Source: Rheinheimera sp. MM224 (GTDB taxonomy: Bacteria > Pseudomonadota > Gammaproteobacteria > Enterobacterales > Alteromonadaceae). Taken from it: a stretch of DNA of 64,000 nt. The notes below the pieces were generated by a model. The model was not told the DNA's origin and ran no database searches. It was given only the letters and a program-made list of their open reading frames with translations. This document shows positions 1-64,000 of this stretch, one piece after another; positions within the stretch are counted from its first letter, which is position 1, and each line of letters begins with the position of its first letter. A program made the position numbers and the translations under genes. The stretch covers positions 2,779,001 through 2,843,000 of the forward strand of contig NZ_OX352320.1 of NCBI RefSeq assembly GCF_947090785.1, in the 5' to 3' direction.

Positions 1-48
<48 letters not shown>

Positions 49-70
49 ACTTGCAGATGTAACGCTGAAG

Positions 71-146
71 TGGCGTCCCTTAGGGGATTCGAACCCCTGT
101 TACCGCCGTGAAAGGGCGGTGTCCTAGGCCTCTAGACGAAAGGGAC
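71..146 (-). tRNA. tRNA-Glu(TTC), copy 4 in transcription order
   Basis: This is a 76-base tRNA with encoded CCA. The anticodon stem CCGCC/GGCGG encloses the loop CTTTCAC (anticodon TTC), and the T loop reads GGTTCGAATCC. It is identical to the other three Glu copies, and 24 bases separate it from the preceding copy. Confidence 0.97.
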
Positions 147-170
147 ACTGGATAGGTCTTCATATGATGC

Positions 171-246
171 TGGCGTCCCTTAGGGGATTCGAACCCCTGT
201 TACCGCCGTGAAAGGGCGGTGTCCTAGGCCTCTAGACGAAAGGGAC
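171..246 (-). tRNA. tRNA-Glu(TTC), copy 3
   Basis: Identical 76-base tRNA-Glu with TTC anticodon and encoded CCA. The spacers on either side (24 and 34 bases) are unrelated in sequence, so the mature tRNA and not the spacer is what is conserved between copies. Confidence 0.97.
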
Positions 247-280
247 AGGCGCATAAACATCACATTTTGTACTGACTAAT

Positions 281-356
281 TGGCGTCCCTTAGGGGATTC
301 GAACCCCTGTTACCGCCGTGAAAGGGCGGTGTCCTAGGCCTCTAGACGAAAGGGAC
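281..356 (-). tRNA. tRNA-Glu(TTC), copy 2
   Basis: Identical 76-base tRNA-Glu with TTC anticodon and encoded CCA, part of the minus-strand array driven from the promoter at 598-626. Confidence 0.97.
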
Positions 357-382
357 ACTACAGTCAGTTTGTCAGATTTTGT

Positions 383-458
383 TGGCGTCCCTTAGGGGAT
401 TCGAACCCCTGTTACCGCCGTGAAAGGGCGGTGTCCTAGGCCTCTAGACGAAAGGGAC
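383..458 (-). tRNA. tRNA-Glu(TTC), copy 1
   Basis: First of the four identical tRNA-Glu genes in transcription order, 16 bases after the tRNA-Ala. Anticodon TTC, CCA encoded. Confidence 0.97.
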
Positions 459-474
459 ACTGGAACAAAATCTT

Positions 475-550
<76 letters not shown>

Positions 551-597
551 ACACCAATTGCAGAGGCTGCTAAGCAATCCCCTACAAGACGAGGCGA

Positions 598-626
598 ATT
601 CTAGGGGCCGAGGCCAAAGGTGTCAA
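598..626 (-). promoter_or_regulatory. sigma-70 promoter of the tRNA array
   Basis: On the minus strand TTGACA (621-626) is followed by 17 bases and TAGAAT (598-603), a perfect -35 and a 5/6 -10 at ideal spacing. The bases after the -10 begin GC-rich (TCGCCTCGTC), like the discriminators of stringently controlled stable-RNA promoters. No other convincing promoter lies between here and the tRNAs. Confidence 0.85.
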
Positions 627-808
627 CAGTTTTTTAGAAAGCCTTAACCGTTCGCATATTTTTTAAACTAAGTGACGATTGAAGCAGCAAATTACAGCAA
701 AATAAATAACATAGCCGCCCTGCTCTGTTGGCAAATTGATTCAACTCCAGGATCTGGTATGACACCACACAGAGATAAAATGAGAACTAAAAGTAACGTG
801 CAGGGAAA

Positions 809-990
809 GCATACCCAAAGTAGTTGGAATTAAAAGGAGGCAGCCAATCTTGAAACCCGGGAGCATAGTAGACCTATGTACAATTGGATTGAAGCGAGAA
901 TGCTCGGGTTTTGCCACGCGGATACTTTCGAAATTACTGAGCAAAAGCGCGCAGTCAACAAAGCGGTAGCTTCAAGTACCAAGGGTATAC
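809..990. repeat. degenerate ERIC/IRU-like intergenic repeat
   Basis: The stretch starts with ATACCCAAAGTAGTTGGA and ends with CGCAGTCAACAAAG...AAGGGTATAC, the inverted ends expected of an ERIC element. In the middle, AACCCGGGAGCATAG...CCTATG resembles the clean copy at 8661-8788, and ATGCTCGGGTTT closes a long imperfect hairpin. At about 182 bp it is roughly 55 bp longer than the 127-bp ERIC consensus I recall, so it carries an insertion or has diverged. Together with flanking plain DNA it fills the 444-base gap between the tRNA array and the TonB cluster terminator, in which I see no gene. Confidence 0.5.
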
Positions 991-994
991 AAAG

Positions 995-1023
995 AAAAAA
1001 CCCTGCCGAAGCAGGGTTTTTTT
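995..1023 (-). terminator. rho-independent terminator of the TonB operon
   Basis: On the minus strand CCCTGC-TTCG-GCAGGG is closed by a UUCG tetraloop and followed by a run of six T. The plus strand also has a T run, so it may work in both directions. It begins 5 bases after the stop codon of the TPR gene. Confidence 0.9.
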
Positions 1024-1027
1024 ACTA

Positions 1028-2293
1028 TTAAAGACTCACGTTGTTTTTGCTAGCGCGCTCTTTAATGTAGCTCTCCCAGCTTGCAGCCTGACGGGCAAAC
1101 TTAGGATCGCCTTTAACTTTCTGTACCGCCTGATATGCATCTTTGAACTTGTTCTGATAGAAATAAGCTTCTACCAGAGCCAAATACACTGGACCTTTGG
1201 CTTTTACACCAGCATCCAGCGCTTTGTTCAGAGCGACAACAGCAGCAGAGTATTTTTCAGCAAGGATCAGAGATGAACCCTGACGACGATAAGCATCACC
1301 ATCATTGTCTAACTGAGCTGACTCACCGTAATACTGAGCGGCTTTATCCATTTCACGCGCAGCCTGGAATGAACTGGCCATACTGTTCAGCATAGTTTTA
1401 TCTTTTTTGATTAAACCAGACTTAATATGTTTTTCCAGTGTCACGCCTGCTTTGTATGGAACGTTGGCGTTGGAGTACAGCTGAGATAATAACTTGAACT
1501 CATTTTCTGAATCCAGCATGCCTTGCATAGCTGCAACTTCAAGTGTTACCAAAGCTTTTTCGTATTGCTCTTCAATAGAGTAGAACTGAGCCAGATAAGT
1601 CCACCAGCGTTTTTCCGCAGGGAAAACCTTCACAGTGGTCTCTAACACTTCGATCGCTTTTTTGTTGTTTTTCAGCTCGTAATAAGCAGAAAACTTCAAG
1701 GTATAAGGACCGGCGTTTGGCTTAGCTTTATCTTGCAGAGCAATTGCCATATCAGCAGGCTCAATCACCTTCTGATACTGTTTTGTTTCCATGTAAGCGC
1801 TGGCTATACGCAGATATACGTTCGCATCTTTCTCACCAGTGAAATCTAACCACTGGTAATAAGTTTTGATCGATTCGTTGTACTGCTTATCGCTTAGCAA
1901 CAAGTCGGCTAATAAACGGTAAGACGCAGCCTGATCAGAAAAACTTAATACATCAGGCTGAATTGCTTTACGCAGGAAGCCAATGGCCTTTTTCTCGTCT
2001 TTCGCGGCCCACATGTTGCCTAAAAAACGATTTAAATAAGCCATGTCAAACTCATTGTTTGACTCAACACCTTGCAATGCAGCAATAGCTTCAGTTACCT
2101 TTTCAGCACTGTAAAGCTCATACGCTTTACCTATAGCTTTACCAACTCTTTCGCCTACAGCTGTTGATTTGCGGTTTTTCCGCGCTTCAATTTTTGCAGG
2201 GTCCGGAGCAGCTACAGCGTACGAACTTAAAGTTGTAGCACCAAAGCTGGCAAGTACGATCAACGCAGAAGTAAGTGTATTAATTTTCTTCAT
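1028..2293 (-). CDS. TPR-repeat periplasmic protein of the TonB2-type cluster
   Basis: 421 aa. An N-terminal signal peptide (about residues 1-29, hydrophobic stretch ending SSYAVAA) directs it to the periplasm. The rest is alpha-helical tetratricopeptide-type repeats, with recurring A/Y-x-x-L-A patterns such as AYLNRFLGNMW, AASYRLLADLL and GPYTLKFSAYYELKN. No catalytic motif is visible. It is the last gene of the six-gene operon, 4 bases after tonB, and ends in a strong terminator. TPR proteins in this position are known in TonB2-type clusters of Vibrio and Shewanella; a scaffolding role for the energising complex is inferred. The family is clear, the exact function is not. Confidence 0.85.
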   Translation of the reverse strand: MKKINTLTSALIVLASFGATTLSSYAVAAPDPAKIEARKNRKSTAVGERVGKAIGKAYELYSAEKVTEAIAALQGVESNNEFDMAYLNRFLGNMWAAKDEKKAIGFLRKAIQPDVLSFSDQAASYRLLADLLLSDKQYNESIKTYYQWLDFTGEKDANVYLRIASAYMETKQYQKVIEPADMAIALQDKAKPNAGPYTLKFSAYYELKNNKKAIEVLETTVKVFPAEKRWWTYLAQFYSIEEQYEKALVTLEVAAMQGMLDSENEFKLLSQLYSNANVPYKAGVTLEKHIKSGLIKKDKTMLNSMASSFQAAREMDKAAQYYGESAQLDNDGDAYRRQGSSLILAEKYSAAVVALNKALDAGVKAKGPVYLALVEAYFYQNKFKDAYQAVQKVKGDPKFARQAASWESYIKERASKNNVSL

Positions 2294-2297
2294 AGTG

Positions 2298-2918
2298 TTA
2301 ACCCCCAGCCTGATCTAAGGAGAAGTCCAGTTGAACCATAATACCTGGTTGCTGAACTGTCTTACCATCGACCACTTTCGGTGAATATTTCCAACGTTTC
2401 AGTGCGCGAATTGCTTCACGGTCAAATACACGTTTAGGTTCTGCTTCAACAACAGTCACGTCACCGACGCTACCATCTTCCAGAATAGTAAAGCGCATTT
2501 TCACCCAACCCTGCAGACCATCACGAGCAGCTTGTACCGGGTATTTAGGTTCAATACGAACTATTGGAGTGGCATCGCCATCACGCATCATTGCTGAAGA
2601 CGGATCGCCTAAGCCTGAGCTCGCACCACCTACGTCAACAGACGGCAGGTTAAACCCTATAGAGCCACCTGTATCGGTAGACTCAGGTTCTGCAACCGGA
2701 GCTTTCGGAGGCTCTGGCGGCGGTGGTGGCGGCGGTGGCGGCACTCGAACACGAGTCTGAGCTTTTGACTCAGGCGGTGTCGAGTTAATTTCAATAACGA
2801 TTTGATCCTTTTTAGCATTGGTGAACGTATCATCCCCACCTATAAGGAATGCCATCAACACATACAGGAAAAACGTTATTACCGCACCAACAACCAGTGA
2901 TAGTAATAACCTTACCAT
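2298..2918 (-). CDS. tonB: TonB family energy transducer
   Basis: 206 aa. One N-terminal transmembrane helix (about residues 4-27) anchors it in the inner membrane. It is followed by a short proline-rich spacer with a run of nine prolines (about residues 60-75), then a glycine/serine linker and a C-terminal TonB domain (about 118-203) with YPVQAARDGLQGWV and the RVFDREAIRALKRWKY segment. It transmits proton-motive force from ExbB/ExbD to outer-membrane receptors. Its short spacer and small size fit the TonB2 class rather than classical TonB. It starts 1 base after exbD. The receptor at 48.7-51.4 kb is a possible client, though nothing in the sequence ties the two together. Confidence 0.95.
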   Translation of the reverse strand: MVRLLLSLVVGAVITFFLYVLMAFLIGGDDTFTNAKKDQIVIEINSTPPESKAQTRVRVPPPPPPPPPEPPKAPVAEPESTDTGGSIGFNLPSVDVGGASSGLGDPSSAMMRDGDATPIVRIEPKYPVQAARDGLQGWVKMRFTILEDGSVGDVTVVEAEPKRVFDREAIRALKRWKYSPKVVDGKTVQQPGIMVQLDFSLDQAGG

Positions 2919-2919
2919 A

Positions 2920-3321
2920 TTACTTGTTCTCCGCAGCGATCGAAATCTTATCGATACCAGCCAGCTTGATTTGGTCCATTACTGAAACCACAATACCGTG
3001 CTTAGCTTCTTTATCTGCTTGAATGATAACGGTGTCAGTTGGCGATTCAGCTAACAGTTTCTCAACCGTTGCACCAACACGCTCAACGTCTACAGCACGT
3101 TTATCCATCCAAATCTCACCGTTTGCACGGATCGCAATAAAGATAGTGGCTGATGGCTTAGATTGAGCTTTCGCCGCTTTAGGACGGTTTACGTCAATAC
3201 CAGCTTCTTTAACGAACGAAGTCGTTACGATAAAGAAGATCAGCATGATGAATACAACGTCCAACATTGGCGTTAAATCGATTGCTGCCTCTTCGGCTTC
3301 ACGTCTAATTTTACGTGCCAT
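2920..3321 (-). CDS. exbD: ExbD family proton-channel subunit
   Basis: 133 aa, the normal ExbD length. A cytoplasmic N-terminus is followed by one transmembrane helix (about residues 20-37, LDVVFIMLIFFIVTTSF) that contains the conserved proton-carrying aspartate at residue 21. The C-terminal periplasmic domain (about 50-133) is intact. It works with ExbB at 3335-3859 to couple proton flow to TonB. It lies 13 bases after exbB and 1 base before tonB, so the three are clearly co-translated. Confidence 0.96.
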   Translation of the reverse strand: MARKIRREAEEAAIDLTPMLDVVFIMLIFFIVTTSFVKEAGIDVNRPKAAKAQSKPSATIFIAIRANGEIWMDKRAVDVERVGATVEKLLAESPTDTVIIQADKEAKHGIVVSVMDQIKLAGIDKISIAAENK

Positions 3322-3334
3322 AAATTACTCTCTA

Positions 3335-3859
3335 TCAATGATGAGGCATGTTGTCAGCTAACTCATGAACTGCTGACTTCACCTTACCTTCCAATTTGGA
3401 CGTTACAAATACACCTGATAAACATGCAACCATACCAGCCATAGTTGGAATTGTTGCCATTGAAATACCAGCTGCCATCAGTCTTGGGTTACCAGTACCT
3501 TGCACCGCCATAATTTCGAAAACGGCGATCATACCAGTCACAGTACCTAACAAACCGACCATCGGGCAGATCGCAACCAAAGTTTTGATTACATTGATCC
3601 GCTCATTCAGTTTGACAGATGCATCAGACACCCACGCATCACGAATTTTATGCGCATACCATGAGGTTGTATCAACCCGGGCATTCCAGTCTGCGATAAT
3701 TTTACTACGCATCGCTGGATATTCCCGACTGATAAACCAGAAGCGCTCTATGATCAATACCCACATGATGAAGAGCACTAAGGCGACAATATAAAGTACA
3801 TCGCCGCCGGTAGCGATAAAATCCCTGACAGATTCCCAAAGCTCTATCAGGCTATGCAT
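3335..3859 (-). CDS. exbB: ExbB family proton-channel subunit (TonB2 type)
   Basis: 174 aa MotA/TolQ/ExbB-domain membrane protein. One transmembrane helix lies at about residues 20-40 and two more in the C-terminal half, with the family signature LLGTVTGMIAVFEIMAVQGTG and the following MAAGISMATIPTMAGM helix. It is shorter than E. coli ExbB (about 240 aa), as is usual for ExbB2 in TonB2 systems. Its start codon shares one base with the stop codon of ttpC (TAATG), indicating translational coupling. It is distinct from the larger MotA/ExbB-domain protein just upstream. Confidence 0.95.
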   Translation of the reverse strand: MHSLIELWESVRDFIATGGDVLYIVALVLFIMWVLIIERFWFISREYPAMRSKIIADWNARVDTTSWYAHKIRDAWVSDASVKLNERINVIKTLVAICPMVGLLGTVTGMIAVFEIMAVQGTGNPRLMAAGISMATIPTMAGMVACLSGVFVTSKLEGKVKSAVHELADNMPHH

Positions 3860-5223
3860 TACGCTTTCTCCTTCTCCGCATGAGCAGCGATGATACCAGC
3901 GCTTTGCTCATCCAGGACATGCAGGATTGAGTTAGACTTCGTTTGTAACATTGAGTGGATAAACAGTAATGGCAGAGCACATAACAGACCTTGAACGGTT
4001 GTTACTAACGCCATTGAAATCTGACCAGCCATGATTTTCGGGTCACCAGTACCGTGTAAGGTAATAACCTGGAACGCACCGATCATACCAACAACTGTAC
4101 CTAACAGACCTAATAAAGGACCTACAGCAGCGATTAACTTCAGGATACCGATACCTTTTTCGATAGCCGGAGTTTCGCGCATAATAGCTTCGTCCAGTTT
4201 CAGTTCTAAGTTTTCAACGTCAACGTTTTTGTTGTCATGGTAAACTTTCAGGATACGGCCCAGAGCGTTTTTCTCTGAAGGGTTAGACAGGTTTTTCAGC
4301 TGAGCATTTACACCTGAAGAGGCTGCAGTCAGAGCTAAGAAACGCAGTAAACCAATCAGTAAACCAATACCTAACAATACTGTGATTACGTAACCTACAG
4401 TACCACCTTGGTGGAATTGCTCTTCTAAAGTAGCTTCCTGAGTTTTCAGACGCAGTAAGTTACCACCAGTTGGGTCGATATAAACTGGCATCAGAGTACC
4501 GGCAGCTGCATCTTTAAACGCAGTTGCATCAGCAACAATGTAAGACTCAGGTTGTTTAACCAGAGGTTGCATTTCCTGAGTATCAGCGTTAAACACCAGG
4601 TAACCGATGTCTGAAATCAGGTTAAATGAACCAACACGAGTAACAGAAGCAGTAGCACCATTACCATCCAGACCAACTACGTTGCCTTCGAATTTAGATA
4701 CTTTAGCAGACTCAGTCATTTCAGTTTGCAGAGCAACCCACAGTTCTTCCAGTTCATTGATAGTTGGAAGTTCTTTGGCTTCTGACAGTTTTTTCAGCAG
4801 TTCTTCACGGCCTTTAAACTGAGCACTGATGTTAGAAGTAGCGATACCGCCGATGGTTTCAGTTGCAGCACCACGAACGATACCGAACATTTCACCTAAA
4901 GTACCCTGAGCAGCAATTAATTCAGCTTCTTTCGCAGCTAATTTGCCTTCATTGTCAGCGAATTGCTGAGTTAAAGACTTACCACGGGATTCTTCAGCAG
5001 CAAATTCAGCTTTAGCTCTGTTTAACAGGGCTTGCTTGTCAGCGCGGTCAGATAAAAATTCCTGTTCGCGTTGCTGGTTGATTTTACCTTCAGCAGTACG
5101 TGATTTTTTAACTTGCTCTAACAATTGGTCAAGTTTGGCTGTATCGGCAGCAGCAGTTAAGCACACGCCTGCAGACATAGTTACAACAGCTGCAACTACT
5201 AAACCTTTAAAAACTTTCTTCAT
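3859..5223 (-). CDS. ttpC: TtpC-like large MotA/TolQ/ExbB-domain protein
   Basis: 454 aa. A signal peptide (about 1-26) precedes a long, charged, coiled-coil periplasmic region (about 30-140, rich in E, A, Q, K) and a globular part. A C-terminal MotA/TolQ/ExbB domain (about 270-450) has three hydrophobic helices and the signature LLGLLGTVVGMIGAFQVITLHGTG. This architecture matches TtpC, described in Vibrio as an extra essential component of TonB2 systems. The gene sits 6 bases after the DUF3450 gene and overlaps exbB by one base. The symbol is assigned from architecture and context, not from a sequence search. Confidence 0.85.
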   Translation of the reverse strand: MKKVFKGLVVAAVVTMSAGVCLTAAADTAKLDQLLEQVKKSRTAEGKINQQREQEFLSDRADKQALLNRAKAEFAAEESRGKSLTQQFADNEGKLAAKEAELIAAQGTLGEMFGIVRGAATETIGGIATSNISAQFKGREELLKKLSEAKELPTINELEELWVALQTEMTESAKVSKFEGNVVGLDGNGATASVTRVGSFNLISDIGYLVFNADTQEMQPLVKQPESYIVADATAFKDAAAGTLMPVYIDPTGGNLLRLKTQEATLEEQFHQGGTVGYVITVLLGIGLLIGLLRFLALTAASSGVNAQLKNLSNPSEKNALGRILKVYHDNKNVDVENLELKLDEAIMRETPAIEKGIGILKLIAAVGPLLGLLGTVVGMIGAFQVITLHGTGDPKIMAGQISMALVTTVQGLLCALPLLFIHSMLQTKSNSILHVLDEQSAGIIAAHAEKEKA

Positions 5224-5229
5224 TTATGC

Positions 5230-6003
5230 TTACTCCGCTGCTAACACTGGAAGTTTTAACAATTCTGGGGCAGCTTGTTTACCCGCAACACGAATCGCTA
5301 ACTTGGTAGATTCCAGGTATTCTTGACCCAGAGCTTCCCATTGACCTGTAGTTCTGTTGAACATCCAGGCTTGTTTTTCATCCAGAGATTGAGCCAGTAA
5401 GGCAACACGACCTACGTAAACGTAGTTCACAGTGATTTCGCTGCCATCAACAGCCAGTTTGTCTGTGTAAGTAACCAGCGCTGTACCTAAATCTTTTTCA
5501 ACTTGGTAAGCTTCGATCACTAAACGGTACATTTCAGAAGTGTTTACTGCTGAATTACCTAAAACGCCACGTAAACGTTCGATACGAGCTAAACGGCCAG
5601 CCAAATCGATTGGCATATCCGCTTTGATAAAGGCTTCTAAAGTATCAACCATACGATACATCAGAGGAACGATACCTTGTTTAGTACCTTCGATAGTACC
5701 AATTTGCTTGTCAAAAGAAGACAGTGATGCGTTTTGATCGGCAACCAATTTAGCAACGTGGTCGTTGTAAACTTTTAAATTTTCAGTTTGTTCAACTAAT
5801 TGACGGTACTCTGCCAATAATTCCTGACTTTGGTCAAAAATGTTGTTGATTTTTTCCTGAGATTGTACTGAAGCGCGGATATTTTGCTGACCCGCTTTCT
5901 GCAGTTCAACCAATGGATCTGCTGCTACTGAGGTGCTGGCCAATGCGAATGCTCCAAACAGAGCAGAAGCAACCAGACTCTTACGAATGTTATTGTTAGA
6001 CAT
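5230..6003 (-). CDS. DUF3450 family periplasmic protein
   Basis: 257 aa from the ATG at 6003, chosen because a signal peptide (MSNNNIRK... to ASTSVAA) follows directly and TTGGGAAC lies just upstream; the frame is open for 21 more codons, but that extension would precede the signal peptide. The mature protein is mostly helical and coiled-coil (about residues 30-110, e.g. SQELLAEYRQLVEQTENLK). DUF3450 proteins are typically the first gene of TonB2/TtpC clusters; their role is unknown, and a structural partner of TtpC is a reasonable guess. It is first in the operon, about 96 bases after the promoter -10. Confidence 0.85.
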   Translation of the reverse strand: MSNNNIRKSLVASALFGAFALASTSVAADPLVELQKAGQQNIRASVQSQEKINNIFDQSQELLAEYRQLVEQTENLKVYNDHVAKLVADQNASLSSFDKQIGTIEGTKQGIVPLMYRMVDTLEAFIKADMPIDLAGRLARIERLRGVLGNSAVNTSEMYRLVIEAYQVEKDLGTALVTYTDKLAVDGSEITVNYVYVGRVALLAQSLDEKQAWMFNRTTGQWEALGQEYLESTKLAIRVAGKQAAPELLKLPVLAAE

Positions 6004-6098
6004 AGTTCCCAACCAATAATTGCTGATTAACGTAACCTGTTTTTGAAAGGCTATTTTTTGTAACAAAAGATAACCCGGTTAAAGGGTAAACCGCCCGC

Positions 6099-6127
6099 AT
6101 CATTGCAGCAAACTCGCGGATTGTCAA
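6099..6127 (-). promoter_or_regulatory. promoter of the TonB2-type operon
   Basis: On the minus strand a perfect TTGACA (6122-6127) is followed by 17 bases and AATGAT (6099-6104, 4/6 to TATAAT). It precedes the first gene of the cluster with about 96 bases of leader. I looked for an obvious Fur box here and did not see one. A weak hairpin (AGAGG...CCTCT, 6205-6219) with a short T stretch may end the fba transcript just before it. Confidence 0.6.
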
Positions 6128-6244
6128 TATAACAACGACAGTCAACGATGACAGTTTTGTTGCAATTTACTTGCGATTTATACCCATTTTTTCTTAAGCA
6201 AAACAGAGGGCATTCCTCTATTAATAATCCATTAATTTTTTTGC

Positions 6245-7309
6245 TTATTTAATGTTCGGTGTTAATTTCCCCGACTCATACAACTTCACCATTTGCTCAA
6301 GAGAAATGGCTTTTATTTTTGATGCGTTGCCGGCAGTACCAAAAGCCAGATAACGATCCTTACAAATTTCAGTCATAGCTTTGACTGATTCCTGCAAATA
6401 CTTACGGGGATCAAATTCCGCAGGGTTTTTCGCCATGTAACGGCGGATAGCTCCTGTCGAGGCTAAACGTAAGTCAGTATCTATATTGATCTTACGAACG
6501 CCATACTTAATCCCTTCCTGAATTTGTTCAACTGGCACACCATAAGTTTCAGGTATAGCTCCACCATACTCGTTGATGATAGCCAACCACTCTTGTGGCA
6601 CAGAAGATGAACCGTGCATCACCAGATGGGTATCCGGGATACGGGCATGAATATCTTTAATGCGATCAATCGCCAGAATATCACCTGTAGGCGGGCGACT
6701 GAACTTATAGGCACCATGTGACGTACCGCAAGCTATAGCCAGCGCATCGACACCTGTCGCTTTGACAAACTGAGCCGCTTCTTCAGGATCAGTCAACATT
6801 TGGTCATGGCTTAGGATGCAATCTGCACCTATGCCATCTTCTTCACCTGCTGCGCCAGTTTCAAGCGAGCCTAAACAACCTAATTCGCCCTCTACTGAAA
6901 CACCACAGGCATGCGCCATATCTACAACCCGACGCGTTATATCGGCATTGTAATCATAATCCATCGGTGTTTTACCATCAGTTCCTAAAGAACCATCCAT
7001 CATCACCGAAGAAAAACCCAGCTGAATCGCCTGCTGACATATAGCGGCTGAGGTGCCATGGTCCTGATGCATCACCACTGGAATATGCGGGAATTCTTCC
7101 ACGGCCGCCAGTATTAAATGACGCAAAAATGGAGCTCCGGCATATTTACGCGCACCTGCAGATGCCTGCACTATCACAGGACTGTCTGTTGCATCAGCGG
7201 CAAGCATGATGGCACGCATTTGTTCTAAGTTGTTGACGTTAAAAGCTGGTACTGCATAACCAAACTCAGCAGCGTGGTCCAACATTTGACGCATTGAAAT
7301 CAGAGCCAT
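6245..7309 (-). CDS. fba: fructose-bisphosphate aldolase, class II
   Basis: 354 aa from the ATG at 7309, chosen because GAGAGGAT lies at the right distance and the family begins MALISMRQ; the frame is open upstream but without conservation. It cleaves fructose-1,6-bisphosphate to DHAP and glyceraldehyde-3-phosphate, or does the reverse in gluconeogenesis. HQDHG at about residues 81-85 supplies the catalytic Asp and a zinc-binding His. GTSHGAYKF and MHGSSSVP are the other metal and phosphate-binding segments. Length and N-terminus match the 'Calvin cycle' subtype of class II aldolases. It is last in the tkt-epd-pgk-fba block and probably co-transcribed with pgk (139-base gap, no strong terminator seen). 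Confidence 0.97.
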
Positions 7310-7448
7310 GAGATCCTCTCTCTTTGTGTAGGGTAAGGGTTGTGTTTTAAAACCGCGGGCTCTGCTGTCACCTGAGGTGATCTTTAATTGCACAGAACCT
7401 ACGGTCGTTCTCGTTTAGATTTTTGTAGTTATTTGTAATCTAACAGCT

Positions 7449-8633
7449 TTAGGCTGTGGTTTTGGCACGTTGTTCCAAAATTTCCACTGCTGGTAAGGTT
7501 TTACCTTCGAGGAATTCCAGAAATGCTCCGCCACCTGTAGAAATATAAGAAATTTTGTTAGCTAATTCATACTTATCAATAGCAGCTAAAGTATCGCCAC
7601 CACCAGCTATAGAAAATGCCTGACTATCTGCAATGGCCAAAGCCAAAGCTTTGGTGCCTTGTTCAAATGAGGCAAATTCAAACACACCAACAGGGCCATT
7701 CCAGACAATAGTGCCGGCGTTTTTCAAAATGTCGACCAGAGCAGCACTGCTGTCAGGACCAATATCAAATACCATGTCGTCACTGCTGATGTCAGCAACA
7801 GACTTGGTGGCTGCCGGAGTGTCTTCAGCAAAAGCTTTGCCTGTCACTACATCTGTTGGCACAGGAATAGAACCACCGTTCGCTTTGGCTTGTGCCATTA
7901 AACGTTTCGCTTCTGGTATCAGGTCAATTTCAACCAGGGATTTACCGACTTGATAGCCCTGAGCCGCAATAAAGGTATTGGCGATACCACCACCGACAAT
8001 CAACTGATCAACAATACCTGATAAAGACTCAAGCACTGTTAGCTTGGTCGATACTTTAGAGCCGCCTACAATAGCAACCAATGGGCGCTTCGGATTTTTA
8101 AGCGCTGCTGCTAATGCATCTAACTCGGCAGCCAACAAAGGACCAGCACATGCGATTGGCGCAAATTGTGCCACACCATGAGTAGTAGCCTGAGCTCGGT
8201 GTGCAGTACCAAAAGCGTCCATCACAAACACGTCACATAAAGCAGCAAGTTTTTTCGATAAGGTTTCGTCGTTTTTGCCTTCGCCTTTATTAAACCGCAC
8301 GTTTTCAAACACAACCACTTCACCGGCATTCACTTCAACACCGTCCAGGTAGTCTTTAACCAGGCGCACAGGCACAGACAAAGCGGCATTTAAATAATCA
8401 ACCACAGGCGCCATCGAAAACTCTTCAGCGTATACACCTTCATCAGGACGACCTAAGTGAGAACACACCATCACTTTGCCACCTTTTTTAAGCGCTAATT
8501 CAATAGTAGGAATAGCAGCTTTTAAACGTGCATCTGAGGTCACTTTTCCATTTTTAACAGGTACGTTTAAGTCTTCACGGATCAGTACCCGCTTCCCTGT
8601 TAAATCGACATCCGCCATCTTAATTACTGACAT
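7449..8633 (-). CDS. pgk: phosphoglycerate kinase
   Basis: 394 aa from the ATG at 8633 ([23 protein letters not shown]...), with AGGAG upstream. The frame stays open 47 codons further, but that part is translated ERIC-like repeat and is not part of the protein. It converts 1,3-bisphosphoglycerate and ADP to 3-phosphoglycerate and ATP. Visible family features are the substrate-binding N-terminal domain (RADLN-type segment, HLGRP at about 60), the KFSNKGEG-type loop ([11 protein letters not shown]), WNGPVGVFE, and the nucleotide-binding GGGDTLAAI near the C-terminus. It lies between epd and fba on the same strand. Confidence 0.98.
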
Positions 8634-8660
8634 ACCAGACTCCTGTGATTTGATTAATTT

Positions 8661-8788
8661 TATTCCCGTCGTACTTAAAGCTGCAGCTTTGTTGACTGCG
8701 CCATTTCGCCCCAGTCGCATAGGTTTACTATGCTTCTGGGGTCTTACTGGCTTGTCGCCGCCCTGCAACTCCAAGCTACTTGGGTATA
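8661..8788. repeat. ERIC/IRU-like palindromic repeat, 128 bp
   Basis: Read on the minus strand it begins TTATACCCAAGTAGCTTGGA and ends AAGTACGACGGGAATA, with a central palindrome CCCCAGAAGCATAG...CTATGCGACTGGGG. These ends, the CCCCAG/CTGGGG core and the length of 128 bp match the 127-bp enterobacterial ERIC element as I remember it. It sits in the transcribed gap between epd and pgk and would form a long RNA hairpin about 27 bases upstream of the pgk start codon. The similarity call is from memory of the consensus. Confidence 0.75.
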
Positions 8789-8807
8789 AGTTCTAATTTA
8801 AATAAAT

Positions 8808-9821
8808 TCAGACAAAACGCATCATAGCGCGGGTTGTGTCGATCATTCTGTTCGCAAAGCCCCATTCGTTGTCACACCAGACTAAACATTTCACTAAACG
8901 TTTGTGGCTGACCCGGGTTTGTGAGCCATCGACAATGCATGAATGCGCATCATGATTAAAATCGACGGACACCAGTGGCTCTTCGGTATAATCCAGAATA
9001 CCAGCCAGCTCCCCTGCCCTTGCGCGCTGTAAGACCTGATTGATTTGAGTGACATCGACGTCCTGATGCAAAGTGACGCTTAAATCCATAGCCGTGACGT
9101 TCACTGTAGGCACACGTACAGCAATGGCTTCAAAACGACCAGCTAAATGCGGCATGATACGCTCAATACCGCGGGCTAACTTGGTATCGACCGGAATAAT
9201 AGACTGACTGGCTGCCCGGGTACGGCGCAAATCAGTGTGATAGGCATCTATCACCTGCTGATCATTCATCGAGGCATGAATAGTAGTAATGGTGCCACTC
9301 TCTACACCAAAGTGCTGGTCCAGCACCTGGATCACCGGAACTATACAGTTGGTGGTGCAAGAACCCGCTGACACTACTGTCATCTCATCGGTCAGCAAAT
9401 GCTGGTTAATGCCATAAATCACTGTGGCATCAATGTCTGCGTCTGCCGGGTGTGAAAACAATACTTTTTTTGCACCCGCATCTAAATGCAGCTGCGCATC
9501 GGCACGGCTATGAAACACACCGGTACATTCAAGCACTACATCGACTTCTAATTCGTGCCAGGGTAACTGGGCTGGATCGGCCTGACAGAACAGTGCTATA
9601 GCATCGCCATTGACCCGCAAACCTTCCGCAGTCAACTCAACCGGAAAACCAAAGCGACCATGCGAGGTATCGTATTTTAATAAGTGAGCTATACCTTTGG
9701 CGTCAGCCAACTCATTAATAGCGACCACCTTAACTTGCTCTGTTAAACCGCACTCGTACACGGCGCGCAGGATATTCCGACCTATACGGCCAAAGCCGTT
9801 AATTGCCACTTTAATGGTCAT
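8808..9821 (-). CDS. epd: erythrose-4-phosphate dehydrogenase
   Basis: 337 aa GAPDH-superfamily enzyme. NGFGRIGRN at about residues 8-16 is the NAD-binding Rossmann motif, and the catalytic cysteine is C155 within SAGSCTTNC. It is called Epd rather than GapA because of [48 protein letters not shown] and the place directly between tkt and pgk, where E. coli and relatives carry epd. It oxidises erythrose-4-phosphate to 4-phosphoerythronate, the first step of pyridoxal phosphate synthesis. A residual glyceraldehyde-3-phosphate activity cannot be excluded; no second gap gene is in the window. Confidence 0.9.
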
Positions 9822-9856
9822 TGCTATTCAATTACCCGCTTCACACATTTACTGAT

Positions 9857-9882
9857 TAAAAAAGAGGGGCCACAAGGCCCCT
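9857..9882 (-). terminator. rho-independent terminator of tkt
   Basis: On the minus strand GGGGCC-TTGT-GGCCCC is followed by TCTTTTTT, about 8 bases after the tkt stop codon. It would separate tkt transcripts from epd-pgk-fba unless read through. Confidence 0.9.
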
Positions 9883-9889
9883 TTTCATT

Positions 9890-11887
9890 TTACGCTAATA
9901 ACTCATTGGCCGCAGCAACCACAGCGGCAGTGGTAATTCCAAAGTGTTCAAACAGCTGTTCAGCCGGAGCCGATTCACCAAAGCTGTCCATGCCAATGAT
10001 TTTACCTGTCAGGCCAACATATTTGTACCAGCTGTCTTTAATACCGGCTTCCACAGCAACACGTTTAGTCACTGCTGCAGGCAATACAGATTCACGGTAC
10101 TGTGCACTTTGCGCTTCAAATACATCGGTGGAAGGCACTGACACAACGCGTACTTTGCGGCCAGCAGCGGTTAATTGATGATAAGCCTGTACTGCAAGCT
10201 CAACTTCAGAACCTGTGGCAATCAGAATAAGTTCTGGCGCGCCTACAGAATCCAGCAACACATAACCGCCTTTACGCACATCAGCCAATTGCTGCGCTGT
10301 ACGAGACTGTTGTATCAGATTCTGCCGGGTGAAAATTAAAGTACTTGGGCCTTCGGTGCGTTCAATAGCGGCTTGCCATGCCACAGCCGATTCCACTGCA
10401 TCACAAGGACGCCAGTTCATCAGATTCGGCGTAACACGCAGCGAAGCTAATTGCTCAACAGGCTGGTGAGTCGGGCCATCTTCACCCAAACCAATAGAAT
10501 CGTGGGTGTAGACAAAAATAACACGCTGTTTCATCAGCGCAGCCATACGCACGGCATTGCGGGCATATTCCATAAACATCAGGAAAGTAGCGCCGTATGG
10601 GATAAAACCACCGTGCAGGGCAATACCATTCATCATGGCTGACATACCAAACTCACGCACGCCGTAATACAGGTAATTGCCGCTGGCGTCTTCTGCAGTG
10701 ACACCTTTAGATCCAGACCAAATCGTCAGGTTGGAGCCGGCTAAATCGGCTGAACCACCTAATAACTCAGGCAATAAAGGACCAAAAGCATTTAAGCTGT
10801 TCTGAGAGGCTTTACGGGTTGCAATAGACTGCGGATTGTCCTGCAGATGCTGAATATAAGCAGCAGATTTTTCTGCCCAATCTGCCGGTAAATCACCTGC
10901 CATACGACGTTTAAATTCAGCGGCCAGTTCAGGGTAAGCTTTGGCATAAGCAGCGAAGCTGTCATTCCAGCTGTGCTGAGCAGATGAACCTTTGGTTTTG
11001 CCGTCCCACTCTTGATAGATGTCTTGTGGAATGACAAAAGGAGCATGCTCCCAGCCTAAGTATTCACGCGCTGCGGCAATTTCAGCATCACCTAAAGGTG
11101 CGCCGTGGCAGTCGTGTGAGCCGGATTTATTCGGTGAGCCGTAACCAATAATGGTTTTGCAGCAAATTAAAGTAGGTTTGTCTGTGACAGCCCGGCCTTG
11201 TTCAATAGCGGCCTTAATAGCAACTGCATCATGTCCGTCCACACCAGCAATCACATGCCAACCGTAGGCTTCAAAACGTGCAGGCGTATTGTCGGTGAAC
11301 CAGCCTTCAACATGACCATCAATAGAAATACCGTTGTCATCCCAAAATGCGACGAGCTTGCCTAAACCCAAAGTACCAGCCAATGAACAGGCTTCATGCG
11401 ATACGCCTTCCATTAAGCAGCCGTCACCTAAAAAAGCGTAGGTGTGATGATCTACAATGTCATGACCCGGTTTATTAAACTGAGCAGCTAACGCCTTCTC
11501 AGCAATAGCCATACCCACAGCATTGGTAATACCCTGACCTAAAGGACCAGTGGTGGTTTCAACGCCTGGCGCATAGCCATATTCAGGGTGACCAGGAGTA
11601 CGGGAGTGCAACTGACGGAATTGTTTTAAATCTTCAATGCCTAAATCATAACCAGAGAGATGCAACAGAGAATACAACAGCATAGAGCCGTGGCCATTAG
11701 ACAACACAAAGCGGTCGCGGTTGGCCCAGCTTGGGTCTTGTGGATTGTGAATTAAATAATCGCGCCACAATACTTCAGCAATATCTGCCATGCCCATAGG
11801 GGCGCCCGGGTGACCTGATTTCGCTTTTTGCACTGCATCCATGCTCAAAGCACGAATGGCGTTAGCGAGTTGTTTACGAGATGGCAT
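9890..11887 (-). CDS. tkt: transketolase
   Basis: 665 aa, the standard length. It moves two-carbon units between sugar phosphates in the pentose-phosphate pathway using thiamine diphosphate. The N-terminal part has [14 protein letters not shown] and the ThDP/Mg motif [13 protein letters not shown]...DDNGISIDG (about residues 155-190). The middle domain has [19 protein letters not shown], and the C-terminal domain is complete. The start ATG at 11887 is preceded by GCAGGAGAGAAG. It is divergent from metK across a 352-base gap and carries its own terminator before epd. Confidence 0.98.
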
Positions 11888-12239
11888 CTTCTCTCCTGCT
11901 TGATTGACTTTATATGACTTTGATCCAAGGGGTGGGGTTACCCGTACTCTTGCACTGCTCTTTTTTGTCTTTACTGGAGTGGCGGCTAAGTGGGTGAACG
12001 CTGTTTTTACATGGATACTGCAAAGCTGGGCTTATTTTCACAGAGCATCAGCCAAATCGCAAATTTTAATCCACACCAAAGCAAAGTTTTAACTCCATTG
12101 GCCGATACATTTGCAAGCTTTAGCATTAAAGACGTCCGGGCGGCAGAAAGTTCTGGCAATGACTTGCACCTTTCACTAAAATAGCCGCCCCAAATTACAG
12201 CGCCCAGGCGCGATAACAACCAACATGTGGAATACGTAA
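11888..12239. other. divergent tkt/metK intergenic region
   Basis: 352 bases between two outward-facing genes, so it must contain both promoters. I see TATAAA on the minus strand about 40 bases before tkt and TAAAAT at about 12177-12182 before metK, but neither has a good -35 partner. No long hairpin, T-box or known SAM-responsive motif is evident. The short open frames here look like noise. Confidence 0.5.
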
Positions 12240-13391
12240 ATGGCACAACACATTTTTACCTCTGAATCTGTTTCTGAAGGACATCCGGATAAAATCGCTG
12301 ACCAGATCTCTGACGCGGTATTGGATGCCATTTTAGAACAAGATCCAAAAGCCCGTGTTGCTTGCGAAACCTTCGTAAAAACTGGCATGGTGTTAGTAGG
12401 TGGTGAAATCACTACCTCAGCCTGGGTCGATATCGAAGAGTTAACACGCAGCACTATCCGTGACATTGGTTACGTGCATTCAGATATGGGTTTTGATGCC
12501 AATTCCTGTGCCGTGTTAAGCGCAATTGGTAAGCAATCACCTGATATCAATCAAGGTGTGGATAAAAAAGATCCAAGTGAACAAGGTGCAGGCGACCAGG
12601 GTTTAATGTTTGGTTATGCCAGCAACGAAACTGATGTGTTAATGCCAGCCCCTATCACTTACTCACACCGTTTAGTACAACAACAAGCCAAAGTACGTAA
12701 AGATGGCACCTTAAGCTGGTTACGTCCTGATGCTAAATCCCAGCTGAGCTTTGTCTACGAAAACGGCAAACCAGTGGGTATAGATGCAGTGGTTTTATCC
12801 ACTCAGCACTGTGACACCATTTCTACAGCCGACCTGCGTGAAGCTGTGATGGAACACATTATCAAGCCTGTGTTACCTGCAGAATGGCTGAGCAACAAAA
12901 CTAAGTATTTCATTAACCCTACTGGCCGTTTTGTTATTGGTGGTCCTATGGGTGACTGTGGTTTAACAGGCCGTAAAATTATCGTAGACAGCTACGGTGG
13001 TATGGCGCGTCACGGTGGTGGTGCTTTCTCTGGTAAAGATCCATCCAAAGTAGACCGCTCAGCTGCTTATGCCGCGCGTTATGTGGCAAAAAACATTGTC
13101 GCAGCTGGTTTAGCTGAGCGTTGTGAAATTCAGGTGTCTTACGCTATAGGCGTGGCAGAACCTACCTCTATCAGTGTTGAAACTTTTGGCACCAGCAAGT
13201 TGAGCGAAGATCAACTGATTGCACTCATCCGCCGTCATTTCGATTTACGCCCTTATGGTCTGATCCAGATGTTGCAGTTAGAACGTCCTATTTACCGCGC
13301 TACAGCAGCCTACGGTCACTTCGGTCGCAATGAATTCCCATGGGAAAACACCGACAAAGCTGAAATTCTGCGCTCTGAAGCAAAAATCTAA
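12240..13391 (+). CDS. metK: S-adenosylmethionine synthetase
   Basis: 383 aa, the usual bacterial length. It makes S-adenosylmethionine from methionine and ATP. The N-terminus has [22 protein letters not shown] (the GHPDK ATP/metal loop). [12 protein letters not shown] at about residues 117-128 is family signature 1 and [16 protein letters not shown] near 260-275 is signature 2. It is a single-gene unit, divergent from tkt, and is followed by a terminator and two further hairpins. Confidence 0.98.
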
Positions 13392-13420
13392 GCTTTTGTT
13401 TTAAAATATAGAAAAACGTA

Positions 13421-13446
13421 AAAGGAGAGCTTAGCTCTCCTTTTTT
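13421..13446 (+). terminator. rho-independent terminator of metK
   Basis: AAAGGAGAGC-TTA-GCTCTCCTTT is followed by T residues, about 30 bases after the metK stop codon. Confidence 0.9.
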
Positions 13447-13594
13447 ATTCGCTGCCATCCTTGGCGCTCCCCCTCTGGGCCAACGCTCCGCATTGTTAAA
13501 AATCGTTCCTGACGATTTTTTATTCGCCGCCATCCCTGGCGCTCTCCCTAAGGGCCAGCTAAAGCTGTTAAAAATCGTTCCTGACGATTTTTTT
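13446..13594 (+). repeat. 75-bp tandem duplication, each copy ending in a terminator-like hairpin
   Basis: Two imperfect copies with period 75 begin TATTCGCTGCCATCC at 13446 and TATTCGCCGCCATCC at 13521. Each ends with the hairpin AAAAATCGT-TCCTG-ACGATTTTT (13498-13520 and 13570-13592), which is identical in both and followed by T residues. The middles (GCGCTC...GGGCCA) have diverged. With the metK terminator this makes three hairpins in a row before the AbgT-type gene. Confidence 0.8.
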
Positions 13595-13681
13595 AATTTA
13601 CGGTTTTATTAAAGCAGGATAAGGTAAAACGGATAAAAAACAGTCACAGCAGATGACCTGCAACTACAACACGGAGTATCC

Positions 13682-15241
13682 ATGACGTCCAGTGCCGTAA
13701 AAACATCCTGGCTCAATCGTAGCCTCAATGCCATAGAACGAATCGGTAATAAACTGCCAGACCCTGCCATCTTATTTGCTTTGCTGATGTTTTTTGTCTG
13801 GGGATTGTCATGGGCATTATCAGGTATCACTTTCACTGATATTGACCCTCGTACCGGCCAGCCTTTTCAGGTAAAAAACTTATTGGAAGGTGCGGCTTTT
13901 GCTGATTTTATGGCAAAAATGGTCAGTACTTTTGTCAGTTTCCCACCGCTAGGTGTAGTGCTGGTCGCTATGTTAGGTTTAGGTGTGGCTGAATACACAG
14001 GTTTTATCAACGCAGGTTTGCGTAGAATCTTAGCTGTGACGTCAAAACATTTATTAACCCCAGTGCTGATTGCCGTAGGTATTTTAAGCCATGTTGCAGT
14101 GGACGCTGGTTACGTACTGGTTATTCCGTTAGGTGCCGTGATTTTTTATGCAGCAGGCCGTCACCCACTAGCTGGTATAGCAGCTGCATTTGCCGGTGTA
14201 TCCGGTGGTTTTGCCGCGACTTTATTTGTCCCCTCCAGCTTGGATCCGTTACTGGCGGGTTTAACTCAGGCTTCGGCCCGTTTATCTGCCGATCCAGCAG
14301 CAGCCAGTCTGGTGATTAACCCATTAAACAATTACTACTTCACCACTGCCTCAGTGGTACTGATTGTGATCGTAGGCTGGGTGCTGACCGATAAATTTGT
14401 TGAGCCGCGTCTGCAGCAAACTAAAGTCGATGGTGACCCAGAGCAGTTGCCTTCCATGGAGCCATTAAATGATGCAGAACGTAAAGGCTTGCGTTACGCG
14501 CTGCTGTCTATGCTGATTGCAGCCGCTGTGTTAGTGGTTGCCGTCTGGCCGGAAAGCTCAGCCTGGCGCTCCAGTACAGGTGAGCTTACAGCAGCCTCGG
14601 CGCCTTTGATGCAGTCGATAGTCGGCCTTATTTTTGTATTTTTCCTGTTGCCCGGCATTGTCTACGGTTATGCCTCTGGCAAAGTAAAAAACCACAGAGA
14701 CGTAGTGCAAGGCATGAGTAAAGCCATGAGTGGTATGGGTTATTACATCGTCATGGCATTTTTCTGCGCTCAGTTTATTTTTGCCTTTGGTCAGTCCAAC
14801 TTAGGTGCTTTACTGGCGATTAAAGGAGCTAACTTCCTGCAACAAATGAATTTCCCTATGGCAGTGAACCTGATTGGCCTGGTGCTGCTGACGGCTACTG
14901 TCAATCTGGTGATAGGCTCTGCTTCAGCTAAATGGGCTCTGATTGGCGCAGTCTTAGTTCCAATGCTGATGCAATTGGGTGTATCGCCGGATTTAACTCA
15001 GGCTGCTTATCGGGTTGGTGATTCGTCCACCAATATCATCACGCCATTAATGCCCTATTTCCCGCTGATTGTGGTGTTTTGCCAGAAGTATGTGAAATCT
15101 ACAGGTATAGGTACTTTAGTCGCGCTGATGTTGCCTTATTCAATCACCTTACTGATTTGCTGGACCAGCTTTTTAATCCTGTTCTGGATGCTGGGCTTCC
15201 CTTTAGGTATTGGCTCCAGCTACGTCTACCCTGCGCCTTAA
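13682..15241 (+). CDS. AbgT family transporter
   Basis: 519 aa polytopic inner-membrane protein with about 12 hydrophobic helices. Family features are the N-terminal RIGNKLPDPAILFALLMFFVWGLSW segment, SHVAVDAGYVLVIPLGAVIF (about residues 139-158), SGGFAATLFVPSSLDPLLAGLT, and the late YRVGDSSTNIITPLMPYFPLIVVFCQKY. The family includes the p-aminobenzoyl-glutamate importer AbgT and the efflux protein MtrF, so direction and substrate cannot be told from sequence here. It stands alone: terminators precede it and a palindrome follows it. ACGGAG precedes the ATG. Confidence 0.93.
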   Translation: MTSSAVKTSWLNRSLNAIERIGNKLPDPAILFALLMFFVWGLSWALSGITFTDIDPRTGQPFQVKNLLEGAAFADFMAKMVSTFVSFPPLGVVLVAMLGLGVAEYTGFINAGLRRILAVTSKHLLTPVLIAVGILSHVAVDAGYVLVIPLGAVIFYAAGRHPLAGIAAAFAGVSGGFAATLFVPSSLDPLLAGLTQASARLSADPAAASLVINPLNNYYFTTASVVLIVIVGWVLTDKFVEPRLQQTKVDGDPEQLPSMEPLNDAERKGLRYALLSMLIAAAVLVVAVWPESSAWRSSTGELTAASAPLMQSIVGLIFVFFLLPGIVYGYASGKVKNHRDVVQGMSKAMSGMGYYIVMAFFCAQFIFAFGQSNLGALLAIKGANFLQQMNFPMAVNLIGLVLLTATVNLVIGSASAKWALIGAVLVPMLMQLGVSPDLTQAAYRVGDSSTNIITPLMPYFPLIVVFCQKYVKSTGIGTLVALMLPYSITLLICWTSFLILFWMLGFPLGIGSSYVYPAP

Positions 15242-15254
15242 ACTGCCGTTTTTA

Positions 15255-15290
15255 ATGGCTTGTGATGCAGAATCTTGCATCACAAGCCAT
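15255..15290. repeat. perfect 15-bp palindrome between the AbgT-type gene and rsmE
   Basis: ATGGCTTGTGATGCA at 15255-15269 is exactly complemented by TGCATCACAAGCCAT at 15276-15290 around a 6-base loop. There is no T run on either side, so it is not a textbook intrinsic terminator, though it lies 14 bases after the transporter stop codon. Confidence 0.75.
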
Positions 15291-15352
15291 ACCCAGCCCC
15301 GCTTTTGCCTGCTACCATAGACACTTTCCAAAGTGCTTAAGAAGCTATTTTT

Positions 15353-16081
15353 ATGCGTATTCCCAGAATTTATCAGCCTGGTGTGATTTCATTGCAGCAG
15401 GAATTTGCCCTGGCCGAAGACGGTGCCAACCATATAGGCCGTGTGTTACGGATGCAGGCGGGTGACGAGCTCTGTTTGTTTAACGGTGACGGCCAGAATT
15501 ATCAGGCACTGATCACTGCGGTTGAAAAAAAACAGCTGTTGGTCAAAGCCATCAGCGCAGCCGATAACCCGGTCGAATCGCCCCTCAAACTGCATTTAGG
15601 TCAGGGTATTTCCCGTGGTGACCGCATGGATTTTGTTATTCAAAAAGCGGTTGAACTGGGCGTTACTGAAATCACCCCGCTTTTTACTGAGCGTTGTGGC
15701 GTAAAACTGGATGCAGAGCGTCTGGCTAAACGCACAGAACAATGGCAAAAAATTGCGATAGCCGCCTGTGAGCAGTCAGGTCGTAGTGTAGTGCCACTTG
15801 TGCATAGTGCTTTGCAGCTTCACAAATGGCTGGCGCAGGAAACAAAAGATTTAAAGTTGACCTTGGATCCATGGACTTCAGACTCCATTAAGACCATAAC
15901 AGGTAGTCAGGCAATTCGTTTAGTCATAGGTCCTGAAGGGGGTTTTACTGACTCTGAAGTGGCCCAAACTAGAGAAGCAGGTTTTATGGCCGTTCGTTTA
16001 GGCCCGCGGGTATTACGTACAGAAACGGCGGCCTTAACCGCCATCAGCGCATTACAGTTACAATTTGGTGATCTGGCCTGA
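15353..16081 (+). CDS. rsmE: 16S rRNA m3U1498 methyltransferase
   Basis: 242 aa SPOUT-class RNA methyltransferase that modifies U1498 of 16S rRNA. The N-terminal PUA-like domain (about 1-75) is followed by the SPOUT fold with QGISRGDRMDFVIQKAVELGVTEITPLFTERC. The C-terminal SAM-binding knot has VIGPEGGFTDSEV (about 193-205) and LGPRVLRTETAALTAI (about 216-231). It is the first gene of an rsmE-gshB-yqgE-ruvX run, 23 bases before gshB, an order also found in E. coli. Confidence 0.97.
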   Translation: MRIPRIYQPGVISLQQEFALAEDGANHIGRVLRMQAGDELCLFNGDGQNYQALITAVEKKQLLVKAISAADNPVESPLKLHLGQGISRGDRMDFVIQKAVELGVTEITPLFTERCGVKLDAERLAKRTEQWQKIAIAACEQSGRSVVPLVHSALQLHKWLAQETKDLKLTLDPWTSDSIKTITGSQAIRLVIGPEGGFTDSEVAQTREAGFMAVRLGPRVLRTETAALTAISALQLQFGDLA

Positions 16082-16104
16082 AGCAGATCCAAACAGGAGT
16101 GAAG

Positions 16105-17073
16105 ATGATTAAATTAGGCATAGTGATGGACCCTATCGCGGACATCAATATCAAAAAAGACTCCAGTTTTGCCATGTTATTGCAAGCTCAGTCCCGTGGT
16201 TATCAGCTGCATTATATGGAAATGAGTGATCTGTACTTAATAGAAGGTCAGGCACGCGCCCGTACCCGTTTGTTGTCTGTGCAGCAAAATGGTGAACACT
16301 GGTATGATTTTGGTGGCGCACAGGACATCGCATTATCCGACTTAGACGTGATCTTAATGCGTAAAGATCCTCCTTTTGACACTGAATTTATTTACGCCAC
16401 TTACATTTTAGAAAGAGCAGAAGACCAAGGCACACTGATTGTAAATAAACCACAGAGCCTGCGCGATGCAAACGAAAAGCTCTACACAGCCTGGTTTGCT
16501 GAACATACGCCAAAAACTCTGGTTACCCGCGATGCTGCACGCTTGAAAGCCTTTTACCAGCAAGAGCAGGACGTGATTTTAAAACCTCTGGATGGTATGG
16601 GCGGCGCCTCCATTTTTCGTTTAAAACCGGACGATGCCAATGTCAGTGTCATTATTGAAACCCTGACAGAACATGGTAGTCGTTATGCCATGGCACAACG
16701 CTTTATTCCTGAAATTAAAGACGGTGATAAACGTGTGCTGGTGGTGAACGGCGAACCTGTGCCTTATTGCTTAGCCCGTATTCCGGCCAGTGGTGAAACG
16801 CGCGGTAACTTAGCCGCAGGTGGCCGTGGTGAAGCTCGTCCTTTAACCGAAAGCGACTGGGCTATTGCCCGTGCTGTTGGCCCCACGCTGAAAGCAAAAG
16901 GCCTGATTTTTGTTGGCCTTGATATTATTGGTGACCGGCTGACTGAAATTAATGTCACAAGCCCAACCTGCATCCGCGAAATTGAAGCGGCCTTTCCGGT
17001 GAATATCACTGGCATGTTATTTGACCAGATTGAACTACTGTTAAAGCAGAATCAGTTGCCAAAGCAAAACTAA
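16105..17073 (+). CDS. gshB: glutathione synthetase
   Basis: 322 aa, ATP-grasp ligase joining gamma-glutamylcysteine and glycine. The ATG at 16105 is chosen (AGGAG five bases upstream, MIKLGIVMDPI typical of GshB) over a GTG two codons earlier that falls in the Shine-Dalgarno sequence. Visible features are the N-terminal substrate domain, DVILKPLDGMGGASIFR (about 151-167, ATP loop), AQRFIPEIKDGDKRVLVVNG, and the Mg-binding LDIIGDRLTEINVTSPTC near 280. It lies between rsmE and yqgE with short gaps, as in E. coli. Confidence 0.97.
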   Translation: MIKLGIVMDPIADINIKKDSSFAMLLQAQSRGYQLHYMEMSDLYLIEGQARARTRLLSVQQNGEHWYDFGGAQDIALSDLDVILMRKDPPFDTEFIYATYILERAEDQGTLIVNKPQSLRDANEKLYTAWFAEHTPKTLVTRDAARLKAFYQQEQDVILKPLDGMGGASIFRLKPDDANVSVIIETLTEHGSRYAMAQRFIPEIKDGDKRVLVVNGEPVPYCLARIPASGETRGNLAAGGRGEARPLTESDWAIARAVGPTLKAKGLIFVGLDIIGDRLTEINVTSPTCIREIEAAFPVNITGMLFDQIELLLKQNQLPKQN

Positions 17074-17094
17074 ATCAGGTCCTAAGGCGGTTAT

Positions 17095-17652
17095 ATGGAC
17101 AATTTCCAGAATCATTTATTGATTGCAATGCCGGGTCTTGACGACCCGATGTTTAAACGCAGTGTCACTTATATTTGTGAGCACAATGCGGAAGGTGCCA
17201 TGGGCATTGTGATTAATCACCCCATGCCGGTTAAAGTGACCGAGCTGTTGAGCCAGTTGCAGATTGAACACGATATAGAAAGCCGTGCAGCTAAAGCTCA
17301 TGTTTGTGCGGGCGGCCCTGTGCAAAGTGATAGGGGTTTTGTGTTGCACACGCCAAAAGATGGCTACACCAGCAGTATGCGACTGAACAACGACCTGATG
17401 GTCACCACCTCACGCGATATTTTAGAAAAACTGACGACAGAAGATGCACCGGAAAAGTTTATTCTGGCCTTAGGTTATGCAGGCTGGAGCGCTGGTCAAC
17501 TGGAAAAAGAAATGGCAGAAAATAGCTGGCTGATGATCCCGGCCGACAACAACATTATTTTTGAAATGAGCCATGCCGAAAAATGGCAAGGCGCAGCACA
17601 TGCCATGGGCATAGAAGTCTGGCAATTAAGCCCAGAAGCAGGTCACGCCTGA
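17095..17652 (+). CDS. yqgE: UPF0301/AlgH family protein YqgE
   Basis: 185 aa, the standard length of the family. It begins with the hallmark [37 protein letters not shown], and also has [16 protein letters not shown] and [21 protein letters not shown]. The biochemical role is unknown. Its stop codon overlaps the ruvX start (TGATG), consistent with the conserved yqgE-ruvX pairing across gammaproteobacteria. Confidence 0.95.
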
Positions 17653-18086
17653 TGAGTAGTAGCGTAACAGTCTTAGCTTTTGACTATGGTTTAAAAAGTA
17701 TCGGTGTGGCTGTAGGTCAAAGCATGACTGGCACAGCCACTATGCTCAAAGCCTTAAAAGCTCAGGACGGTATTCCAAACTGGGATCTAATCGAAGCCTT
17801 AATCAAAGAATGGCAACCTAAGCTGTTGGTGGTAGGTTTACCTTTAAATATGGACGGCACAGAACAGCCTTTTACCGCTCGCGTACATAAGTTTGTCAAT
17901 CGTCTGCATGGCCGTTATGGTCTGCAGGTGAAAACGCAGGATGAACGTTTAACCACGGTAGACGCCCGTTCACAGTTGTTTGCTGAAGGTGGCTTTAAAA
18001 AACTCAGCAAAGAGTTGGTCGATAGCCTTTCTGCCAAACTGATTTTAGAAAGCTGGTTTGAAAACGGCGGCGCTTATGGCGATTAA
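17652..18086 (+). CDS. ruvX: Holliday junction resolvase-like protein / pre-16S rRNA nuclease RuvX (YqgF)
   Basis: 144 aa from the ATG at 17652, which overlaps the yqgE stop; the frame is open upstream inside yqgE but that extension is not conserved. It has the RNase H-like fold signature [15 protein letters not shown] at the N-terminus, [10 protein letters not shown] in the middle, and DERLTTVDA near residue 100, supplying the acidic residues. The family processes the 5' end of 16S rRNA. The downstream DUF1653 gene overlaps its last 11 bases. Confidence 0.96.
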
Positions 18087-18336
18087 AACCGGCTTCTATC
18101 GCCACTACAAAGGCCCTTTGTATCAGGTGCTGTCACTGGTACGGCACAGCGAAACCGATGAAGAGCTGGTGTTATACCGCGCTTTATACGGTGACTTTGG
18201 CTTATGGGTGCGGCCACTGGAGATGTTTATCAGCAATGTTGAAGTTGCAGGTGAACTGGTCCCCCGCTTTAGTTTTGTTTCTGAACAAGCTCCTGCAGAA
18301 TTGGGCGTTTTACCTGCATTACCCCCTCTACTCTGA
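18076..18336 (+). CDS. DUF1653 family protein
   Basis: 86 aa from the ATG at 18076, inside the last codons of ruvX. The segment [35 protein letters not shown] followed by LWVRPLEMF is the DUF1653 signature. The function of the family is unknown. The small all-beta-looking core fills about residues 5-65; the C-terminal tail is alanine- and proline-rich and probably unstructured. It shares a transcript with ruvX and is followed by a strong terminator. Confidence 0.88.
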
Positions 18337-18377
18337 TCTGTCTGGGCTTGGAACACCTAAGTCGTCTATAGCACCTT

Positions 18378-18400
18378 AGCCCCGCACCAGGGGCTTTTTT
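18378..18400 (+). terminator. rho-independent terminator of the rsmE-DUF1653 run
   Basis: AGCCCC-GCACCA-GGGGCT followed by five further T, then a second T run (GTTTTTTC). It lies about 40 bases after the DUF1653 stop codon. Confidence 0.93.
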
Positions 18401-18473
18401 GTTTTTTCTTACCGCCTTGATAAAACAAGCACTTGTGTCTAAGTTCAAAACATAGCATTTAAGGCGTACTGAC

Positions 18474-20282
18474 ATGGAATCAAGTTCTGAACTAAAAGCT
18501 CTGGCGCTGGATGCGCTTAGTCACACCCTGCCAACTGGTATTGCAGTGTTAGACAAATCCTTTCGTTATATCAGCATCAACTCTATTTTGGCCGAATTTA
18601 ACGGTGTTGCGATAGAGCAGCATTTAGGTCGTACAGTGGCGCAAGTATTGCCCACTCTGGCCGAAACCATTATGCCGCTGCTGGAGCAAGTACGGGATAC
18701 AGGCAAAGCTTTATTGAACTTCAGCGTGCCCGGAGATAACAGCAACAACGCCGAACAGTCGCAATGGTCTGGTTCCTATATTCCACTCTTCAATAACGAA
18801 CAACAGTTTTGTGGCATAGCAGTGGTTGCGCTGAACAGCACTATGGATTGGTTTGTGCAGCAAACCCGTAAAGATGATTTAGATCGCTTGCGGAAAATTC
18901 TCGACAATATGTTTACTTTTGTTGGTATTTTGTCGCCGGACGGTACCTTACTGGACTCCAACAGCCCGCCATTAATGCTGGCTGGTTTAACTCTGGACCA
19001 GGTCCGTAATAAAAAATTCTGGGACTGCTTCTGGTGGCAACACGATACTGAATCGTCCAAACGTATAGAAAAAGCAGTGGAAGACGCCAGAGCCGGCATT
19101 ATCAGCCGTTTTGATATTACAGCTCAGATGAAAGACGACGTCGTTATCATCGATTTTATGCTGGCTCCGGTTTATGACGATAATCAGCAGCTGAGTTTTC
19201 TGGTGCCCTCTGGCATTGAAATCACCAGTAGAAAACGCAGCGAGCAGGAATTGCAGGACAGCGAAACGCGGTTTCGCCGTGTGTTTGACAGCACTGCGGA
19301 TGGGCTGGTCTCTATTGACTCTCAGGGATTTATTACGCTGGCCAATACCAGAGCCCTACAAATGTTTGGCTATGAAGCAGGCCAGCTCACAGGCCAACCT
19401 ATAGAGATTTTGTTACCACAACGATACCAGCAGCATCACCCTAAATTACGTCAGGGCTTTATGCTCGCCCCTACCACCAGACCCATGGGGCAACACAGAG
19501 AATTGTATGCAAAACGCAAAGACAACTCTGAGTTTCCGGTAGAAATAGGCTTAACCTATCTTGAAGGCGATAAAAAAGCCGCTGTGCTCGCGACCATCAC
19601 CGATGTATCGGCAGCAAAAGCGGCACAACAAAACCTGCAGGGCATTATTGATGAAAAAACAACCTTACTCGCTGAACGCACCTTATTACTCAACGAAGTT
19701 CACCACAGAGTGAAAAACAATCTGCAGATTGTCTCTAGCTTGCTAAGTTTACGGTCTCGCGGCGCAACGCCTGAATTAAAACAAGTGCTACTGGAGAGTC
19801 AGCTACGGGTTCGCACCATGGCACTGACTCACCAGTTACTTTACGAAAAACGTGATTTTTCTTCAGTACCTCTGGCTAATTATTTACGGCAACTTTGCCA
19901 GTTAGTCAGGCAAACCCTGACTAACGCCGACTTTATCCACTTTGATTTTGCAGAAATGGACGAACAGATAGTACTGGCGCTTGAACAGGCCATTCCTTGC
20001 GGATTATTAGCCACTGAAATACTGACCAACAGCATTAAACATGCCTTTCCAGACCACCAAAAAGGCAAAGTTACTCTGGCCTTAACGCAACGAGAAAACA
20101 AAATAACACTGGAAATAAGCGATAACGGCATAGGCTTGCCTGCAAGTATTGAATTAGGTCAGGGCAACTCTTTGGGCATGCAATTGATACCGGCCTTTAT
20201 TTCGCAATTAGGCGCTCAGATCGAACTTAGCCGATATCAGGGCACCCTCTATTCCATTCATTTTTCATCAGCCAGGGAATAA
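18474..20282 (+). CDS. PAS-domain sensor histidine kinase, HisKA_2/HWE type
   Basis: 602 aa, soluble, with no transmembrane helix. Three PAS-like domains can be traced at about residues 15-125, 135-255 and 265-390; the last has the clear FDSTADGLVSIDSQGFITLANTRALQMFGYE. The phosphoacceptor region LLNEVHHRVKNNLQIVSSLL follows, with H410/H411, then a HATPase domain with LLATEILTNSIKHAF and ISDNGIGLP. The LxEVHHRVKNN form marks the HisKA_2 subgroup rather than classical HisKA. The regulator gene starts 4 bases downstream, so it is the likely partner. The signal is unknown; cytoplasmic PAS sensing (redox, ligand or light) is an inference. Confidence 0.92.
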   Translation: MESSSELKALALDALSHTLPTGIAVLDKSFRYISINSILAEFNGVAIEQHLGRTVAQVLPTLAETIMPLLEQVRDTGKALLNFSVPGDNSNNAEQSQWSGSYIPLFNNEQQFCGIAVVALNSTMDWFVQQTRKDDLDRLRKILDNMFTFVGILSPDGTLLDSNSPPLMLAGLTLDQVRNKKFWDCFWWQHDTESSKRIEKAVEDARAGIISRFDITAQMKDDVVIIDFMLAPVYDDNQQLSFLVPSGIEITSRKRSEQELQDSETRFRRVFDSTADGLVSIDSQGFITLANTRALQMFGYEAGQLTGQPIEILLPQRYQQHHPKLRQGFMLAPTTRPMGQHRELYAKRKDNSEFPVEIGLTYLEGDKKAAVLATITDVSAAKAAQQNLQGIIDEKTTLLAERTLLLNEVHHRVKNNLQIVSSLLSLRSRGATPELKQVLLESQLRVRTMALTHQLLYEKRDFSSVPLANYLRQLCQLVRQTLTNADFIHFDFAEMDEQIVLALEQAIPCGLLATEILTNSIKHAFPDHQKGKVTLALTQRENKITLEISDNGIGLPASIELGQGNSLGMQLIPAFISQLGAQIELSRYQGTLYSIHFSSARE

Positions 20283-20286
20283 GGTT

Positions 20287-22662
20287 ATGCAGAGTAATAT
20301 TCTGATTGTTGAGGACGAGTATGTCGTTTCCCTGGACTTAAAAAGTACTCTGGAAGACTTGGGGCACAGAGTGACTGGCACAGTAGCACGAGGTGAAGAT
20401 GTGGTGGCAAGAGCTATGGAATATCCGCCGGATCTGGTGCTGATGGATATTCAACTGGCAGATAAAATGCGAGGTACTGAAGCCGCTGAACAGTTAAAAA
20501 AACAAATGGATGTGCCGGTTATTTTTCTGACCGCTTTCTGTGATGAAAATGTACTGGAGCAGGCCGAAAAGTCTTTTCCACACGGTTATCTGATCAAACC
20601 TTTTGACCGCCGTGAACTGGAGGCTAGCATTCGCATGGCGCTGATCAGACATCAGGCTGAATTGAAAGTCCGTCGCTCAGAGCAGCGGCTGCAACTGACA
20701 TTGAGTGCAGCAAAAATGAGTCACTGGCAACTGGATTTATCCACAGACCAATTAGAAATAGACCGCAACTTTTACGACGAGCAACAGGCCTATGCCCCAC
20801 AATCAGGAGGTTTTTTACAGTTAAAAGCTATGCTAGCTGGTGATGAACATCAACGCTTGTCGCGGCTTTTTGCCCGCAAACGGGACTTTAATGCAGTATT
20901 TATGTCAGCTCAGAGCAAGCCGCAGCGCTACATAGAATTGTTTGGGCATTTTCAGACCTCGCAGAATCAACACCTGATCAGCGGAATACTGCGAGATGTG
21001 ACTCACAAACAAAAAGAAGAACTGCAACTCCGTCAGGCCAGTACTGTTTTTAAAACCACATCAGAAGCCATTTTAGTCTTGGACGAAGCAGGTAGAGTGC
21101 TATCGGTAAACCCGGCTTTTAGTCTGGTGACAGGTTACCGTGAAACCGAAGTGCAAGGTCTGCAACCGGATGATTTTTTATACCCTCAGCAACTGACATC
21201 TCCTGTTTCTATCCGATTACAGGAATTGAGTTCCAGTCACTGGAGCGGAGAAGTGGAGTGCAAGCGCAAAGATGGCTCACATTTTCCCGCCTGGCAGCAC
21301 CTGTGTAAAGTGCGTTCACCAATGACCAAAGGCGCTATAAGCCATTATGTAGTGATGTTCTCTGATATCTCTGCGCTGCGCCGTGCCGAGGAAAATCTGG
21401 CCACACTAGCATTTAGCGATCATTTAACCGGGCTTGGCAATCGCGTCAAGCTTGAGAAAATGTTGAAAACAGAACTGGTCAGGGCCAACAGAAACCAAAG
21501 CATGTTAGGTATTTTGTATTTGGATTTAGATGGTTTTAAGCTGGTGAACGACACCTTGGGTCATCATGCTGGTGATTTATTACTGCAAGAAGTCGCCAAA
21601 CGTATTTGCCAGCTCACCCGGGCCGGAGATGTGGCCACTCGTGTAGGAGGTGATGAGTTTGTACTGGTGGTACCCGATATTCATCATCCATCCGATTGCC
21701 TGCGTATCGCTGACAAAATATTGCATACCTTAGCTCAGGATATTTCATTGCAGGACAATATAGTGAATGTCTCTGCCAGCATAGGTATTGCCTGCTATCC
21801 GGACGACGCGACCAGCTATGAAGAACTGCTGAAATGCGCTGATTTGGCTATGTTTGCAGCCAAAGACGACGGCAGAAACAGATTCACTTTTTTTAACCCT
21901 TTGATGGCGGAAAAAACCAAACTTAGGGTTCAAATTGAAAAAGATTTGAAAACAGCCCTGTATAAAACCAGCGAGTTATTAATGTATTACCAGCCGATAG
22001 TGCGTATCCGGGATGAAGAGCTGAGAGGTTTTGAAGCACTGATCCGCTGGGCTCATCCCACTATGGGTTTCATCCCACCGGACCGTTTTATAAAAGTGGC
22101 TGAACAAAGCAGCTTGATTAACGAAGTTGGCGATTGGGTGCTGCAGCAAGTGTTTAAAGACATCGCAGGGCTAATACAGCGTTATGGTATGGATATTACT
22201 GTTTCTATCAATCTGTCGGTACGGCAGTTAGAAGATCAACTGCTGGCAGAGAAAATCAGACTGTTGGCAACCCGGTTCAGCATATCTTTGTCTTTGATTT
22301 ATTTTGAAATTACCGAAACAGCCCTGAGTCAGAGCCAAAGTATGCTCTGCACGCTGGAGCAATTACGTGCTTTGGGTGCCCGTATCTCAGTGGACGATTT
22401 TGGCACAGGCTATTCATCCTTGAGTCGTCTGCGTGAATTGCCTATTGATTGCTTAAAAATTGACAGAGCCTTTGTTGCCAGTCTGGAACACGATCGCAGC
22501 AGCACGGAGATTGTCCGCGCCATCTGCGCTTTAGGCAAAGCCTTAGAGCTGACCATTATCGCCGAAGGGGTAGAAACCCCGGCGCAATATCAGATTTTAA
22601 AAGAGATAGGTTGTGACAAAGCACAGGGCTATTTGTTTGGCAGACCAGGGCCACTGAGTTAA
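20287..22662 (+). CDS. response regulator with PAS, GGDEF and EAL domains
   Basis: 791 aa. The receiver domain (1-120) has the acidic pair ED at 9-10, phosphoacceptor D54 in LVLMDIQLAD, and a conserved lysine in YLIKPFDR. A weakly recognisable sensor region (about 135-245) and a PAS domain (about 250-370, EAILVLDEAGRVLSVNPAFSLVTGY) follow. The GGDEF domain is intact (GGDEF at 454-458), with a product-inhibition RxxD site at 445-448. The EAL domain has EAL at 583-585 and the DDFGTGYSSLSRL loop. Both c-di-GMP synthesis and breakdown motifs look complete, so net activity cannot be predicted. It is co-transcribed with the kinase upstream. Confidence 0.93.
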   Translation: MQSNILIVEDEYVVSLDLKSTLEDLGHRVTGTVARGEDVVARAMEYPPDLVLMDIQLADKMRGTEAAEQLKKQMDVPVIFLTAFCDENVLEQAEKSFPHGYLIKPFDRRELEASIRMALIRHQAELKVRRSEQRLQLTLSAAKMSHWQLDLSTDQLEIDRNFYDEQQAYAPQSGGFLQLKAMLAGDEHQRLSRLFARKRDFNAVFMSAQSKPQRYIELFGHFQTSQNQHLISGILRDVTHKQKEELQLRQASTVFKTTSEAILVLDEAGRVLSVNPAFSLVTGYRETEVQGLQPDDFLYPQQLTSPVSIRLQELSSSHWSGEVECKRKDGSHFPAWQHLCKVRSPMTKGAISHYVVMFSDISALRRAEENLATLAFSDHLTGLGNRVKLEKMLKTELVRANRNQSMLGILYLDLDGFKLVNDTLGHHAGDLLLQEVAKRICQLTRAGDVATRVGGDEFVLVVPDIHHPSDCLRIADKILHTLAQDISLQDNIVNVSASIGIACYPDDATSYEELLKCADLAMFAAKDDGRNRFTFFNPLMAEKTKLRVQIEKDLKTALYKTSELLMYYQPIVRIRDEELRGFEALIRWAHPTMGFIPPDRFIKVAEQSSLINEVGDWVLQQVFKDIAGLIQRYGMDITVSINLSVRQLEDQLLAEKIRLLATRFSISLSLIYFEITETALSQSQSMLCTLEQLRALGARISVDDFGTGYSSLSRLRELPIDCLKIDRAFVASLEHDRSSTEIVRAICALGKALELTIIAEGVETPAQYQILKEIGCDKAQGYLFGRPGPLS

Positions 22663-22746
22663 ATTTTTCGATTGGCCAAGACTCAAACAAACCTAAGTAA
22701 CACAAGGCAAGGCTAGTCCTGCTAAGCACAGAGCGCTATACTCTCT

Positions 22747-22764
22747 ATTAATCAATGCATTAAT
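22747..22764. promoter_or_regulatory. inverted repeat upstream of the MNT-HEPN pair
   Basis: ATTAAT-CAATGC-ATTAAT lies 12 bases before the GTG start of the nucleotidyltransferase gene and 4 bases after a TATACT that could be a -10 (22737-22742, with no good -35). Position and symmetry suggest an autoregulatory operator, as in toxin-antitoxin operons, but this is inference. Confidence 0.4.
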
Positions 22765-22776
22765 CGGACTTTTAGT

Positions 22777-23073
22777 GTGCGACTGACTCCCTATGAAATA
22801 AAAAGCATCAAGGCTTGCGTAAAAAAAGTCCTTGGGCCTGATGCAACAGTCAGTTTATTTGGCTCCCGAACCGACGATACAAAATCAGGAGGCGATATTG
22901 ACCTTTTGGTGCAAAGTTTGTTTGCCATTGATAATCCGGCCATGACAGCAGCACGCATAGAGGCGGAGATCATTATGACTCTGGGCGACCAAAAAATAGA
23001 TGTTCTACTTAAAGCTCCAAATCTTGCAATCCAGCCAATTCATCAGATTGCCGAACAGGGAATTTTGTTATGA
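22777..23073 (+). CDS. MNT-type nucleotidyltransferase, probable MntA-like antitoxin
   Basis: 98 aa from a GTG at 22777; no in-frame ATG is available. The core is SLFGSRTDDTKSGGDIDLLV (about residues 27-46), a minimal nucleotidyltransferase motif with GSR and the DxD pair. Enzymes of this family paired with HEPN proteins can add AMP to and silence the partner (HepT-MntA, type VII toxin-antitoxin). The stop codon overlaps the start of the HEPN gene by 4 bases (ATGA), which is typical of such pairs. Activity on the partner is inferred from the family. Confidence 0.85.
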   Translation: MRLTPYEIKSIKACVKKVLGPDATVSLFGSRTDDTKSGGDIDLLVQSLFAIDNPAMTAARIEAEIIMTLGDQKIDVLLKAPNLAIQPIHQIAEQGILL

Positions 23074-23567
23074 CGTTAAATCAGGATGAGCAACTGCGGT
23101 TGGCGTTTTTAATCCGCGTGATTAAAAAAGAACAACAGCATTTGCTGCAAACCGATGCCCGCCTTTTCATTACTCCACTAACAATACAGCAGTTAGCTGA
23201 TCTGGAACAAAACATTAGTCTTGCGGAACAACTGGACGCCTTTGCAAGTCGTTTTGGCCGCTTGCAGGACAATGTAGGTGACAAGTTGTTACCTGCGGTA
23301 TTAATTGCTTTAGGTGAAAAAAAAGGACCAGTCCTCGACAACTTGCATAAAGCCGAGCAATTTGGTTGGCTCAATTCATCCACCGACTGGATTGCTGCCC
23401 GTCAACTTCGTAATAAAATGGTACATGAATACATTGAAGATCCGGAACTGCTGGCCACTTCGTTTAATACAGCGCATCAATATATTCCGCTACTTCAAAC
23501 CTTTGCTCAGCAATTAATTGAAGCTGTGGAATCTCGGGGACTTGCTTTTACTCAGGATAAGAAATAA
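23070..23567 (+). CDS. HEPN-domain protein, probable HepT-like toxin
   Basis: 165 aa, helical. Near the C-terminus RQLRNKMVHEYIEDPELL (about residues 112-129) matches the HEPN RNase signature R-(x4-6)-H, here RNKMVHEY, which also carries the tyrosine modified in HepT-type proteins. The N-terminal helices are less typical, and the protein is somewhat longer than common HepT proteins (about 130-145 aa). It is translationally coupled to the nucleotidyltransferase upstream. The pair fits a toxin-antitoxin or abortive-infection module; which member is toxic is from family knowledge, not from this sequence. Confidence 0.82.
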   Translation: MTLNQDEQLRLAFLIRVIKKEQQHLLQTDARLFITPLTIQQLADLEQNISLAEQLDAFASRFGRLQDNVGDKLLPAVLIALGEKKGPVLDNLHKAEQFGWLNSSTDWIAARQLRNKMVHEYIEDPELLATSFNTAHQYIPLLQTFAQQLIEAVESRGLAFTQDKK

Positions 23568-23599
23568 ATAGTTTAAAGTTAAGTTGGGGCAATAAATTG

Positions 23600-24505
23600 A
23601 TGGAAGACAAATGCATTATAGACAGCATCAGTACTCTTCTGAGTTCGCTTAGCAACCTTTCAGCTAAATCACAGGATTTCACTTATTTTTTCAGGGGCCA
23701 CAGCGACGAAACCTGGCCTTTAAAACCGTCCATTTACAGGGATCAAAAGTGGATATCAAATGAACACCGAATAGTGCGTGAAATGCTTATGCGCTGCCCT
23801 CAAGATTTCGCTGGCATGCCCAGTAGTTTTGAAAAATTGGTGAAGATGCAACACTATGATTTACCAACCCGACTGCTCGATGTGACTGAAAACCCTTTGA
23901 TTGCGCTTTATTTCGCATGTTTAGGTGGGAGCGCTGATGGTGAGATTCTCTGTTTTAAAATCCCCAAAAAAGAAATCAAATACTATGACAGTGACACTGT
24001 AAGCCTGATCGCGAATCTTTCATGGCTAGACAAGAATTTTGAGATTGAAGATCAATATTCATCATCGCCTACGAGTTTTCATAATCCCAGAAATCCACAT
24101 GCAGGTAAATTGCTTCAGACCATAAGACAAGAGAAACCTTCTTTTCTGCAACAGATTAACCCTAAAGATCTGAAGCAGGTTTTGTGCGTTAAACCAAAGA
24201 TGGACAACCCAAGGGTCATCCGGCAAGACGGTTCGTTTTTCCTTTTTGGGATGAAAAAACTCAAAAATGAGCTTGCGGACATACCATCAGAATGGCAGTT
24301 TTATCCAAACGGCCAACCTTTGATAGTGAGAAATTCGAAAAAATCAGATTTATTAAATCAATTGAGCACTTTTGGAATATCAGGAGCAAAACTTTTCCCT
24401 GAAACCGATAAGGTTGCACAGTACTTAAAAAGCGACTTTGGTTTTACTGAAGAGACATTCGTCTCAAAAGAGCAAAAAATGGCGCGAGCCCCAAGAGCCG
24501 GTTGA
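23600..24505 (+). CDS. FRG domain-containing protein
   Basis: 301 aa from the ATG at 23600 (a TTG immediately upstream is the alternative). FFRGHSDETWPLKPSIYR at about residues 30-47 gives the domain its name, and LVKMQHYDLPTRLLDVTENPLIALYFAC at about 85-112 is its second conserved block. The remaining C-terminal half is not recognised. FRG proteins are widespread in phages and in mobile or defence contexts, with no well-established reaction that I can cite. It lies 32 bases after the HEPN gene on the same strand and could be read from the same promoter. No signal peptide or membrane helix. Confidence 0.85.
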   Translation: MEDKCIIDSISTLLSSLSNLSAKSQDFTYFFRGHSDETWPLKPSIYRDQKWISNEHRIVREMLMRCPQDFAGMPSSFEKLVKMQHYDLPTRLLDVTENPLIALYFACLGGSADGEILCFKIPKKEIKYYDSDTVSLIANLSWLDKNFEIEDQYSSSPTSFHNPRNPHAGKLLQTIRQEKPSFLQQINPKDLKQVLCVKPKMDNPRVIRQDGSFFLFGMKKLKNELADIPSEWQFYPNGQPLIVRNSKKSDLLNQLSTFGISGAKLFPETDKVAQYLKSDFGFTEETFVSKEQKMARAPRAG

Positions 24506-24518
24506 AAAACGCCGAAAA

Positions 24519-24540
24519 CCGGCAGGTACAAACCTGCCAG
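24519..24540. terminator. convergent terminator between the FRG gene and pilU
   Basis: GGCAGGT-ACAA-ACCTGCC forms a 7-bp stem between convergent genes. TTTA follows on the plus strand and TTTT on the minus strand, so it probably stops both transcripts, although the T runs are short. Confidence 0.65.
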
Positions 24541-24558
24541 TTTAGTCATTCAACCCCA

Positions 24559-25677
24559 TTAATCATTATCCGTTAAACCCGCCACTGTCACACCAGACAA
24601 TAAACCTGAGCCTGTTGTGCCTTCCTGCAGTTTCATCATCAAGCGTAAATCGTTTGGTGAGTCGGCATAATGCAGCGCGTCGGCGTAGCTGATTTGAGCA
24701 GCTTTGTATAATTCGTACAACGCCTGATCAAAGGTTTGCATACCCAGCTCGCGGGATTTGCCCATCACAGCTTTAATTTCACCTATCTCGCCACGTTTAA
24801 TCAGGTCGGCAATTAGTGGTGAATTTAACAGTACTTCAATAGCAGCCACCCGCTTTTTACCATCTGTAGTTGGTACCAGTTGTTGAGCAACTATGGCACG
24901 TAAATTTAGTGATAAATCAAACAACAGCTTGCCGTGTTTTTCTTTTGGCACCAAATGCATAATACGATCAATGGCCTGGTTGGCATTGTTGGCATGTAAT
25001 GTAGCTATACATAAGTGACCGGTTTCAGCAAAAGACAGAGCATATTCCATGGTGTCCTGGCTGCGGATTTCGCCTATTAAAATCACATCAGGTGCCTGAC
25101 GTAACGAGCTTTTCAGCGCCGCTTCAAAGGATTCGGTATCTATCCCCACTTCACGCTGAGTCACCAGGCTTTTTTGGTGATCGTGCACAAATTCAATCGG
25201 ATCTTCGATAGTTAAAATATGACCACGGGCATTTTGGTTGCGATAGCCAAGTAATGCCGCAAGCGAGGTAGATTTACCCGCGCCTGTGCCGCCCACAAAT
25301 AACACCAGCCCCCGTTTAGACATAATGATGTCTTTTAATACGGGCGGCAGGCCTAAATCGTCTGCTTTTGGAATAGTAGTAACGATACGGCGCACCACCA
25401 TGCCAGCCTGATCCCGCTGCCAGAAGGCTGATACCCGAAAACGCCCGGCGTCATTGGCAATAGCGAAGTTACATTCTTTATCCTGCTGAAACTGGGCTTG
25501 TTGTTTTGGCGTCATAGCAGATAACACCAACGCCAGTGATTGCTCAGAGTCCAGCACTTGTTCGGCTATCGGCTGCATCTCGCCGTTAATTTTGGCGGAT
25601 GCCGCAAGGCCAGCCGTAATAAATAAATCCGAAGCACCAGCAGCCACCATTTTGTGTAAATAATCAACCAAAGTCAT
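24559..25677 (-). CDS. pilU: type IV pilus retraction ATPase PilU
   Basis: 372 aa hexameric PilT/GspE-type ATPase. Visible are the Walker A GGTGAGKST (about residue 129), the Asp-box region ILTIEDPIEF, the Walker B segment APDVILIGEIRS, and the His-box TGHLCIATLHANN. It is called PilU because it follows pilT and has the longer C-terminus typical of PilU; it begins MTLVDYLHKMVAAGASDLFITAG. PilU assists PilT in pulling back pili during twitching motility. The gap to pilT is 5 bases, so the two form an operon. Confidence 0.95.
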   Translation of the reverse strand: MTLVDYLHKMVAAGASDLFITAGLAASAKINGEMQPIAEQVLDSEQSLALVLSAMTPKQQAQFQQDKECNFAIANDAGRFRVSAFWQRDQAGMVVRRIVTTIPKADDLGLPPVLKDIIMSKRGLVLFVGGTGAGKSTSLAALLGYRNQNARGHILTIEDPIEFVHDHQKSLVTQREVGIDTESFEAALKSSLRQAPDVILIGEIRSQDTMEYALSFAETGHLCIATLHANNANQAIDRIMHLVPKEKHGKLLFDLSLNLRAIVAQQLVPTTDGKKRVAAIEVLLNSPLIADLIKRGEIGEIKAVMGKSRELGMQTFDQALYELYKAAQISYADALHYADSPNDLRLMMKLQEGTTGSGLLSGVTVAGLTDND

Positions 25678-25682
25678 AGCAA

Positions 25683-26747
25683 CTACCCCATCCGGCCCAT
25701 AGAGCCCATGCTGTTAAAGGAGTTTTTATCCTGGGCTTTAGCCAACGCATCTTTTTGATTAATGGTTCCTCGGTTTACAAGATTAATCAGGCATTGATCC
25801 ATAGTTTGCATACCATGAGAGGCACCGGTTTGGATCACCGAATACATCTGGGCAATTTTATCTTCACGAATTAAGTTTCGAATGGCCGGAACCCCCAGCA
25901 TAATTTCATGTGCTGCTACCCTGCCACCGCCATTTTTCTTCAACAACGTTTGTGAAATAACAGCTCTGAGCGACTCAGACAACATAGAACGCACCATGGC
26001 TTTTTCTTCACCCGGGAATACGTCAATAATCCTGTCTATGGTTTTTGGTGCCGAGGTGGTGTGCAAAGTGCCAAACACCAAATGACCCGTTTCAGCTGCT
26101 GTCATTGCCAGACGAATAGTTTCTAAATCCCGCAACTCGCCCACCAAAATTACATCAGGGTCTTCACGCAAGGCTGAGCGCAAGGCATTGCTGAAACTAT
26201 GAGTATCACGGTGCACTTCACGCTGGTTAATTAAACTCAGCTTATTCTGGTGCACAAATTCAATAGGGTCTTCTATCGTCAGAATATGATGGTTTTTGGT
26301 GGTGTTGATGTAGTCAATCATCGCCGCCAAAGTAGTAGATTTACCTGAGCCTGTAGGACCAGTCACCAGCACCAGGCCACGAGGATTGTCAGAAATACTT
26401 CGAAATACTTCAGGTGCATTTAAATCTTCAAGACTTAATACATCACTTGGAATGGTACGAAATACAGCAGCAGCACCGCGGTTTTGCACAAACGCATTGA
26501 CACGAAAACGCGCTAAACCCGGCACTTCAAAAGAAAAATCGGATTCGAGCTTTTCTTCGTATTCTTTACGCTGACGGTCATTCATAATGTCGTACACCAA
26601 AGAGTGCACTGCTTTATGGTCTAAAGCCGGAATATTTAAACGTCGCACATCCCCATCCACCCGGATAAGTGGCGGTACACCGGCCGATAAATGCAGATCC
26701 GAGGCTTTATGTTGCACACTAAAGGCGAGTAATTCGGTAATATCCAT
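25683..26747 (-). CDS. pilT: type IV pilus retraction ATPase PilT
   Basis: 354 aa from the ATG at 26747 (MDITELLAFSVQHKASDLHLSAG, as in PilT proteins generally); a GTG four codons upstream is possible. It drives pilus retraction. Walker A is GPTGSGKST (about residue 130), followed by ILTIEDPIEFVH, DPDVILVGELRD and the His-box TGHLVFGTLHTTSA; the AIRNLIRE motif is AIRNLIREDKI near residue 285. It is divergent from yggS across only 42 bases, a conserved arrangement in gammaproteobacteria. Confidence 0.97.
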   Translation of the reverse strand: MDITELLAFSVQHKASDLHLSAGVPPLIRVDGDVRRLNIPALDHKAVHSLVYDIMNDRQRKEYEEKLESDFSFEVPGLARFRVNAFVQNRGAAAVFRTIPSDVLSLEDLNAPEVFRSISDNPRGLVLVTGPTGSGKSTTLAAMIDYINTTKNHHILTIEDPIEFVHQNKLSLINQREVHRDTHSFSNALRSALREDPDVILVGELRDLETIRLAMTAAETGHLVFGTLHTTSAPKTIDRIIDVFPGEEKAMVRSMLSESLRAVISQTLLKKNGGGRVAAHEIMLGVPAIRNLIREDKIAQMYSVIQTGASHGMQTMDQCLINLVNRGTINQKDALAKAQDKNSFNSMGSMGRMG

Positions 26748-26789
26748 GGTGGAAAGCACTCCAAAGCAAGGGCTACAAACAGAGTTGAT

Positions 26790-27479
26790 ATGACAAACAA
26801 CATAGCAGAAGCGTTGAAATCAGCCTACAACGCCATCACAGAATTTCAGACAAAACAGCAATTAAACCAACAAAGTCGCCTTATTGCGGTGAGTAAAACC
26901 AAACCTGCAGCCTCTGTCGCAACAGCCTATCAGGCAGGTCAACGCGCTTTTGGTGAGAACTATGTGCAGGAACTGGTCAGTAAAGCAACAGAACTGCATC
27001 AGCTTGACGGCATAGAGTGGCATTTTATTGGCCCTATTCAGTCGAATAAAACCAAAGACATAGCGCTTTATGCCGACTGGGTTCACAGCATTGACCGTTT
27101 AAAAATTGCTGAACGTTTATCAGCACAGCGCCCTTCGGATAAAACACCACTGCAGGTGCTGCTGCAGGTCAATATCAGCGGCGAAGAGTCCAAATCAGGC
27201 ATAAACCCTGCTGATTTAATGAATTTAGCAACTCAAGTCGCCAAATTGCCACAACTTACACTCAAAGGCTTAATGGCTATTCCAGAGCCAGGCAAAGGCG
27301 CTGAAGCTTTTGCGCAAATGCAAAAGCTGTCACTGCAATTGCAACAACAACATCCTGATGCAAAAGAACTTTCCATGGGCATGTCAGATGACTGGCAAGA
27401 CGCTCTGCGCTTTGGTTCTACTATGATAAGATTAGGCACGGCCATTTTCGGAGCCAGGGAAACAAATTCGCATGAATGA
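26790..27479 (+). CDS. yggS: PLP homeostasis protein YggS (PLPBP)
   Basis: 229 aa TIM-barrel protein that binds pyridoxal phosphate and buffers it in the cell. LIAVSKTKPA near residue 35 carries the PLP lysine, followed by FGENYVQEL, WHFIGPIQSNKTKDI, VLLQVNISGEESKSG and LSMGMSDDWQDALRFGSTMIRLGTAIFG. It starts the yggS-proC-yggT-yggU run, as in E. coli. Its last codons overlap a copied piece of the proC start region (see 27455-27560). Confidence 0.96.
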   Translation: MTNNIAEALKSAYNAITEFQTKQQLNQQSRLIAVSKTKPAASVATAYQAGQRAFGENYVQELVSKATELHQLDGIEWHFIGPIQSNKTKDIALYADWVHSIDRLKIAERLSAQRPSDKTPLQVLLQVNISGEESKSGINPADLMNLATQVAKLPQLTLKGLMAIPEPGKGAEAFAQMQKLSLQLQQQHPDAKELSMGMSDDWQDALRFGSTMIRLGTAIFGARETNSHE

Positions 27480-27560
27480 AAATATTGACAGTACGGTCGC
27501 ATTTATTCAGGGAAATCATTTCGCATGAATGACAACACAGTCGCATTTATCGGCGCTGGC
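27455..27560 (+). repeat. imperfect 53-bp tandem duplication covering the proC start
   Basis: CAGGGAAAxxxxTTCGCATGAATGA occurs at about 27455 and again at about 27508, and GTCGCATTTAT follows each ATG with slightly different spacing. Only the second copy leads into proC. The first creates an 18-codon open frame (27472-27528: MNENIDSTVAFIQGNHFA then TGA) that mimics the ProC N-terminus (MNDNTVAFIG) and ends with a TGA overlapping the proC ATG. Whether that small frame is translated as a coupled leader is unknown. Confidence 0.75.
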
Positions 27561-28340
27561 AATATGGCGCAGTGCATTATTGGCGGTATGATTAAGCAGG
27601 GTTATCCGGCTGAAAACATTATTGCCGCCAATCGTAATGCCGAAAAATTAAAGGTCTTGAAAAGCCAGTATAAGATTGAAACCACCACAGACAATATCGA
27701 AGCTGTGACTAAATCTGATGTCATAGTACTGGCGGTGAAACCACAGATGATGGCTGAAGTCTGTCAGCAACTGATAGAGCAAGCGCCAGAATGTCAGGAA
27801 AAACTGTTTATTTCAGTCGCAGCTGGTATTTCTGTCGAGCGTTTTGAACAGTTATTGGGCCAGGTACGTATTATCCGCGCTATGCCTAATACCCCGGCTT
27901 TGGTGGGTTTAGGCGTCACAGGTTTGTTTCCAAGCCGCTGCTCTGTGTACGAGCAATCTTTTACTGAAAAGTTGTTTGCAGGCACAGGCAAAACTGTCTG
28001 GCTGGAAAAAGAGCAGGATATCAACGCCATTATTGCCATCACTGGCAGTGCACCGGCCTATTTTTTCTATTTTATGCAGGCCATGCAACAAGTAGCGCAA
28101 GAACTGGGCTTTGATGAAACGCAGGCCAAAGCTATGGTGGTCCAAACAGCTTTAGGTGCAGCGACCATGGCTAATCAGTCAGAGCTATCTTTTGAAGCTT
28201 TGCGTGCTCAGGTGACGTCCAAAGGTGGCACCACTCACGAAGCTATTGAAACTTTTAGACAACATAATCTTGAAAGCATGGTCAAAGACGCCATGTATGC
28301 AGCGATACGCCGTGCTGAAGAAATGGCAAAAACTCTTTAA
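27525..28340 (+). CDS. proC: pyrroline-5-carboxylate reductase
   Basis: 271 aa. It reduces pyrroline-5-carboxylate to proline with NAD(P)H. The N-terminal Rossmann motif is FIGAGNMAQCIIGG (about residues 8-21), VLAVKPQMM follows near 70, RAMPNTPALVGLG near 121-133 and SKGGTTHEAIETF near 238-250 is the family's C-terminal signature. The length is normal. It is downstream of yggS and 9 bases before yggT. The duplicated start region upstream could influence its translation. Confidence 0.97.
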   Translation: MNDNTVAFIGAGNMAQCIIGGMIKQGYPAENIIAANRNAEKLKVLKSQYKIETTTDNIEAVTKSDVIVLAVKPQMMAEVCQQLIEQAPECQEKLFISVAAGISVERFEQLLGQVRIIRAMPNTPALVGLGVTGLFPSRCSVYEQSFTEKLFAGTGKTVWLEKEQDINAIIAITGSAPAYFFYFMQAMQQVAQELGFDETQAKAMVVQTALGAATMANQSELSFEALRAQVTSKGGTTHEAIETFRQHNLESMVKDAMYAAIRRAEEMAKTL

Positions 28341-28349
28341 GGACTCATA

Positions 28350-28892
28350 ATGACCGAAGCATTCTTTTTTCTGTTAAGCAGCCTAATTAAACTTTATTTG
28401 ATGGTGGTGTTATTACGCATCTGGCTGCAAAGCGCCAAAGCTGATTTTTACAATCCGTTCAGTCAGTTTGTGGTGAAGGCGACTAATCCGGCCATTGTTC
28501 CGCTGCGCCGTTTTCTGCCAAGCATGGGCCCGATCGACACAGCCAGTTGGATCTTCGCTTTTGCTATTTGTGTACTGCATGTGGTGATAGTGCAATTGCT
28601 GCAATTAGGTCAGGTGCTTTATATCTATCTGCCGTTAAGTGCATTGGTATTGCTGATCACCGAAGCGCTGCAACTGGCATTCTGGATTTTAGTGATACGC
28701 GCTTTACTGAGCTGGTTCAGTCAGGGCCGTAATCCGGTAGAACTGGTGATGCACCAATTGACCGAACCTTTATTACGTCCGGTACGCAGAGTGATCCCTG
28801 TGATGGGTGGTTTGGATTTGTCTTTACTGGTGGTGCTTTTAGGTATCCAGTTTATCCAGATTTTATTGAGTAATATGTTACGTGGTTTCTAA
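28350..28892 (+). CDS. yggT: YggT family membrane protein
   Basis: 180 aa with two YGGT repeats, each made of two hydrophobic helices. The first repeat holds NPFSQFVVKATNPAIVPLRRFLPSMGPIDTAS (about residues 35-66); the second holds NPVELVMHQLTEPLLRPVRRVIPVMGGLDLS (about 127-157). The family is linked to osmotic resistance and to division-site membrane functions, without a firm biochemical role. It sits between proC and yggU, and its stop codon directly abuts the yggU ATG. Confidence 0.93.
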   Translation: MTEAFFFLLSSLIKLYLMVVLLRIWLQSAKADFYNPFSQFVVKATNPAIVPLRRFLPSMGPIDTASWIFAFAICVLHVVIVQLLQLGQVLYIYLPLSALVLLITEALQLAFWILVIRALLSWFSQGRNPVELVMHQLTEPLLRPVRRVIPVMGGLDLSLLVVLLGIQFIQILLSNMLRGF

Positions 28893-29183
28893 ATGTTAAC
28901 CCGACTGGCCAATGGCGATGTCCTGCTTCAATTGCATGTGCAGCCAGGCGCCAGTCGTGATCAGTTTTTAGGCCTGCATGGCGATGCCATCAAGGTAGCG
29001 ATTAAAGCACCTCCTGTTGATGGCAAAGCCAATGCGCATTTACAGCAGTTTCTGGCATTGTGTTTTGACGTTCCTAAACGTCAGGTACTGCTGGAAAAAG
29101 GCGAACTGAGCCGGCAGAAAAAATGGCGCATTGTCGCTCCCTGCTCTGTTCCCGATGCCTTACAACCTTATCTGGAGTCCTGA
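28893..29183 (+). CDS. yggU: DUF167 family protein YggU
   Basis: 96 aa. The family pattern is complete: LHVQPGASRDQFLGLHGDAIKVAIKAPPVDGKANAHLQQFLA in the first half and GELSRQKKWRI in the second. The function is unknown; the proteins are small, soluble and widespread. It begins immediately at the yggT stop codon and its own stop overlaps the next start (TGATG), so it is tightly coupled on both sides. Confidence 0.93.
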   Translation: MLTRLANGDVLLQLHVQPGASRDQFLGLHGDAIKVAIKAPPVDGKANAHLQQFLALCFDVPKRQVLLEKGELSRQKKWRIVAPCSVPDALQPYLES

Positions 29184-29608
29184 TGAAATACTATCTGTTG
29201 GCAGCAAGCCTGATTCTGACCCTGTTTATAAACCCGGTTCAGGCTGAACAAAAAAAAGTGCTGGGGCCATGGGATGTGCATTACATCGCCTTTGACAGCA
29301 CCATGCTGGATGCCAAAGTAGCGCAAAGTTACCAGTTGCAACGCAGTAAATACGAAGCAGTGCTGAATATCTCGGTTCTGAATAGCAAGGACCAAAAAGC
29401 ACAACAAGTGCGGATTTCCGGCACAGCTACAGATCTAACTCAAAAGCAGATTGAGCTGACCTTTCGTGAAGTGAAAGAAGGTGACGCCATTTATTATCTG
29501 GCACAGGTGCCGGTGCACGACCAAAAACACCTAAACTTTAAACTGGATATCTGGCAAGGTACAGAAAACCAGAAGTTGGAGTTTTCTCAGGTCTTCTATA
29601 CAGAATAA
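29183..29608 (+). CDS. DUF4426 family secreted protein
   Basis: 141 aa from the ATG at 29183, which overlaps the yggU stop; the frame is open 20 codons earlier inside yggU. A signal peptide (about residues 1-20, ending NPVQA) is followed by a compact beta-rich domain containing GPWDVHYIAFDSTMLDAKVAQSY, the DUF4426 hallmark. The protein is probably periplasmic and its function is unknown. It is the last gene before a terminator in the yggS-proC run; the same neighbour is common in related gammaproteobacteria. Confidence 0.85.
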   Translation: MKYYLLAASLILTLFINPVQAEQKKVLGPWDVHYIAFDSTMLDAKVAQSYQLQRSKYEAVLNISVLNSKDQKAQQVRISGTATDLTQKQIELTFREVKEGDAIYYLAQVPVHDQKHLNFKLDIWQGTENQKLEFSQVFYTE

Positions 29609-29620
29609 TCCTCTTTTTAC

Positions 29621-29645
29621 GGCTCAGTATCCCTGAGCCTTTTTG
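29621..29645 (+). terminator. rho-independent terminator after the DUF4426 gene
   Basis: GGCTCAG-TATCC-CTGAGCC followed by a run of five T, 12 bases after the stop codon. It separates the proC run from rdgB-hemW. Confidence 0.9.
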
Positions 29646-29662
29646 TTTCAAAGGTTTCTCTT

Positions 29663-30277
29663 ATGCATAAACTTGTTTTAGCCACTGGCAATAAAGGCAA
29701 ATTGGCCGAGTTATCTGCCCTTCTCGCACCTTTTGACTGGCAAGTGTTGCCGCAGTCCGATTTTCAGGTGCCGGACGCTATTGAAGATGGCTTAAGTTTT
29801 ATTGAAAACGCGCTGATTAAAGCCCGCCATGCCAGCCGTTTAACCGGCTTACCCGCTGTTGCAGACGATTCAGGTTTAGCTGTGGATGCTTTAGGTGGCG
29901 CGCCTGGTATTTATTCAGCCCGTTATGCCGGTGAGCACGGCAATGATTTAAAAAACCTGCAGCAGTTGCTGGTGGATTTAAAAGATGTACCACAAGGCGT
30001 GCGTGCAGCACAGTTTCACTGTGTATTGGCTTTTGTCCGTCATGCGAACGACCCGGTTCCTGTGATAGCTCATGGTATCTGGCATGGCCAGATTGCTTTT
30101 GACGCTGCAGGTTCAGGTGGTTTTGGCTATGACCCGATATTTTTGCCTGATGATTCGAACGGTAGTGCAGCTGAATTAACCTCAGAGCAGAAAAAGCAGC
30201 TGAGCCACAGAGGCAAAGCCTTGCGCTTATTGGTGTCTTTATTAAAAGGTGAACAACTAAAAGGCGAACAAGGCTGA
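29663..30277 (+). CDS. rdgB: XTP/dITP diphosphatase RdgB
   Basis: 204 aa. It hydrolyses non-canonical purine nucleotides (XTP, dITP, ITP) to keep them out of DNA. The N-terminal substrate motif is [12 protein letters not shown]. Catalytic and metal-binding segments are [38 protein letters not shown] and GGFGYDPIF, with LSHRGKAL near the C-terminus. Its stop codon overlaps the hemW start (TGATG), so the two are co-translated, as often seen in this clade. Confidence 0.97.
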
Positions 30278-31440
30278 TGAACCTTGCATCGACCATACAG
30301 CTGCAATTGCCGCCGCTGGCACTTTATATTCATATTCCCTGGTGTATTCAAAAATGCCCTTATTGCGACTTTAACTCGCATGCAGTCAAACAAGGCATTC
30401 CGGAGCAGGAATATATCAGCCATTTATTGGCTGATTTACGTCAGGACCTGGGTTACGTACAGGGTCGTGAAATCAGCTCGATTTTTATTGGCGGCGGTAC
30501 GCCCAGCACTTTTACCGGTGAGGGTATTCAGGCCATTTTAGATGGCGTGCGTACGGAGCTTCAGCTGACAAGAGATTGCGAAATCACCATGGAAGCCAAC
30601 CCTGGCACAGTGGAAGCAGCACGTTTTACCGCTTATGTGGCAGCAGGTGTCACACGTTTTTCTATTGGTGTGCAAAGTTTTCAGACAGAACAACTCAAAG
30701 CCTTAGGCCGTATTCATGATTGTGATGAAGCGATAAAAGCAGCACAGCTGGCCGCTACTTTGCCGCTTAAAAGCTTTAACCTGGATTTAATGCACGGCCT
30801 GCCCAATCAGGATGTCACAGGAGCTTTGGCAGATTTACAGCAAGCTATTGATTTAAAACCGCCGCATTTATCCTGGTATCAGTTGACCATTGAACCTAAT
30901 ACCGCCTTCGCGTCTCGCCCTCCTGTGTTGCCGGAAGATGAAGCCTTATGGGATATTCAGGAGCAAGGCCATCAGCTGTTACAACAGCATGGCTACACTC
31001 AGTACGAAATCTCAGCCTATAGCCAGCCTGGTCTGCAATGCAGACATAACCTGAACTACTGGCGTTATGGCGACTACTTAGGTATTGGCTGTGGTGCTCA
31101 TGGCAAAATCACAGTGCCAGAGACAGGTAAAATTATCCGGCCGGTCAAAATCAAACACCCCAAAGGCTATATGGATATCAGCAAAGGTTATCTGGATGAA
31201 AGCACTGAAGTGCAGCCTGATGATCGTGCCTTTGAGTTTTTTATGAACCGCTTTCGTTTACTCGAAGCTTGTCCTAAACAGGATTTCAGCGCTTATACCG
31301 GCTTGCCCATCACATCTGTGGAAGATGCGCTTGCCAAAGCAAAACAACTGGGGTTAATTAACAGCACAGAAACACACTGGCAAATCAGCCCAAAAGGCGC
31401 CAGGTATCTGAACGATTTGCTAGCACTATTTATCGACTAA
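30277..31440 (+). CDS. hemW: radical SAM heme chaperone HemW
   Basis: 387 aa. The iron-sulfur cluster motif CIQKCPYC at about residues 23-30 is followed by CDF rather than the C-x-F of true coproporphyrinogen dehydrogenase HemN variants, and the length is that of HemW. SIFIGGGTPSTF is the SAM-binding GGGTP segment, and EANPG and FSIGVQSFQ are further family markers. HemW transfers heme to target proteins; older annotations name it an oxygen-independent coproporphyrinogen oxidase. It is coupled to rdgB. Confidence 0.93.
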   Translation: MNLASTIQLQLPPLALYIHIPWCIQKCPYCDFNSHAVKQGIPEQEYISHLLADLRQDLGYVQGREISSIFIGGGTPSTFTGEGIQAILDGVRTELQLTRDCEITMEANPGTVEAARFTAYVAAGVTRFSIGVQSFQTEQLKALGRIHDCDEAIKAAQLAATLPLKSFNLDLMHGLPNQDVTGALADLQQAIDLKPPHLSWYQLTIEPNTAFASRPPVLPEDEALWDIQEQGHQLLQQHGYTQYEISAYSQPGLQCRHNLNYWRYGDYLGIGCGAHGKITVPETGKIIRPVKIKHPKGYMDISKGYLDESTEVQPDDRAFEFFMNRFRLLEACPKQDFSAYTGLPITSVEDALAKAKQLGLINSTETHWQISPKGARYLNDLLALFID

Positions 31441-31465
31441 CCATTCATAAAACAAAGGTCTATTT

Positions 31466-33307
31466 ATGTATTTACGTTACTCAGCACTGGCGCTGGCGGT
31501 AAGCTTAGCAACAGTAGCAGGCTGTAAACCGGCCCCTACCCCTATCGATCAAAGCAAAATCATTGAAGCCACTGTGGTTCTGACTGAAAACCAAAAAGCA
31601 GACGCTCTGTTTGAAAGTATTTTCCAGCAATCAGTGGATAACAGCCCGGAAACCCAAACGGGTTTAGGTTTAAAAACCAATTACGACCAATGGGACGATT
31701 TATCTCAGGCACATCGTGATAAAGAGCTGGAGCAAACCAAACAGCAACTGGCTTTAGTACAGGCGCTGAATATGCAAAGCCTCGACAGCGGCCGTCAGTT
31801 GAGTGTGAAATTACTCACCGCAGCCTTGCAGGAAGAGTTGGACGACGCCAAGTGGGACTTGTACAGCTACCCTGTCAACCAAATGTATGGCACTCATTCC
31901 AATGTGCCATCGCTGCTGATTAACCAGCACAGCATTAGCAATGAAAGTGATGCCAAAGCCTATATTGGCCGTTTAAAAGGCGTAACTACCTACTTCAAAC
32001 AGTTAGAGCAACTGCTGCAAGCCCGTGCTGATGCAGGTGTGTTACCACCGAAATTCGTCTTTGCTCATGTGATAGGAGCCAGCCGAAACATTATCAGCGG
32101 CGCACCTTTTGACGGTGGTAATGACAGCACCTTACTGGCAGATTTCCGTGGCAAAGTGCAGGAATTAAAGCTGGAACAAGCTGAAAAAGATTTGCTGATC
32201 AAAGAAGCTGAGCTGGCATTAGTCGGTAGTGTAAAACCAGCGTATGAAAACCTGATCAGTCTGCTTACCACACTGGAAGAAAAAGCTGGTACTGAAGATG
32301 GGGTATGGCGCTTTAAAGATGGCGCTGAGTTTTATGCCACCCGCTTAGCCCGTATTACCACAACCGACTACAGCGCTGAAAAAATTCACCAGTTGGGTTT
32401 ATCTGAAGTGGCGCGTATTCATGATGAAATGAAAACCATCATGAAAAAAGTCGGCTTTAAAGGTGATTTACAACAGTTTTTTGCCTTTATGCGTGACGAT
32501 CCACAGTTTTATTATCCAGATACAGCAGAAGGCAAGGCCGCTTATTTAGCCGAAGCTACCCGTATTATCGATACGATGAAATCGCGTCTGGACGAGCTGT
32601 TTATCGTCAAGCCTAAGGCCGATATGGTGGTCAAAGCGGTAGAGCCGTTCCGTGAGCAATCCGCTGGTAAAGCCTTTTACGAACAACCATCCATGGACGG
32701 CAGCCGCCCTGGTATTTATTACGCCAATCTGTACCGCATGAGTGGTATGCCGAAGTATCAGATGGAAGCTTTGGCTTATCATGAAGGTATTCCAGGCCAC
32801 CATATGCAAATTGCCATAGCGCAGGAGCTGGACAATGTGCCTAAGTTCCGCAAGTTTGGTGGTTACACCGCTTATATCGAAGGTTGGGGTTTATACACTG
32901 AATTCCTGCCAAAAGAGATTGGCATGTATCAGGATCCCTACTCCGACTTCGGCCGTTTAGCCATGGAACTGTGGCGCGCTTGTCGTTTAGTGGTCGACAC
33001 CGGTTTACATGATAAAAAATGGTCTCGCGAGCAAGCGATTCAATACCTGGTCGACAATACGCCAAACTCCAAAGGCGAAGCGGTCAACGCCATTGAACGT
33101 TACATCGTCATGCCTGGACAAGCCACGGCTTACACTGTTGGTATGTTGAAAATGCTGGAACTGCGCGAAAAAGCCAAAACAGCGCTGGGCGACAAGTTCG
33201 ACATCCGCCAATTCCACGACGTAGTACTGAAAAACGGCGCTGTGCCATTGGATGTGCTGGAGCAGTTAGTGGATCAATATATTCAGTCGGCAAAAGCCAA
33301 GGCTTAA
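31466..33307 (+). CDS. DUF885 family lipoprotein
   Basis: 613 aa. The N-terminus has a lipoprotein signal with lipobox VAGC (cysteine near residue 20), so it is likely lipid-anchored facing the periplasm. The DUF885 core runs to the C-terminus and contains YHEGIPGHHMQ (about residues 439-449) and GYTAYIEGWGLYTE, a metallopeptidase-like arrangement of two histidines and a downstream glutamate, and ends in the family segment FHDVVLKNGAVPLDVLEQLV. Zinc-peptidase activity is inferred. A second DUF885-like lipoprotein begins at 63809, and a fragment resembling the C-terminal segment lies at 51545. It is followed by a strong terminator. Confidence 0.88.
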   Translation: MYLRYSALALAVSLATVAGCKPAPTPIDQSKIIEATVVLTENQKADALFESIFQQSVDNSPETQTGLGLKTNYDQWDDLSQAHRDKELEQTKQQLALVQALNMQSLDSGRQLSVKLLTAALQEELDDAKWDLYSYPVNQMYGTHSNVPSLLINQHSISNESDAKAYIGRLKGVTTYFKQLEQLLQARADAGVLPPKFVFAHVIGASRNIISGAPFDGGNDSTLLADFRGKVQELKLEQAEKDLLIKEAELALVGSVKPAYENLISLLTTLEEKAGTEDGVWRFKDGAEFYATRLARITTTDYSAEKIHQLGLSEVARIHDEMKTIMKKVGFKGDLQQFFAFMRDDPQFYYPDTAEGKAAYLAEATRIIDTMKSRLDELFIVKPKADMVVKAVEPFREQSAGKAFYEQPSMDGSRPGIYYANLYRMSGMPKYQMEALAYHEGIPGHHMQIAIAQELDNVPKFRKFGGYTAYIEGWGLYTEFLPKEIGMYQDPYSDFGRLAMELWRACRLVVDTGLHDKKWSREQAIQYLVDNTPNSKGEAVNAIERYIVMPGQATAYTVGMLKMLELREKAKTALGDKFDIRQFHDVVLKNGAVPLDVLEQLVDQYIQSAKAKA

Positions 33308-33337
33308 ACGGACATTTTGCTAATGTTTTGTCTTTCT

Positions 33338-33364
33338 AAGGCGCCCCTGGTGGGCGCCTTTTTT
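33338..33364 (+). terminator. rho-independent terminator of the DUF885 gene
   Basis: AAGGCGCCC-CTGGT-GGGCGCCTT followed by four more T, 30 bases after the stop codon. Confidence 0.93.
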
Positions 33365-33548
33365 ATGCTGAAGGCCATCTGCTGAAATTCTCCCTGAAAC
33401 GCTAAAAGTGACTGTTTCTTAAGCTCAGCTATGGATCAAATAAGGTAAAGCTATTAAACGGATTCGTAACAGGATAGCCGTTCCGTTATGCCGAAAATTT
33501 CTACACACTGTGCCTTATCCCATTATTGTGGCTTAAGGATACGCTTCA

Positions 33549-34673
33549 ATGTTTACCGTTAAAACCTTCAGTACAAATAGAAAACCCTTAGCGCAGCTGT
33601 GTCTGGCTTTATCTTTTTCAGGGATCCTGGCCTGCGGCACGGCACAGGCAGAGACAGCACCTTCAAGCTTCGACAACCCTATTATTAAATACGATACCAA
33701 AAACCCAACCAATGAAGTGGGCGACTTGATCTACACAGCAGACCCGGCCGCTTTGGTACTTGATGACACTTTGTATCTGTATAGCACCCACGATGAGGCG
33801 GTACCGGATGGCAAAGATTATCGCATGTACGACTACAGGCTTTGGACCAGTAAAGACTTAGTCAACTGGCAAAACAAAGGTGCTGTATTTCGCTACTCAG
33901 ACTTTCCGTGGGCCAGAGGAGATCAAAAAACCGGCAACGCTTACGCTCATCACGTGATCCACCGTAAAGATGCTTCGGGTAAGTCTAAATACTATTTTTA
34001 TGCCGCAGTAGAAGGCGGACAAACCGAAGGGAAATTTGGCTTTTCTATTGGCGTGGCGGTATCGGATAACCCTGAAGGCCCTTTTAAAGACGCACGCGGT
34101 ATGCCGATGATTTTGCTGGAAGATACAGCAAAGGATAAAGATCACACCTGGCGCAATATAGACCCGGCCGTATTTATTGATGATGACGGCAAAGCCTACC
34201 TGTATTGGGGTAACCAGCAGTTATGGTGGGTTGAGCTTGAAGCCGATTTAGTCCATCTGAAAGGCGAAAGCTACAGCCTGGATGCAGAAGGCAAGATGCA
34301 AAACCGCGATACCAGCAAGGTCAAAATTCATGCTGTCGATACCTTACCGAATTTCGAAGAAGGCCCTTATCTTTCAAAACATAACGGTATCTATTATTTG
34401 GTTTATGCGGCGGGTTTTCCGGAAAGCTTAGCCTATGCCACCAGCTCATCCGCCTCAGGCCCATGGAAATACCAGGGCATCATTATGGAACCTCTGCCTA
34501 ACACCACCACTATCCACCCGGCTATGTTTGATTTTAAAGGCAACACCTATCTCGCTTATCACAGCGCTGACCTGCCGGGAGGAGGCAATTACCGGCGATC
34601 AGTCAGCCTCGACCGAGTGTATTTCAATAAAGACGGCACTATTAAACCTATAGTGAGAACCTCAAAGAAATAG
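33549..34673 (+). CDS. glycoside hydrolase family 43 protein, secreted
   Basis: 374 aa. A signal peptide (about 1-35, ending GTAQAE) exports it. The five-bladed propeller fold of GH43 is indicated by the three acidic motifs in order: YTADPAALVL (general base Asp, about residue 62), NIDPAVFID (modulating Asp, about 202), and NFEEGPYLSK (general acid Glu, about 269). GH43 enzymes act on alpha-L-arabinofuranosyl or beta-D-xylosyl linkages in arabinan, arabinoxylan or pectin side chains; the exact substrate is not readable here. It heads four same-strand genes for secreted polysaccharide-active proteins. An AAGGATACG ribosome-binding region precedes the ATG. Confidence 0.9.
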   Translation: MFTVKTFSTNRKPLAQLCLALSFSGILACGTAQAETAPSSFDNPIIKYDTKNPTNEVGDLIYTADPAALVLDDTLYLYSTHDEAVPDGKDYRMYDYRLWTSKDLVNWQNKGAVFRYSDFPWARGDQKTGNAYAHHVIHRKDASGKSKYYFYAAVEGGQTEGKFGFSIGVAVSDNPEGPFKDARGMPMILLEDTAKDKDHTWRNIDPAVFIDDDGKAYLYWGNQQLWWVELEADLVHLKGESYSLDAEGKMQNRDTSKVKIHAVDTLPNFEEGPYLSKHNGIYYLVYAAGFPESLAYATSSSASGPWKYQGIIMEPLPNTTTIHPAMFDFKGNTYLAYHSADLPGGGNYRRSVSLDRVYFNKDGTIKPIVRTSKK

Positions 34674-34719
34674 CCCGAACCATCTGTTTATTCAGAAGAT
34701 AAAAAAGGAAAGGAATGAG

Positions 34720-35679
34720 ATGAAAGATTCAACTATAAATCGCAGCTCGTCAGGCTTGAATAAGTTTCGACAAGGCTTTCTGCTGGCAGCTTGTTTGTTC
34801 ACAGCGCAGGCGGTTGCTCAATCAAACGACGTCATGACTCCCATCACATCGCCCGATCAGAGCAATGCGATAGAGCTTGGTACAGGTCCACTGCCTGATG
34901 CCAAGGCACAAGAATCCTGGCATTCGCAGTATGGCAGCAGATTTGCGCGTAACGTCACAGTAGCCACCCTGACCCCATTTCTGCCCGATGCAAAAATAGC
35001 CAGCGGCGCAGCTGTGATTGTGGCACCTGGTGGTGGTTTTCGCACTTTATCCATGGACAACGAAGGCTGGGATGTCGCCAAAGCTCTGGCGAAGCAAGGT
35101 GTTGCAGCTTTTGTGCTGAAATACAGATTAAATCAAACACCGGCCGATATGGCAGCCTTTGAGCAAGAAATGGTGCAGATGTTTTCCGGTACTGCCCGCC
35201 GCCCGCCCCGCCCTGATCCGGCCGAAATGGTGAAACGTCTGGCACCACAACTAGAAGATTCAAGCGCGGCCTTTGCCCTGATCCGCAAACGCGCCACCGA
35301 ATGGAAAATCGATCCGGACCGTATTGGCATGATAGGTTTTTCCGCCGGCGCTATGCTGACTATGGCAACGACACTGGTAGGTAAAGACACTAAACCTGCT
35401 TTTATCGCCAATATCTACGGCCCTTTGGCTGAAGTGGCAGTTCCAGCCGATGCGCCACCACTCTTTGTTGCCCTTGCCGCAGATGATCCTTTTTTCGCTA
35501 ATGGTGACTTTGGCCTGATTAAAAGCTGGCAGCTAGCCAAGAAGCCGGTCGAGTTTCACTTTTACGAGCAAGGGGGTCACGGCTTTGGTATGTATCCGAA
35601 AGACACCACTAGTACTGGCTGGTTTAGTGCCTTCAGTAGCTGGTTAAAGATGCACGACATGATGAAACCTAAAGCCTAA
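34720..35679 (+). CDS. secreted alpha/beta-hydrolase, probable polysaccharide esterase
   Basis: 319 aa. A signal peptide (about 1-34, ending AVAQS) is followed by an alpha/beta-hydrolase fold. The oxyanion region VAPGGGFRTLSMDNEG is at about 101-116, the nucleophile S208 is in GFSAG, the aspartate is in ALAADDPFF, and the histidine is in GGHGFGMYP. This resembles acetyl or feruloyl esterases that work with xylan- and pectin-degrading enzymes. It starts 46 bases after the GH43 gene with AGGAAAGGAATGAG upstream. Its place between two glycosidase genes supports an esterase acting on substituted polysaccharide; the acyl group is unknown. Confidence 0.82.
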   Translation: MKDSTINRSSSGLNKFRQGFLLAACLFTAQAVAQSNDVMTPITSPDQSNAIELGTGPLPDAKAQESWHSQYGSRFARNVTVATLTPFLPDAKIASGAAVIVAPGGGFRTLSMDNEGWDVAKALAKQGVAAFVLKYRLNQTPADMAAFEQEMVQMFSGTARRPPRPDPAEMVKRLAPQLEDSSAAFALIRKRATEWKIDPDRIGMIGFSAGAMLTMATTLVGKDTKPAFIANIYGPLAEVAVPADAPPLFVALAADDPFFANGDFGLIKSWQLAKKPVEFHFYEQGGHGFGMYPKDTTSTGWFSAFSSWLKMHDMMKPKA

Positions 35680-35728
35680 AAGCCAGGCGGCTAATCTGGC
35701 CGCCTCCTGTGCATTCACGAAATCGTTA

Positions 35729-35760
35729 CTGTAGGGGCGTCCCTTGTCGGCGCCCGTTTT
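35729..35760. repeat. short dispersed hairpin repeat, copy 1
   Basis: CTGTAGGGGCGTCCC-TTGTC-GGCGCCCG followed by TTTT. The same unit recurs at 51596-51629 with few changes. It folds as a GGGCG/CGCCC stem and lies in the gap after the esterase gene, so it may act as a terminator. Confidence 0.65.
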
Positions 35761-35838
35761 CAGATGATCTGCCGGGCTCCTCAATAAATCCGCATCACAT
35801 GGGGCCGATGTAAAGCAAGCAATCAAGAGACATTCATA

Positions 35839-37023
35839 ATGAGAACTATAAAAACCATACTTTTAGGCGGGCTATTTATTTTCACCCCTTTTTCTCACGC
35901 CGATTTTGTGGACGACTTTAATACTAAATCAGTAGCAGGCTGGCAAACCTCGACCGGAGATGGCGAGGCGCAGTTAAAATTTATACCCATGGATGGTTTT
36001 GCTCGTATGCAGGTCGATGCAACTCAGGATCAACACAATATCTATTGGACCATTATCAAACGCGATATTGCCCAGTCCCTGGATATGGAAAAGCTGAAAA
36101 GCCCAAACTACGAATTACGCGTGGAAGCTCGCGTACGCCCCAGCCATTCACCGCGGCGGGTCAACTTTATGATCAACACACAGCGCACCACGGATTATCA
36201 CGAGCATTTACGTGAATATGATCTGGGCCAGACTGCGGACTGGCAAGTGATCAGTATGACGACGCGCAACCTGGATGCAGTCGCTGGTGATCAAGTGAAT
36301 ATACAACTTGGAGTCACAGATTGGGGGCCAGGCGAATATCACTTAGATGTAGATTATTTTCGCGCTGAAGTGGTTCCAGTGAAGAATGCAAAACCGGATC
36401 TAGGCGAGCCTCTTGTTTATCATCCTCCTATCCCTGCACTTAAAAGCTTCACACAGCATCTGAAGGTAAAGCACGATGCAACTATTAACTCCGCATTCCC
36501 TTTAGTGAATTTCAATAAGTGGACATCCGACAATACACGCGTTTTAACAGTGAGCGCAGGGCAATACCCACTGCTGCGCTGGGACTTACAAAGCCTTCGC
36601 GGCCAAAAAGCCAATGGCGCTGGCGTCTTGGAGCTAACCACCCAGTCGCTGCAAAAAGGGGGCGACTATAGAGGCGCTTTGGGTGAAGATTTTGGTATTG
36701 AGTTCGATAAAGTAAGGGTGTTTGAAGTTTTCGGCGGCGATGAAAACTGGCAACAAAATACTGTCACCTTCAACAGTTTTACTCAGGGCAAAGATCTGCA
36801 ATCGACCATAAACGGCCAAATGATTTTTGATACAGAGGTTGCTCAAGCTCAGGGGAAAACCCTGGTGACTATCCCGCGCCCCGTATTGCAACGCCTGCTC
36901 GATGGCACCACACGCGGACTCTTGCTGCAGCCACTAGGAGCGCTTGAAGTGTCGTTCTACGACTCAGAGCACGGCGATGGCAATCAAGCCCCTACATTGC
37001 ATTTCAGTAGCAGCGCGCAATAA
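35839..37023 (+). CDS. secreted protein with carbohydrate-binding-like modules, unknown function
   Basis: 394 aa. A signal peptide (about 1-21, ending FSHA) is followed by two beta-rich halves. The first (about 22-175, DFVDDFNTKSVAGWQTSTGDGEA...) looks like a jelly-roll carbohydrate-binding domain, ending with GVTDWGPGEYHLDVDYFRAE. The second (about 200-390) with NFNKWTSDNTRVLTVSAGQYPLLRWDL resembles beta-sandwich modules attached to polysaccharide lyases and glycosidases. No catalytic motif was recognised. It lies between the esterase and the GH140-like gene, 16 bases before the latter. A binding or novel enzyme role in the same substrate pathway is inferred from neighbours only. Confidence 0.7.
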   Translation: MRTIKTILLGGLFIFTPFSHADFVDDFNTKSVAGWQTSTGDGEAQLKFIPMDGFARMQVDATQDQHNIYWTIIKRDIAQSLDMEKLKSPNYELRVEARVRPSHSPRRVNFMINTQRTTDYHEHLREYDLGQTADWQVISMTTRNLDAVAGDQVNIQLGVTDWGPGEYHLDVDYFRAEVVPVKNAKPDLGEPLVYHPPIPALKSFTQHLKVKHDATINSAFPLVNFNKWTSDNTRVLTVSAGQYPLLRWDLQSLRGQKANGAGVLELTTQSLQKGGDYRGALGEDFGIEFDKVRVFEVFGGDENWQQNTVTFNSFTQGKDLQSTINGQMIFDTEVAQAQGKTLVTIPRPVLQRLLDGTTRGLLLQPLGALEVSFYDSEHGDGNQAPTLHFSSSAQ

Positions 37024-37039
37024 AGAGCTGAGGCCCCCC

Positions 37040-38989
37040 ATGAACCATTTTTTTAAACTGCTAGCCATACTGAAACTGCTGGCCCTCTGCGCTGTAATAG
37101 CGCTTGCAGGCTGTACAACGCCATCAGCTAACACAGCGGCACCCAATCAAATCCACACCTGGCAGATGCAGGAAATTGTGCTGCTTGCAGAAAAGTCTTA
37201 CCCAAATTATTACACCGACGTCGATATCTGGGTGCAGTTGAAGGGACCAGGCTTTGATAAACGCGTCTATGGTTTCTGGGATGGCGAGAATCGTTTTGTG
37301 GTGCGCGTGGTGGCCACCACGCCAGGCGAATGGACATGGCATAGTGCGTCGAACCACGCTGATGACGCGGGTTTGAATGGCCACTCAGGTTCCTTCACCG
37401 CCATTGAATGGCCTGCTGCTGAAAAAAAACAGAACCCTAACCGGCAAGGTTTTGTCCGTGTCTCGCAAAATGGTCACGCCCTTGAATATGCCGATGGTAC
37501 GCCCTTTTTTATGGTCGGTGACACCTGGCTGGCTGGCACAACCTGGCGCTTGCCGTTTCGAAATGCGCCCACCTCAGATGATTACCAACCAGGCCCAGGT
37601 ATTGGTTTTGAAGATGCAGTGGCTTTTCGTAAGAAACAGGGTTTTAACTCCGTCAGTATGATTGCCGCTTTTCCCAATTGGGATGCAGATTTAAACCCCA
37701 GCACCCACGCTGATAAAAATGGCATTTACTTGCGAAATGCCTGGGAAAAATTCGGTTACGACGTGGCAAGCGGAAAAGGTACAGATGCTTCGGGTGGCGT
37801 CAGTTATTGGGGTTCATTTACCGCAAAAAGTATGCGCGATGAATACGGCCACCTGCCCTTTGCTCTGTCTGCAGAGCATAAAGGTGTGTCAGATTTTACC
37901 CGCATCAACCCGGATTATTTCAAAAGTCTCGATCGCAAAATGAATTATTTGTCGCAACAAGGCTTTGTGCCGCTGCTGGAAACTGTGCGGCGTGACGTAG
38001 GCCCTTCATGGCATGCCTATTTTAATTTCAATGAAACTTTTGCCCGTTACACGCAGTATTTAATTGCGCGTTATGGTGCCAACAATATCGTATTTAGCGG
38101 TATTCATTTAGATTGGATCCCAAAAGAGTTCAGCCTGAGCGCCGCACAATTTAATGAAGCCCTGACCTATCACTTGAAAAAATATGGCCCACCGCCCTTT
38201 AACCAACCTGTGACTGTGCTTATTGATCGCTCTACGTATGAAGCCTTTGGTCATGCTGAACAAGTGCCCTGGCTGACCATGCACAGCGTAGGTAACAAAC
38301 CACGCGATCATCGCGTAAGTTCCGCATTGGAAACGCAATTTAAACTAACGCCAGCCTATCCGACTATTAATTTCGAACCCTATTATACCGGCTGGCTTCA
38401 CGAGATTAACAAACCCGCAGGTGAAGAACCGCCGGCAAATTCTGCACGGGATAATTATTTTGCGCGCGCACAAATGTATGGCTCAGTGCTTTCGGGCGGC
38501 TTGTCTGGCCATGTGCACGGCACTGCAGCCTATGACCTCACCTCTACCGGTGAACCCGCAGATGCCAGGCCGCATATCTGGGATGCATTAAATTACAAAT
38601 CCGCCAGCTATATGCAGCATCTGCAGGCCTTTATGCTGTCGGAAGGCCGCCGCTATCAGGATTTATTATTAGCCTCTGACGAGATTTTTCCACGTAAAGC
38701 ACCGGGCAGCCCAGAGGATGGGCTCGATGGTTGGTCCTATATGATGCGCACAACGGAAAAAGATCTCGCGCTGCTTTATTTTGAAAATAGGGCAGCCCTG
38801 CCAAGCTTAAAAGGCTTCGTGCCAGGTAAAACCTATACCTTGAAATGGTTCGATCCAATCAATGGTCAATGGCAACAAAGGGTTTCGATGACTGCGAATA
38901 GTGAAGGCACCTTATCCATACCGGCCTTTCCGCAAGATAAACAAATCGCCAGCCGCGATTGGGCTGCAAAAATACTGTTAGATCAATAA
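37040..38989 (+). CDS. GH140-like (DUF5060/DUF4038) lipoprotein, putative glycosidase
   Basis: 649 aa from the ATG at 37040; the frame is open 32 codons further into the previous gene but that part is not a signal. A lipobox IALAGC anchors it to a membrane. An N-terminal beta-sandwich (about 45-115, DUF5060-like: DVDIWVQLKGPGFDKRVYGFWDGENRF, then TTPGEWTW) precedes a DUF4038-type TIM barrel (about 140-480) with FFMVGDTWLAGTTWR, KKQGFNSVSM and NIVFSGIHLDW. A C-terminal module contains LALLYFENRA and TLKWFDPINGQW. This architecture is that of GH140, whose founding member releases apiose side chains from pectin. Substrate here is inferred. It closes the four-gene cluster. Confidence 0.8.
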   Translation: MNHFFKLLAILKLLALCAVIALAGCTTPSANTAAPNQIHTWQMQEIVLLAEKSYPNYYTDVDIWVQLKGPGFDKRVYGFWDGENRFVVRVVATTPGEWTWHSASNHADDAGLNGHSGSFTAIEWPAAEKKQNPNRQGFVRVSQNGHALEYADGTPFFMVGDTWLAGTTWRLPFRNAPTSDDYQPGPGIGFEDAVAFRKKQGFNSVSMIAAFPNWDADLNPSTHADKNGIYLRNAWEKFGYDVASGKGTDASGGVSYWGSFTAKSMRDEYGHLPFALSAEHKGVSDFTRINPDYFKSLDRKMNYLSQQGFVPLLETVRRDVGPSWHAYFNFNETFARYTQYLIARYGANNIVFSGIHLDWIPKEFSLSAAQFNEALTYHLKKYGPPPFNQPVTVLIDRSTYEAFGHAEQVPWLTMHSVGNKPRDHRVSSALETQFKLTPAYPTINFEPYYTGWLHEINKPAGEEPPANSARDNYFARAQMYGSVLSGGLSGHVHGTAAYDLTSTGEPADARPHIWDALNYKSASYMQHLQAFMLSEGRRYQDLLLASDEIFPRKAPGSPEDGLDGWSYMMRTTEKDLALLYFENRAALPSLKGFVPGKTYTLKWFDPINGQWQQRVSMTANSEGTLSIPAFPQDKQIASRDWAAKILLDQ

Positions 38990-39084
38990 GGGCTGTTGTT
39001 ATTGATTTGATTCAGCGGGAAAAGCAAAGCTAAAGCGATGTCAGCTTTGCCTCCGTTGCTTTTGTCTACCTGTATCATCACTTT

Positions 39085-39225
39085 ATGAAGCCGACAGTGC
39101 TTGTACATCTGGACGAATATACAGTGTTATTTGCTTTTACCAGAAAACAGGCACGCTTTGGACAAACCAACAGGCACATTTATCTGTTGCTGAAGAAGGA
39201 AAAACACTCTAATTTAGATACTTAG
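39085..39225 (+). CDS. possible 46-aa open frame before the first attachment site
   Basis: Starts ATG AAG CCG and runs 46 codons to TAG: MKPTVLVHLDEYTVLFAF..., lysine-rich towards the end. I do not recognise it. There is no clear ribosome-binding site. It ends 15 bases before the first attC-like site, so it might be the remnant or the gene of a leading cassette. The rest of the 38990-39406 gap holds only a hairpin (GCAAAGCT/AGCTTTGC at 39024-39050) that may terminate the GH140-like transcript. Confidence 0.25.
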   Translation: MKPTVLVHLDEYTVLFAFTRKQARFGQTNRHIYLLLKKEKHSNLDT

Positions 39226-39240
39226 AGCGGACCAGACTAA

Positions 39241-39400
39241 AAATAACAGGCCAGATAAAAGTAATAATGTGCCAGCACGCTTTTGGTTGCAGTGATCAGT
39301 GGTTGATTGTAATTAATCAGTTTTTATCAATACGTTAAAGCTGGCGGGTCATCTGGTATAACCAGAGAAAGCGTGCTGGCACAATATACAAATGTTAGGT
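39241..39400 (+). other. candidate left-boundary attC/attI-like site
   Basis: Ends in TGTTAGGT, where GTTAGGT fits the integron crossover core GTTRRRY; TAACA at 39244 can pair with TGTTA at 39393. Inside, TGTGCCAGCACGCTTT (39268-39283) is perfectly complemented by AAAGCGTGCTGGCACA (39368-39383). The cruciform is longer than most attC sites (160 bp), so it could be an unusual attC or the remains of an attI. Confidence 0.45.
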
Positions 39401-39406
39401 AATCAT

Positions 39407-39811
39407 ATGAATAAGTGTATATTTCTGGCCTTTTTATTAATTTCATTCGGCATTAATGCTGTTGAAATAAAGCCATTCCCCCGAGCGAAGATAACTGTTG
39501 AGCAATGGCAAGAATACTTTAATAAAGTAAGCAATGATTTTGGCGAAACAAAAAGAACTTATGAAGATCAGAATTTAGTCGTTTTCTCAAATGATGAATT
39601 GCGTGCAAATTTTGCTTTCACCACAAAAAATCATCCTGCGCATCCTGCTTGGGTGACCAGATATGTAACCCAGAGCAACGACTCGGTTAATATTGCTCAG
39701 ATAGGCTACTTTGCGGGTGATGAAGCACCTTTCGCAAAGCTGTTTCAAGAGTATGCAAAACTAAACGACAGAGTTAAAGAAAACTTAGGGCTAGAAAATG
39801 GTACAAATTAA
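39407..39811 (+). CDS. integron cassette gene 1: secreted hypothetical protein
   Basis: 134 aa from the ATG at 39407; an ATG five codons earlier lies within the crossover core of the preceding site. A signal peptide (about 1-18, MNKCIFLAFLLISFGINA) is followed by a small hydrophilic domain with no motif I recognise (EQWQEYFNKVSNDFG, HPAWVTRYVTQSND). Base use is more AT-rich than the flanking chromosomal genes. The gene is bounded by a GTTAGGT core on the left and attC1 on the right, starting 6 bases after its stop codon: the compact layout of a gene cassette. Confidence 0.75.
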   Translation: MNKCIFLAFLLISFGINAVEIKPFPRAKITVEQWQEYFNKVSNDFGETKRTYEDQNLVVFSNDELRANFAFTTKNHPAHPAWVTRYVTQSNDSVNIAQIGYFAGDEAPFAKLFQEYAKLNDRVKENLGLENGTN

Positions 39812-39817
39812 GAAAGA

Positions 39818-39916
39818 CCCTAACAAGTTACTTAATTTCGTTCCGGCCACGAAAAGCATTGCCTCCACGGGACTGCCTACGGTGCGCTGCGGCAGCCCAT
39901 TAGTAATGCGTTATGC
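39818..39916 (+). other. attC1 recombination site
   Basis: 99 bases beginning CCCTAACAAGTTACTTAAT and ending ATTAGTAATGCGTTATGC. The outer arms pair (TAAC with GTTA, TTACTTAAT with ATTAGTAAT), and the inner part ACTGCC...GGCAG forms the apical stem. Nearly the same sequence recurs in attC2 and attC5. Confidence 0.8.
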
Positions 39917-39931
39917 AAAAGAAGTGAATCG

Positions 39932-40288
39932 GTGAAATTTTCTAAAGTAAAAAACAGATATATAAAATTGTTTAGCCTTTTTGTGCTGTCTTGCTTTCTG
40001 ACGTGGTCAATCGGCAGGCCGCAGGTTGAAATGGCTCATAGAATTTCCTACTCCACTTGCAGCGGCATATCGCCCTCATCATCCTATGAATCCATAAGGA
40101 GTATGTTCGGTGATTTGGATGCTCTGAAGTATCCAAAAATTACGGATTATAGGTCGTCGGTAGTATTCCCATTTTTCGTATACAGTGATGGCGGTATTGG
40201 GTCTTGCAAATTCAAGGAAACGACGTTTTGGTTTTTAGGATTTGTTTTCCCCATTTACAGTACTTATTCATATGCTATTGATAACTAG
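39932..40288 (+). CDS. integron cassette gene 2: membrane-anchored hypothetical protein
   Basis: 118 aa from a GTG at 39932, 15 bases after the attC1 core; no in-frame ATG is closer. One hydrophobic helix near the N-terminus (about 11-26, IKLFSLFVLSCFLTWSI) suggests membrane anchoring or a signal sequence, and the C-terminal end is again hydrophobic (FWFLGFVFPIYS). Three cysteines in the middle (YSTCSGIS, GSCKF). No family recognised. AT-rich and followed 6 bases later by attC2. Confidence 0.65.
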   Translation: MKFSKVKNRYIKLFSLFVLSCFLTWSIGRPQVEMAHRISYSTCSGISPSSSYESIRSMFGDLDALKYPKITDYRSSVVFPFFVYSDGGIGSCKFKETTFWFLGFVFPIYSTYSYAIDN

Positions 40289-40294
40289 CGTATT

Positions 40295-40393
40295 GCATAA
40301 CAAGTTGCTTAATTTTGTTCCGGCCACAAATAGCGTGGCCGGAACTGGACTGCCTACGCTTCGCTACGGCAGCCAATTAGCAAAGTGTTATGT
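40295..40393 (+). other. attC2 recombination site
   Basis: 99 bases beginning GCATAACAAGTTGCTTAAT and ending ATTAGCAAAGTGTTATGT. Arms pair as in attC1; the centre carries GTTCCGGCCAC...GTGGCCGGAAC and TGCCTACG...CGGCAGCC stems. It is a close relative of attC1 and attC5. Confidence 0.82.
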
Positions 40394-40396
40394 GCC

Positions 40397-40753
40397 ATGG
40401 AGGTAGCTATTAAACCGAACGCAGATAGTTGGCACTTGATCATTAAAAGTGCAGCGTTTCCGATATTTCTAGTTCTATTAGCTGCATTAGCGGGCGTTCA
40501 TATCGTCGAATTTGATACTTCAAAGTTTGAGTCATGGTTCGCTTGCTTTAGCTATACAGCGTTATTGCTTGCAACTTTAAGTGAAGTAAAAGAAAAACCG
40601 CAAAAGAAAAACTGGTTCATTAACCAAAACACTAAAACAGGGAAGCACACTTTTTCAGTTTGGTCTCTGCGTTGGTTAAAATTGTGGGTGTTTATTTCAT
40701 TAGTTGTTTTTGTTTTTTTCGTTCTTGGGGCGATCGGCATAAATGGCACATAA
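40397..40753 (+). CDS. integron cassette gene 3: two-to-three-helix membrane protein
   Basis: 118 aa from the ATG at 40397, just after the attC2 core (an in-frame GTG at 40385 lies inside the site). Hydrophobic helices at about residues 20-36 and 43-60 are followed by a basic loop (EVKEKPQKKNWF) and a last helix at about 95-113 (LWVFISLVVFVFFVLGAIG). Not recognised. Its stop codon is already part of attC3 (CATAAC), which is typical for compact cassettes. Confidence 0.65.
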   Translation: MEVAIKPNADSWHLIIKSAAFPIFLVLLAALAGVHIVEFDTSKFESWFACFSYTALLLATLSEVKEKPQKKNWFINQNTKTGKHTFSVWSLRWLKLWVFISLVVFVFFVLGAIGINGT

Positions 40754-40865
40754 CAAACCACTGTAGTCACTCGCTGGCGCTCGTTGGGACACAAATATGC
40801 AGGCTCCCTTCGCTTCGCTCTGTATTGTAGCCTGCATGTTTGTGCCCCTAAGTGCGGCGTTATGT
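40748..40865 (+). other. attC3 recombination site
   Basis: 118 bases from ACATAAC to GTTATGT. Central inverted arms GGGACACAAATATGCAGGCT and AGCCTGCATGTTTGTGCCCC nearly pair over their full length. Its sequence is unrelated to attC1, 2 and 5 apart from the ends, the usual pattern for attC sites of different cassette origin. Confidence 0.85.
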
Positions 40866-40880
40866 GTCATAGAGCATCGA

Positions 40881-41210
40881 ATGGAAATTGAAGCTAAATT
40901 ACAAAGTAAGCTTGAAAAGATTTTTCCTGAGCAAAGTGAAAGGGAGAAAGCTACAGAGGTTTTGGCTGAGTACGGAAAAGAAACCTACGAACAAGAACCT
41001 ATTCGTGTCCGTTTGGCGATACTCAAGATGGCTGGCCCAAGTATTGAAAAATTGCATGAGTTTACTAGTGCTGCGAAAGGTGACTTTCGTGATGTTTTGT
41101 CATGGGCAGAGTATCCTCGGCAAAGTAAGCATTGGTCTGCAACTGGTGCAAAAAAAGAAAAGCTGGTAAGTGCCGACTTAAATGAGTACGAAACATGGTT
41201 AAACACATAA
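40881..41210 (+). CDS. integron cassette gene 4: soluble hypothetical protein
   Basis: 109 aa from the ATG at 40881, 15 bases after the attC3 core. The frame is open further upstream through attC3, but translation there would read the recombination site, so the later start is preferred. It is charged and helical (MEIEAKLQSKLEKIFPEQSEREKATEVL), with AAKGDFRDVLSWAEYPRQ in the second half. It has no signal peptide. The overall look recalls small helical cassette proteins of unknown role. Its stop codon overlaps attC4. Confidence 0.65.
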   Translation: MEIEAKLQSKLEKIFPEQSEREKATEVLAEYGKETYEQEPIRVRLAILKMAGPSIEKLHEFTSAAKGDFRDVLSWAEYPRQSKHWSATGAKKEKLVSADLNEYETWLNT

Positions 41211-41277
41211 CAAGCAAAGGCAGCATCGCCCTGCGGGCTGGACGCGCTAACGCGCGCCGCTGCTTTGGGCGTTATGT
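41205..41277 (+). other. attC4 recombination site (short)
   Basis: 73 bases from ACATAAC to GTTATGT. The inverted arms CAAAGGCAGC and CCGCTGCTTTG flank a central GGGC...GCGCGC region. It is the shortest site of the array and not related in its centre to the others. Confidence 0.8.
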
Positions 41278-41291
41278 GGCGTGGAGATAAA

Positions 41292-41681
41292 TTGAAAACC
41301 TCAAGAATCGTCAAATACACTTTCGTCATATTAGTAGCACTTACAGCATTAAGTACATTTACGAGTATGGTAATCGGCGTCGACAATTTAGCGGCTCTTT
41401 CGTTTGGCGAGTATTTTATATCTCAATTACTACCGCCATCTATGTTAGCAGTAGTCATGTATGCGCTCATGGCGAAACGAGACGTAACTAGAGCATGGAG
41501 CTATGCTGCCAGTGTATTTTTGTTTGGCTTTTTATTAGGCACTTTAATCCTTTCATTGCTAATGCAAGAACTGTATATCCCACCAACATGGTTCGTAGAT
41601 CTGCCTTTGTCCATCGCCTCAGCTATTGCTGGGACTTTAGCCGGGATAAAGTGGGGTATAAAAAATGCAACTGCCACATAA
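41292..41681 (+). CDS. integron cassette gene 5: four-helix membrane protein
   Basis: 129 aa from a TTG at 41292, chosen because GGAG lies 5 bases upstream; the in-frame ATG at 41274 falls within the attC4 crossover core. Four hydrophobic segments (about residues 8-29, 44-62, 70-91 and 102-120) make it an integral inner-membrane protein. It ends IKWGIKNATAT. I do not recognise a family, though the layout resembles small chromosomal membrane proteins of the DUF type. Its stop codon overlaps attC5. Confidence 0.65.
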   Translation: MKTSRIVKYTFVILVALTALSTFTSMVIGVDNLAALSFGEYFISQLLPPSMLAVVMYALMAKRDVTRAWSYAASVFLFGFLLGTLILSLLMQELYIPPTWFVDLPLSIASAIAGTLAGIKWGIKNATAT

Positions 41682-41760
41682 CAAGTTGCTTAATTTCGTT
41701 CCGGCCACAAAAAACGTGGCCTACGCTGCGCTGCGGCAGCCAATTAGCAAAGCATTATAA
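41676..41760 (+). other. attC5 recombination site with decayed core
   Basis: About 85 bases, clearly homologous to attC1 and attC2 (TAACAAGTTGCTTAATTTCG, GTTCCGGCCACAAA, CGGCAGCCAATTAGCAAAGC), but the 3' core reads ATTATAA instead of GTTATGC, and about 14 bases are missing from the centre relative to attC2. The change of the crossover GTT to ATT probably blocks recombination here. Confidence 0.75.
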
Positions 41761-41775
41761 GCCTAACGAGCTACA

Positions 41776-41973
41776 TTGATCTCTGAACCAGCAAACAGCA
41801 TTTTAGTAATCATTATTTGCATAGTAGGCGCGTTGCACTTTGGCGGTATTCTTGCAACTTCCAAAAAATCGCCAGCCTTAACATGGATGAAAGCAAAACA
41901 TCCTTATTTTCCAAAGATAATTGTCATAATGCTGGGATTAGTAGCAGTTACAAAAGTAGTTGGGTTGTTGTAG
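41776..41973 (+). CDS. integron cassette gene 6: small membrane protein
   Basis: 65 aa from a TTG at 41776; no ATG is available early in the frame. Two hydrophobic helices (about 9-26 and 47-64) are separated by a short basic loop (TSKKSPALTWMKAKHPYFPK). Not recognised. It lies between attC5 and attC6, and the absence of other open frames in this cassette supports it as the gene. Confidence 0.5.
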   Translation: MISEPANSILVIIICIVGALHFGGILATSKKSPALTWMKAKHPYFPKIIVIMLGLVAVTKVVGLL

Positions 41974-42001
41974 TGCATTATTTAAACACTCAGCATTGGG
42001 C

Positions 42002-42085
42002 TTATAACAAGGCCTGGCACGGCGACGTTTTTTTTGTTGCGGCTACGCCTTCACGACAAAGCCGCGCGTGATGGCGGCGTTAACT
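42002..42085 (+). other. attC6 recombination site, right end of the array
   Basis: 84 bases from TTATAAC to GTTAACT. The inner arms GGCGACG...TTTTTTTTGTTGCGGC and GCCG...GGCGGCG are imperfect. No further attC-like site follows, and the next gene is an ordinary chromosomal regulator, so this marks the end of the cassette array. Confidence 0.7.
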
Positions 42086-42243
42086 CTCTTTACTGCAAAT
42101 CAGAAAGACTATTCCCACAAAAACCACCAAATCCCTATTAGGCCACTGTTTTATATCCACTTTAGTCAAATCCCTGCGGAGTACAGCTAAAGCTGTTCAA
42201 CGCATTTCTTACGTTGGACTTTGGATAGCTTTAACCAAAAAAC

Positions 42244-43176
42244 TCACACCTTGACCTGCTTTCTCATCGCCTGAGGCACCTGCCCCACTATGCGCAGAAA
42301 AGAGCGTCTCATTCTGTCTCTGTCACCAAAGCCTGTTTCGATGGCAATTACATCCAGCGGATGGTTGCTTTCTTCCATCATCAGTCTGGCCATTTCCACT
42401 CTGAGTTTCTCAATGGCTTTGGCTGGTGGCACACCGGTTTCTGCGGTAAAAATGCGGCTGAACTGCCGTGGGCTAATGTGTGCGGCCTCTGCCAAAGCCT
42501 CTACAGACAATTCAGACTTCAGGTTTTGTCTGGCAAAATTCAGTGCTTTTTGAATACGGTCAGAGCGGGGTTGCAAGTCAATCAAGGTGGAAAACTGCGA
42601 TTGTCCTCCGGCTCTTTGATGATAAACCACCAGTTTTCTGGCAACACTTCTGGCGAGTTCAACGCCATGGTCGGCTTCAATCAATGCAATAGCTAAATCT
42701 ATGGCTGCAGTCATACCAGCCGACGTCCAGACAGGCCCGTCGGACAGATAAATTTTGTCCTGTTCTACTTTTACTGCAGGATAATTTTGCTGCAATTTTT
42801 GCGCGTAAAACCAATGTGTGGTGGCTTTACGGCCATCAAGAATACCAGCCTGAGCCAATACAAAAGCAGCGGTGCAAGGTGCGGCTAAGCGTCGAACCCA
42901 GGTCAGAGAAGATTGCAGATATAGACAAACCGGCTCTGTGGCTTGATCAAGATCAGCACCAGCCCCAACAAATAAGGTATCAAACTTGTACTGATCCATG
43001 GCTTCTGTTGCCACTTCAAAGCCAATAGAAGAGCGGATTAACCCACCCTGCTCCGAAATTAATTTCAACCTGTAAGCGTCCTTTTGCAAGCCACGATTGG
43101 CCATCTCAAAAGCAGAAGCAATAGCCAAGCTCATGATCTGAAAGCCAGGAAATACCAATATACCTATGCTGTGCAT
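42244..43176 (-). CDS. GlxA-type transcriptional regulator, AraC family
   Basis: 310 aa. The N-terminal two thirds (about 1-185) form a DJ-1/PfpI-like domain (IGILVFPGFQIMSLAIASAFEMAN) with the elbow region APCTAAFVLAQAGILDGRKATTHW, where the usual cysteine of the family is visible as C101. The C-terminal AraC DNA-binding domain (about 210-308) has two helix-turn-helix units: LSVEALAEAAHISPRQFSRIF and PLDVIAIETGFGDRDRMRRSF. The target is unknown; the divergent DUF2798 gene is a candidate. A palindrome lies between the two. Confidence 0.93.
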   Translation of the reverse strand: MHSIGILVFPGFQIMSLAIASAFEMANRGLQKDAYRLKLISEQGGLIRSSIGFEVATEAMDQYKFDTLFVGAGADLDQATEPVCLYLQSSLTWVRRLAAPCTAAFVLAQAGILDGRKATTHWFYAQKLQQNYPAVKVEQDKIYLSDGPVWTSAGMTAAIDLAIALIEADHGVELARSVARKLVVYHQRAGGQSQFSTLIDLQPRSDRIQKALNFARQNLKSELSVEALAEAAHISPRQFSRIFTAETGVPPAKAIEKLRVEMARLMMEESNHPLDVIAIETGFGDRDRMRRSFLRIVGQVPQAMRKQVKV

Positions 43177-43224
43177 CGTTTTGCTCCCAGTCAGCCATTA
43201 CCGCCCGTCATAAAAAGACGTTTA

Positions 43225-43242
43225 TACGACATTTAAGTCGTA
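43225..43242. promoter_or_regulatory. palindrome in the divergent araC-like/DUF2798 gap
   Basis: TACGAC-ATTTAA-GTCGTA lies 49 bases from the regulator start and 56 from the DUF2798 start. A TATAGT at 43255-43260 could serve as a -10 towards DUF2798. It could be the binding site of the regulator, but this is inference. Confidence 0.4.
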
Positions 43243-43297
43243 ATCGCAAAATTATATAGTGACACTAGCAAAGCAGGCAAAAGTGAGAGGAAGGAAA

Positions 43298-43759
43298 ATG
43301 AGTACAGTGACCAAAAGCCGTAATCTGAAAAGCCGGGTTGTGTTTGCCTTTTTGATGTCGCTAATCACCACATCAGTAGTGGTCTTTGTCACAGTCTGGT
43401 CACAGCTGGGTTGGTCTGAGGCGTTTTTCCAGAAATGGCTTAGCATATTCTGCATCGACTATCCTGTGGTGGTAGTGATGGTTCTCTTTTTTGGCCCGAG
43501 GTTACAACAACGTTTTTTCATTTTTAAAGCGGGCTCACCACATCCCACCAAAGCCAGCCTGCTCCGTTTTGCTTTGGTGATGGCAAGTTTGACTGTGTCA
43601 GCCGCTTGTTTTGTTGGTTTGTTGCTTAATCTGGGCCTGAGCTCGCAACTATTCCATAACTTTATTCAGGTATTTCCTTTTGCTTACCTCACTGCTATTC
43701 CGTTTATTTTATTGCTGGCGCCAAGGCTGCAGGCTCGCGTGGATCTATGGCTGAATTAA
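43298..43759 (+). CDS. DUF2798 family membrane protein
   Basis: 153 aa from the ATG at 43298, with AGGAAGGAAA upstream. Two similar halves, each of two helices, can be seen: SRVVFAFLMSLITTSVVVFVTV with the following DYPVVVVMVLFFGPRLQQR, and LRFALVMASLTVSAACFVGLLL with PFAYLTAIPFILLLAPRLQAR. This duplicated pattern ending in PRLQxR is that of DUF2798. The function is unknown. It is divergent from the GlxA-type regulator. Confidence 0.88.
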   Translation: MSTVTKSRNLKSRVVFAFLMSLITTSVVVFVTVWSQLGWSEAFFQKWLSIFCIDYPVVVVMVLFFGPRLQQRFFIFKAGSPHPTKASLLRFALVMASLTVSAACFVGLLLNLGLSSQLFHNFIQVFPFAYLTAIPFILLLAPRLQARVDLWLN

Positions 43760-43919
43760 CTATCAGGCTTTCAACCAATAAAAATACGTCGGTTTGGTAA
43801 ACGGATCCAAACCCGCTGTTGCGACTAAATTCCCATAAGGGTAATGCTACGCTGCACTAATTCAGCGCTCTCAAAACAGGCTAACATTTTCGCCAAAGGT
43901 TTTAATTCAGTGCAGCAGC

Positions 43920-44750
43920 CTACCCCAACAACCTCTGCTTCAGCGCTCTGGCATAAGTGCGGCTGACCTTCAGCACCTTTTGATTGTGCAATACGGCGTT
44001 GTATTCGGAGTTACAGAGCGGTTGTAGTTTTTCGATATAAGTCAGGTTCACTACAGTTGATTTATGAATGCGGACAAAGACGTCAGGTAAGCGCTCATCA
44101 ATCAGGCTTTTTAGCCGGGCACGCATCACGTAAGTCTCAACTTTGGTATGCACACACATATAATCACCAGCGGCGTCAATCCAGATAATGTCCTGATAAG
44201 GGATCAACTGAATTGGATTACGTCCGTCCTGGATCACCAGTTTTTGCCTTTCTATACAATATTGCGGCTCAACGGCTTCTGTATTTTTATCTGCATAGCC
44301 CTCTGTTTTCTGCTCCTGCTCTTCTTTGCTTAGTTCGGCTACAGCAGCAAGCAGCTGTGCTTTGTCGGCTCTGTTGGTTGTTAATTCACTTACCCTGGTT
44401 ATGGCTTCAGCTAAACGTTCACGTTTGACCGGTTTTAATAAGTAATCAAGGGCTCGCACTTCAAAGGCTTTTACCGCGTGTTGGTGAAAGGCGGTGACAA
44501 AAACTATGGCCGGGCAAAGTTCGGGTTGAAGTTGCCGGATCAGATCAAAACCGCTTTGCTCTGGCATTTCAATATCCAGAAAAATCAGATCAGGTGTCTG
44601 GACATTGATCAAAGTGATAGCTTCAGCGACGCTGTTCGCTTCCCCAATCACCCGAATTTGCGGAAATGCTTCCAGCCGCAATCGCAGGCCTTCAATGGCG
44701 GCAGGCTCGTCATCCACGATCAGCGTGTTTAATAGTCTTACACTGCTCAC
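43920..44750 (-). CDS. LytTR family response regulator
   Basis: 276 aa from a GTG at 44750 that overlaps the kinase stop codon (GTGA). The receiver domain (about 8-125) has VDDEPAAIEG, phosphoacceptor Asp in DLIFLDIEMPEQSG, and the conserved lysine in LLKPVKRERLAEA. A linker rich in E and A follows, then a LytTR DNA-binding domain (about 178-275: IIWIDAAGDYMCVHTKVETYVMR, FVRIHKSTVVNL). It is the partner of the kinase at 44747-45826. Likely targets are the GH3 and receptor genes on the same strand upstream, by position. Confidence 0.93.
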   Translation of the reverse strand: MSSVRLLNTLIVDDEPAAIEGLRLRLEAFPQIRVIGEANSVAEAITLINVQTPDLIFLDIEMPEQSGFDLIRQLQPELCPAIVFVTAFHQHAVKAFEVRALDYLLKPVKRERLAEAITRVSELTTNRADKAQLLAAVAELSKEEQEQKTEGYADKNTEAVEPQYCIERQKLVIQDGRNPIQLIPYQDIIWIDAAGDYMCVHTKVETYVMRARLKSLIDERLPDVFVRIHKSTVVNLTYIEKLQPLCNSEYNAVLHNQKVLKVSRTYARALKQRLLG

Positions 44751-45826
44751 GTTTTTTGCCCGCCTGCTAATTCTTTTGGAATACAGATCTGGATCCAGGC
44801 CCCCTCTTCCTCTCTGTTGCCAAAACTAAAGGAGCTTTGATCAGGGTAAATCAGCGCTAAACGTTCTTCACAATTATGCAGGCCTATACCAGTAGATGGA
44901 CCGGTAGAGCCAGCATCAGGTTGTTCTGTAAAACCGCTGCCGTTATCCAGCATTCGGATCTGTAACTGGCCGTTTTGCAGACTAAAGTGAACTGAAATGG
45001 CGTAGCTTTGTTGCGACATACGCATGCCATGTTTCAGCGCATTTTCTGCCAGCGGTTGCAGTAATAACGAAGGCACCAGATAGTGTTTGACCTCCTCATC
45101 AGCAACAATAGATAGATTCAGCTTGTTTCTGAACCGACACTGCTCCACATCAAAGTAGGTTTGTAAAATTTGTATTTCTTCCGCCACTGTCACTTTCGCC
45201 AACGGATCTGTGTACAGGCTGTAGCGCAGCAAATCACAGAGCTTTTCCAGCATAGACACTGCATGTTGATTGTCCTGCTTTAAAATTAAGGTGCAAATGG
45301 CATTAATGCTGTTAAACATAAAATGAGGATTCAACTGATAGCGCAGCATTTTTAACTGAGCTTCTTTGGCCAGATGAATAGCCTCTGCGGCTTTTTGCCG
45401 CTGTTCCATGGTTTCAAAAGTGGCTTTGGAGGCGTAATACAAGGCAGTCCAGGTCAATAAAATGGTTAATGAGGCTGAGTTCCAGGTGCCAAAATCAAAC
45501 CAAGTCATGGCCTGCCAGATCTGGCCATAAAGCCATTGCAAGGTCAGCCATTTCCATTGTGTCCAGATCAGGCAACTCAACAGGAGCACCAGCAGATGCC
45601 ACAAAATTTTTAAGCGGGTTTCCTGCACACTGATACGGCCATACCAGTGCCGCAGCAGCAGGGTTAGCATAAAACCAAAGCTGGTATCCAGCAGCAAATG
45701 AGGCAGGCCTACCTGCCAGGGTTCCTGACTGGGAATTTTAATCATCAGGGCTGTCAGCACAGCATACACAGCCCAGCCGCCCGCCTGACAAAGCCAGAAC
45801 AATTTATTACGACTCAAAGATTGCAA
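44747..45826 (-). CDS. LytS/YehU-type sensor histidine kinase
   Basis: 359 aa using the TTG at 45826, which has GGAG five bases upstream; a further TTG at 45817 is possible, and upstream codons would begin inside a terminator-like hairpin. Four hydrophobic helices fill the first 130 residues. The cytoplasmic His_kinase domain has the phosphoacceptor in LRYQLNPHFMFNSINA, followed by a HATPase-type domain with PLAENALKHGM and DNGSGF...GIGLHNCEERL. It pairs with the LytTR regulator (4-base overlap) and probably responds to a sugar or envelope cue; the signal is unknown. Confidence 0.88.
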   Translation of the reverse strand: MQSLSRNKLFWLCQAGGWAVYAVLTALMIKIPSQEPWQVGLPHLLLDTSFGFMLTLLLRHWYGRISVQETRLKILWHLLVLLLSCLIWTQWKWLTLQWLYGQIWQAMTWFDFGTWNSASLTILLTWTALYYASKATFETMEQRQKAAEAIHLAKEAQLKMLRYQLNPHFMFNSINAICTLILKQDNQHAVSMLEKLCDLLRYSLYTDPLAKVTVAEEIQILQTYFDVEQCRFRNKLNLSIVADEEVKHYLVPSLLLQPLAENALKHGMRMSQQSYAISVHFSLQNGQLQIRMLDNGSGFTEQPDAGSTGPSTGIGLHNCEERLALIYPDQSSFSFGNREEEGAWIQICIPKELAGGQKT

Positions 45827-45851
45827 CACCACTCCATTCCAATTTAAAAGC

Positions 45852-45889
45852 AACAAAGAGTGGTGCCGCTACCTACACCACTCTTTGTT
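45852..45889 (-). terminator. 14-bp perfect hairpin between the GH3 gene and the two-component genes
   Basis: AACAAAGAGTGGTG (45852-45865) and CACCACTCTTTGTT (45876-45889) pair exactly around a 10-base loop. On the minus strand TTGCTTTTAAATT follows, so it can act as the GH3 terminator or as an attenuator. It begins 16 bases after the GH3 stop and ends 25 bases before the chosen kinase start. Confidence 0.75.
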
Positions 45890-45905
45890 TTTAATTGTGA
45901 TTAAA

Positions 45906-48548
45906 CTAATTGGCACAACCTATCAGCACAAAGTCCTTAGCCGCCGCTTCCGTGCTCTTTTGTGCAGAAAGCACAATATCAGCCACAGCCAGGCTATGTT
46001 GGCCGCTTGAGCTAAACAACACAGCATCTGAAATCTCTTTCGCAGAGGAGACTGCAGCACAATCCAGGGCCAGTTCCACAGTATGCCATACACCTGGCTT
46101 TAAGTGCGCAAGTGGCTCTGTCAGTGACAACTGGCGCTGACAGGCACCTTGCTGATCACAAAGCACGGCAAGATTTAGTTCTGTTGGTACTTGCTGGTCA
46201 AAACGTATGCTAAAACGCAGTGCTTTGGCTGTGTTGTATTTGGATGCAGCAACCGGCTTGATATAACGCAGGCTGGCTGATGCCTTTGACGCAGCATTCC
46301 AGCGCAACTGACGTCCATCCTCCTGATAGGACAAGTTCACCGACTGCATAGCTAAACTTTTGCCATCTAAGCTGACACCAAAAGGTGTAGTAATCAAAGT
46401 AGCTGTGTTTTCTGAGCCCGCTGCGCTGGCGTCCGCTAACACCCAGGCCATATCTGCAGTTAAGTTGCGTAAAAACAGCGGCTGAATACCATCATCAGAA
46501 CCTGCTGCTGTGGCAGCAGATACCTGCTCAGAGAATTGGCCCAGTTCTTTGTGGTCGGCGTAGGTTAAACCATAACCATAAGCAAACAGTGGGTCATAGT
46601 TGGTATCGCCTTTGTTCAATACAAACTGATGGTCAAAACGTGGCCAGGAAAAACTCAGTTTACCCTGAAAATCATAACGGGCTTTGCCCTGAGTATCAGC
46701 AAACAACACATCAGCCACGCCTTGTCCTTCTGAGCCAGGCAACCAGGCCACCACAAAGGCGTCCGATGCGTTCAGCTCTTTATTGGTCCACAGCGGCCGA
46801 CCTGTTAAAAATACCGTCACCACTGGAATACCTTGTTGTTTTAGCTTTTTGATCAAGGCTAAATCGCGTTTGTCGCCATGCTGGTATTCCAGCTGCTGAA
46901 TATCACCAAACCATTCGGCATAAGGGTTTTCACCTATAACCACTACTGCTACATCAGGTTTTTTGCTGTAGTTGCCATCCACCGCCAGCTCCACTTTGCC
47001 ACCAGCGGCTTCTACCTGCTGACGTATGCCCTGATAAACAGAAGTGGCATTGGGAAAATCGGCATTGGTATTGTCTGTGCCCTGCCAGGACACGCTCCAG
47101 CCACCTGCTTGTTTCGCTATGTTATCTGCGCCATCACCAGCCACCAGCACCTGGCTTTTTGGTGATAATGGCAGTACTTTTTGGTTGTTTTTTAACAGCA
47201 CCAAAGATTTTCGCACCGCTTCCCGTGCTAATTCTTTATGCTCCTGACTGTTAAATACAGCCATTTGAGCAGATTCAACCCGGCTGGACGGTTTACCACG
47301 CTCCAGCAGGCCCCAGCGAATTTTTGCCCGTAAAAAGCGGCGCACTGCATCATCAATCCGCGCTTGCGGAATAATGCCCTGCTCCACCTGACGAATGGTG
47401 TTGTGGTAAAAAGCTTCGAAGTGCTCAGGCACCATCAGCACGTCCACACCGGCATTAATAGCACCGGCACACTGCTCCAGATCGCAGCCTTCGACAAACT
47501 TATGGCCGTTCCAGTCAGTGACCACAAAACCATCAAAACCCATTTGGTTTTTCAGCACCTCGGTCAGCATGTATTTGTGACCATGCAAGCGCACACCATT
47601 CCAGCTGTTAAAAGACACCATCACAGACTGCACACCAGCCTGAATGGCCGTCATATAACCTGCCGCATGAATATCACGCAGGCCTTGTTCATCAATCAGG
47701 GTGTCACCGCGGTCTATGCCTTTTTCAGTGCCGCCGTCGCCAACAAAGTGTTTGGCGGTGGCGATACGGCCAAAACCCTGCAGAAAATCTTTGTTCAGAG
47801 TGCCCTGCAAACCTGACACCATCTGGCCAGCATAAGCTTTGACTATGGCAGGGTCTTCAGAATAACTCTCGTAAGTACGACCCCAACGGTCATCCCGCAC
47901 CACAGCCACTGTAGGCGCAAAGCTCCATTCAATACCTGTGACCGCGACTTCTTTGGCGGTAGCCACACCTATACGGTGCACCAATTCCGGATCATGGGCA
48001 GCGCCCAAACCTATATTGTGTGGAAACAAGGTAGCGCCATAGACATTGCTATGGCCATGCATAGCGTCTGTGCCCCAAATAGTCGGAATACGGCTGCCAT
48101 CTTGTTTCGCATCAACAGAGGCCTCATACATTTCGTCGGCGTATTTTAACCAGACTTCAGCCGTTGCTTGTTTTTGACCATAAGGCGCTGTATTGCCGCC
48201 ATTCAGGTAAGAGCCGAAGCCATACTTGCGCATTTGCGCCAAAGACATATAACCAATTTCCGGCTGGATCATCTGCGCCACTTTTTGCTGCAGTGTCATG
48301 CGGGCCAGGATCTGGTCCAGCAGTTTTTCCATCTCTGGGTCACGCTTTAAGCCGGTATTGACATAAGGCCACTGCACTGTTTGCGGTAAAGCGGCAGCCT
48401 GGGCAGTTCTTACTTCGGCCTTGTTTCCTGCCTGAGTGTCAGCGGCTGTGGCTTGAGCCGCAGTTACCAGCGCTAAGCCCAGCAATGCCACTTTTTGCTT
48501 TTTGTGGAGGGTTTTAATAAGAGTTTTAGTGCTCTTGTTACTGATCAT
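45906..48548 (-). CDS. glycoside hydrolase family 3 beta-glucosidase, exported
   Basis: 880 aa from the ATG at 48548 (AAGGA eight bases upstream; other in-frame ATGs lie 2 and 8 codons earlier). A signal peptide ends near ATAADTQ (about residue 40). The GH3 N-terminal barrel has QMIQPEIGYM, GTDAMHGHSNVYGATLFPHNIGLG, KHFVGDGGTEKGIDRGD and the nucleophile Asp in FVVTDWNGHKF. The C-terminal alpha/beta sandwich includes VIGENPYAEWFGD. An extra beta-rich domain (about 690-880) is typical of the exo-1,4-/1,3-beta-glucosidase subgroup. It works in the periplasm on short glucans, probably those imported by the receptor encoded just upstream. Confidence 0.94.
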   Translation of the reverse strand: MISNKSTKTLIKTLHKKQKVALLGLALVTAAQATAADTQAGNKAEVRTAQAAALPQTVQWPYVNTGLKRDPEMEKLLDQILARMTLQQKVAQMIQPEIGYMSLAQMRKYGFGSYLNGGNTAPYGQKQATAEVWLKYADEMYEASVDAKQDGSRIPTIWGTDAMHGHSNVYGATLFPHNIGLGAAHDPELVHRIGVATAKEVAVTGIEWSFAPTVAVVRDDRWGRTYESYSEDPAIVKAYAGQMVSGLQGTLNKDFLQGFGRIATAKHFVGDGGTEKGIDRGDTLIDEQGLRDIHAAGYMTAIQAGVQSVMVSFNSWNGVRLHGHKYMLTEVLKNQMGFDGFVVTDWNGHKFVEGCDLEQCAGAINAGVDVLMVPEHFEAFYHNTIRQVEQGIIPQARIDDAVRRFLRAKIRWGLLERGKPSSRVESAQMAVFNSQEHKELAREAVRKSLVLLKNNQKVLPLSPKSQVLVAGDGADNIAKQAGGWSVSWQGTDNTNADFPNATSVYQGIRQQVEAAGGKVELAVDGNYSKKPDVAVVVIGENPYAEWFGDIQQLEYQHGDKRDLALIKKLKQQGIPVVTVFLTGRPLWTNKELNASDAFVVAWLPGSEGQGVADVLFADTQGKARYDFQGKLSFSWPRFDHQFVLNKGDTNYDPLFAYGYGLTYADHKELGQFSEQVSAATAAGSDDGIQPLFLRNLTADMAWVLADASAAGSENTATLITTPFGVSLDGKSLAMQSVNLSYQEDGRQLRWNAASKASASLRYIKPVAASKYNTAKALRFSIRFDQQVPTELNLAVLCDQQGACQRQLSLTEPLAHLKPGVWHTVELALDCAAVSSAKEISDAVLFSSSGQHSLAVADIVLSAQKSTEAAAKDFVLIGCAN

Positions 48549-48605
48549 GAACATCTTCCTTCGCGTGGTCACAACGCCCCACCCGATCAGGTGTTTAGCG
48601 CCAGA

Positions 48606-48640
48606 TAAAAAGAAACCGCTCAGTACGACGGAGCGGTTTC
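48606..48640 (-). terminator. rho-independent terminator of the receptor gene
   Basis: On the minus strand GAAACCGCTC...GAGCGGTTTC is followed by a T run. It lies between the receptor stop codon and the GH3 start, so GH3 expression needs read-through or its own promoter. Confidence 0.88.
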
Positions 48641-48657
48641 TGTACTAGTGGTTAAGC

Positions 48658-51351
48658 TTAGAAGTTAAAGCCTGCACGCACCCCGTAATACCTTGGCATA
48701 TTAAAACTGCCTTTGGGGAAGCCCTTACCTGTGTTACTCCATTGCTGGACAGTTTCGTCCGTGGCGTTGCTGACAAAGAGTTCAGCAAACCAGACCTGGC
48801 CGACCGGCTCATATTTCAGTGAAGCGTTGGCTATGGTATGAGCGTCTCTGCGATCGTCTATATAACCTACAGCTTCGTCAGACACTGCAAAGTCCATATC
48901 GTCCAGATGTCTGTCGACGTTCCAAATGGTGTTGTAGGACTTATCTTTCCAACTCACATTAAACCAGCCGTGGATAAAACCGTAGCTGCCCAAATCAAAG
49001 CTATGGGTGTAGCTTAAGTTGGCAGTGTATTTCGGCACCATCGCCAGCTGATTGCCTTTAAGGTTAGTGGTCAGCATGTCGTTTTCAGGGTCAATAGACT
49101 CTTCATAAGACAAACCAAACAGATACTCAGGGTCGTAATCCCACTTGGTGATCCAATCTTCTGTAACGCGGGCATCGGTGTAGGTGACATAACCATTGAT
49201 ACGGCCTGCTGGATAAGGTTTCCAGTCAAATTCCAGCTCTAAACCTTTGATGGTCGAACCCGGTACGTTTTGAGTGTAGTAAGCCACTACCGGCATATTG
49301 CGGTAATCCAGCACAGGCTGACCGTTTTCATCCAGCACAGGGCTGCCATCCGGGTTTTCTACCGGAGCCAGACGTTCCACAGTGCCGACAGAACCCACTG
49401 AGGCATACTGCATATCTGTGTAGTCGGTATAGAAAAACACAGCTTGTAAGTTCAGCGAGTTATCTAACAAGCTGGTTTTTGTACCCAACTCATAAGTCAC
49501 AACCTGCTCAGGATCAAACTGGGTTTCAATACGTTGTACCTGACCTGTTCTGTCATTAACCACTTCAAACACATCGCCTATACCACCAGCTTTAAAGCCT
49601 GAAGCTACATAACCATAGATCATGGTGTTTTCGCTGAAATCGTAGTCAAGGCCAAGACGGAAATCATTGTTTTTCCAACTGCCTTTGTTGTCATTGGCAA
49701 AAGACGATTTATAGATAGACGGATCTTCAAAGGCATTGGTCGGTAATTCTGATAATACAGTGCGGTTAAACCAACCCGGCGCACAACCATCGGCATTGGA
49801 ACAACGCAGAGTGCGGCCGCCTTTGTCTTCTTTGGTTTCGTCACTGAAACGGTAACCCAGAGTCAGGTGCAGATCAGAAGTTAAGTTATACGTCGCCTGA
49901 CCAAAAGCCGCCAAAGCGTCGGTAGAACGATCGGGTTGATCCCAAAACGCCTTATCATCCATAGGGTTGTCGTAATAACCCACTGTGGTGGTTTTTTCAT
50001 GAAACAGGTTTACGCCTGCAATCCAGACTAAATCACCCAGCTCATCCGACTGCAGTTGCAGCTCTGTAGAGTAAGAACGTGCACCTGTGCCATCGAGGAA
50101 AAACATAGCGCCGTCCCAAACATCCAGGCCAGTCTCAATATCCTGAGCCGATTGGCGCTTCATATCTTCATAGCCTGCCAACCAGACCAGATCCAGCTCG
50201 TCGGTCAGTTCATAGTTTAAAGTGTTACGCAGATAGGTAATGTCCAATTCCAGTTTACCAGGCACGTTGACCACGGCTTGATAAGTGTTGTCGCTTGGTA
50301 AAAAATTAGAACAATCGCCCCCCATCTCGGTAGGTCTGCCGCGTAATTTGTCACAGTTGACCATGTCCACTGAACCGGCACTGTCATTTTTGTAATACTG
50401 AAAAACGGTGTGGTTGGAGAAATTACCTGCTGCAGGTTCCCATAAGGTGCTGACGCGAAATGAATGCTCATTGGCGTTGTTGTAAAAATCGCTTTTATCG
50501 GCCGCAGTTAAAGCCCGCACTTTTTGTGCTTCAGGATCTGTACCTGCCGCATCTATCCACCAGTTTTCGCGTTGGGTCAAGGTTTGGCCTATGCCCTGAT
50601 AGGAGTTTTCAGAAATGACTTCTGCGTCCAGCACACCAGCTGGCAGATAACGGGTGTCATATTGGTTCGGGTCGAAGTAGCCTTCGACATAAGAATCACG
50701 CTTCAGACCTTTGCCGGAGAAACGCACGGCAAAATCATCTGATACCGCCAGGTTAAACATGCCACCCACACTTTTAGCATTAAATTTACCCATCTCGGTA
50801 TTCAGGTTACCAAAAGTGCTGCTCATATCCGGCTTGGCCGTCAGTACGTTAATGCTGCCGACTGTAGAGTTACGGCCAAACAAAGTCCCTTGCGGACCAC
50901 GCAAAGCTTCAACCCGCTCTACGTCATACATCAACGCCAGAGCGCCCTGCATACGTGGTGAATAAATACCGTCCAGGTGCACGCCTACAGCAGGGTCACC
51001 CAGTTCAGTAATGTTGGTGGAACGAATACCACGCATGGTAATAACCGGAGCCGCCTGCTCTGAGGAAACGGCGATGTCCAGACCCGGCACTAAATTGGCG
51101 ATATCCACCACATTGTTAACGCCGCTTTGTTGCAGTTGGGCTGCACTCAGGGCTGAAATAGCCACCGGTGTTTCCATCAGTTTGGTTTTGCGTTTGGTGG
51201 CCGTGACTGAAATGACTTCCAGCTCGGTTTCATTGGCAGTGGCCTGTGCTGTAGTTTCTGTGGTGCTTTTGTTGACATCAGCTTGCTGTGCCACGGCGGA
51301 AAAAGCGCATGCCATCGCTATCGCAAGCGAAAGTGCGTTACGTTTATGCAT
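48658..51351 (-). CDS. TonB-dependent outer-membrane receptor
   Basis: 897 aa. A signal peptide (about 1-21, ending SAVAQ) is followed by a probable TonB box (ELEVISVTATKRK), a plug domain (about 58-175, with VVDIANLVPGLDI, ITMRGIR and the VERVEALRGPQGTLFGRNSTVGSINV block), and a long beta-barrel with aromatic strand ends to the C-terminal YYGVRAGFNF. Size and the GRNSTVG-type plug match receptors often associated with carbohydrate uptake in Alteromonadales. It is followed by the GH3 gene and a two-component system, pointing to a glucan or oligosaccharide ligand rather than a siderophore. AGGGGT precedes the ATG. Confidence 0.93.
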   Translation of the reverse strand: MHKRNALSLAIAMACAFSAVAQQADVNKSTTETTAQATANETELEVISVTATKRKTKLMETPVAISALSAAQLQQSGVNNVVDIANLVPGLDIAVSSEQAAPVITMRGIRSTNITELGDPAVGVHLDGIYSPRMQGALALMYDVERVEALRGPQGTLFGRNSTVGSINVLTAKPDMSSTFGNLNTEMGKFNAKSVGGMFNLAVSDDFAVRFSGKGLKRDSYVEGYFDPNQYDTRYLPAGVLDAEVISENSYQGIGQTLTQRENWWIDAAGTDPEAQKVRALTAADKSDFYNNANEHSFRVSTLWEPAAGNFSNHTVFQYYKNDSAGSVDMVNCDKLRGRPTEMGGDCSNFLPSDNTYQAVVNVPGKLELDITYLRNTLNYELTDELDLVWLAGYEDMKRQSAQDIETGLDVWDGAMFFLDGTGARSYSTELQLQSDELGDLVWIAGVNLFHEKTTTVGYYDNPMDDKAFWDQPDRSTDALAAFGQATYNLTSDLHLTLGYRFSDETKEDKGGRTLRCSNADGCAPGWFNRTVLSELPTNAFEDPSIYKSSFANDNKGSWKNNDFRLGLDYDFSENTMIYGYVASGFKAGGIGDVFEVVNDRTGQVQRIETQFDPEQVVTYELGTKTSLLDNSLNLQAVFFYTDYTDMQYASVGSVGTVERLAPVENPDGSPVLDENGQPVLDYRNMPVVAYYTQNVPGSTIKGLELEFDWKPYPAGRINGYVTYTDARVTEDWITKWDYDPEYLFGLSYEESIDPENDMLTTNLKGNQLAMVPKYTANLSYTHSFDLGSYGFIHGWFNVSWKDKSYNTIWNVDRHLDDMDFAVSDEAVGYIDDRRDAHTIANASLKYEPVGQVWFAELFVSNATDETVQQWSNTGKGFPKGSFNMPRYYGVRAGFNF

Positions 51352-51544
51352 TGTCTAACCCCTGTCTGTTGATACTTTTTTGTTTTATGTTTTTATGACG
51401 AACCAAACAGCCAGGTTTGCCATTGGTTTTACCTTAATGGCAGGCTAAACACAGAGATACAGAGATTCGACAAGGCGAGTTGGTCACACTACAACACGAT
51501 TTAGGCTGGGTTGTTGTGGGCCTGAGTAGTGAAAAATAGTCTTT

Positions 51545-51601
51545 AAAATTGGTGTGGATAAAGGCGCGGTGCCGTTGGATGTTCTGGCGAAAGATCTGTA
51601 G
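51545..51601 (+). pseudogene. possible fragment of a DUF885-like gene end
   Basis: The frame KIGVDKGAVPLDVLAKDL followed by TAG contains GAVPLDVL, identical to eight residues near the end of the DUF885 lipoprotein at 31466-33307 (KNGAVPLDVLEQLV). Underlying DNA agrees at 23 of 27 bases (GGCGCGGTGCCGTTGG versus GGCGCTGTGCCATTGG and onwards). No upstream part of such a gene is present, so this would be a remnant in the gap before the zinc-ribbon gene. The rest of the 486-base gap (51352-51837) holds the receptor promoter region and a hairpin repeat, and no other gene that I can see. Confidence 0.35.
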
Positions 51602-51629
51602 GGGCGTCCCTCGTGGGCGCCCGCCTTTT
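51596..51629. repeat. short dispersed hairpin repeat, copy 2
   Basis: CTGTAGGGGCGTCCC-TCGT-GGGCGCCCG then CCTTTT, nearly the same as 35729-35760. It folds as a GC-rich stem and begins at the end of the DUF885-like fragment. Confidence 0.65.
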
Positions 51630-51837
51630 GATGGATTATTTCTCAACTTATCGCGATGGCTGTGTTTGTTGTATTTGCCTCAGGCTTTAGTTGCAGCGTT
51701 ATAGGCATAGTCCATGCAGACACAGCGTAAATACGTCCCTGTAGTCTCGCTTTTGAGGGTTTATGCTCCGAGCGTCGCCTCAAACTTCTGTTCTTAGCCA
51801 TTAAAAACTATTGAAATAGAGGTACATCAGAGTTAGT

Positions 51838-52425
51838 TTGGGTTGGGTATCATTTAGCAAAAAAGCTGGGCGATGTTTAGCGTGCAACCCAGCTGCAATT
51901 GACTGGACTTTGATTGTCGTCGCACAAAAATCCAATGGAGGGAATGCTATTAGCCAGTTATATGTCAATCATCCAAGGTATGGGAACAGCCCCATTCCTT
52001 CTGAATATTCCTTTACTGATACAGAGATACGAAGTGGACACTGGCGATATTCCAGCCTGAAGTATTTTGCCAATACAGCCATCCCTGCCGTGATCAGTAA
52101 GCAGAACTTCGCCGTTTCCCCCAGGGCCGTTTACGTTGATATTGAAGAAAAATGCCAGATTTGCGGTTGTCTTTTTCTATTTTTTGCGTTGGAGCAAAAG
52201 TGGTGGTTTGAAGAACTGCAATTTTGGGTAGACTCGCATTGTACCCGCTGCATCCATTGCAGACGCGCGGACAGGGAAACCAGAGCCATGCAGAAACGCT
52301 ATCAAAGACTCGTTCAGCAAAGCGAATTAACACAAGAGGAGTCAGAGCAGCTCAACGTCATTAGATCAGAGTTATACCAACGCGGCTATATTCGACATCT
52401 CAGCAAGCGCAGAGATGCTTGCTAA
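51838..52425 (+). CDS. zinc-ribbon domain protein (zf-trcl type)
   Basis: Up to 195 aa. The frame opens with a TTG at 51838 and contains no early ATG, so the true start is uncertain; the conserved part begins near residue 105. There CQICGCLFLFFALEQKWWFEELQFWVDSHCTRCIHCRRADRE carries four zinc-type cysteines (CxxC...CxxC) and the EQ-WWFE pattern of the probable zinc-ribbon family. The N-terminal portion (YVNHPRYGNSPIPSEYSFT) resembles the lead-in of such proteins. Function unknown. A small secreted-protein gene, broken by a stop, starts 15 bases downstream. Confidence 0.7.
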   Translation: MGWVSFSKKAGRCLACNPAAIDWTLIVVAQKSNGGNAISQLYVNHPRYGNSPIPSEYSFTDTEIRSGHWRYSSLKYFANTAIPAVISKQNFAVSPRAVYVDIEEKCQICGCLFLFFALEQKWWFEELQFWVDSHCTRCIHCRRADRETRAMQKRYQRLVQQSELTQEESEQLNVIRSELYQRGYIRHLSKRRDAC

Positions 52426-52440
52426 CGGAGTGAAGTGACT

Positions 52441-52752
52441 ATGAAAACATGGCTGATAGCTATACTTTTTGTTTTTGGCGCGCAGGCGCAGGACATTGCA
52501 TGAAAGCAATCTGAACCTCAGATATGTGACACCCTTGTGCAGGATTTGCAAAAGGGAGTCCCACATCTGGTAGATGGGGTAAACACAGGCAAGACACTGC
52601 AAATAGCCAGGGAACAGATTAATTCCATAGAGCGAGTCGATGGCATTTTTAAAGTGTGGGCTCATAACTCTGGTTATTATCCTATCGAATACAAGTGCTT
52701 TGACGCTTTGCCTTGTTTGTTTATCTGGAACGGCACCAGCACAATTCATTAA
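52441..52752 (+). pseudogene. small secreted-protein gene interrupted by an in-frame TGA
   Basis: The ATG at 52441, with GGAG 13 bases upstream, opens MKTWLIAILFVFGAQAQDIA, a signal peptide with a plausible cleavage after AQA. A TGA (52501-52503) follows, and the same frame then continues without interruption to a TAA at 52752 (KQSEPQICDTLVQDLQKG..., ending WNGTSTIH). The continuous frame on both sides of a single stop shows a recent nonsense change or a sequencing error. The downstream part has two cysteines near IEYKCFDALPCLF. A fresh start at an internal ATG or GTG would lack the signal. No family recognised. Confidence 0.7.
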
Positions 52753-52953
52753 ATGAGTAACTATAAGCGAATTAACTATGTGTGACTGCCCGGAACTACC
52801 CACTTTGATTGACATAAGTAACAGGTAACGCGCAATACATACTGTGTTCATCACCTGTATTTAACAGGCATTCGTGCATAAGCAGATCACAATGGCAGCC
52901 ATGCGGCATAACAAGCACGCTATATGTAGTGCTGATAACAAAAGGAATTGAAC

Positions 52954-54834
52954 ATGCGCTTATGCGGAAACTTAGTAAAACTGTGTTGGCAACTCGCCTT
53001 ATTGCCAATCGCCAGTCTTTGGCTATCAGTCAATTTGTATGCCTCTGCAGCAGATTGCGATACGGTAGATAGCTGCTATCAACAGATTTTAATGCATGCT
53101 GACCGGGAACGGGGCATAGGCCAATATGCCAACGACACAGATCGCGCCATGATTGATCGGCTGGCCAGTTTTGGTGAACCTGCACTACCCCTATTATTTC
53201 AGTTACTGGCCGATAGTAACGAAGGTTTGGCCAGCCTGGCTGCAGAAGGACTCGCCAACAGACCCGCCCTTGATGCAACTTACTTACCTCAATTGCAGCA
53301 GGCCTATGCCAGAGGTGATGGCACACTAGTCCACGCTATTGCCAAAATCGAGCATCCAACTGTGGCCCCCATGCTCGTCGACGCTTACTTAACAGCAAGC
53401 TCAAGCCCATCAAACCAGGAAGCTGTTGCGCTAAAAACAGCCCAACGCCAGGCTGTCCCTTTACTATTAGCAGCGGCAGCTTGTCAGGCCGACTGTTCTG
53501 ATAAAACCTTTTATTTGATTTCCCATGCAACCGAAACCTTTGCGCCAGAGCAGCAACAACTGATGATTGATGGCCTGCTGGATTTAGCAGGTAACCCTGC
53601 CCTGCCGCCACAGGTGCGAGAGGAGTCTGTTTCCACCATCGCAAGCCTGGTGAAAAAAGTCGATTACATACGCACACAACAAAGTCGTATTGTCAGTTTG
53701 TGCCAGGGTGCTAATGATTTGGCGCGCAGTTGCGACTTTGCATTAGTTGAACTTCAGGTAAAAGGCACCTGGAAAACACTGGTGAAGAAGTTAAATCAGG
53801 CAAAACAAAATCCGAGCTATGCATGGGGATTGCTTGATCAACTCAGTGCATTTGGTTTAGAGGCAAAAGCTGCCGCACCAGAGATAAAAGATTTATTAGC
53901 GTCCGACGATGATTATCTTCGAGCGTTGGCAGCCGAGACACTGCTTTCCATCAACCCCGAGTATGCTATTCCTGTGTTGCTGGAGGTTATGCGTCAACCC
54001 ACTGATGCAAAACTCAGTTATTTGATTGCGCTACAACTCGGAGATTGGCCAACAGCGGAAGTAAAACAGGCGTTGGAACGCGTTGCCAGCAGCTATTGGT
54101 ACCCCCCAGTGCGTGCAGCAGCACAAAAGTCACTACAAAAACTGGCAAAGTCAGCCAAAACAGCAGTGCAGCAAAACGCACGCAGCGGCCATAGATTTGA
54201 CGATGAAGACTTGCTGGCTGTGATGTGTGAGCTAGCCCCCTTGCAAAAAATAACTGAACCCAGAAAACAAAAACTCTACCAGGAGCAAGATGAAAAGCAG
54301 CTCTCCGCACTTGCTTATTGGTTACCCAACTCGCAGTTTCAAAGCGATGCAGAAGCCAGTGAAGATGCGTCATTAGTGCTGCAGCAACTTGACAAGTGGC
54401 TACCGAATTCAAAGCGTATAGAGTATTTGCCTAACCTCGCTCTGCGTGTGGCGGACGGTTGGTTAACGGGCCGGCAAATGGGGGAATGGGGTGGCGAATT
54501 GATGTATATATCAGACTCTGGCACTAAGCAGCTTGTGGTCAGCGACAATATTGAAGATATTTATCAACTGGGCGAGCAGTGGATCGCCACAGCTGGCTTA
54601 GCGCATTTAAGCGGCGACTATGGCCGGATTTATCGACTAAAGCGGCTCAAAGCGAACTCAACTGCAAGCAACAACAGAGGATTCAGAGCGGATATCTGGC
54701 TGGAACTTCCCAGTGAGGTGAAAAGCTCCTGGTGGGTTGAAGGAGGTGAACTGCTGCTTAATACCAACAAAGGCAGTATGTTGCTGTCGGCGGATGGCAG
54801 CTTACGCATGGCGCCTTGTCGCGAGTTGAATTAA
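52954..54834 (+). CDS. large periplasmic HEAT-like repeat protein
   Basis: 626 aa from the ATG at 52954 (AAAGGAA upstream; a TTG two codons earlier is the alternative). A signal peptide ends near YASAA (about residue 32). Helical repeats of HEAT/armadillo type run from about 60 to 400, e.g. FGEPALPLLFQLLADSNEGLASLAAEGLANRP and ASDDDYLRALAAETLLSINPEYAIPVLLEVM. The last 200 residues look like a beta-propeller-type domain (GEQWIATAGLAHLSGDYGRIYRLKR). No catalytic motif. The stop overlaps the next gene by one base (TAATG). A scaffolding or binding role is inferred; I do not recognise a named family. Confidence 0.75.
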   Translation: MRLCGNLVKLCWQLALLPIASLWLSVNLYASAADCDTVDSCYQQILMHADRERGIGQYANDTDRAMIDRLASFGEPALPLLFQLLADSNEGLASLAAEGLANRPALDATYLPQLQQAYARGDGTLVHAIAKIEHPTVAPMLVDAYLTASSSPSNQEAVALKTAQRQAVPLLLAAAACQADCSDKTFYLISHATETFAPEQQQLMIDGLLDLAGNPALPPQVREESVSTIASLVKKVDYIRTQQSRIVSLCQGANDLARSCDFALVELQVKGTWKTLVKKLNQAKQNPSYAWGLLDQLSAFGLEAKAAAPEIKDLLASDDDYLRALAAETLLSINPEYAIPVLLEVMRQPTDAKLSYLIALQLGDWPTAEVKQALERVASSYWYPPVRAAAQKSLQKLAKSAKTAVQQNARSGHRFDDEDLLAVMCELAPLQKITEPRKQKLYQEQDEKQLSALAYWLPNSQFQSDAEASEDASLVLQQLDKWLPNSKRIEYLPNLALRVADGWLTGRQMGEWGGELMYISDSGTKQLVVSDNIEDIYQLGEQWIATAGLAHLSGDYGRIYRLKRLKANSTASNNRGFRADIWLELPSEVKSSWWVEGGELLLNTNKGSMLLSADGSLRMAPCRELN

Positions 54835-55064
54835 TGGAAGAGCTTTTATCCTTAATAGCACGAGGCCTACTCTGGCTGACGGTAGATATTCTGTTTTTTA
54901 AAATATGCTACAGGGTCGGCTTTGTATTTTTCCGACTGATTACCGCAGGACGCTACCCGCGTTTCGAACCTGAAATCGACGAGGTGGTAACCGGAAACAA
55001 CTGGGTTGCTTTTGTCGGCAGCCTGATTTTGGTTTTGGCACTGCTGCTGATTTGTTTTTGGTAA
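54834..55064 (+). CDS. small two-helix membrane protein
   Basis: 76 aa from the ATG at 54834, which shares one base with the stop of the repeat protein, so the two are co-translated. A hydrophobic N-terminal half (about 3-38, LLSLIARGLLWLTVDILFFKICYRVGFVFF) and a C-terminal helix (about 55-75, WVAFVGSLILVLALLLICFW) flank a short acidic loop (RFEPEIDEVVTGNN). Unknown function; coupling to the repeat protein suggests a joint role. Confidence 0.7.
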   Translation: MEELLSLIARGLLWLTVDILFFKICYRVGFVFFRLITAGRYPRFEPEIDEVVTGNNWVAFVGSLILVLALLLICFW

Positions 55065-55215
55065 AAACACCACCTCAATTTTTAGCAACTACTCATGCGC
55101 AAAGCTGCTCAGATTTCCACCAAACGCTTTAATCTAAGTCCAAGATCCACAACAGCAATTGCATTCTTGTGGCCTTTTTGCTTATGCTGCCAAAAGTATT
55201 CAAAAGGCCAGCAGA

Positions 55216-56181
55216 ATGATAGAACTTCACCAGTATTGTCCGGAGCAAAAACAATGGCAGATCAGCGATTTTCAGGCGCTGCATTACCCCTTATTATCCG
55301 ACACTAAAATCTGGATCAATTTAACGGCCGCCAACCAGATGGAACAGCGACAGGTGCTGGAGTTTTTCCGCATTCATCCTGTGATTTCCGAGGATTTTTT
55401 ACGTGAGCGCCATCCACCGAAAATGGAGTTCAGCGATAGCTTTAGCTTGTTGATTTTACGTGGTTTCTCTGGCCCTGATTTCAGTGATTACCCGGGCCAT
55501 AGTCAGATTTCTGTGTTGTTTAACGATCAGGTGATTCTGGTGAAATACCATAGCCATCAGGACGACAGCAAAATTGATCTGCCGTTTTCTGCCATGGTTG
55601 GTATTGATAAGTTTAAAGACTGGATCAAAAAATATATCCACGCTGTGTCCGGTACTTATCTGGAAAAGCTGCTGCAGTTTGAAGATGAGTTAGGTGAGCT
55701 GGAAGACAGCATGCAAAGCAATGGTAACGATCAGAAAATGGCGCAAATTATGAAGTACCGCTCGGTATTTCGGAAAATTGACCGCAATCTGGCCTACCAA
55801 AAAGAAATGTTTTCTGACCTTTTATACGAAGAAGATGACAGCCATCCATTTAAACGTCATTTTGATTCGATAGAATTGCGCGATTTTTACGAGAAGTTTG
55901 AGCGCCTGCACAGTATGACGCGGATGTATTACGACCAACTGAGTGATTTGGTTGGCAGTTATATTTCTACTTCGTCGCATCAGATTAACGAAAAGATGAA
56001 AGTGCTGACGATGCTCAGTGCCGTCTTTATTCCACTGACTTTTATTGTTGGTGTTTATGGGATGAACTTTAAGTACATGCCCGAGCTGGACAACCCATCC
56101 GGCTACTATATTACCTGGGTCCTGATGCTTGGATTAGCAGTGGGCCTGTTGGCCTATTTCAAAATCCGCCGTTGGTGGTAA
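55216..56181 (+). CDS. CorA/ZntB family divalent cation transporter
   Basis: 321 aa from the ATG at 55216; the frame is open 19 codons upstream but AAAGG and the family N-terminus favour this start. A large cytoplasmic domain (about 1-255), ending in a long helix rich in charged residues, is followed by two transmembrane helices (about 262-282 and 296-315) with the signature YGMNF at the end of the first. The family covers Mg2+, Co2+ and Zn2+ transport; an acidic loop (MPELDN) between the helices is normal. It precedes mgtE by 36 bases, so two metal transporters are grouped. Confidence 0.93.
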   Translation: MIELHQYCPEQKQWQISDFQALHYPLLSDTKIWINLTAANQMEQRQVLEFFRIHPVISEDFLRERHPPKMEFSDSFSLLILRGFSGPDFSDYPGHSQISVLFNDQVILVKYHSHQDDSKIDLPFSAMVGIDKFKDWIKKYIHAVSGTYLEKLLQFEDELGELEDSMQSNGNDQKMAQIMKYRSVFRKIDRNLAYQKEMFSDLLYEEDDSHPFKRHFDSIELRDFYEKFERLHSMTRMYYDQLSDLVGSYISTSSHQINEKMKVLTMLSAVFIPLTFIVGVYGMNFKYMPELDNPSGYYITWVLMLGLAVGLLAYFKIRRWW

Positions 56182-56217
56182 AGCTGTTGCCTGACAGCAA
56201 ACAGCAGGAGCGGTTGA

Positions 56218-57564
56218 ATGGTAGAAAATAACCAACTGGATATTGAAGAAATAGTCCGCGACAGTTTTGACGAAAACGAAACTGAACAGCTGGCGGAAAA
56301 ACTGGACCAGTTGGAGCCGGAAGAAATTGCTATTGCCCTTGAGGCCATGCCTCTGGAGCAACGGGTTAGCACCTGGCTGACGCTGGAAAAAGAACAACAA
56401 ATTGCCTCTCTGACCTACATGAGGGTCGACGCGCGTAGCAACATCTTTAAACAACTCGAAACAGCACAGCTGCATGAACTGGTTGAAGAAATTGATGTTG
56501 ATGACCTGATTGAGCTGCTGGATGAATTACCGGACGCTATTTATCAGTACGCCTGCTCGCGCATGGATCAAAGCGAAAAACGCTGGCTGGATCAGGCGTT
56601 AACTTACGATGACGAACAATGTGGTCGTTATGCTGACCACGACGTGCTGATCCTAAGCAAAAACGCCAAAGTGCGGGATGCCGTGCGCTTATTTAAAAAG
56701 CTGACCGAAGATGCTGAATACCAGGAAGCCTTGTTTGTGGTTGACCGCACTGGTCGTTATGTCGGTTTATTACAAGGCATTCGTTTATTAGGCCAGCCGA
56801 ATCATATGCCTGTGGTGGAGTTTATCGACGCAGAAGCACCTGTGGTACAAGGTGATATGGGGTTAGATGAAGGCTCAGATTTAGTAGCACGCTCTGGTTA
56901 CAGTGCTTTGGCCGTTGTCGATAGCGAAGGCAAACTCTTAGGCCGTTTATCTATAGGTGAAGCACTGGAAAACGTGCGGCGCAGCCTTGAAGGCCAGTTT
57001 ATGCACACGGCGGGTTTAGACGAAGAGGAAGACTTATTCGCCCCTATAGTCAACAGCGCCAAACGTCGCGCCTTGTGGCTGGGTATTAACTTATTAACGG
57101 CTTTTTTAGCGGCTTGGACCATAGGTTTATTTGAAGCCACTTTGCAGCAAGTGGTGGCTTTGGCTGTATTAATGCCTATTGTCGCCTCTATGGGCGGTAT
57201 TGCCGGCAGCCAAACCCTTACTTTGATTATCCGAGGTTTAGCTTTGGGGCAAATTACGCCACAAACCTACTGGACCTTGATGCGCAAAGAGTTGAGCATA
57301 GGCGCTATTAACGGTGTGCTCTGGGCTTTGGTGATAGCAGGTATTACCTACTTGTGGTTTGGCGACTGGATAATCGCCTGCGTTATCAGCTTTGCCATAG
57401 TGATCAATATTTGTGTCGCCGCTTTTAGTGGTGTGGTGATCCCGGTCTGGCTGGAAAAAATGAAAATAGACCCTGCCCTGTCAGGTTCTGTGATACTAAC
57501 CACTGTCACAGACGTGATAGGTTTTTTTGCCTTCCTCGGCTTAGGTTCGCTGTTTTTACTTTAG
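56218..57564 (+). CDS. mgtE: magnesium transporter MgtE
   Basis: 448 aa. The N-terminal Mg-sensing domain (about 1-125, e.g. IVRDSFDENETEQLAEKLDQLEPEE) is rich in acidic residues. A pair of CBS domains (about 135-255) follows. Five transmembrane helices fill the C-terminal part (about 285-448), with the family segment MPIVASMGGIAGSQTLTLIIRGLALGQI. It forms a gated dimer that closes at high cytoplasmic Mg2+. GCAGGAGCGG precedes the ATG. It is likely co-transcribed with the CorA/ZntB gene. Confidence 0.97.
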   Translation: MVENNQLDIEEIVRDSFDENETEQLAEKLDQLEPEEIAIALEAMPLEQRVSTWLTLEKEQQIASLTYMRVDARSNIFKQLETAQLHELVEEIDVDDLIELLDELPDAIYQYACSRMDQSEKRWLDQALTYDDEQCGRYADHDVLILSKNAKVRDAVRLFKKLTEDAEYQEALFVVDRTGRYVGLLQGIRLLGQPNHMPVVEFIDAEAPVVQGDMGLDEGSDLVARSGYSALAVVDSEGKLLGRLSIGEALENVRRSLEGQFMHTAGLDEEEDLFAPIVNSAKRRALWLGINLLTAFLAAWTIGLFEATLQQVVALAVLMPIVASMGGIAGSQTLTLIIRGLALGQITPQTYWTLMRKELSIGAINGVLWALVIAGITYLWFGDWIIACVISFAIVINICVAAFSGVVIPVWLEKMKIDPALSGSVILTTVTDVIGFFAFLGLGSLFLL

Positions 57565-57673
57565 GGTTGTTTTGCTCTGATGTAAATTTTTTGATTTTTT
57601 ACAGATACTTGCTGTCCAAACCACACTAGAATACTGCTAACAGATAAATTCAGGGTCTAGTGATGGTGTTGTT

Positions 57674-58603
57674 ATGAAAATTGCGGTTTTATCGCGCAAT
57701 AGTGAGTTGTATTCGACCCGCCGTCTGGTCGAAGCTGCAGAAGAACGGGGTCACCAGATTGAGGTGATAGACCCGCTGATGTGTTATATGAACATCAACA
57801 AAACAAAATCCGGCATTCACTACAAAGGTGAAGTGCTCGAGCAGTTTGATGCTGTGATCCCCCGTGTAGGCGCTTCCATTACCTTTTATGGCACTGCAGT
57901 ACTGCGTCAGTTTGAAATGATGGGCGTCTACGCACTGAATGAATCCAGCGCCATCAGCCGTGCCCGCGATAAACTCTGCTCCCTGCAATTGTTAGCCCGC
58001 GAAGGCATAGGTTTGCCTATTACCGGTTTTGCCGATAAACCAGGCGATATCCCTGACTTAATTGAGATGGTCGGTGGCGCGCCACTGGTAATAAAACTGC
58101 TGGAAGGCACTCAGGGTATAGGCGTAGTGCTGGCAGAAACCCGCACTGCAGCAGAAAGCGTGATTGAAGCTTTTATGGGCCTCAATGCCAATATTCTGGT
58201 GCAGGAATACATCAAAGAAGCCAATGGTGCTGATATCCGCTGTTTTATTATCGGCAATAAAATTGTCGCTTCGATGAAACGCCAGGCCAAAGCCGGTGAA
58301 TTCCGTTCGAACTTACACAGAGGTGGCACAGCTTCTCTTGTCAAACTCAGCGCCGATGAAAAACGCACTGCTCTGGCTGCCGCTAAGACCATGGGCTTGC
58401 ATGTGGCTGGGGTCGATATTTTGCGCTCTAACCATGGCCCTGTGGTGATGGAAGTCAACAGCTCGCCAGGTTTGGAAGGCATTGAAGGTGCGACCGATAT
58501 AGATGTGGCTGGCCGGATGATTGAATATCTGGAGAAAAATGTGCCTTTGCATCAGGCTCGCATGCAACAAAAAGCACAGCAAAAAAAGCTGGTAAAAAAG
58601 TAG
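57674..58603 (+). CDS. rimK: RimK family ATP-grasp ligase
   Basis: 309 aa. It matches RimK, which adds glutamate residues to the C-terminus of ribosomal protein S6. The N-terminal part has [22 protein letters not shown] and [23 protein letters not shown]. The ATP-grasp core has [36 protein letters not shown] and the Mg site [26 protein letters not shown] lysine-rich tail ends the protein. The next gene starts directly at its stop codon. Confidence 0.96.
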
Positions 58604-59671
58604 ATGTCGACAACAGAAGGCAAAACCATGCTAACGGAAAAACAACAGGCTTTTACTTTAGGTGGCACTGTGATCCAACCCGGCCAGCGTGCTGTGGTCG
58701 ATATTCCTTTTGGCAAACTTTACACCCATACCGAGCTGAATATCGGCGCTCATGTAGTACATGGTAAAAGACCTGGACCTGTGTTGTTAATCACCTCGGC
58801 TTTGCATGGTGATGAAATTAATGGCGTGGAAATTTGCCGTCGTCTGCTGAAAATGCCCAAATTGAGTCAGCTTAGAGGCACTTTAGTGGTGGTGCCTATC
58901 GTCAATACCTATGGTTTTGTGCAGCAGTCGCGCTATTTACCCGACAGACGGGATTTAAACCGCAGTTTTCCCGGCAGTGAAAAAGGCTCACTAGGTAGCC
59001 GTATGGCTTATCAGTTTACCGAGCGTATTTTAAAACAATGCACTCATGTCATTGATTTGCATACTGGCGCTATTCATCGCAGCAACCTGCCTCAGGTGCG
59101 GGCCAGTGCAAAAGACAAAGTGGCTTTGCAAATGGCCGAAGTCTTTAACGCCCCTATAATTATCAAAGCAGCCAGCCGCGAAGGCACCATGCGCGGCACA
59201 GCCAACTCTTTAGGTATTCCTATTATTTTGTATGAAGCTGGTGAAGCTTTGCGGTTTGATGAGCAATCGATCAAAGTGGGTGTACACGGCATTATGAATG
59301 TGATGCAGGATTTGGGTATGTTCAGCCCCAGCAAAAAAATTGCAAAAACCGGTTCACTGTTCAGTAAAAAAAGTAGTTGGATCAGAGCAGAGCACGATGG
59401 CATAGCCCGTTATTACGTCGGCTTGGGTCAAACCGTACAACAAGGGGATGTGCTGGCGCATATCTACAGCCCCTACTCCGATTTTGAAGTGGCTGTCGAA
59501 GCCAGCTTTAATGGCATAGTGATAGGCCGTAATAACTTACCGCTGGTGAACGAGGGGGAAGCTTTGTTCCATATCGCCGAAGTCAGTTCATTGGATGAAG
59601 CAGAAAAAACCCTGGACGCCATTACAGACGAAGTAGACGCCGCTATGCCTTCGATATTAGGGGTGGTGTAA
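58604..59671 (+). CDS. AstE/AspA family zinc deacylase-like protein
   Basis: 355 aa from the ATG at 58604, directly after the rimK stop; the ATG at 58628 (AGAAGG six bases upstream) may be the true start, giving 347 aa. The zinc site is visible as ITSALHGDEINGVEICRR (His and Glu of the HxxE motif) with the later histidine in THVIDLHTGAIHRSN. The C-terminal beta-domain (about 255-345) resembles a lipoyl-like barrel. The family removes acyl groups from amino acids (succinylglutamate desuccinylase, aspartoacylase). Its coupling to rimK suggests a substrate related to RimK-made peptides or glutamylated protein, but this is inference. Confidence 0.88.
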   Translation: MSTTEGKTMLTEKQQAFTLGGTVIQPGQRAVVDIPFGKLYTHTELNIGAHVVHGKRPGPVLLITSALHGDEINGVEICRRLLKMPKLSQLRGTLVVVPIVNTYGFVQQSRYLPDRRDLNRSFPGSEKGSLGSRMAYQFTERILKQCTHVIDLHTGAIHRSNLPQVRASAKDKVALQMAEVFNAPIIIKAASREGTMRGTANSLGIPIILYEAGEALRFDEQSIKVGVHGIMNVMQDLGMFSPSKKIAKTGSLFSKKSSWIRAEHDGIARYYVGLGQTVQQGDVLAHIYSPYSDFEVAVEASFNGIVIGRNNLPLVNEGEALFHIAEVSSLDEAEKTLDAITDEVDAAMPSILGVV

Positions 59672-59675
59672 GATT

Positions 59676-59724
59676 TTCGGGTCAGAGTAAAATTAGTTTG
59701 TGCTTAATTTTACTCTGACCCGAA
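59676..59724. repeat. perfect 20-bp palindrome, REP-like
   Basis: The left arm starts TTCGGGTCAGAGTAAAA (59676) and is exactly complemented by the right arm ending TTTTACTCTGACCCGAA (59724), with a 9-base loop. It lies between the convergent deacylase and antiporter genes, so it may end both transcripts. The GGGTCAGAGTAAAAT core is one I have met as a dispersed palindrome in related marine gammaproteobacteria (recall). Confidence 0.75.
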
Positions 59725-59733
59725 TTAGCTGTG

Positions 59734-61452
59734 TTACGCCTGCGGGGCTGAAGGCGCTATACCTACAGTAGCTATACGTTGCCCCACCATTTCACGCACA
59801 TAAAGGGTCACTTCACCAAAATCTTTGCTGGCGCCCAGCACAGGCTCACCAGCTAAAGTCTGACGTAATACTTCATCCAACGACAAAGCGCCATCGGCAG
59901 AGAGCTCTATACCGTAGGAGTGCCGCAAGTCTTCCACTTTGGTGTAGCCTTTTAACTTCAGCTCACCTGCTGGCAAATCATGATGGCTGGCCTCTGCTAC
60001 ACCAGAGCAGACCAAATCGACAAACTCCCGCACATCAGGTTTCATCACAATAAATAAATGATCGCCTGCATGCAGGAAGGTTGAACCGCGCGGTGGGATC
60101 ACATCATTGCCTCTGGTGATCATCGCCACCACAGTACCGTCTGGCAAAGCCATTTGAGACAGTCGACGATTTGACGCGCGCGAACTATCGCCCAGCTGAT
60201 ACTCGACAATATCAGCATCCACATCACCTAAAGCCGTAATTTCTAAGGTAGCAGCCGGGGTTGCCGGAGGCGGTTCAGTCAGACCTAAAGCCCGTGCAAC
60301 CCAGGGTAAAGTTGAACCCTGCACTGTCGCTGAAATTAACACTACGAAAAACACCACACTAAAAATCAGCTCTGCGCCAGGCAAACCATAAATAAGCGGA
60401 TAAATAGCCAGAATAATAGGCACTGAACCCCGTAAACCGACCCAGGACACTAAGGTCATTTCCCTTGCATTAAAGCCAAATAGTTTCAGCACCGGGACCA
60501 CAGATAAAGGCCGGGCGACAAAAGTCAGTACGACCGCAATCAATAGCCCTTCTAACCATACATCCAGCAAAGTGGAAGGATTAATTAATAAGCCTAAAAC
60601 CAGGAACATCACAATTTGACCTAACCAGGCCAAACCATCGTGGAACAGGAAGGTACTGCGCTGAAAAACAAAACGGCTATTGCCGATGACAACACCTGCA
60701 ACAAAAATAGCAAGGAAACCACTGCCTCCAAGATTCGCCGCTACGCCAAAAGCTAACAAACCAAAAGCTGCCACCATCACAGGATACAAACCAGAAGTCG
60801 TCAGATGAATACGGTTAATAATACGCACCGATAACCAGCCGCCCGCTAAACCAACGACTGAGCCTATGCCCATTTGTTTGATAAACAACATCAGCAGACC
60901 AGTGCCTGGCTCCAGGCTATTCACCATCACTTCTAACAAACCCACCGTCAGGAAAATAGCCATCGGATCGTTAGTCGCACTTTCTACTTCCAGTATGGAT
61001 TTAAGTCGTGGATTAATATGGATACCTGCATTACGCAGTAATGAAAATACGGCTGCAGCATCAGTAGAACCCACAATGGCACCTATCAGTAAGCCATAAA
61101 GTAACGAAACATTCAGAATATAAGCAGCGGCAGCACCTGTGATCATGGCCGTCACTAACACACCCACAGTTGCCAGTACAGAAGCAGGTTTCCATACCTG
61201 TTTAATAGAGTTAATTGGAGTTTGCAGACCACCATCAAACAGAATAATGGCCAAAGCTAAAGAGCCCAGCGCGTGAGCAATCTGCGCATTATCAAAGGCA
61301 ATACCGCCTGGGCCATCTTCGCCTGCCAGCATACCCACCATAAGAAACAGCACTAGCACAGGCAAGCCTAACCTGGCCGATAACTTACTGGAAACAATGC
61401 CAAAGACAATCAGAATCGCGGCTAATAAAATAATTTGGTCAATCACAAACAT
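59734..61452 (-). CDS. nhaP2: K+/H+ antiporter of the NhaP2/CvrA type
   Basis: 572 aa from the ATG at 61452 (MFVIDQIILLAAILIVFG, the usual family start); earlier in-frame ATGs at 61467 and 61470 are possible, and the frame stays open further up. About 12 transmembrane helices fill residues 1-390, with LDxLPLLF-type segments (FLMVGMLAGEDGPGG), GSTDAAAVFSLLR and ESATNDPMAIFLTVGLLE carrying the acidic transport residues. The cytoplasmic C-terminus has a TrkA_C domain (about 405-480) and a CorC/HlyC-like transporter-associated domain (about 490-565). It exports K+ in exchange for protons. It lies on the opposite strand to its neighbours on the left. Confidence 0.93.
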   Translation of the reverse strand: MFVIDQIILLAAILIVFGIVSSKLSARLGLPVLVLFLMVGMLAGEDGPGGIAFDNAQIAHALGSLALAIILFDGGLQTPINSIKQVWKPASVLATVGVLVTAMITGAAAAYILNVSLLYGLLIGAIVGSTDAAAVFSLLRNAGIHINPRLKSILEVESATNDPMAIFLTVGLLEVMVNSLEPGTGLLMLFIKQMGIGSVVGLAGGWLSVRIINRIHLTTSGLYPVMVAAFGLLAFGVAANLGGSGFLAIFVAGVVIGNSRFVFQRSTFLFHDGLAWLGQIVMFLVLGLLINPSTLLDVWLEGLLIAVVLTFVARPLSVVPVLKLFGFNAREMTLVSWVGLRGSVPIILAIYPLIYGLPGAELIFSVVFFVVLISATVQGSTLPWVARALGLTEPPPATPAATLEITALGDVDADIVEYQLGDSSRASNRRLSQMALPDGTVVAMITRGNDVIPPRGSTFLHAGDHLFIVMKPDVREFVDLVCSGVAEASHHDLPAGELKLKGYTKVEDLRHSYGIELSADGALSLDEVLRQTLAGEPVLGASKDFGEVTLYVREMVGQRIATVGIAPSAPQA

Positions 61453-61566
61453 GAATAGGTTTCTCATCATTAACGCCACAGGCCAAACCCACGGCAGAAC
61501 TTCATTTCGCAGCGTCCATACCCTTACTATTTTGGAGGGTACAGTCTGCATGACACAGAGCCTGAA

Positions 61567-61881
61567 CTAATTCTGCTGAAAAGGAGGTGCTCTGGCAGAA
61601 AAATACAGGGTGGTGATGGTATGCACTTCGGCCAACACAAACTGACATACCAGAAAAACAGCAGAAACAAAGTTGGCCTGATGCAATTGCACTATAGCTT
61701 TGTCGTTGTCACCCGTTAAATCAACATGCTTTACAGGCTGAGCTGCAGAGGTCAGTTGTGACAAGCCATGTACAGGCGAGCTTTGAGGCAAATCAACCCA
61801 ATTATGGGCTGCAGAAAACTGCGCTGCCGGCAGCAACGAACCTAAGTAAAAAAACAGTGCAATAAAACTTAAGTGCTTCAT
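61567..61881 (-). CDS. small exported hypothetical protein
   Basis: 104 aa from the ATG at 61881, chosen because a signal peptide follows at once (MKHLSFIALFFYLGSLLPAAQ). The remainder is short and low in motifs, with a hydrophobic stretch (about 76-95, FVSAVFLVCQFVLAEVHTITT) that may be a membrane helix. Not recognised. It lies 114 bases upstream of the antiporter start on the same strand and may share its transcript. Confidence 0.55.
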   Translation of the reverse strand: MKHLSFIALFFYLGSLLPAAQFSAAHNWVDLPQSSPVHGLSQLTSAAQPVKHVDLTGDNDKAIVQLHQANFVSAVFLVCQFVLAEVHTITTLYFSARAPPFQQN

Positions 61882-62302
61882 TTTCAATAGCCTGAAAGCA
61901 TAAGAAGCGGCACCTCTTCGTCTGACAACCGGGGATACATAGAACACTTTATTGAGTCTATCGATAATACCATCGGATGGAAATCAGATAACGACTAAAT
62001 TAACTAAAAGATGTTGTTTTACATCAGGCTGCGCTCTATTGCTGCTAAAGCAATAGAAAATGTATCTGAAGCACAACACCTTAAATCATAAAAACAACCT
62101 TTGCTCAGTCAAATGGCTTTGAATATCGGTATTTCTGCACTTGCCTCAAATGCACTGAAAACTTGTGCCAGGCACAGCTAATAGTCCTTAAAAGGTTGGC
62201 TTTGATCGCATATCCATTTCAGCCTCTTGTCCTTTGCTGCTTTTTTGTGCTGTGATGTTTTGGCAACACCTAACCATCAATAACAATAAAAAGGATTTCT
62301 GA
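61882..62302. other. divergent intergenic region, no gene seen
   Basis: 421 bases between the small exported protein gene (minus) and the amidohydrolase gene (plus). AT-rich. The M20 gene has AAAAAGGATTTCTG before its ATG. A short hairpin, CTATTGCTGCTAAAGCAATAG, lies at 62037-62057. I see no long repeat, tRNA or convincing promoter pair. Confidence 0.5.
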
Positions 62303-63631
62303 ATGCGCCTGCTCTCTCTTGCTTGCTTTATCAGCTCAGCGTTCATTAGCACCAGCAGTTTTTCCGCACCCAAAGACTTGGCTGGGGCTATTAACACCGA
62401 TTACCAACAGCACCTTGAACCGCTGTTTAAGCATTTCCACCAAAACCCTGAACTGTCCTTTATGGAGTTTAAAACGGCTGAACGTTTGGCCAAAGAGCTC
62501 AAAGCGGCCGGTTTTGAAGTGACTACTGGTGTAGGAAAAACAGGTGTAGTCGCCATATTGAAAAACGGCAAAGGTCCTTTAGTGATGATGCGTGCTGATA
62601 TGGACGCCTTGCCGGTAGAGGAAAAAAGTGGTTTGCCTTACGCATCCAAAGTAAAAAGCAAAGACTGGAACGGCAATGAAGTGTCTGTGATGCATGCCTG
62701 TGGTCATGATATGCATGTCACCAGCTTAATAGGCACAGCACGCCAAATGGTCAAAATCAAAGATCAATGGCAAGGCACTTTGATGCTGGTCGGCCAACCG
62801 GCTGAAGAGTATGTTGGTGGTGCACAGAGTATGCGCGACGATAAAATATGGGAGCGTTTTGGCACGCCGGATTACGCTATGGCGTTGCATGTGTCCAGCG
62901 AAATTGAAGCCGGCAAAATTGTTGCAGTGGAAGGCTCGCCCTATTCTGGCGTGGATTCAGTGGATATCCATATTCATGGTGTAGGCGCTCATGGTGCCAG
63001 CCCCCATCGCGGCAAAGATCCGATAGTGTTAGGTTCACAAATTGTGCTGGCACTACAAACTATTGTCAGTCGCGAAATAGCGCCCAAAGAGCCCAGTGTC
63101 ATTACCGTTGGATCTTTTCACTCAGGCTCGAAGCACAATATCATTCCCGACTCAGCGCACTTACAGCTGACTGTACGGAACGATACCTTAGAGACCCGTG
63201 AGCAATTGATTAGCGCCATTAAAAGAGTGGCCACTAATATGGGCCGCGTAGCGGGTTTACCTGAAGATAAATTACCGGAAGTGACTGTCGACCCGCAAAC
63301 CACTCCGCCTACTGTCAATGATATTCCACTGACACAACGTTTAAAGCAGCGCTGGGTCAGTCATTTTGGTGCTGATATCCTGGATCAGAATTACAAACGC
63401 TTGGGTATGGGCGCTGAAGATTATCCATTTTTAATTATGAACCCGACCATTCAGAGTGTGTATTTCCAGATCGGTGGCACACCCAAAGCAGATTTTGAGC
63501 GGGAAAAACAAGGCGGCGCGCCAGTGCCAAGCCATCACAGCCCTTTATTTAAAATTGCACCAGAGCCGGCTATTAAAGCTGGTGTAGAGGCCACAGTAGT
63601 TGCCTTACTGGACTTGATGCCAAAACACTAG
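62303..63631 (+). CDS. M20 family amidohydrolase, exported
   Basis: 442 aa. A signal peptide (about 1-22, MRLLSLACFISSAFISTSSFSA) directs it out of the cytoplasm. The peptidase domain has the paired metal site VMMRADMDALPVEE (Asp) and MHACGHDMHVTSLIG (His/Cys), then GQPAEEYVGGAQSM with the catalytic and metal-binding Glu pair. The dimerisation (lid) domain lies around 200-320 (VHIHGVGAHGASPHRGKDPIV). Members hydrolyse N-acyl amino acids or dipeptides (hippurate hydrolase-like). The closest substrate cannot be told. It is an independent unit. Confidence 0.92.
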   Translation: MRLLSLACFISSAFISTSSFSAPKDLAGAINTDYQQHLEPLFKHFHQNPELSFMEFKTAERLAKELKAAGFEVTTGVGKTGVVAILKNGKGPLVMMRADMDALPVEEKSGLPYASKVKSKDWNGNEVSVMHACGHDMHVTSLIGTARQMVKIKDQWQGTLMLVGQPAEEYVGGAQSMRDDKIWERFGTPDYAMALHVSSEIEAGKIVAVEGSPYSGVDSVDIHIHGVGAHGASPHRGKDPIVLGSQIVLALQTIVSREIAPKEPSVITVGSFHSGSKHNIIPDSAHLQLTVRNDTLETREQLISAIKRVATNMGRVAGLPEDKLPEVTVDPQTTPPTVNDIPLTQRLKQRWVSHFGADILDQNYKRLGMGAEDYPFLIMNPTIQSVYFQIGGTPKADFEREKQGGAPVPSHHSPLFKIAPEPAIKAGVEATVVALLDLMPKH

Positions 63632-63741
63632 TCAGCCAGCAGCTATACCGGGACAACGGCTTGCCGCAGACAGGCCTTTTTGTAAGATAAACTTACAATT
63701 GAATTTCGACTCTGATGCTAAATCAGGTTAGTCTGGTACCA

Positions 63742-63778
63742 GTATCATCAGCCAGATTGTTAGCACCTGATGATACTT
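63742..63778. repeat. 11-bp inverted repeat before the last gene
   Basis: AGTATCATCAG (63742-63752) and CTGATGATACT (63768-63778) pair exactly around 15 bases, 30 bases before the GTG of the DUF885-like gene. No T run follows, so an operator is more likely than a terminator. Confidence 0.5.
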
Positions 63779-63808
63779 CATAATCAATAACTAAAAGGAA
63801 AACGCAAA

Positions 63809-64000
63809 GTGCGCCATTCATTATTAGCTCTTAGCATTGCCGCATTACTGGCAGGCTGTAATCCAGCACAAGACACCAAAACAACCACCAGCGCAGCAGC
63901 AGTCGAACCTGTTACCGCTGCAGAAACCAAAGCGGCTTTATCTGAATCAGAGCGCTTAAATCAGTGGTTTGAAACCAAATACGAAGAGCAGCTGCAAATG
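63809..64000 (+). CDS. lipoprotein, probable DUF885 family, cut by the window edge
   Basis: First 64 codons from a GTG at 63809 (AAAAGGAAAA upstream). A lipoprotein signal (HSLLALSIAALLAGC) is followed by a low-complexity T/A linker and SESERLNQWFETKYEEQLQ. The last segment is what I recall as the opening of DUF885 proteins (L-x-x-WF-x-x-KYEEQL). It would be a second member of the family in the window, after 31466-33307. The rest lies outside. Confidence 0.65.
   Translation, partial: MRHSLLALSIAALLAGCNPAQDTKTTTSAAAVEPVTAAETKAALSESERLNQWFETKYEEQLQM

Follow-up and report, generated by a model that had tools for sequence, protein, structure and literature searches.

Degradation of an integron is the usual account of how CALINs, integrase-less attC arrays, arise. 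Integron parts can also be moved without a transposase of their own, as in the MITE-like integron mobilisation units, which have terminal repeats and target duplications. An integron typically has one attI close to intI, and IntegronFinder 2.0 detects attI only in class 1 integrons, according to the relevant passages of PMC9024848; because attI outside class 1 is not detected, solo attI platforms would escape surveys based on this program. An excerpt of PMC12444791 places Xanthomonas CALINs at seven chromosomal loci, and Delta-attI gene cassettes of mobile integrons are described in an excerpt of PMC12901181. Literature searches turned up no title or opening of an abstract that deals with stand-alone attI copies, and no paper on Rheinheimera together with attI.

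The locus described here lies in the one-contig, 4.64-Mb genome of Rheinheimera sp. MM224, within a 64-kb window (contig NZ_OX352320.1, positions 2,779,001 to 2,843,000 of the forward strand) to which all coordinates of its parts refer. With six attC sites and no intI nearby, it would be reported as a CALIN, from which it differs by the attI at its head. Its attI, probable promoter, attC array, and small uncharacterised genes recall a sedentary chromosomal integron, but here there is no integrase and the genome holds several attI copies. The Xanthomonas CALINs likewise lack an integrase and occupy conserved positions apart from the integron, although no attI at the head is mentioned for them in that excerpt (PMC12444791). 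Delta-attI cassettes share with it an attI sequence away from the usual place, but in them, as the excerpt has it, a partial attI replaces attC at the cassette end (PMC12901181), whereas here the platform heads the array. The MITE-like units offer a parallel in the movement of integron parts without a transposase, but the terminal repeats and target duplications that mark them did not show up at the single location inspected here. Judged from sequence comparison, the locus is most likely a stand-alone integron docking platform (an attI with a probable promoter and no integrase) that carries six captured cassettes and belongs to a family of dispersed, integrase-less attIs filled in trans.

The original prediction had noted that no intI lies within the 64 kb and had proposed a search of the whole genome. 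When this search was run over the 4.64-Mb contig with the TIGR02249 profile (cut-off 265 bits), no integron integrase scored above the cut-off, so the statement holds genome-wide; the best stretches, in two frames (315 and 305 amino acids) that we take to be Xer-like, scored no more than 76 bits. As no integrase exceeds the cut-off in a one-contig genome, the label CALIN is formally right, and the locus has six attC sites where a CALIN has at least two. As for the parts of a complete integron, attI is present by homology and intI is absent. The earlier reading as a CALIN was thus sound in recognising an integrase-less attC array but incomplete as a description, since it missed the main point: by homology, the array is headed by an attI of a dispersed family.

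The six attC sites are real. We searched with a covariance model, R1, for which 36 attC ends were used, all from other Rheinheimera species and none from the MM224 genome. With default filters, R1 recovered in the window exactly the six predicted sites, end to end, as the only matches with E<1: site 1 at 39818 to 39916 (E 4e-7), site 2 at 40295 to 40393 (E 6e-7), site 3 at 40748 to 40865 (E 7e-4), site 4 at 41205 to 41277 (E 2e-8), site 5 at 41676 to 41760 (E 8e-6; crossover base A instead of G), and site 6 at 42002 to 42085 (E 0.01, the weakest of the six). A single further match in the window had an E of 1.6. With the filters off, R1 recovered no site whole in the window and gave seven matches with E 1.5 or worse, two of which overlap sites 4 and 6 in part. 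Unconstrained folding of the bottom strand exceeded that of shuffled sequences at sites 2, 3, and 4 (z -6.7, -4.0, and -4.3) and showed no gain over shuffles at sites 1, 5, and 6 (z -0.2, -0.3, and +0.6). Genome-wide, with 150 of 1261 candidates scored, 11 of 12 model matches lay at most about 4.1 kb downstream of a solo attI on the right strand. An Rfam search at gathering level reported five tRNAs and nothing else. We also matched the first bases from the crossover with the reverse complement of R'', the crossover base being entered as G. Counting that base, the ends agree over 6, 9, 12, 9, 10, and 10 consecutive bases in cassettes 1 to 6, that is, over 9 to 12 in five of six; because the crossover base at site 5 is really A, the true match of cassette 6 is 9. 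Together, the covariance model matches and the matching cassette ends rule out inverted repeats arising by coincidence.

The alternation of plus-strand genes with attC sites was also borne out; start codons of the cassette genes are our choice. Cassette 1 (39395 to 39910, 516 bp) carries a gene at 39407 to 39811 for a 134-residue protein with a signal-like N terminus; its family has 72 database matches, and the predicted structure (model pLDDT 87) had no match in the PDB at E <= 0.001. Cassette 2 (39911 to 40387, 477 bp; gene 39932 to 40288) and cassette 3 (40388 to 40859, 472 bp; gene 40397 to 40753) each encode 118 residues, the latter with two hydrophobic segments. A predicted all-helical protein of 109 residues is encoded by cassette 4 (40860 to 41271, 412 bp; gene 40881 to 41210), a protein of 129 residues with four hydrophobic segments by cassette 5 (41272 to 41754, 483 bp; gene 41292 to 41681), and one of 65 residues with two such segments by cassette 6 (41755 to 42079, 325 bp; gene 41776 to 41973). 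The claim that each site begins within or just after the stop codon stands for genes 1 to 5, whose stop codons end 6 nt before attC (genes 1 and 2) or inside it (genes 3, 4, and 5), and not for gene 6, whose stop lies 28 nt before attC. Four of the six products (1, 3, 5, and 6) contain a 19-residue segment with a mean Kyte-Doolittle value of at least 1.6, in agreement with their description as membrane-like or secreted. None of the six reached the cut-off in Pfam and NCBIfam profile searches, the best PADLOC match had an E of 0.012, and fold searches gave no confident match. Relatives of two cassettes were found at other positions in congeners: one of cassette 3 in genome G009 (locus L195; 95% identity, 369 bp from the first cassette base), where its array follows a family B integron integrase, and one of cassette 5 in genome G012 (locus L196; 75% identity, 422 bp from the first cassette base).

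Directly upstream of the cassettes lies a stretch (39072 to 39398, about 325 bp, plus strand) whose homologues in congeneric integrons form the intI-attI region; it runs up to the cassette junction G(39394)^TTA. An alignment of 11 dispersed copies with five intI-linked ones, and another of 52 copies, place it as a solo attI platform of a family that we call A. Similarity among copies stops at G^TTA, except in those with a common first cassette (L121 and L127). A degenerate left-end motif with the pattern CTTTGTGCCARAAGCGGACATTG occupies 39077 to 39099 on the plus strand, 317 bases before the crossover base; it occurs with at most 7 mismatches in 16 of the 52 family A copies (the best of 52 control stretches had 8), at 301 to 320 bases from the crossover in 15 of the 16 and at 206 in copy L108. 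The window copy has 10 mismatches when ungapped, most of which a small deletion accounts for by eye. The most conserved block in the alignments, at 39187 to 39215 (plus strand), is retained in most copies, whether solo or intI linked, and in part also in the homologues from enterobacteria; with the sequence TTGCTG-N17-TAATTT, it is a candidate cassette promoter (Pc). A consensus promoter scan of the element did not report this block. Within attI, a perfect 15-bp inverted repeat (plus strand; fold z -5.1) has its left arm at 39269 to 39283 and its right arm at 39368 to 39382, and similar arms are present in most copies of the 52-copy alignment. The attI core, GCACAATATACAAATGTTA, spans 39379 to 39397 (plus strand), with the crossover after G 39394. 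The element in the window also contains a 46-codon reading frame, which in copy L110 is interrupted by a stop, both as judged by eye.

Cassettes can also be inserted by IntI off target, at attG sites that are neither attI nor attC, as described in excerpts of PMC12901181 and PMC12444791, in which case the conserved upstream sequence would be a coincidental repeat. What lies upstream of the junction is a homologue of intI-linked attI, roughly 280 to 325 bp long and found in many places with the same end base. We therefore rejected attG insertion, which is highly improbable given an attI homologue in front of the junction.

The locus was then compared across species of the genus in a set of 22 Rheinheimera genomes, some of them draft assemblies in which distant integrases could go unseen. 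At the orthologous position in G005, G009, G012, and G018, nothing resembled the window's cassette genes, with G009 placed by its left flank only and G005 by its right flank, next to another left neighbour. A gene order fixed among relatives, which would have spoken against the original prediction, was thus not seen. G005, G012, and G018 have the conserved right flank (43919 to 49467, no strand assigned) at this position as well, and most of the remaining genomes of the genus contain it. Of 23 aligned stretches shared among arrays, six begin precisely at G^TT on both sides and three more within 5 nt; the other 14 lack a start near a junction in both partners. Four of these 14 reflect the similar flanks of one compound locus, and two, of 341 and 1231 bp in G002, are identical but not cassette bounded. 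Sharing from G^TT between an intI-linked and a solo array was found once. The different arrays at orthologous positions and the cassette-exact sharing indicate, by comparison, that attC cassettes here have moved between loci. At one position, 116 bp in G020 correspond to 2.65 kb in MM224, with diverging flanks. A clean empty site for the window position was not found, G020 having another gene there, and no target duplication was seen at the 3.29-Mb position, the one location examined.

The attI at the head of the array is one of many. The family A core had 51 matches in 13 of the 22 genomes (0 control matches), only five of them with intI within about 1.5 to 2.2 kb and three with little similarity beyond the core. 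Family B, the attI of another integrase family in the genus, had 49 matches in 13 of the 22 genomes; 10 of the 49 stand beside intI by coordinates, and among the 30 fetched copies nine have intI within 1.5 kb and four lack a recognisable crossover core. Both families taken together, 85 of 100 attI matches stand alone. Flanks were grouped for family A, whose copies fall into 24 flank groups and thus lie at many chromosomal positions. Behind family A attIs, a strict cassette end-matching test was passed by 25 of 47 loci versus 22 of 1734 with swapped words: 4/4 intI-linked loci, 2/5 intI-less copies of the integron locus, and 19/38 others. The window locus is among the 22 failures, the 7-base R'' of cassette 1 having a single mismatch. 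An array-walking script with loose criteria gave matches from 118 of 200 random starts too and was set aside in favour of this controlled version. Neither the exact core pattern in viral contigs nor the element by blastn in phages gave a match.

Ordinary degradation would require that every array once had an adjacent intI, since deleted, leaving attI and cassettes behind. Such a case can perhaps be seen at the orthologous integron locus, which five genomes, MM224 among them, keep with attI and without intI; at this position in MM224 (559.9 kb) 58 bp separate the collinear flank from attI, versus about 1.09 kb in a congener. As a general account, degradation is improbable, since solo copies outnumber intact integrons in both families and no intI relic was found within about 1.5 to 2.2 kb upstream of 47 family A copies that are not intI linked and 21 unlinked fetched copies of family B. 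A tblastn search with IntI up to 2.2 kb upstream of the 52 family A copies gave matches at E <= 1 in the five intact integrons only, one 40-residue match at E 0.47 being disregarded in the search for relics. The spread of family A over its 24 flank groups argues against degradation as well, as does the tree, in which a branch (100/100) separates ten attIs of the integron locus from 39 solo and three enterobacterial copies.

The element might instead be, in the first place, a leader, mobile or regulatory, that serves accessory genes in general, with its use as attI confined to cases in which an integrase acts on it. In 20 of the 31 motif loci fetched and analysed, the left-end motif stands in front of heads that belong to neither attI family, which weakens it as an attI-specific terminus; some of these loci continue with RelA/SpoT-like, FRG-like, AAA-like, or DUF2971-like genes, these names being assigned by eye. 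Distant homologues of the element are found on three enterobacterial plasmids and, when the Enterobacter copy served as the query, in 3 of 5426 E. coli genomes. Annotations around them are of the restriction, ATPase, GTPase, and toxin-antitoxin kinds, and intI is not annotated in the stretches shown. We consider a leader role unlikely as the primary one, as the Rheinheimera copies behave like attI in their junction, in their cassette ends, and, at five loci, in lying next to intI, and the target duplication that might mark a mobile element was not seen at the location examined.

With the docking platform as the preferred reading, cassettes would be inserted at solo attIs through attI x attC recombination by an IntI that acts in trans from another locus. 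In MM224, the integrase of the ancestral integron at 559.9 kb was presumably lost, the alternative being a gain by the other genomes; if lost, the array would now be frozen unless an integrase arrives. More tentatively, and with the odds slightly against it, the genus as a whole may hold a distributed integron: dispersed promoter-attI modules of two integrase families, with diverged relatives of one attI family on plasmids of enterobacteria and in defence-type islands. An integrase, which a genome may lose and later regain, would fill these modules in trans, and the partly common left-end motif hints at a shared route of mobilisation. These diverged enterobacterial relatives also hint at a link between attI platforms and accessory-gene turnover. 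Our results suggest that an integron's landing pad can spread independently of its enzyme. If 85 of 100 attI matches in the genus stand alone, the landing pad would be a heritable unit in its own right; a single integrase could then act at numerous sites in the chromosome, cassette expression could start from many places, and some of the arrays now classed as decayed CALINs may be docking sites that are still active.

The array interleaves six small plus-strand genes with six attC sites (39818-39916, 40295-40393, 40748-40865, 41205-41277, 41676-41760 and 42002-42085) in a host genome that consists of one contig of 4,642,311 bases, the window being its positions 2,779,001-2,843,000. A covariance search of the whole 64-kb window bore out this predicted layout, returning the six sites at E values from 2e-8 to 0.01 and the next match at 1.6. 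The model was seeded with 36 attC ends, all of them from congeners and none from the host genome, so its matches in the window are not circular; the seed ends were picked by arm pairing (95.8% of cells paired in the model), and the covariation count is therefore partly circular. With filters off, the same model did not find the sites as wholes in the window, and unconstrained folding supported only sites 2, 3 and 4 of the six. Site 6 is the weakest. In an array, the bases of the attC end site R' that lie past the crossover are part of the next cassette, and each cassette start is thus expected to agree with the R'' end site of that cassette when the latter is reverse-complemented. With the crossover base taken in and entered as G, cassettes 1 to 6 gave 6, 9, 12, 9, 10 and 10 consecutive matched bases; since the crossover base of site 5 is really A, the true match of cassette 6 is 9. 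The sites at 39818-39916, 40295-40393 and 41676-41760 are close kin of one attC type recurring across the genus and the other three are unlike it; cassettes of different pools have thus probably come together in the array.

When the region was compared with 22 genomes of the genus, its own included, the sequence directly upstream of cassette 1 (39072-39398) proved to be a dispersed element, a copy of which, 69-73% identical, lies immediately upstream of an integron integrase in five genomes. Aligned copies run to ...GCACAATATACAAATG^TTA and are divergent beyond, except for copies with a common first cassette, such as loci L121 and L127. Copies that end at one junction and then diverge, together with copies upstream of an integrase, have the anatomy of an attI. 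A 19-base core (up to 2 mismatches) has 51 matches in 13 of the 22 genomes, 3 of them with little similarity beyond the core, and the reversed control pattern has none. With one copy from another genus this makes 52 copies, only 5 of which have an IntI coding sequence upstream; a copy without an adjoining intI is called here a solo attI. Among 147 genomes of the family, a strong match was found in one genus outside Rheinheimera and a weak 36-base match in another, and an extended core pattern found 21 stretches in named GTDB contigs, all from Rheinheimera or two gammaproteobacterial MAGs. No stand-alone attI copies of such kind surfaced in literature searches of open-licence PMC papers. Conserved features of the element include a 15-bp inverted repeat preceding the core and a block, TTGCTG-N17-TAATTT, which we infer to be a candidate cassette promoter; a consensus promoter scan did not report this block. 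The original prediction of an integrase-less cassette array (CALIN) is formally right and yet incomplete, as the array heads from a stand-alone attI that is one of a genus-wide set.

The claimed absence of intI from the window holds for the whole genome, in which no integron integrase was found. An attI near 559.9 kb has its orthologue in the integron locus that five congeners carry: attI and the gene beyond intI are collinear, with about 1.09 kb including intI in a congener versus 58 bp here, and four other genomes have the same intI-less state. From this sequence comparison, we read the 559.9-kb locus as having lost intI, a polarity (loss versus gain) that the tree does not settle. In that unrooted tree of 52 attI rows (three rows removed beforehand), ten integron-locus rows lie on one side of a branch (100/100), and 39 solo and three enterobacterial rows lie on the other.

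At the place orthologous to the window position, genome G018 has an array headed by another sequence, a homologue of the attI that goes with a different integrase family in the genus (family B, the window type being family A). The family B pattern has 49 matches in 13 of the 22 genomes (control matches, 0), 10 of them beside intI by coordinates. Among 30 fetched copies, intI lies within 1.5 kb in 9 and is absent in 21, one 40-residue match (E 0.47) being disregarded, and 4 have no recognisable core. When both families are pooled, an integrase adjoins 15 of 100 attI matches; 8 other integrases of the genus adjoin neither pattern. In the host genome, which has no integrase, each family is matched five times, and the family A cores at 559,874 and 2,126,185 are altered just past the crossover base. 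A genome-wide model search, in which 150 of 1261 candidates were scored, gave 12 matches. Eleven follow solo attIs at distances of up to about 4.1 kb, and the remaining one (1,910,689) lies about 1 kb after a degenerate motif found at the upstream end of the attI element.

This left-end motif, CTTTGTGCCARAAGCGGACATTG, occurs with up to 7 mismatches in 16 of the 52 family A copies, in 15 of them at 301-320 bases before the crossover, and control stretches had at least 8 mismatches. Among the 21 unlinked family B copies, 8 have a like motif with up to 6 mismatches at 228-234 bases before the pattern, and the linked ones have none; 6 mismatches were reached by 3 of 30 control stretches. The motif is not specific to attI, as 20 of the 31 motif loci analysed lead to neither family. 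In the host genome, it is followed at 101,675 by a family B attI-like head and a RelA/SpoT-like gene, and at 1,909,620 by another non-coding head and an FRG-like gene (both named by eye).

Distant homologues (67-78%) of the element occur on Enterobacter, Pantoea and Klebsiella plasmids (3 of 72,556 records), and the Enterobacter copy, used as query, gave matches in 3 of 5426 E. coli genomes. Their surroundings are annotated with restriction, ATPase, GTPase and toxin-antitoxin functions; none of the adjacent genes annotated in the stretches inspected is an integron integrase, and plasmid annotation there is incomplete. The next gene in the Enterobacter case, encoding an HNH-endonuclease, is flanked by GTTAGCC and GGCTAAC, which hints at a cassette; chance would produce a 7-mer of this kind in an estimated 5% or so of like-length stretches. 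Pantoea plasmid pPAT9B05 carries the left-end motif four times (up to 5 mismatches) in 18 kb, one copy directly preceding an attI-like element with two large genes after it; in E. coli W284 the element is followed by two genes whose lengths equal those of the Pantoea pair.

As originally stated, none of the six cassette products was recognised: neither Pfam nor NCBIfam gave a match at cut-off, and the best PADLOC E value is 0.012. A role at the cell surface is hypothetical for the four hydrophobic products. Database matches number 72 for product 1, 15 for product 4 and 2 for product 3 (one without a source label, perhaps the window's own), and all named ones are hypothetical proteins only. The predicted models of products 1 and 4 are confident (pLDDT 87 and 91), and neither has a match among solved folds at E 0.001. 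The stretch from the last attC to the conserved right flank holds, at 42244-43759, two genes named by eye, one for a GlxA-like AraC-family regulator and a small membrane gene. Both are absent from the corresponding place in G005, G012 and G018; in the first two of these genomes, about 90 bases separate the end of the array from the flank. A tandem run of five tRNA genes, four for tRNA-Glu and one for tRNA-Ala, stands at 71-550.

A strict first-cassette test was applied to the 47 family A loci whose downstream sequence exceeded 1.1 kb; of these loci, 25 passed (4/4 intI-linked, 2/5 at the intI-less integron locus and 19/38 others), compared to 22 of 1734 controls in which loci had exchanged words and to 14 of 2671 random window starts. 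A single mismatch made the window's own locus fail. In family B, the test was passed by 10 of 18, 7 of them solo (control, 12/214). Family A upstream flanks form 24 groups: 2 are the integron locus, 3 core-only rows, 1 the other genus and 1, that of locus L110, is assigned to the window position on account of its right flank. This leaves about 17 positions, an approximate figure because the grouping rests on a 200-base threshold.

Arrays at common positions are unlike each other. The 3.29-Mb position was located in six genomes by its left flank; in the five of them whose sequence reaches the right flank, this flank starts 1.6 to 5.0 kb past attI, and G005 and G012 have a terminal array part in common. 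G020 has 116 bp there versus 2.65 kb in the host genome, and no target duplication is visible between these two, whose flanks are divergent. Arrays likewise differ across genomes at the window position, where G005, G009, G012 and G018 show similarity to some attC sites only and none to the window cassette genes. In G002, two pairs of solo-attI loci contain identical stretches, 1231 bp in L105/L107 and 341 bp in L103/L105, that lack cassette-junction boundaries. Among 23 similar stretches between positions, both partners of 6 start exactly at the G^TT crossover junction and those of 3 others within 5 nt of it; the remaining 14 do not start near it in both, 4 of these reflecting flank similarity of a single compound locus. 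One of the 6 is a cassette of an intI-linked array in G002; in G015 it is the leading cassette after a solo attI (93% over 427 bp). Relatives of window cassette 3 (95%, in G009) and of window cassette 5 (75%, in G012) are similar from the first cassette base on. The G009 gene (L195, 2481-2849) is 95% identical to that of cassette 3, and similarity stops just past R'', so this copy bears a different attC body. Judged from their sequences, solo attIs carry cassettes that move.
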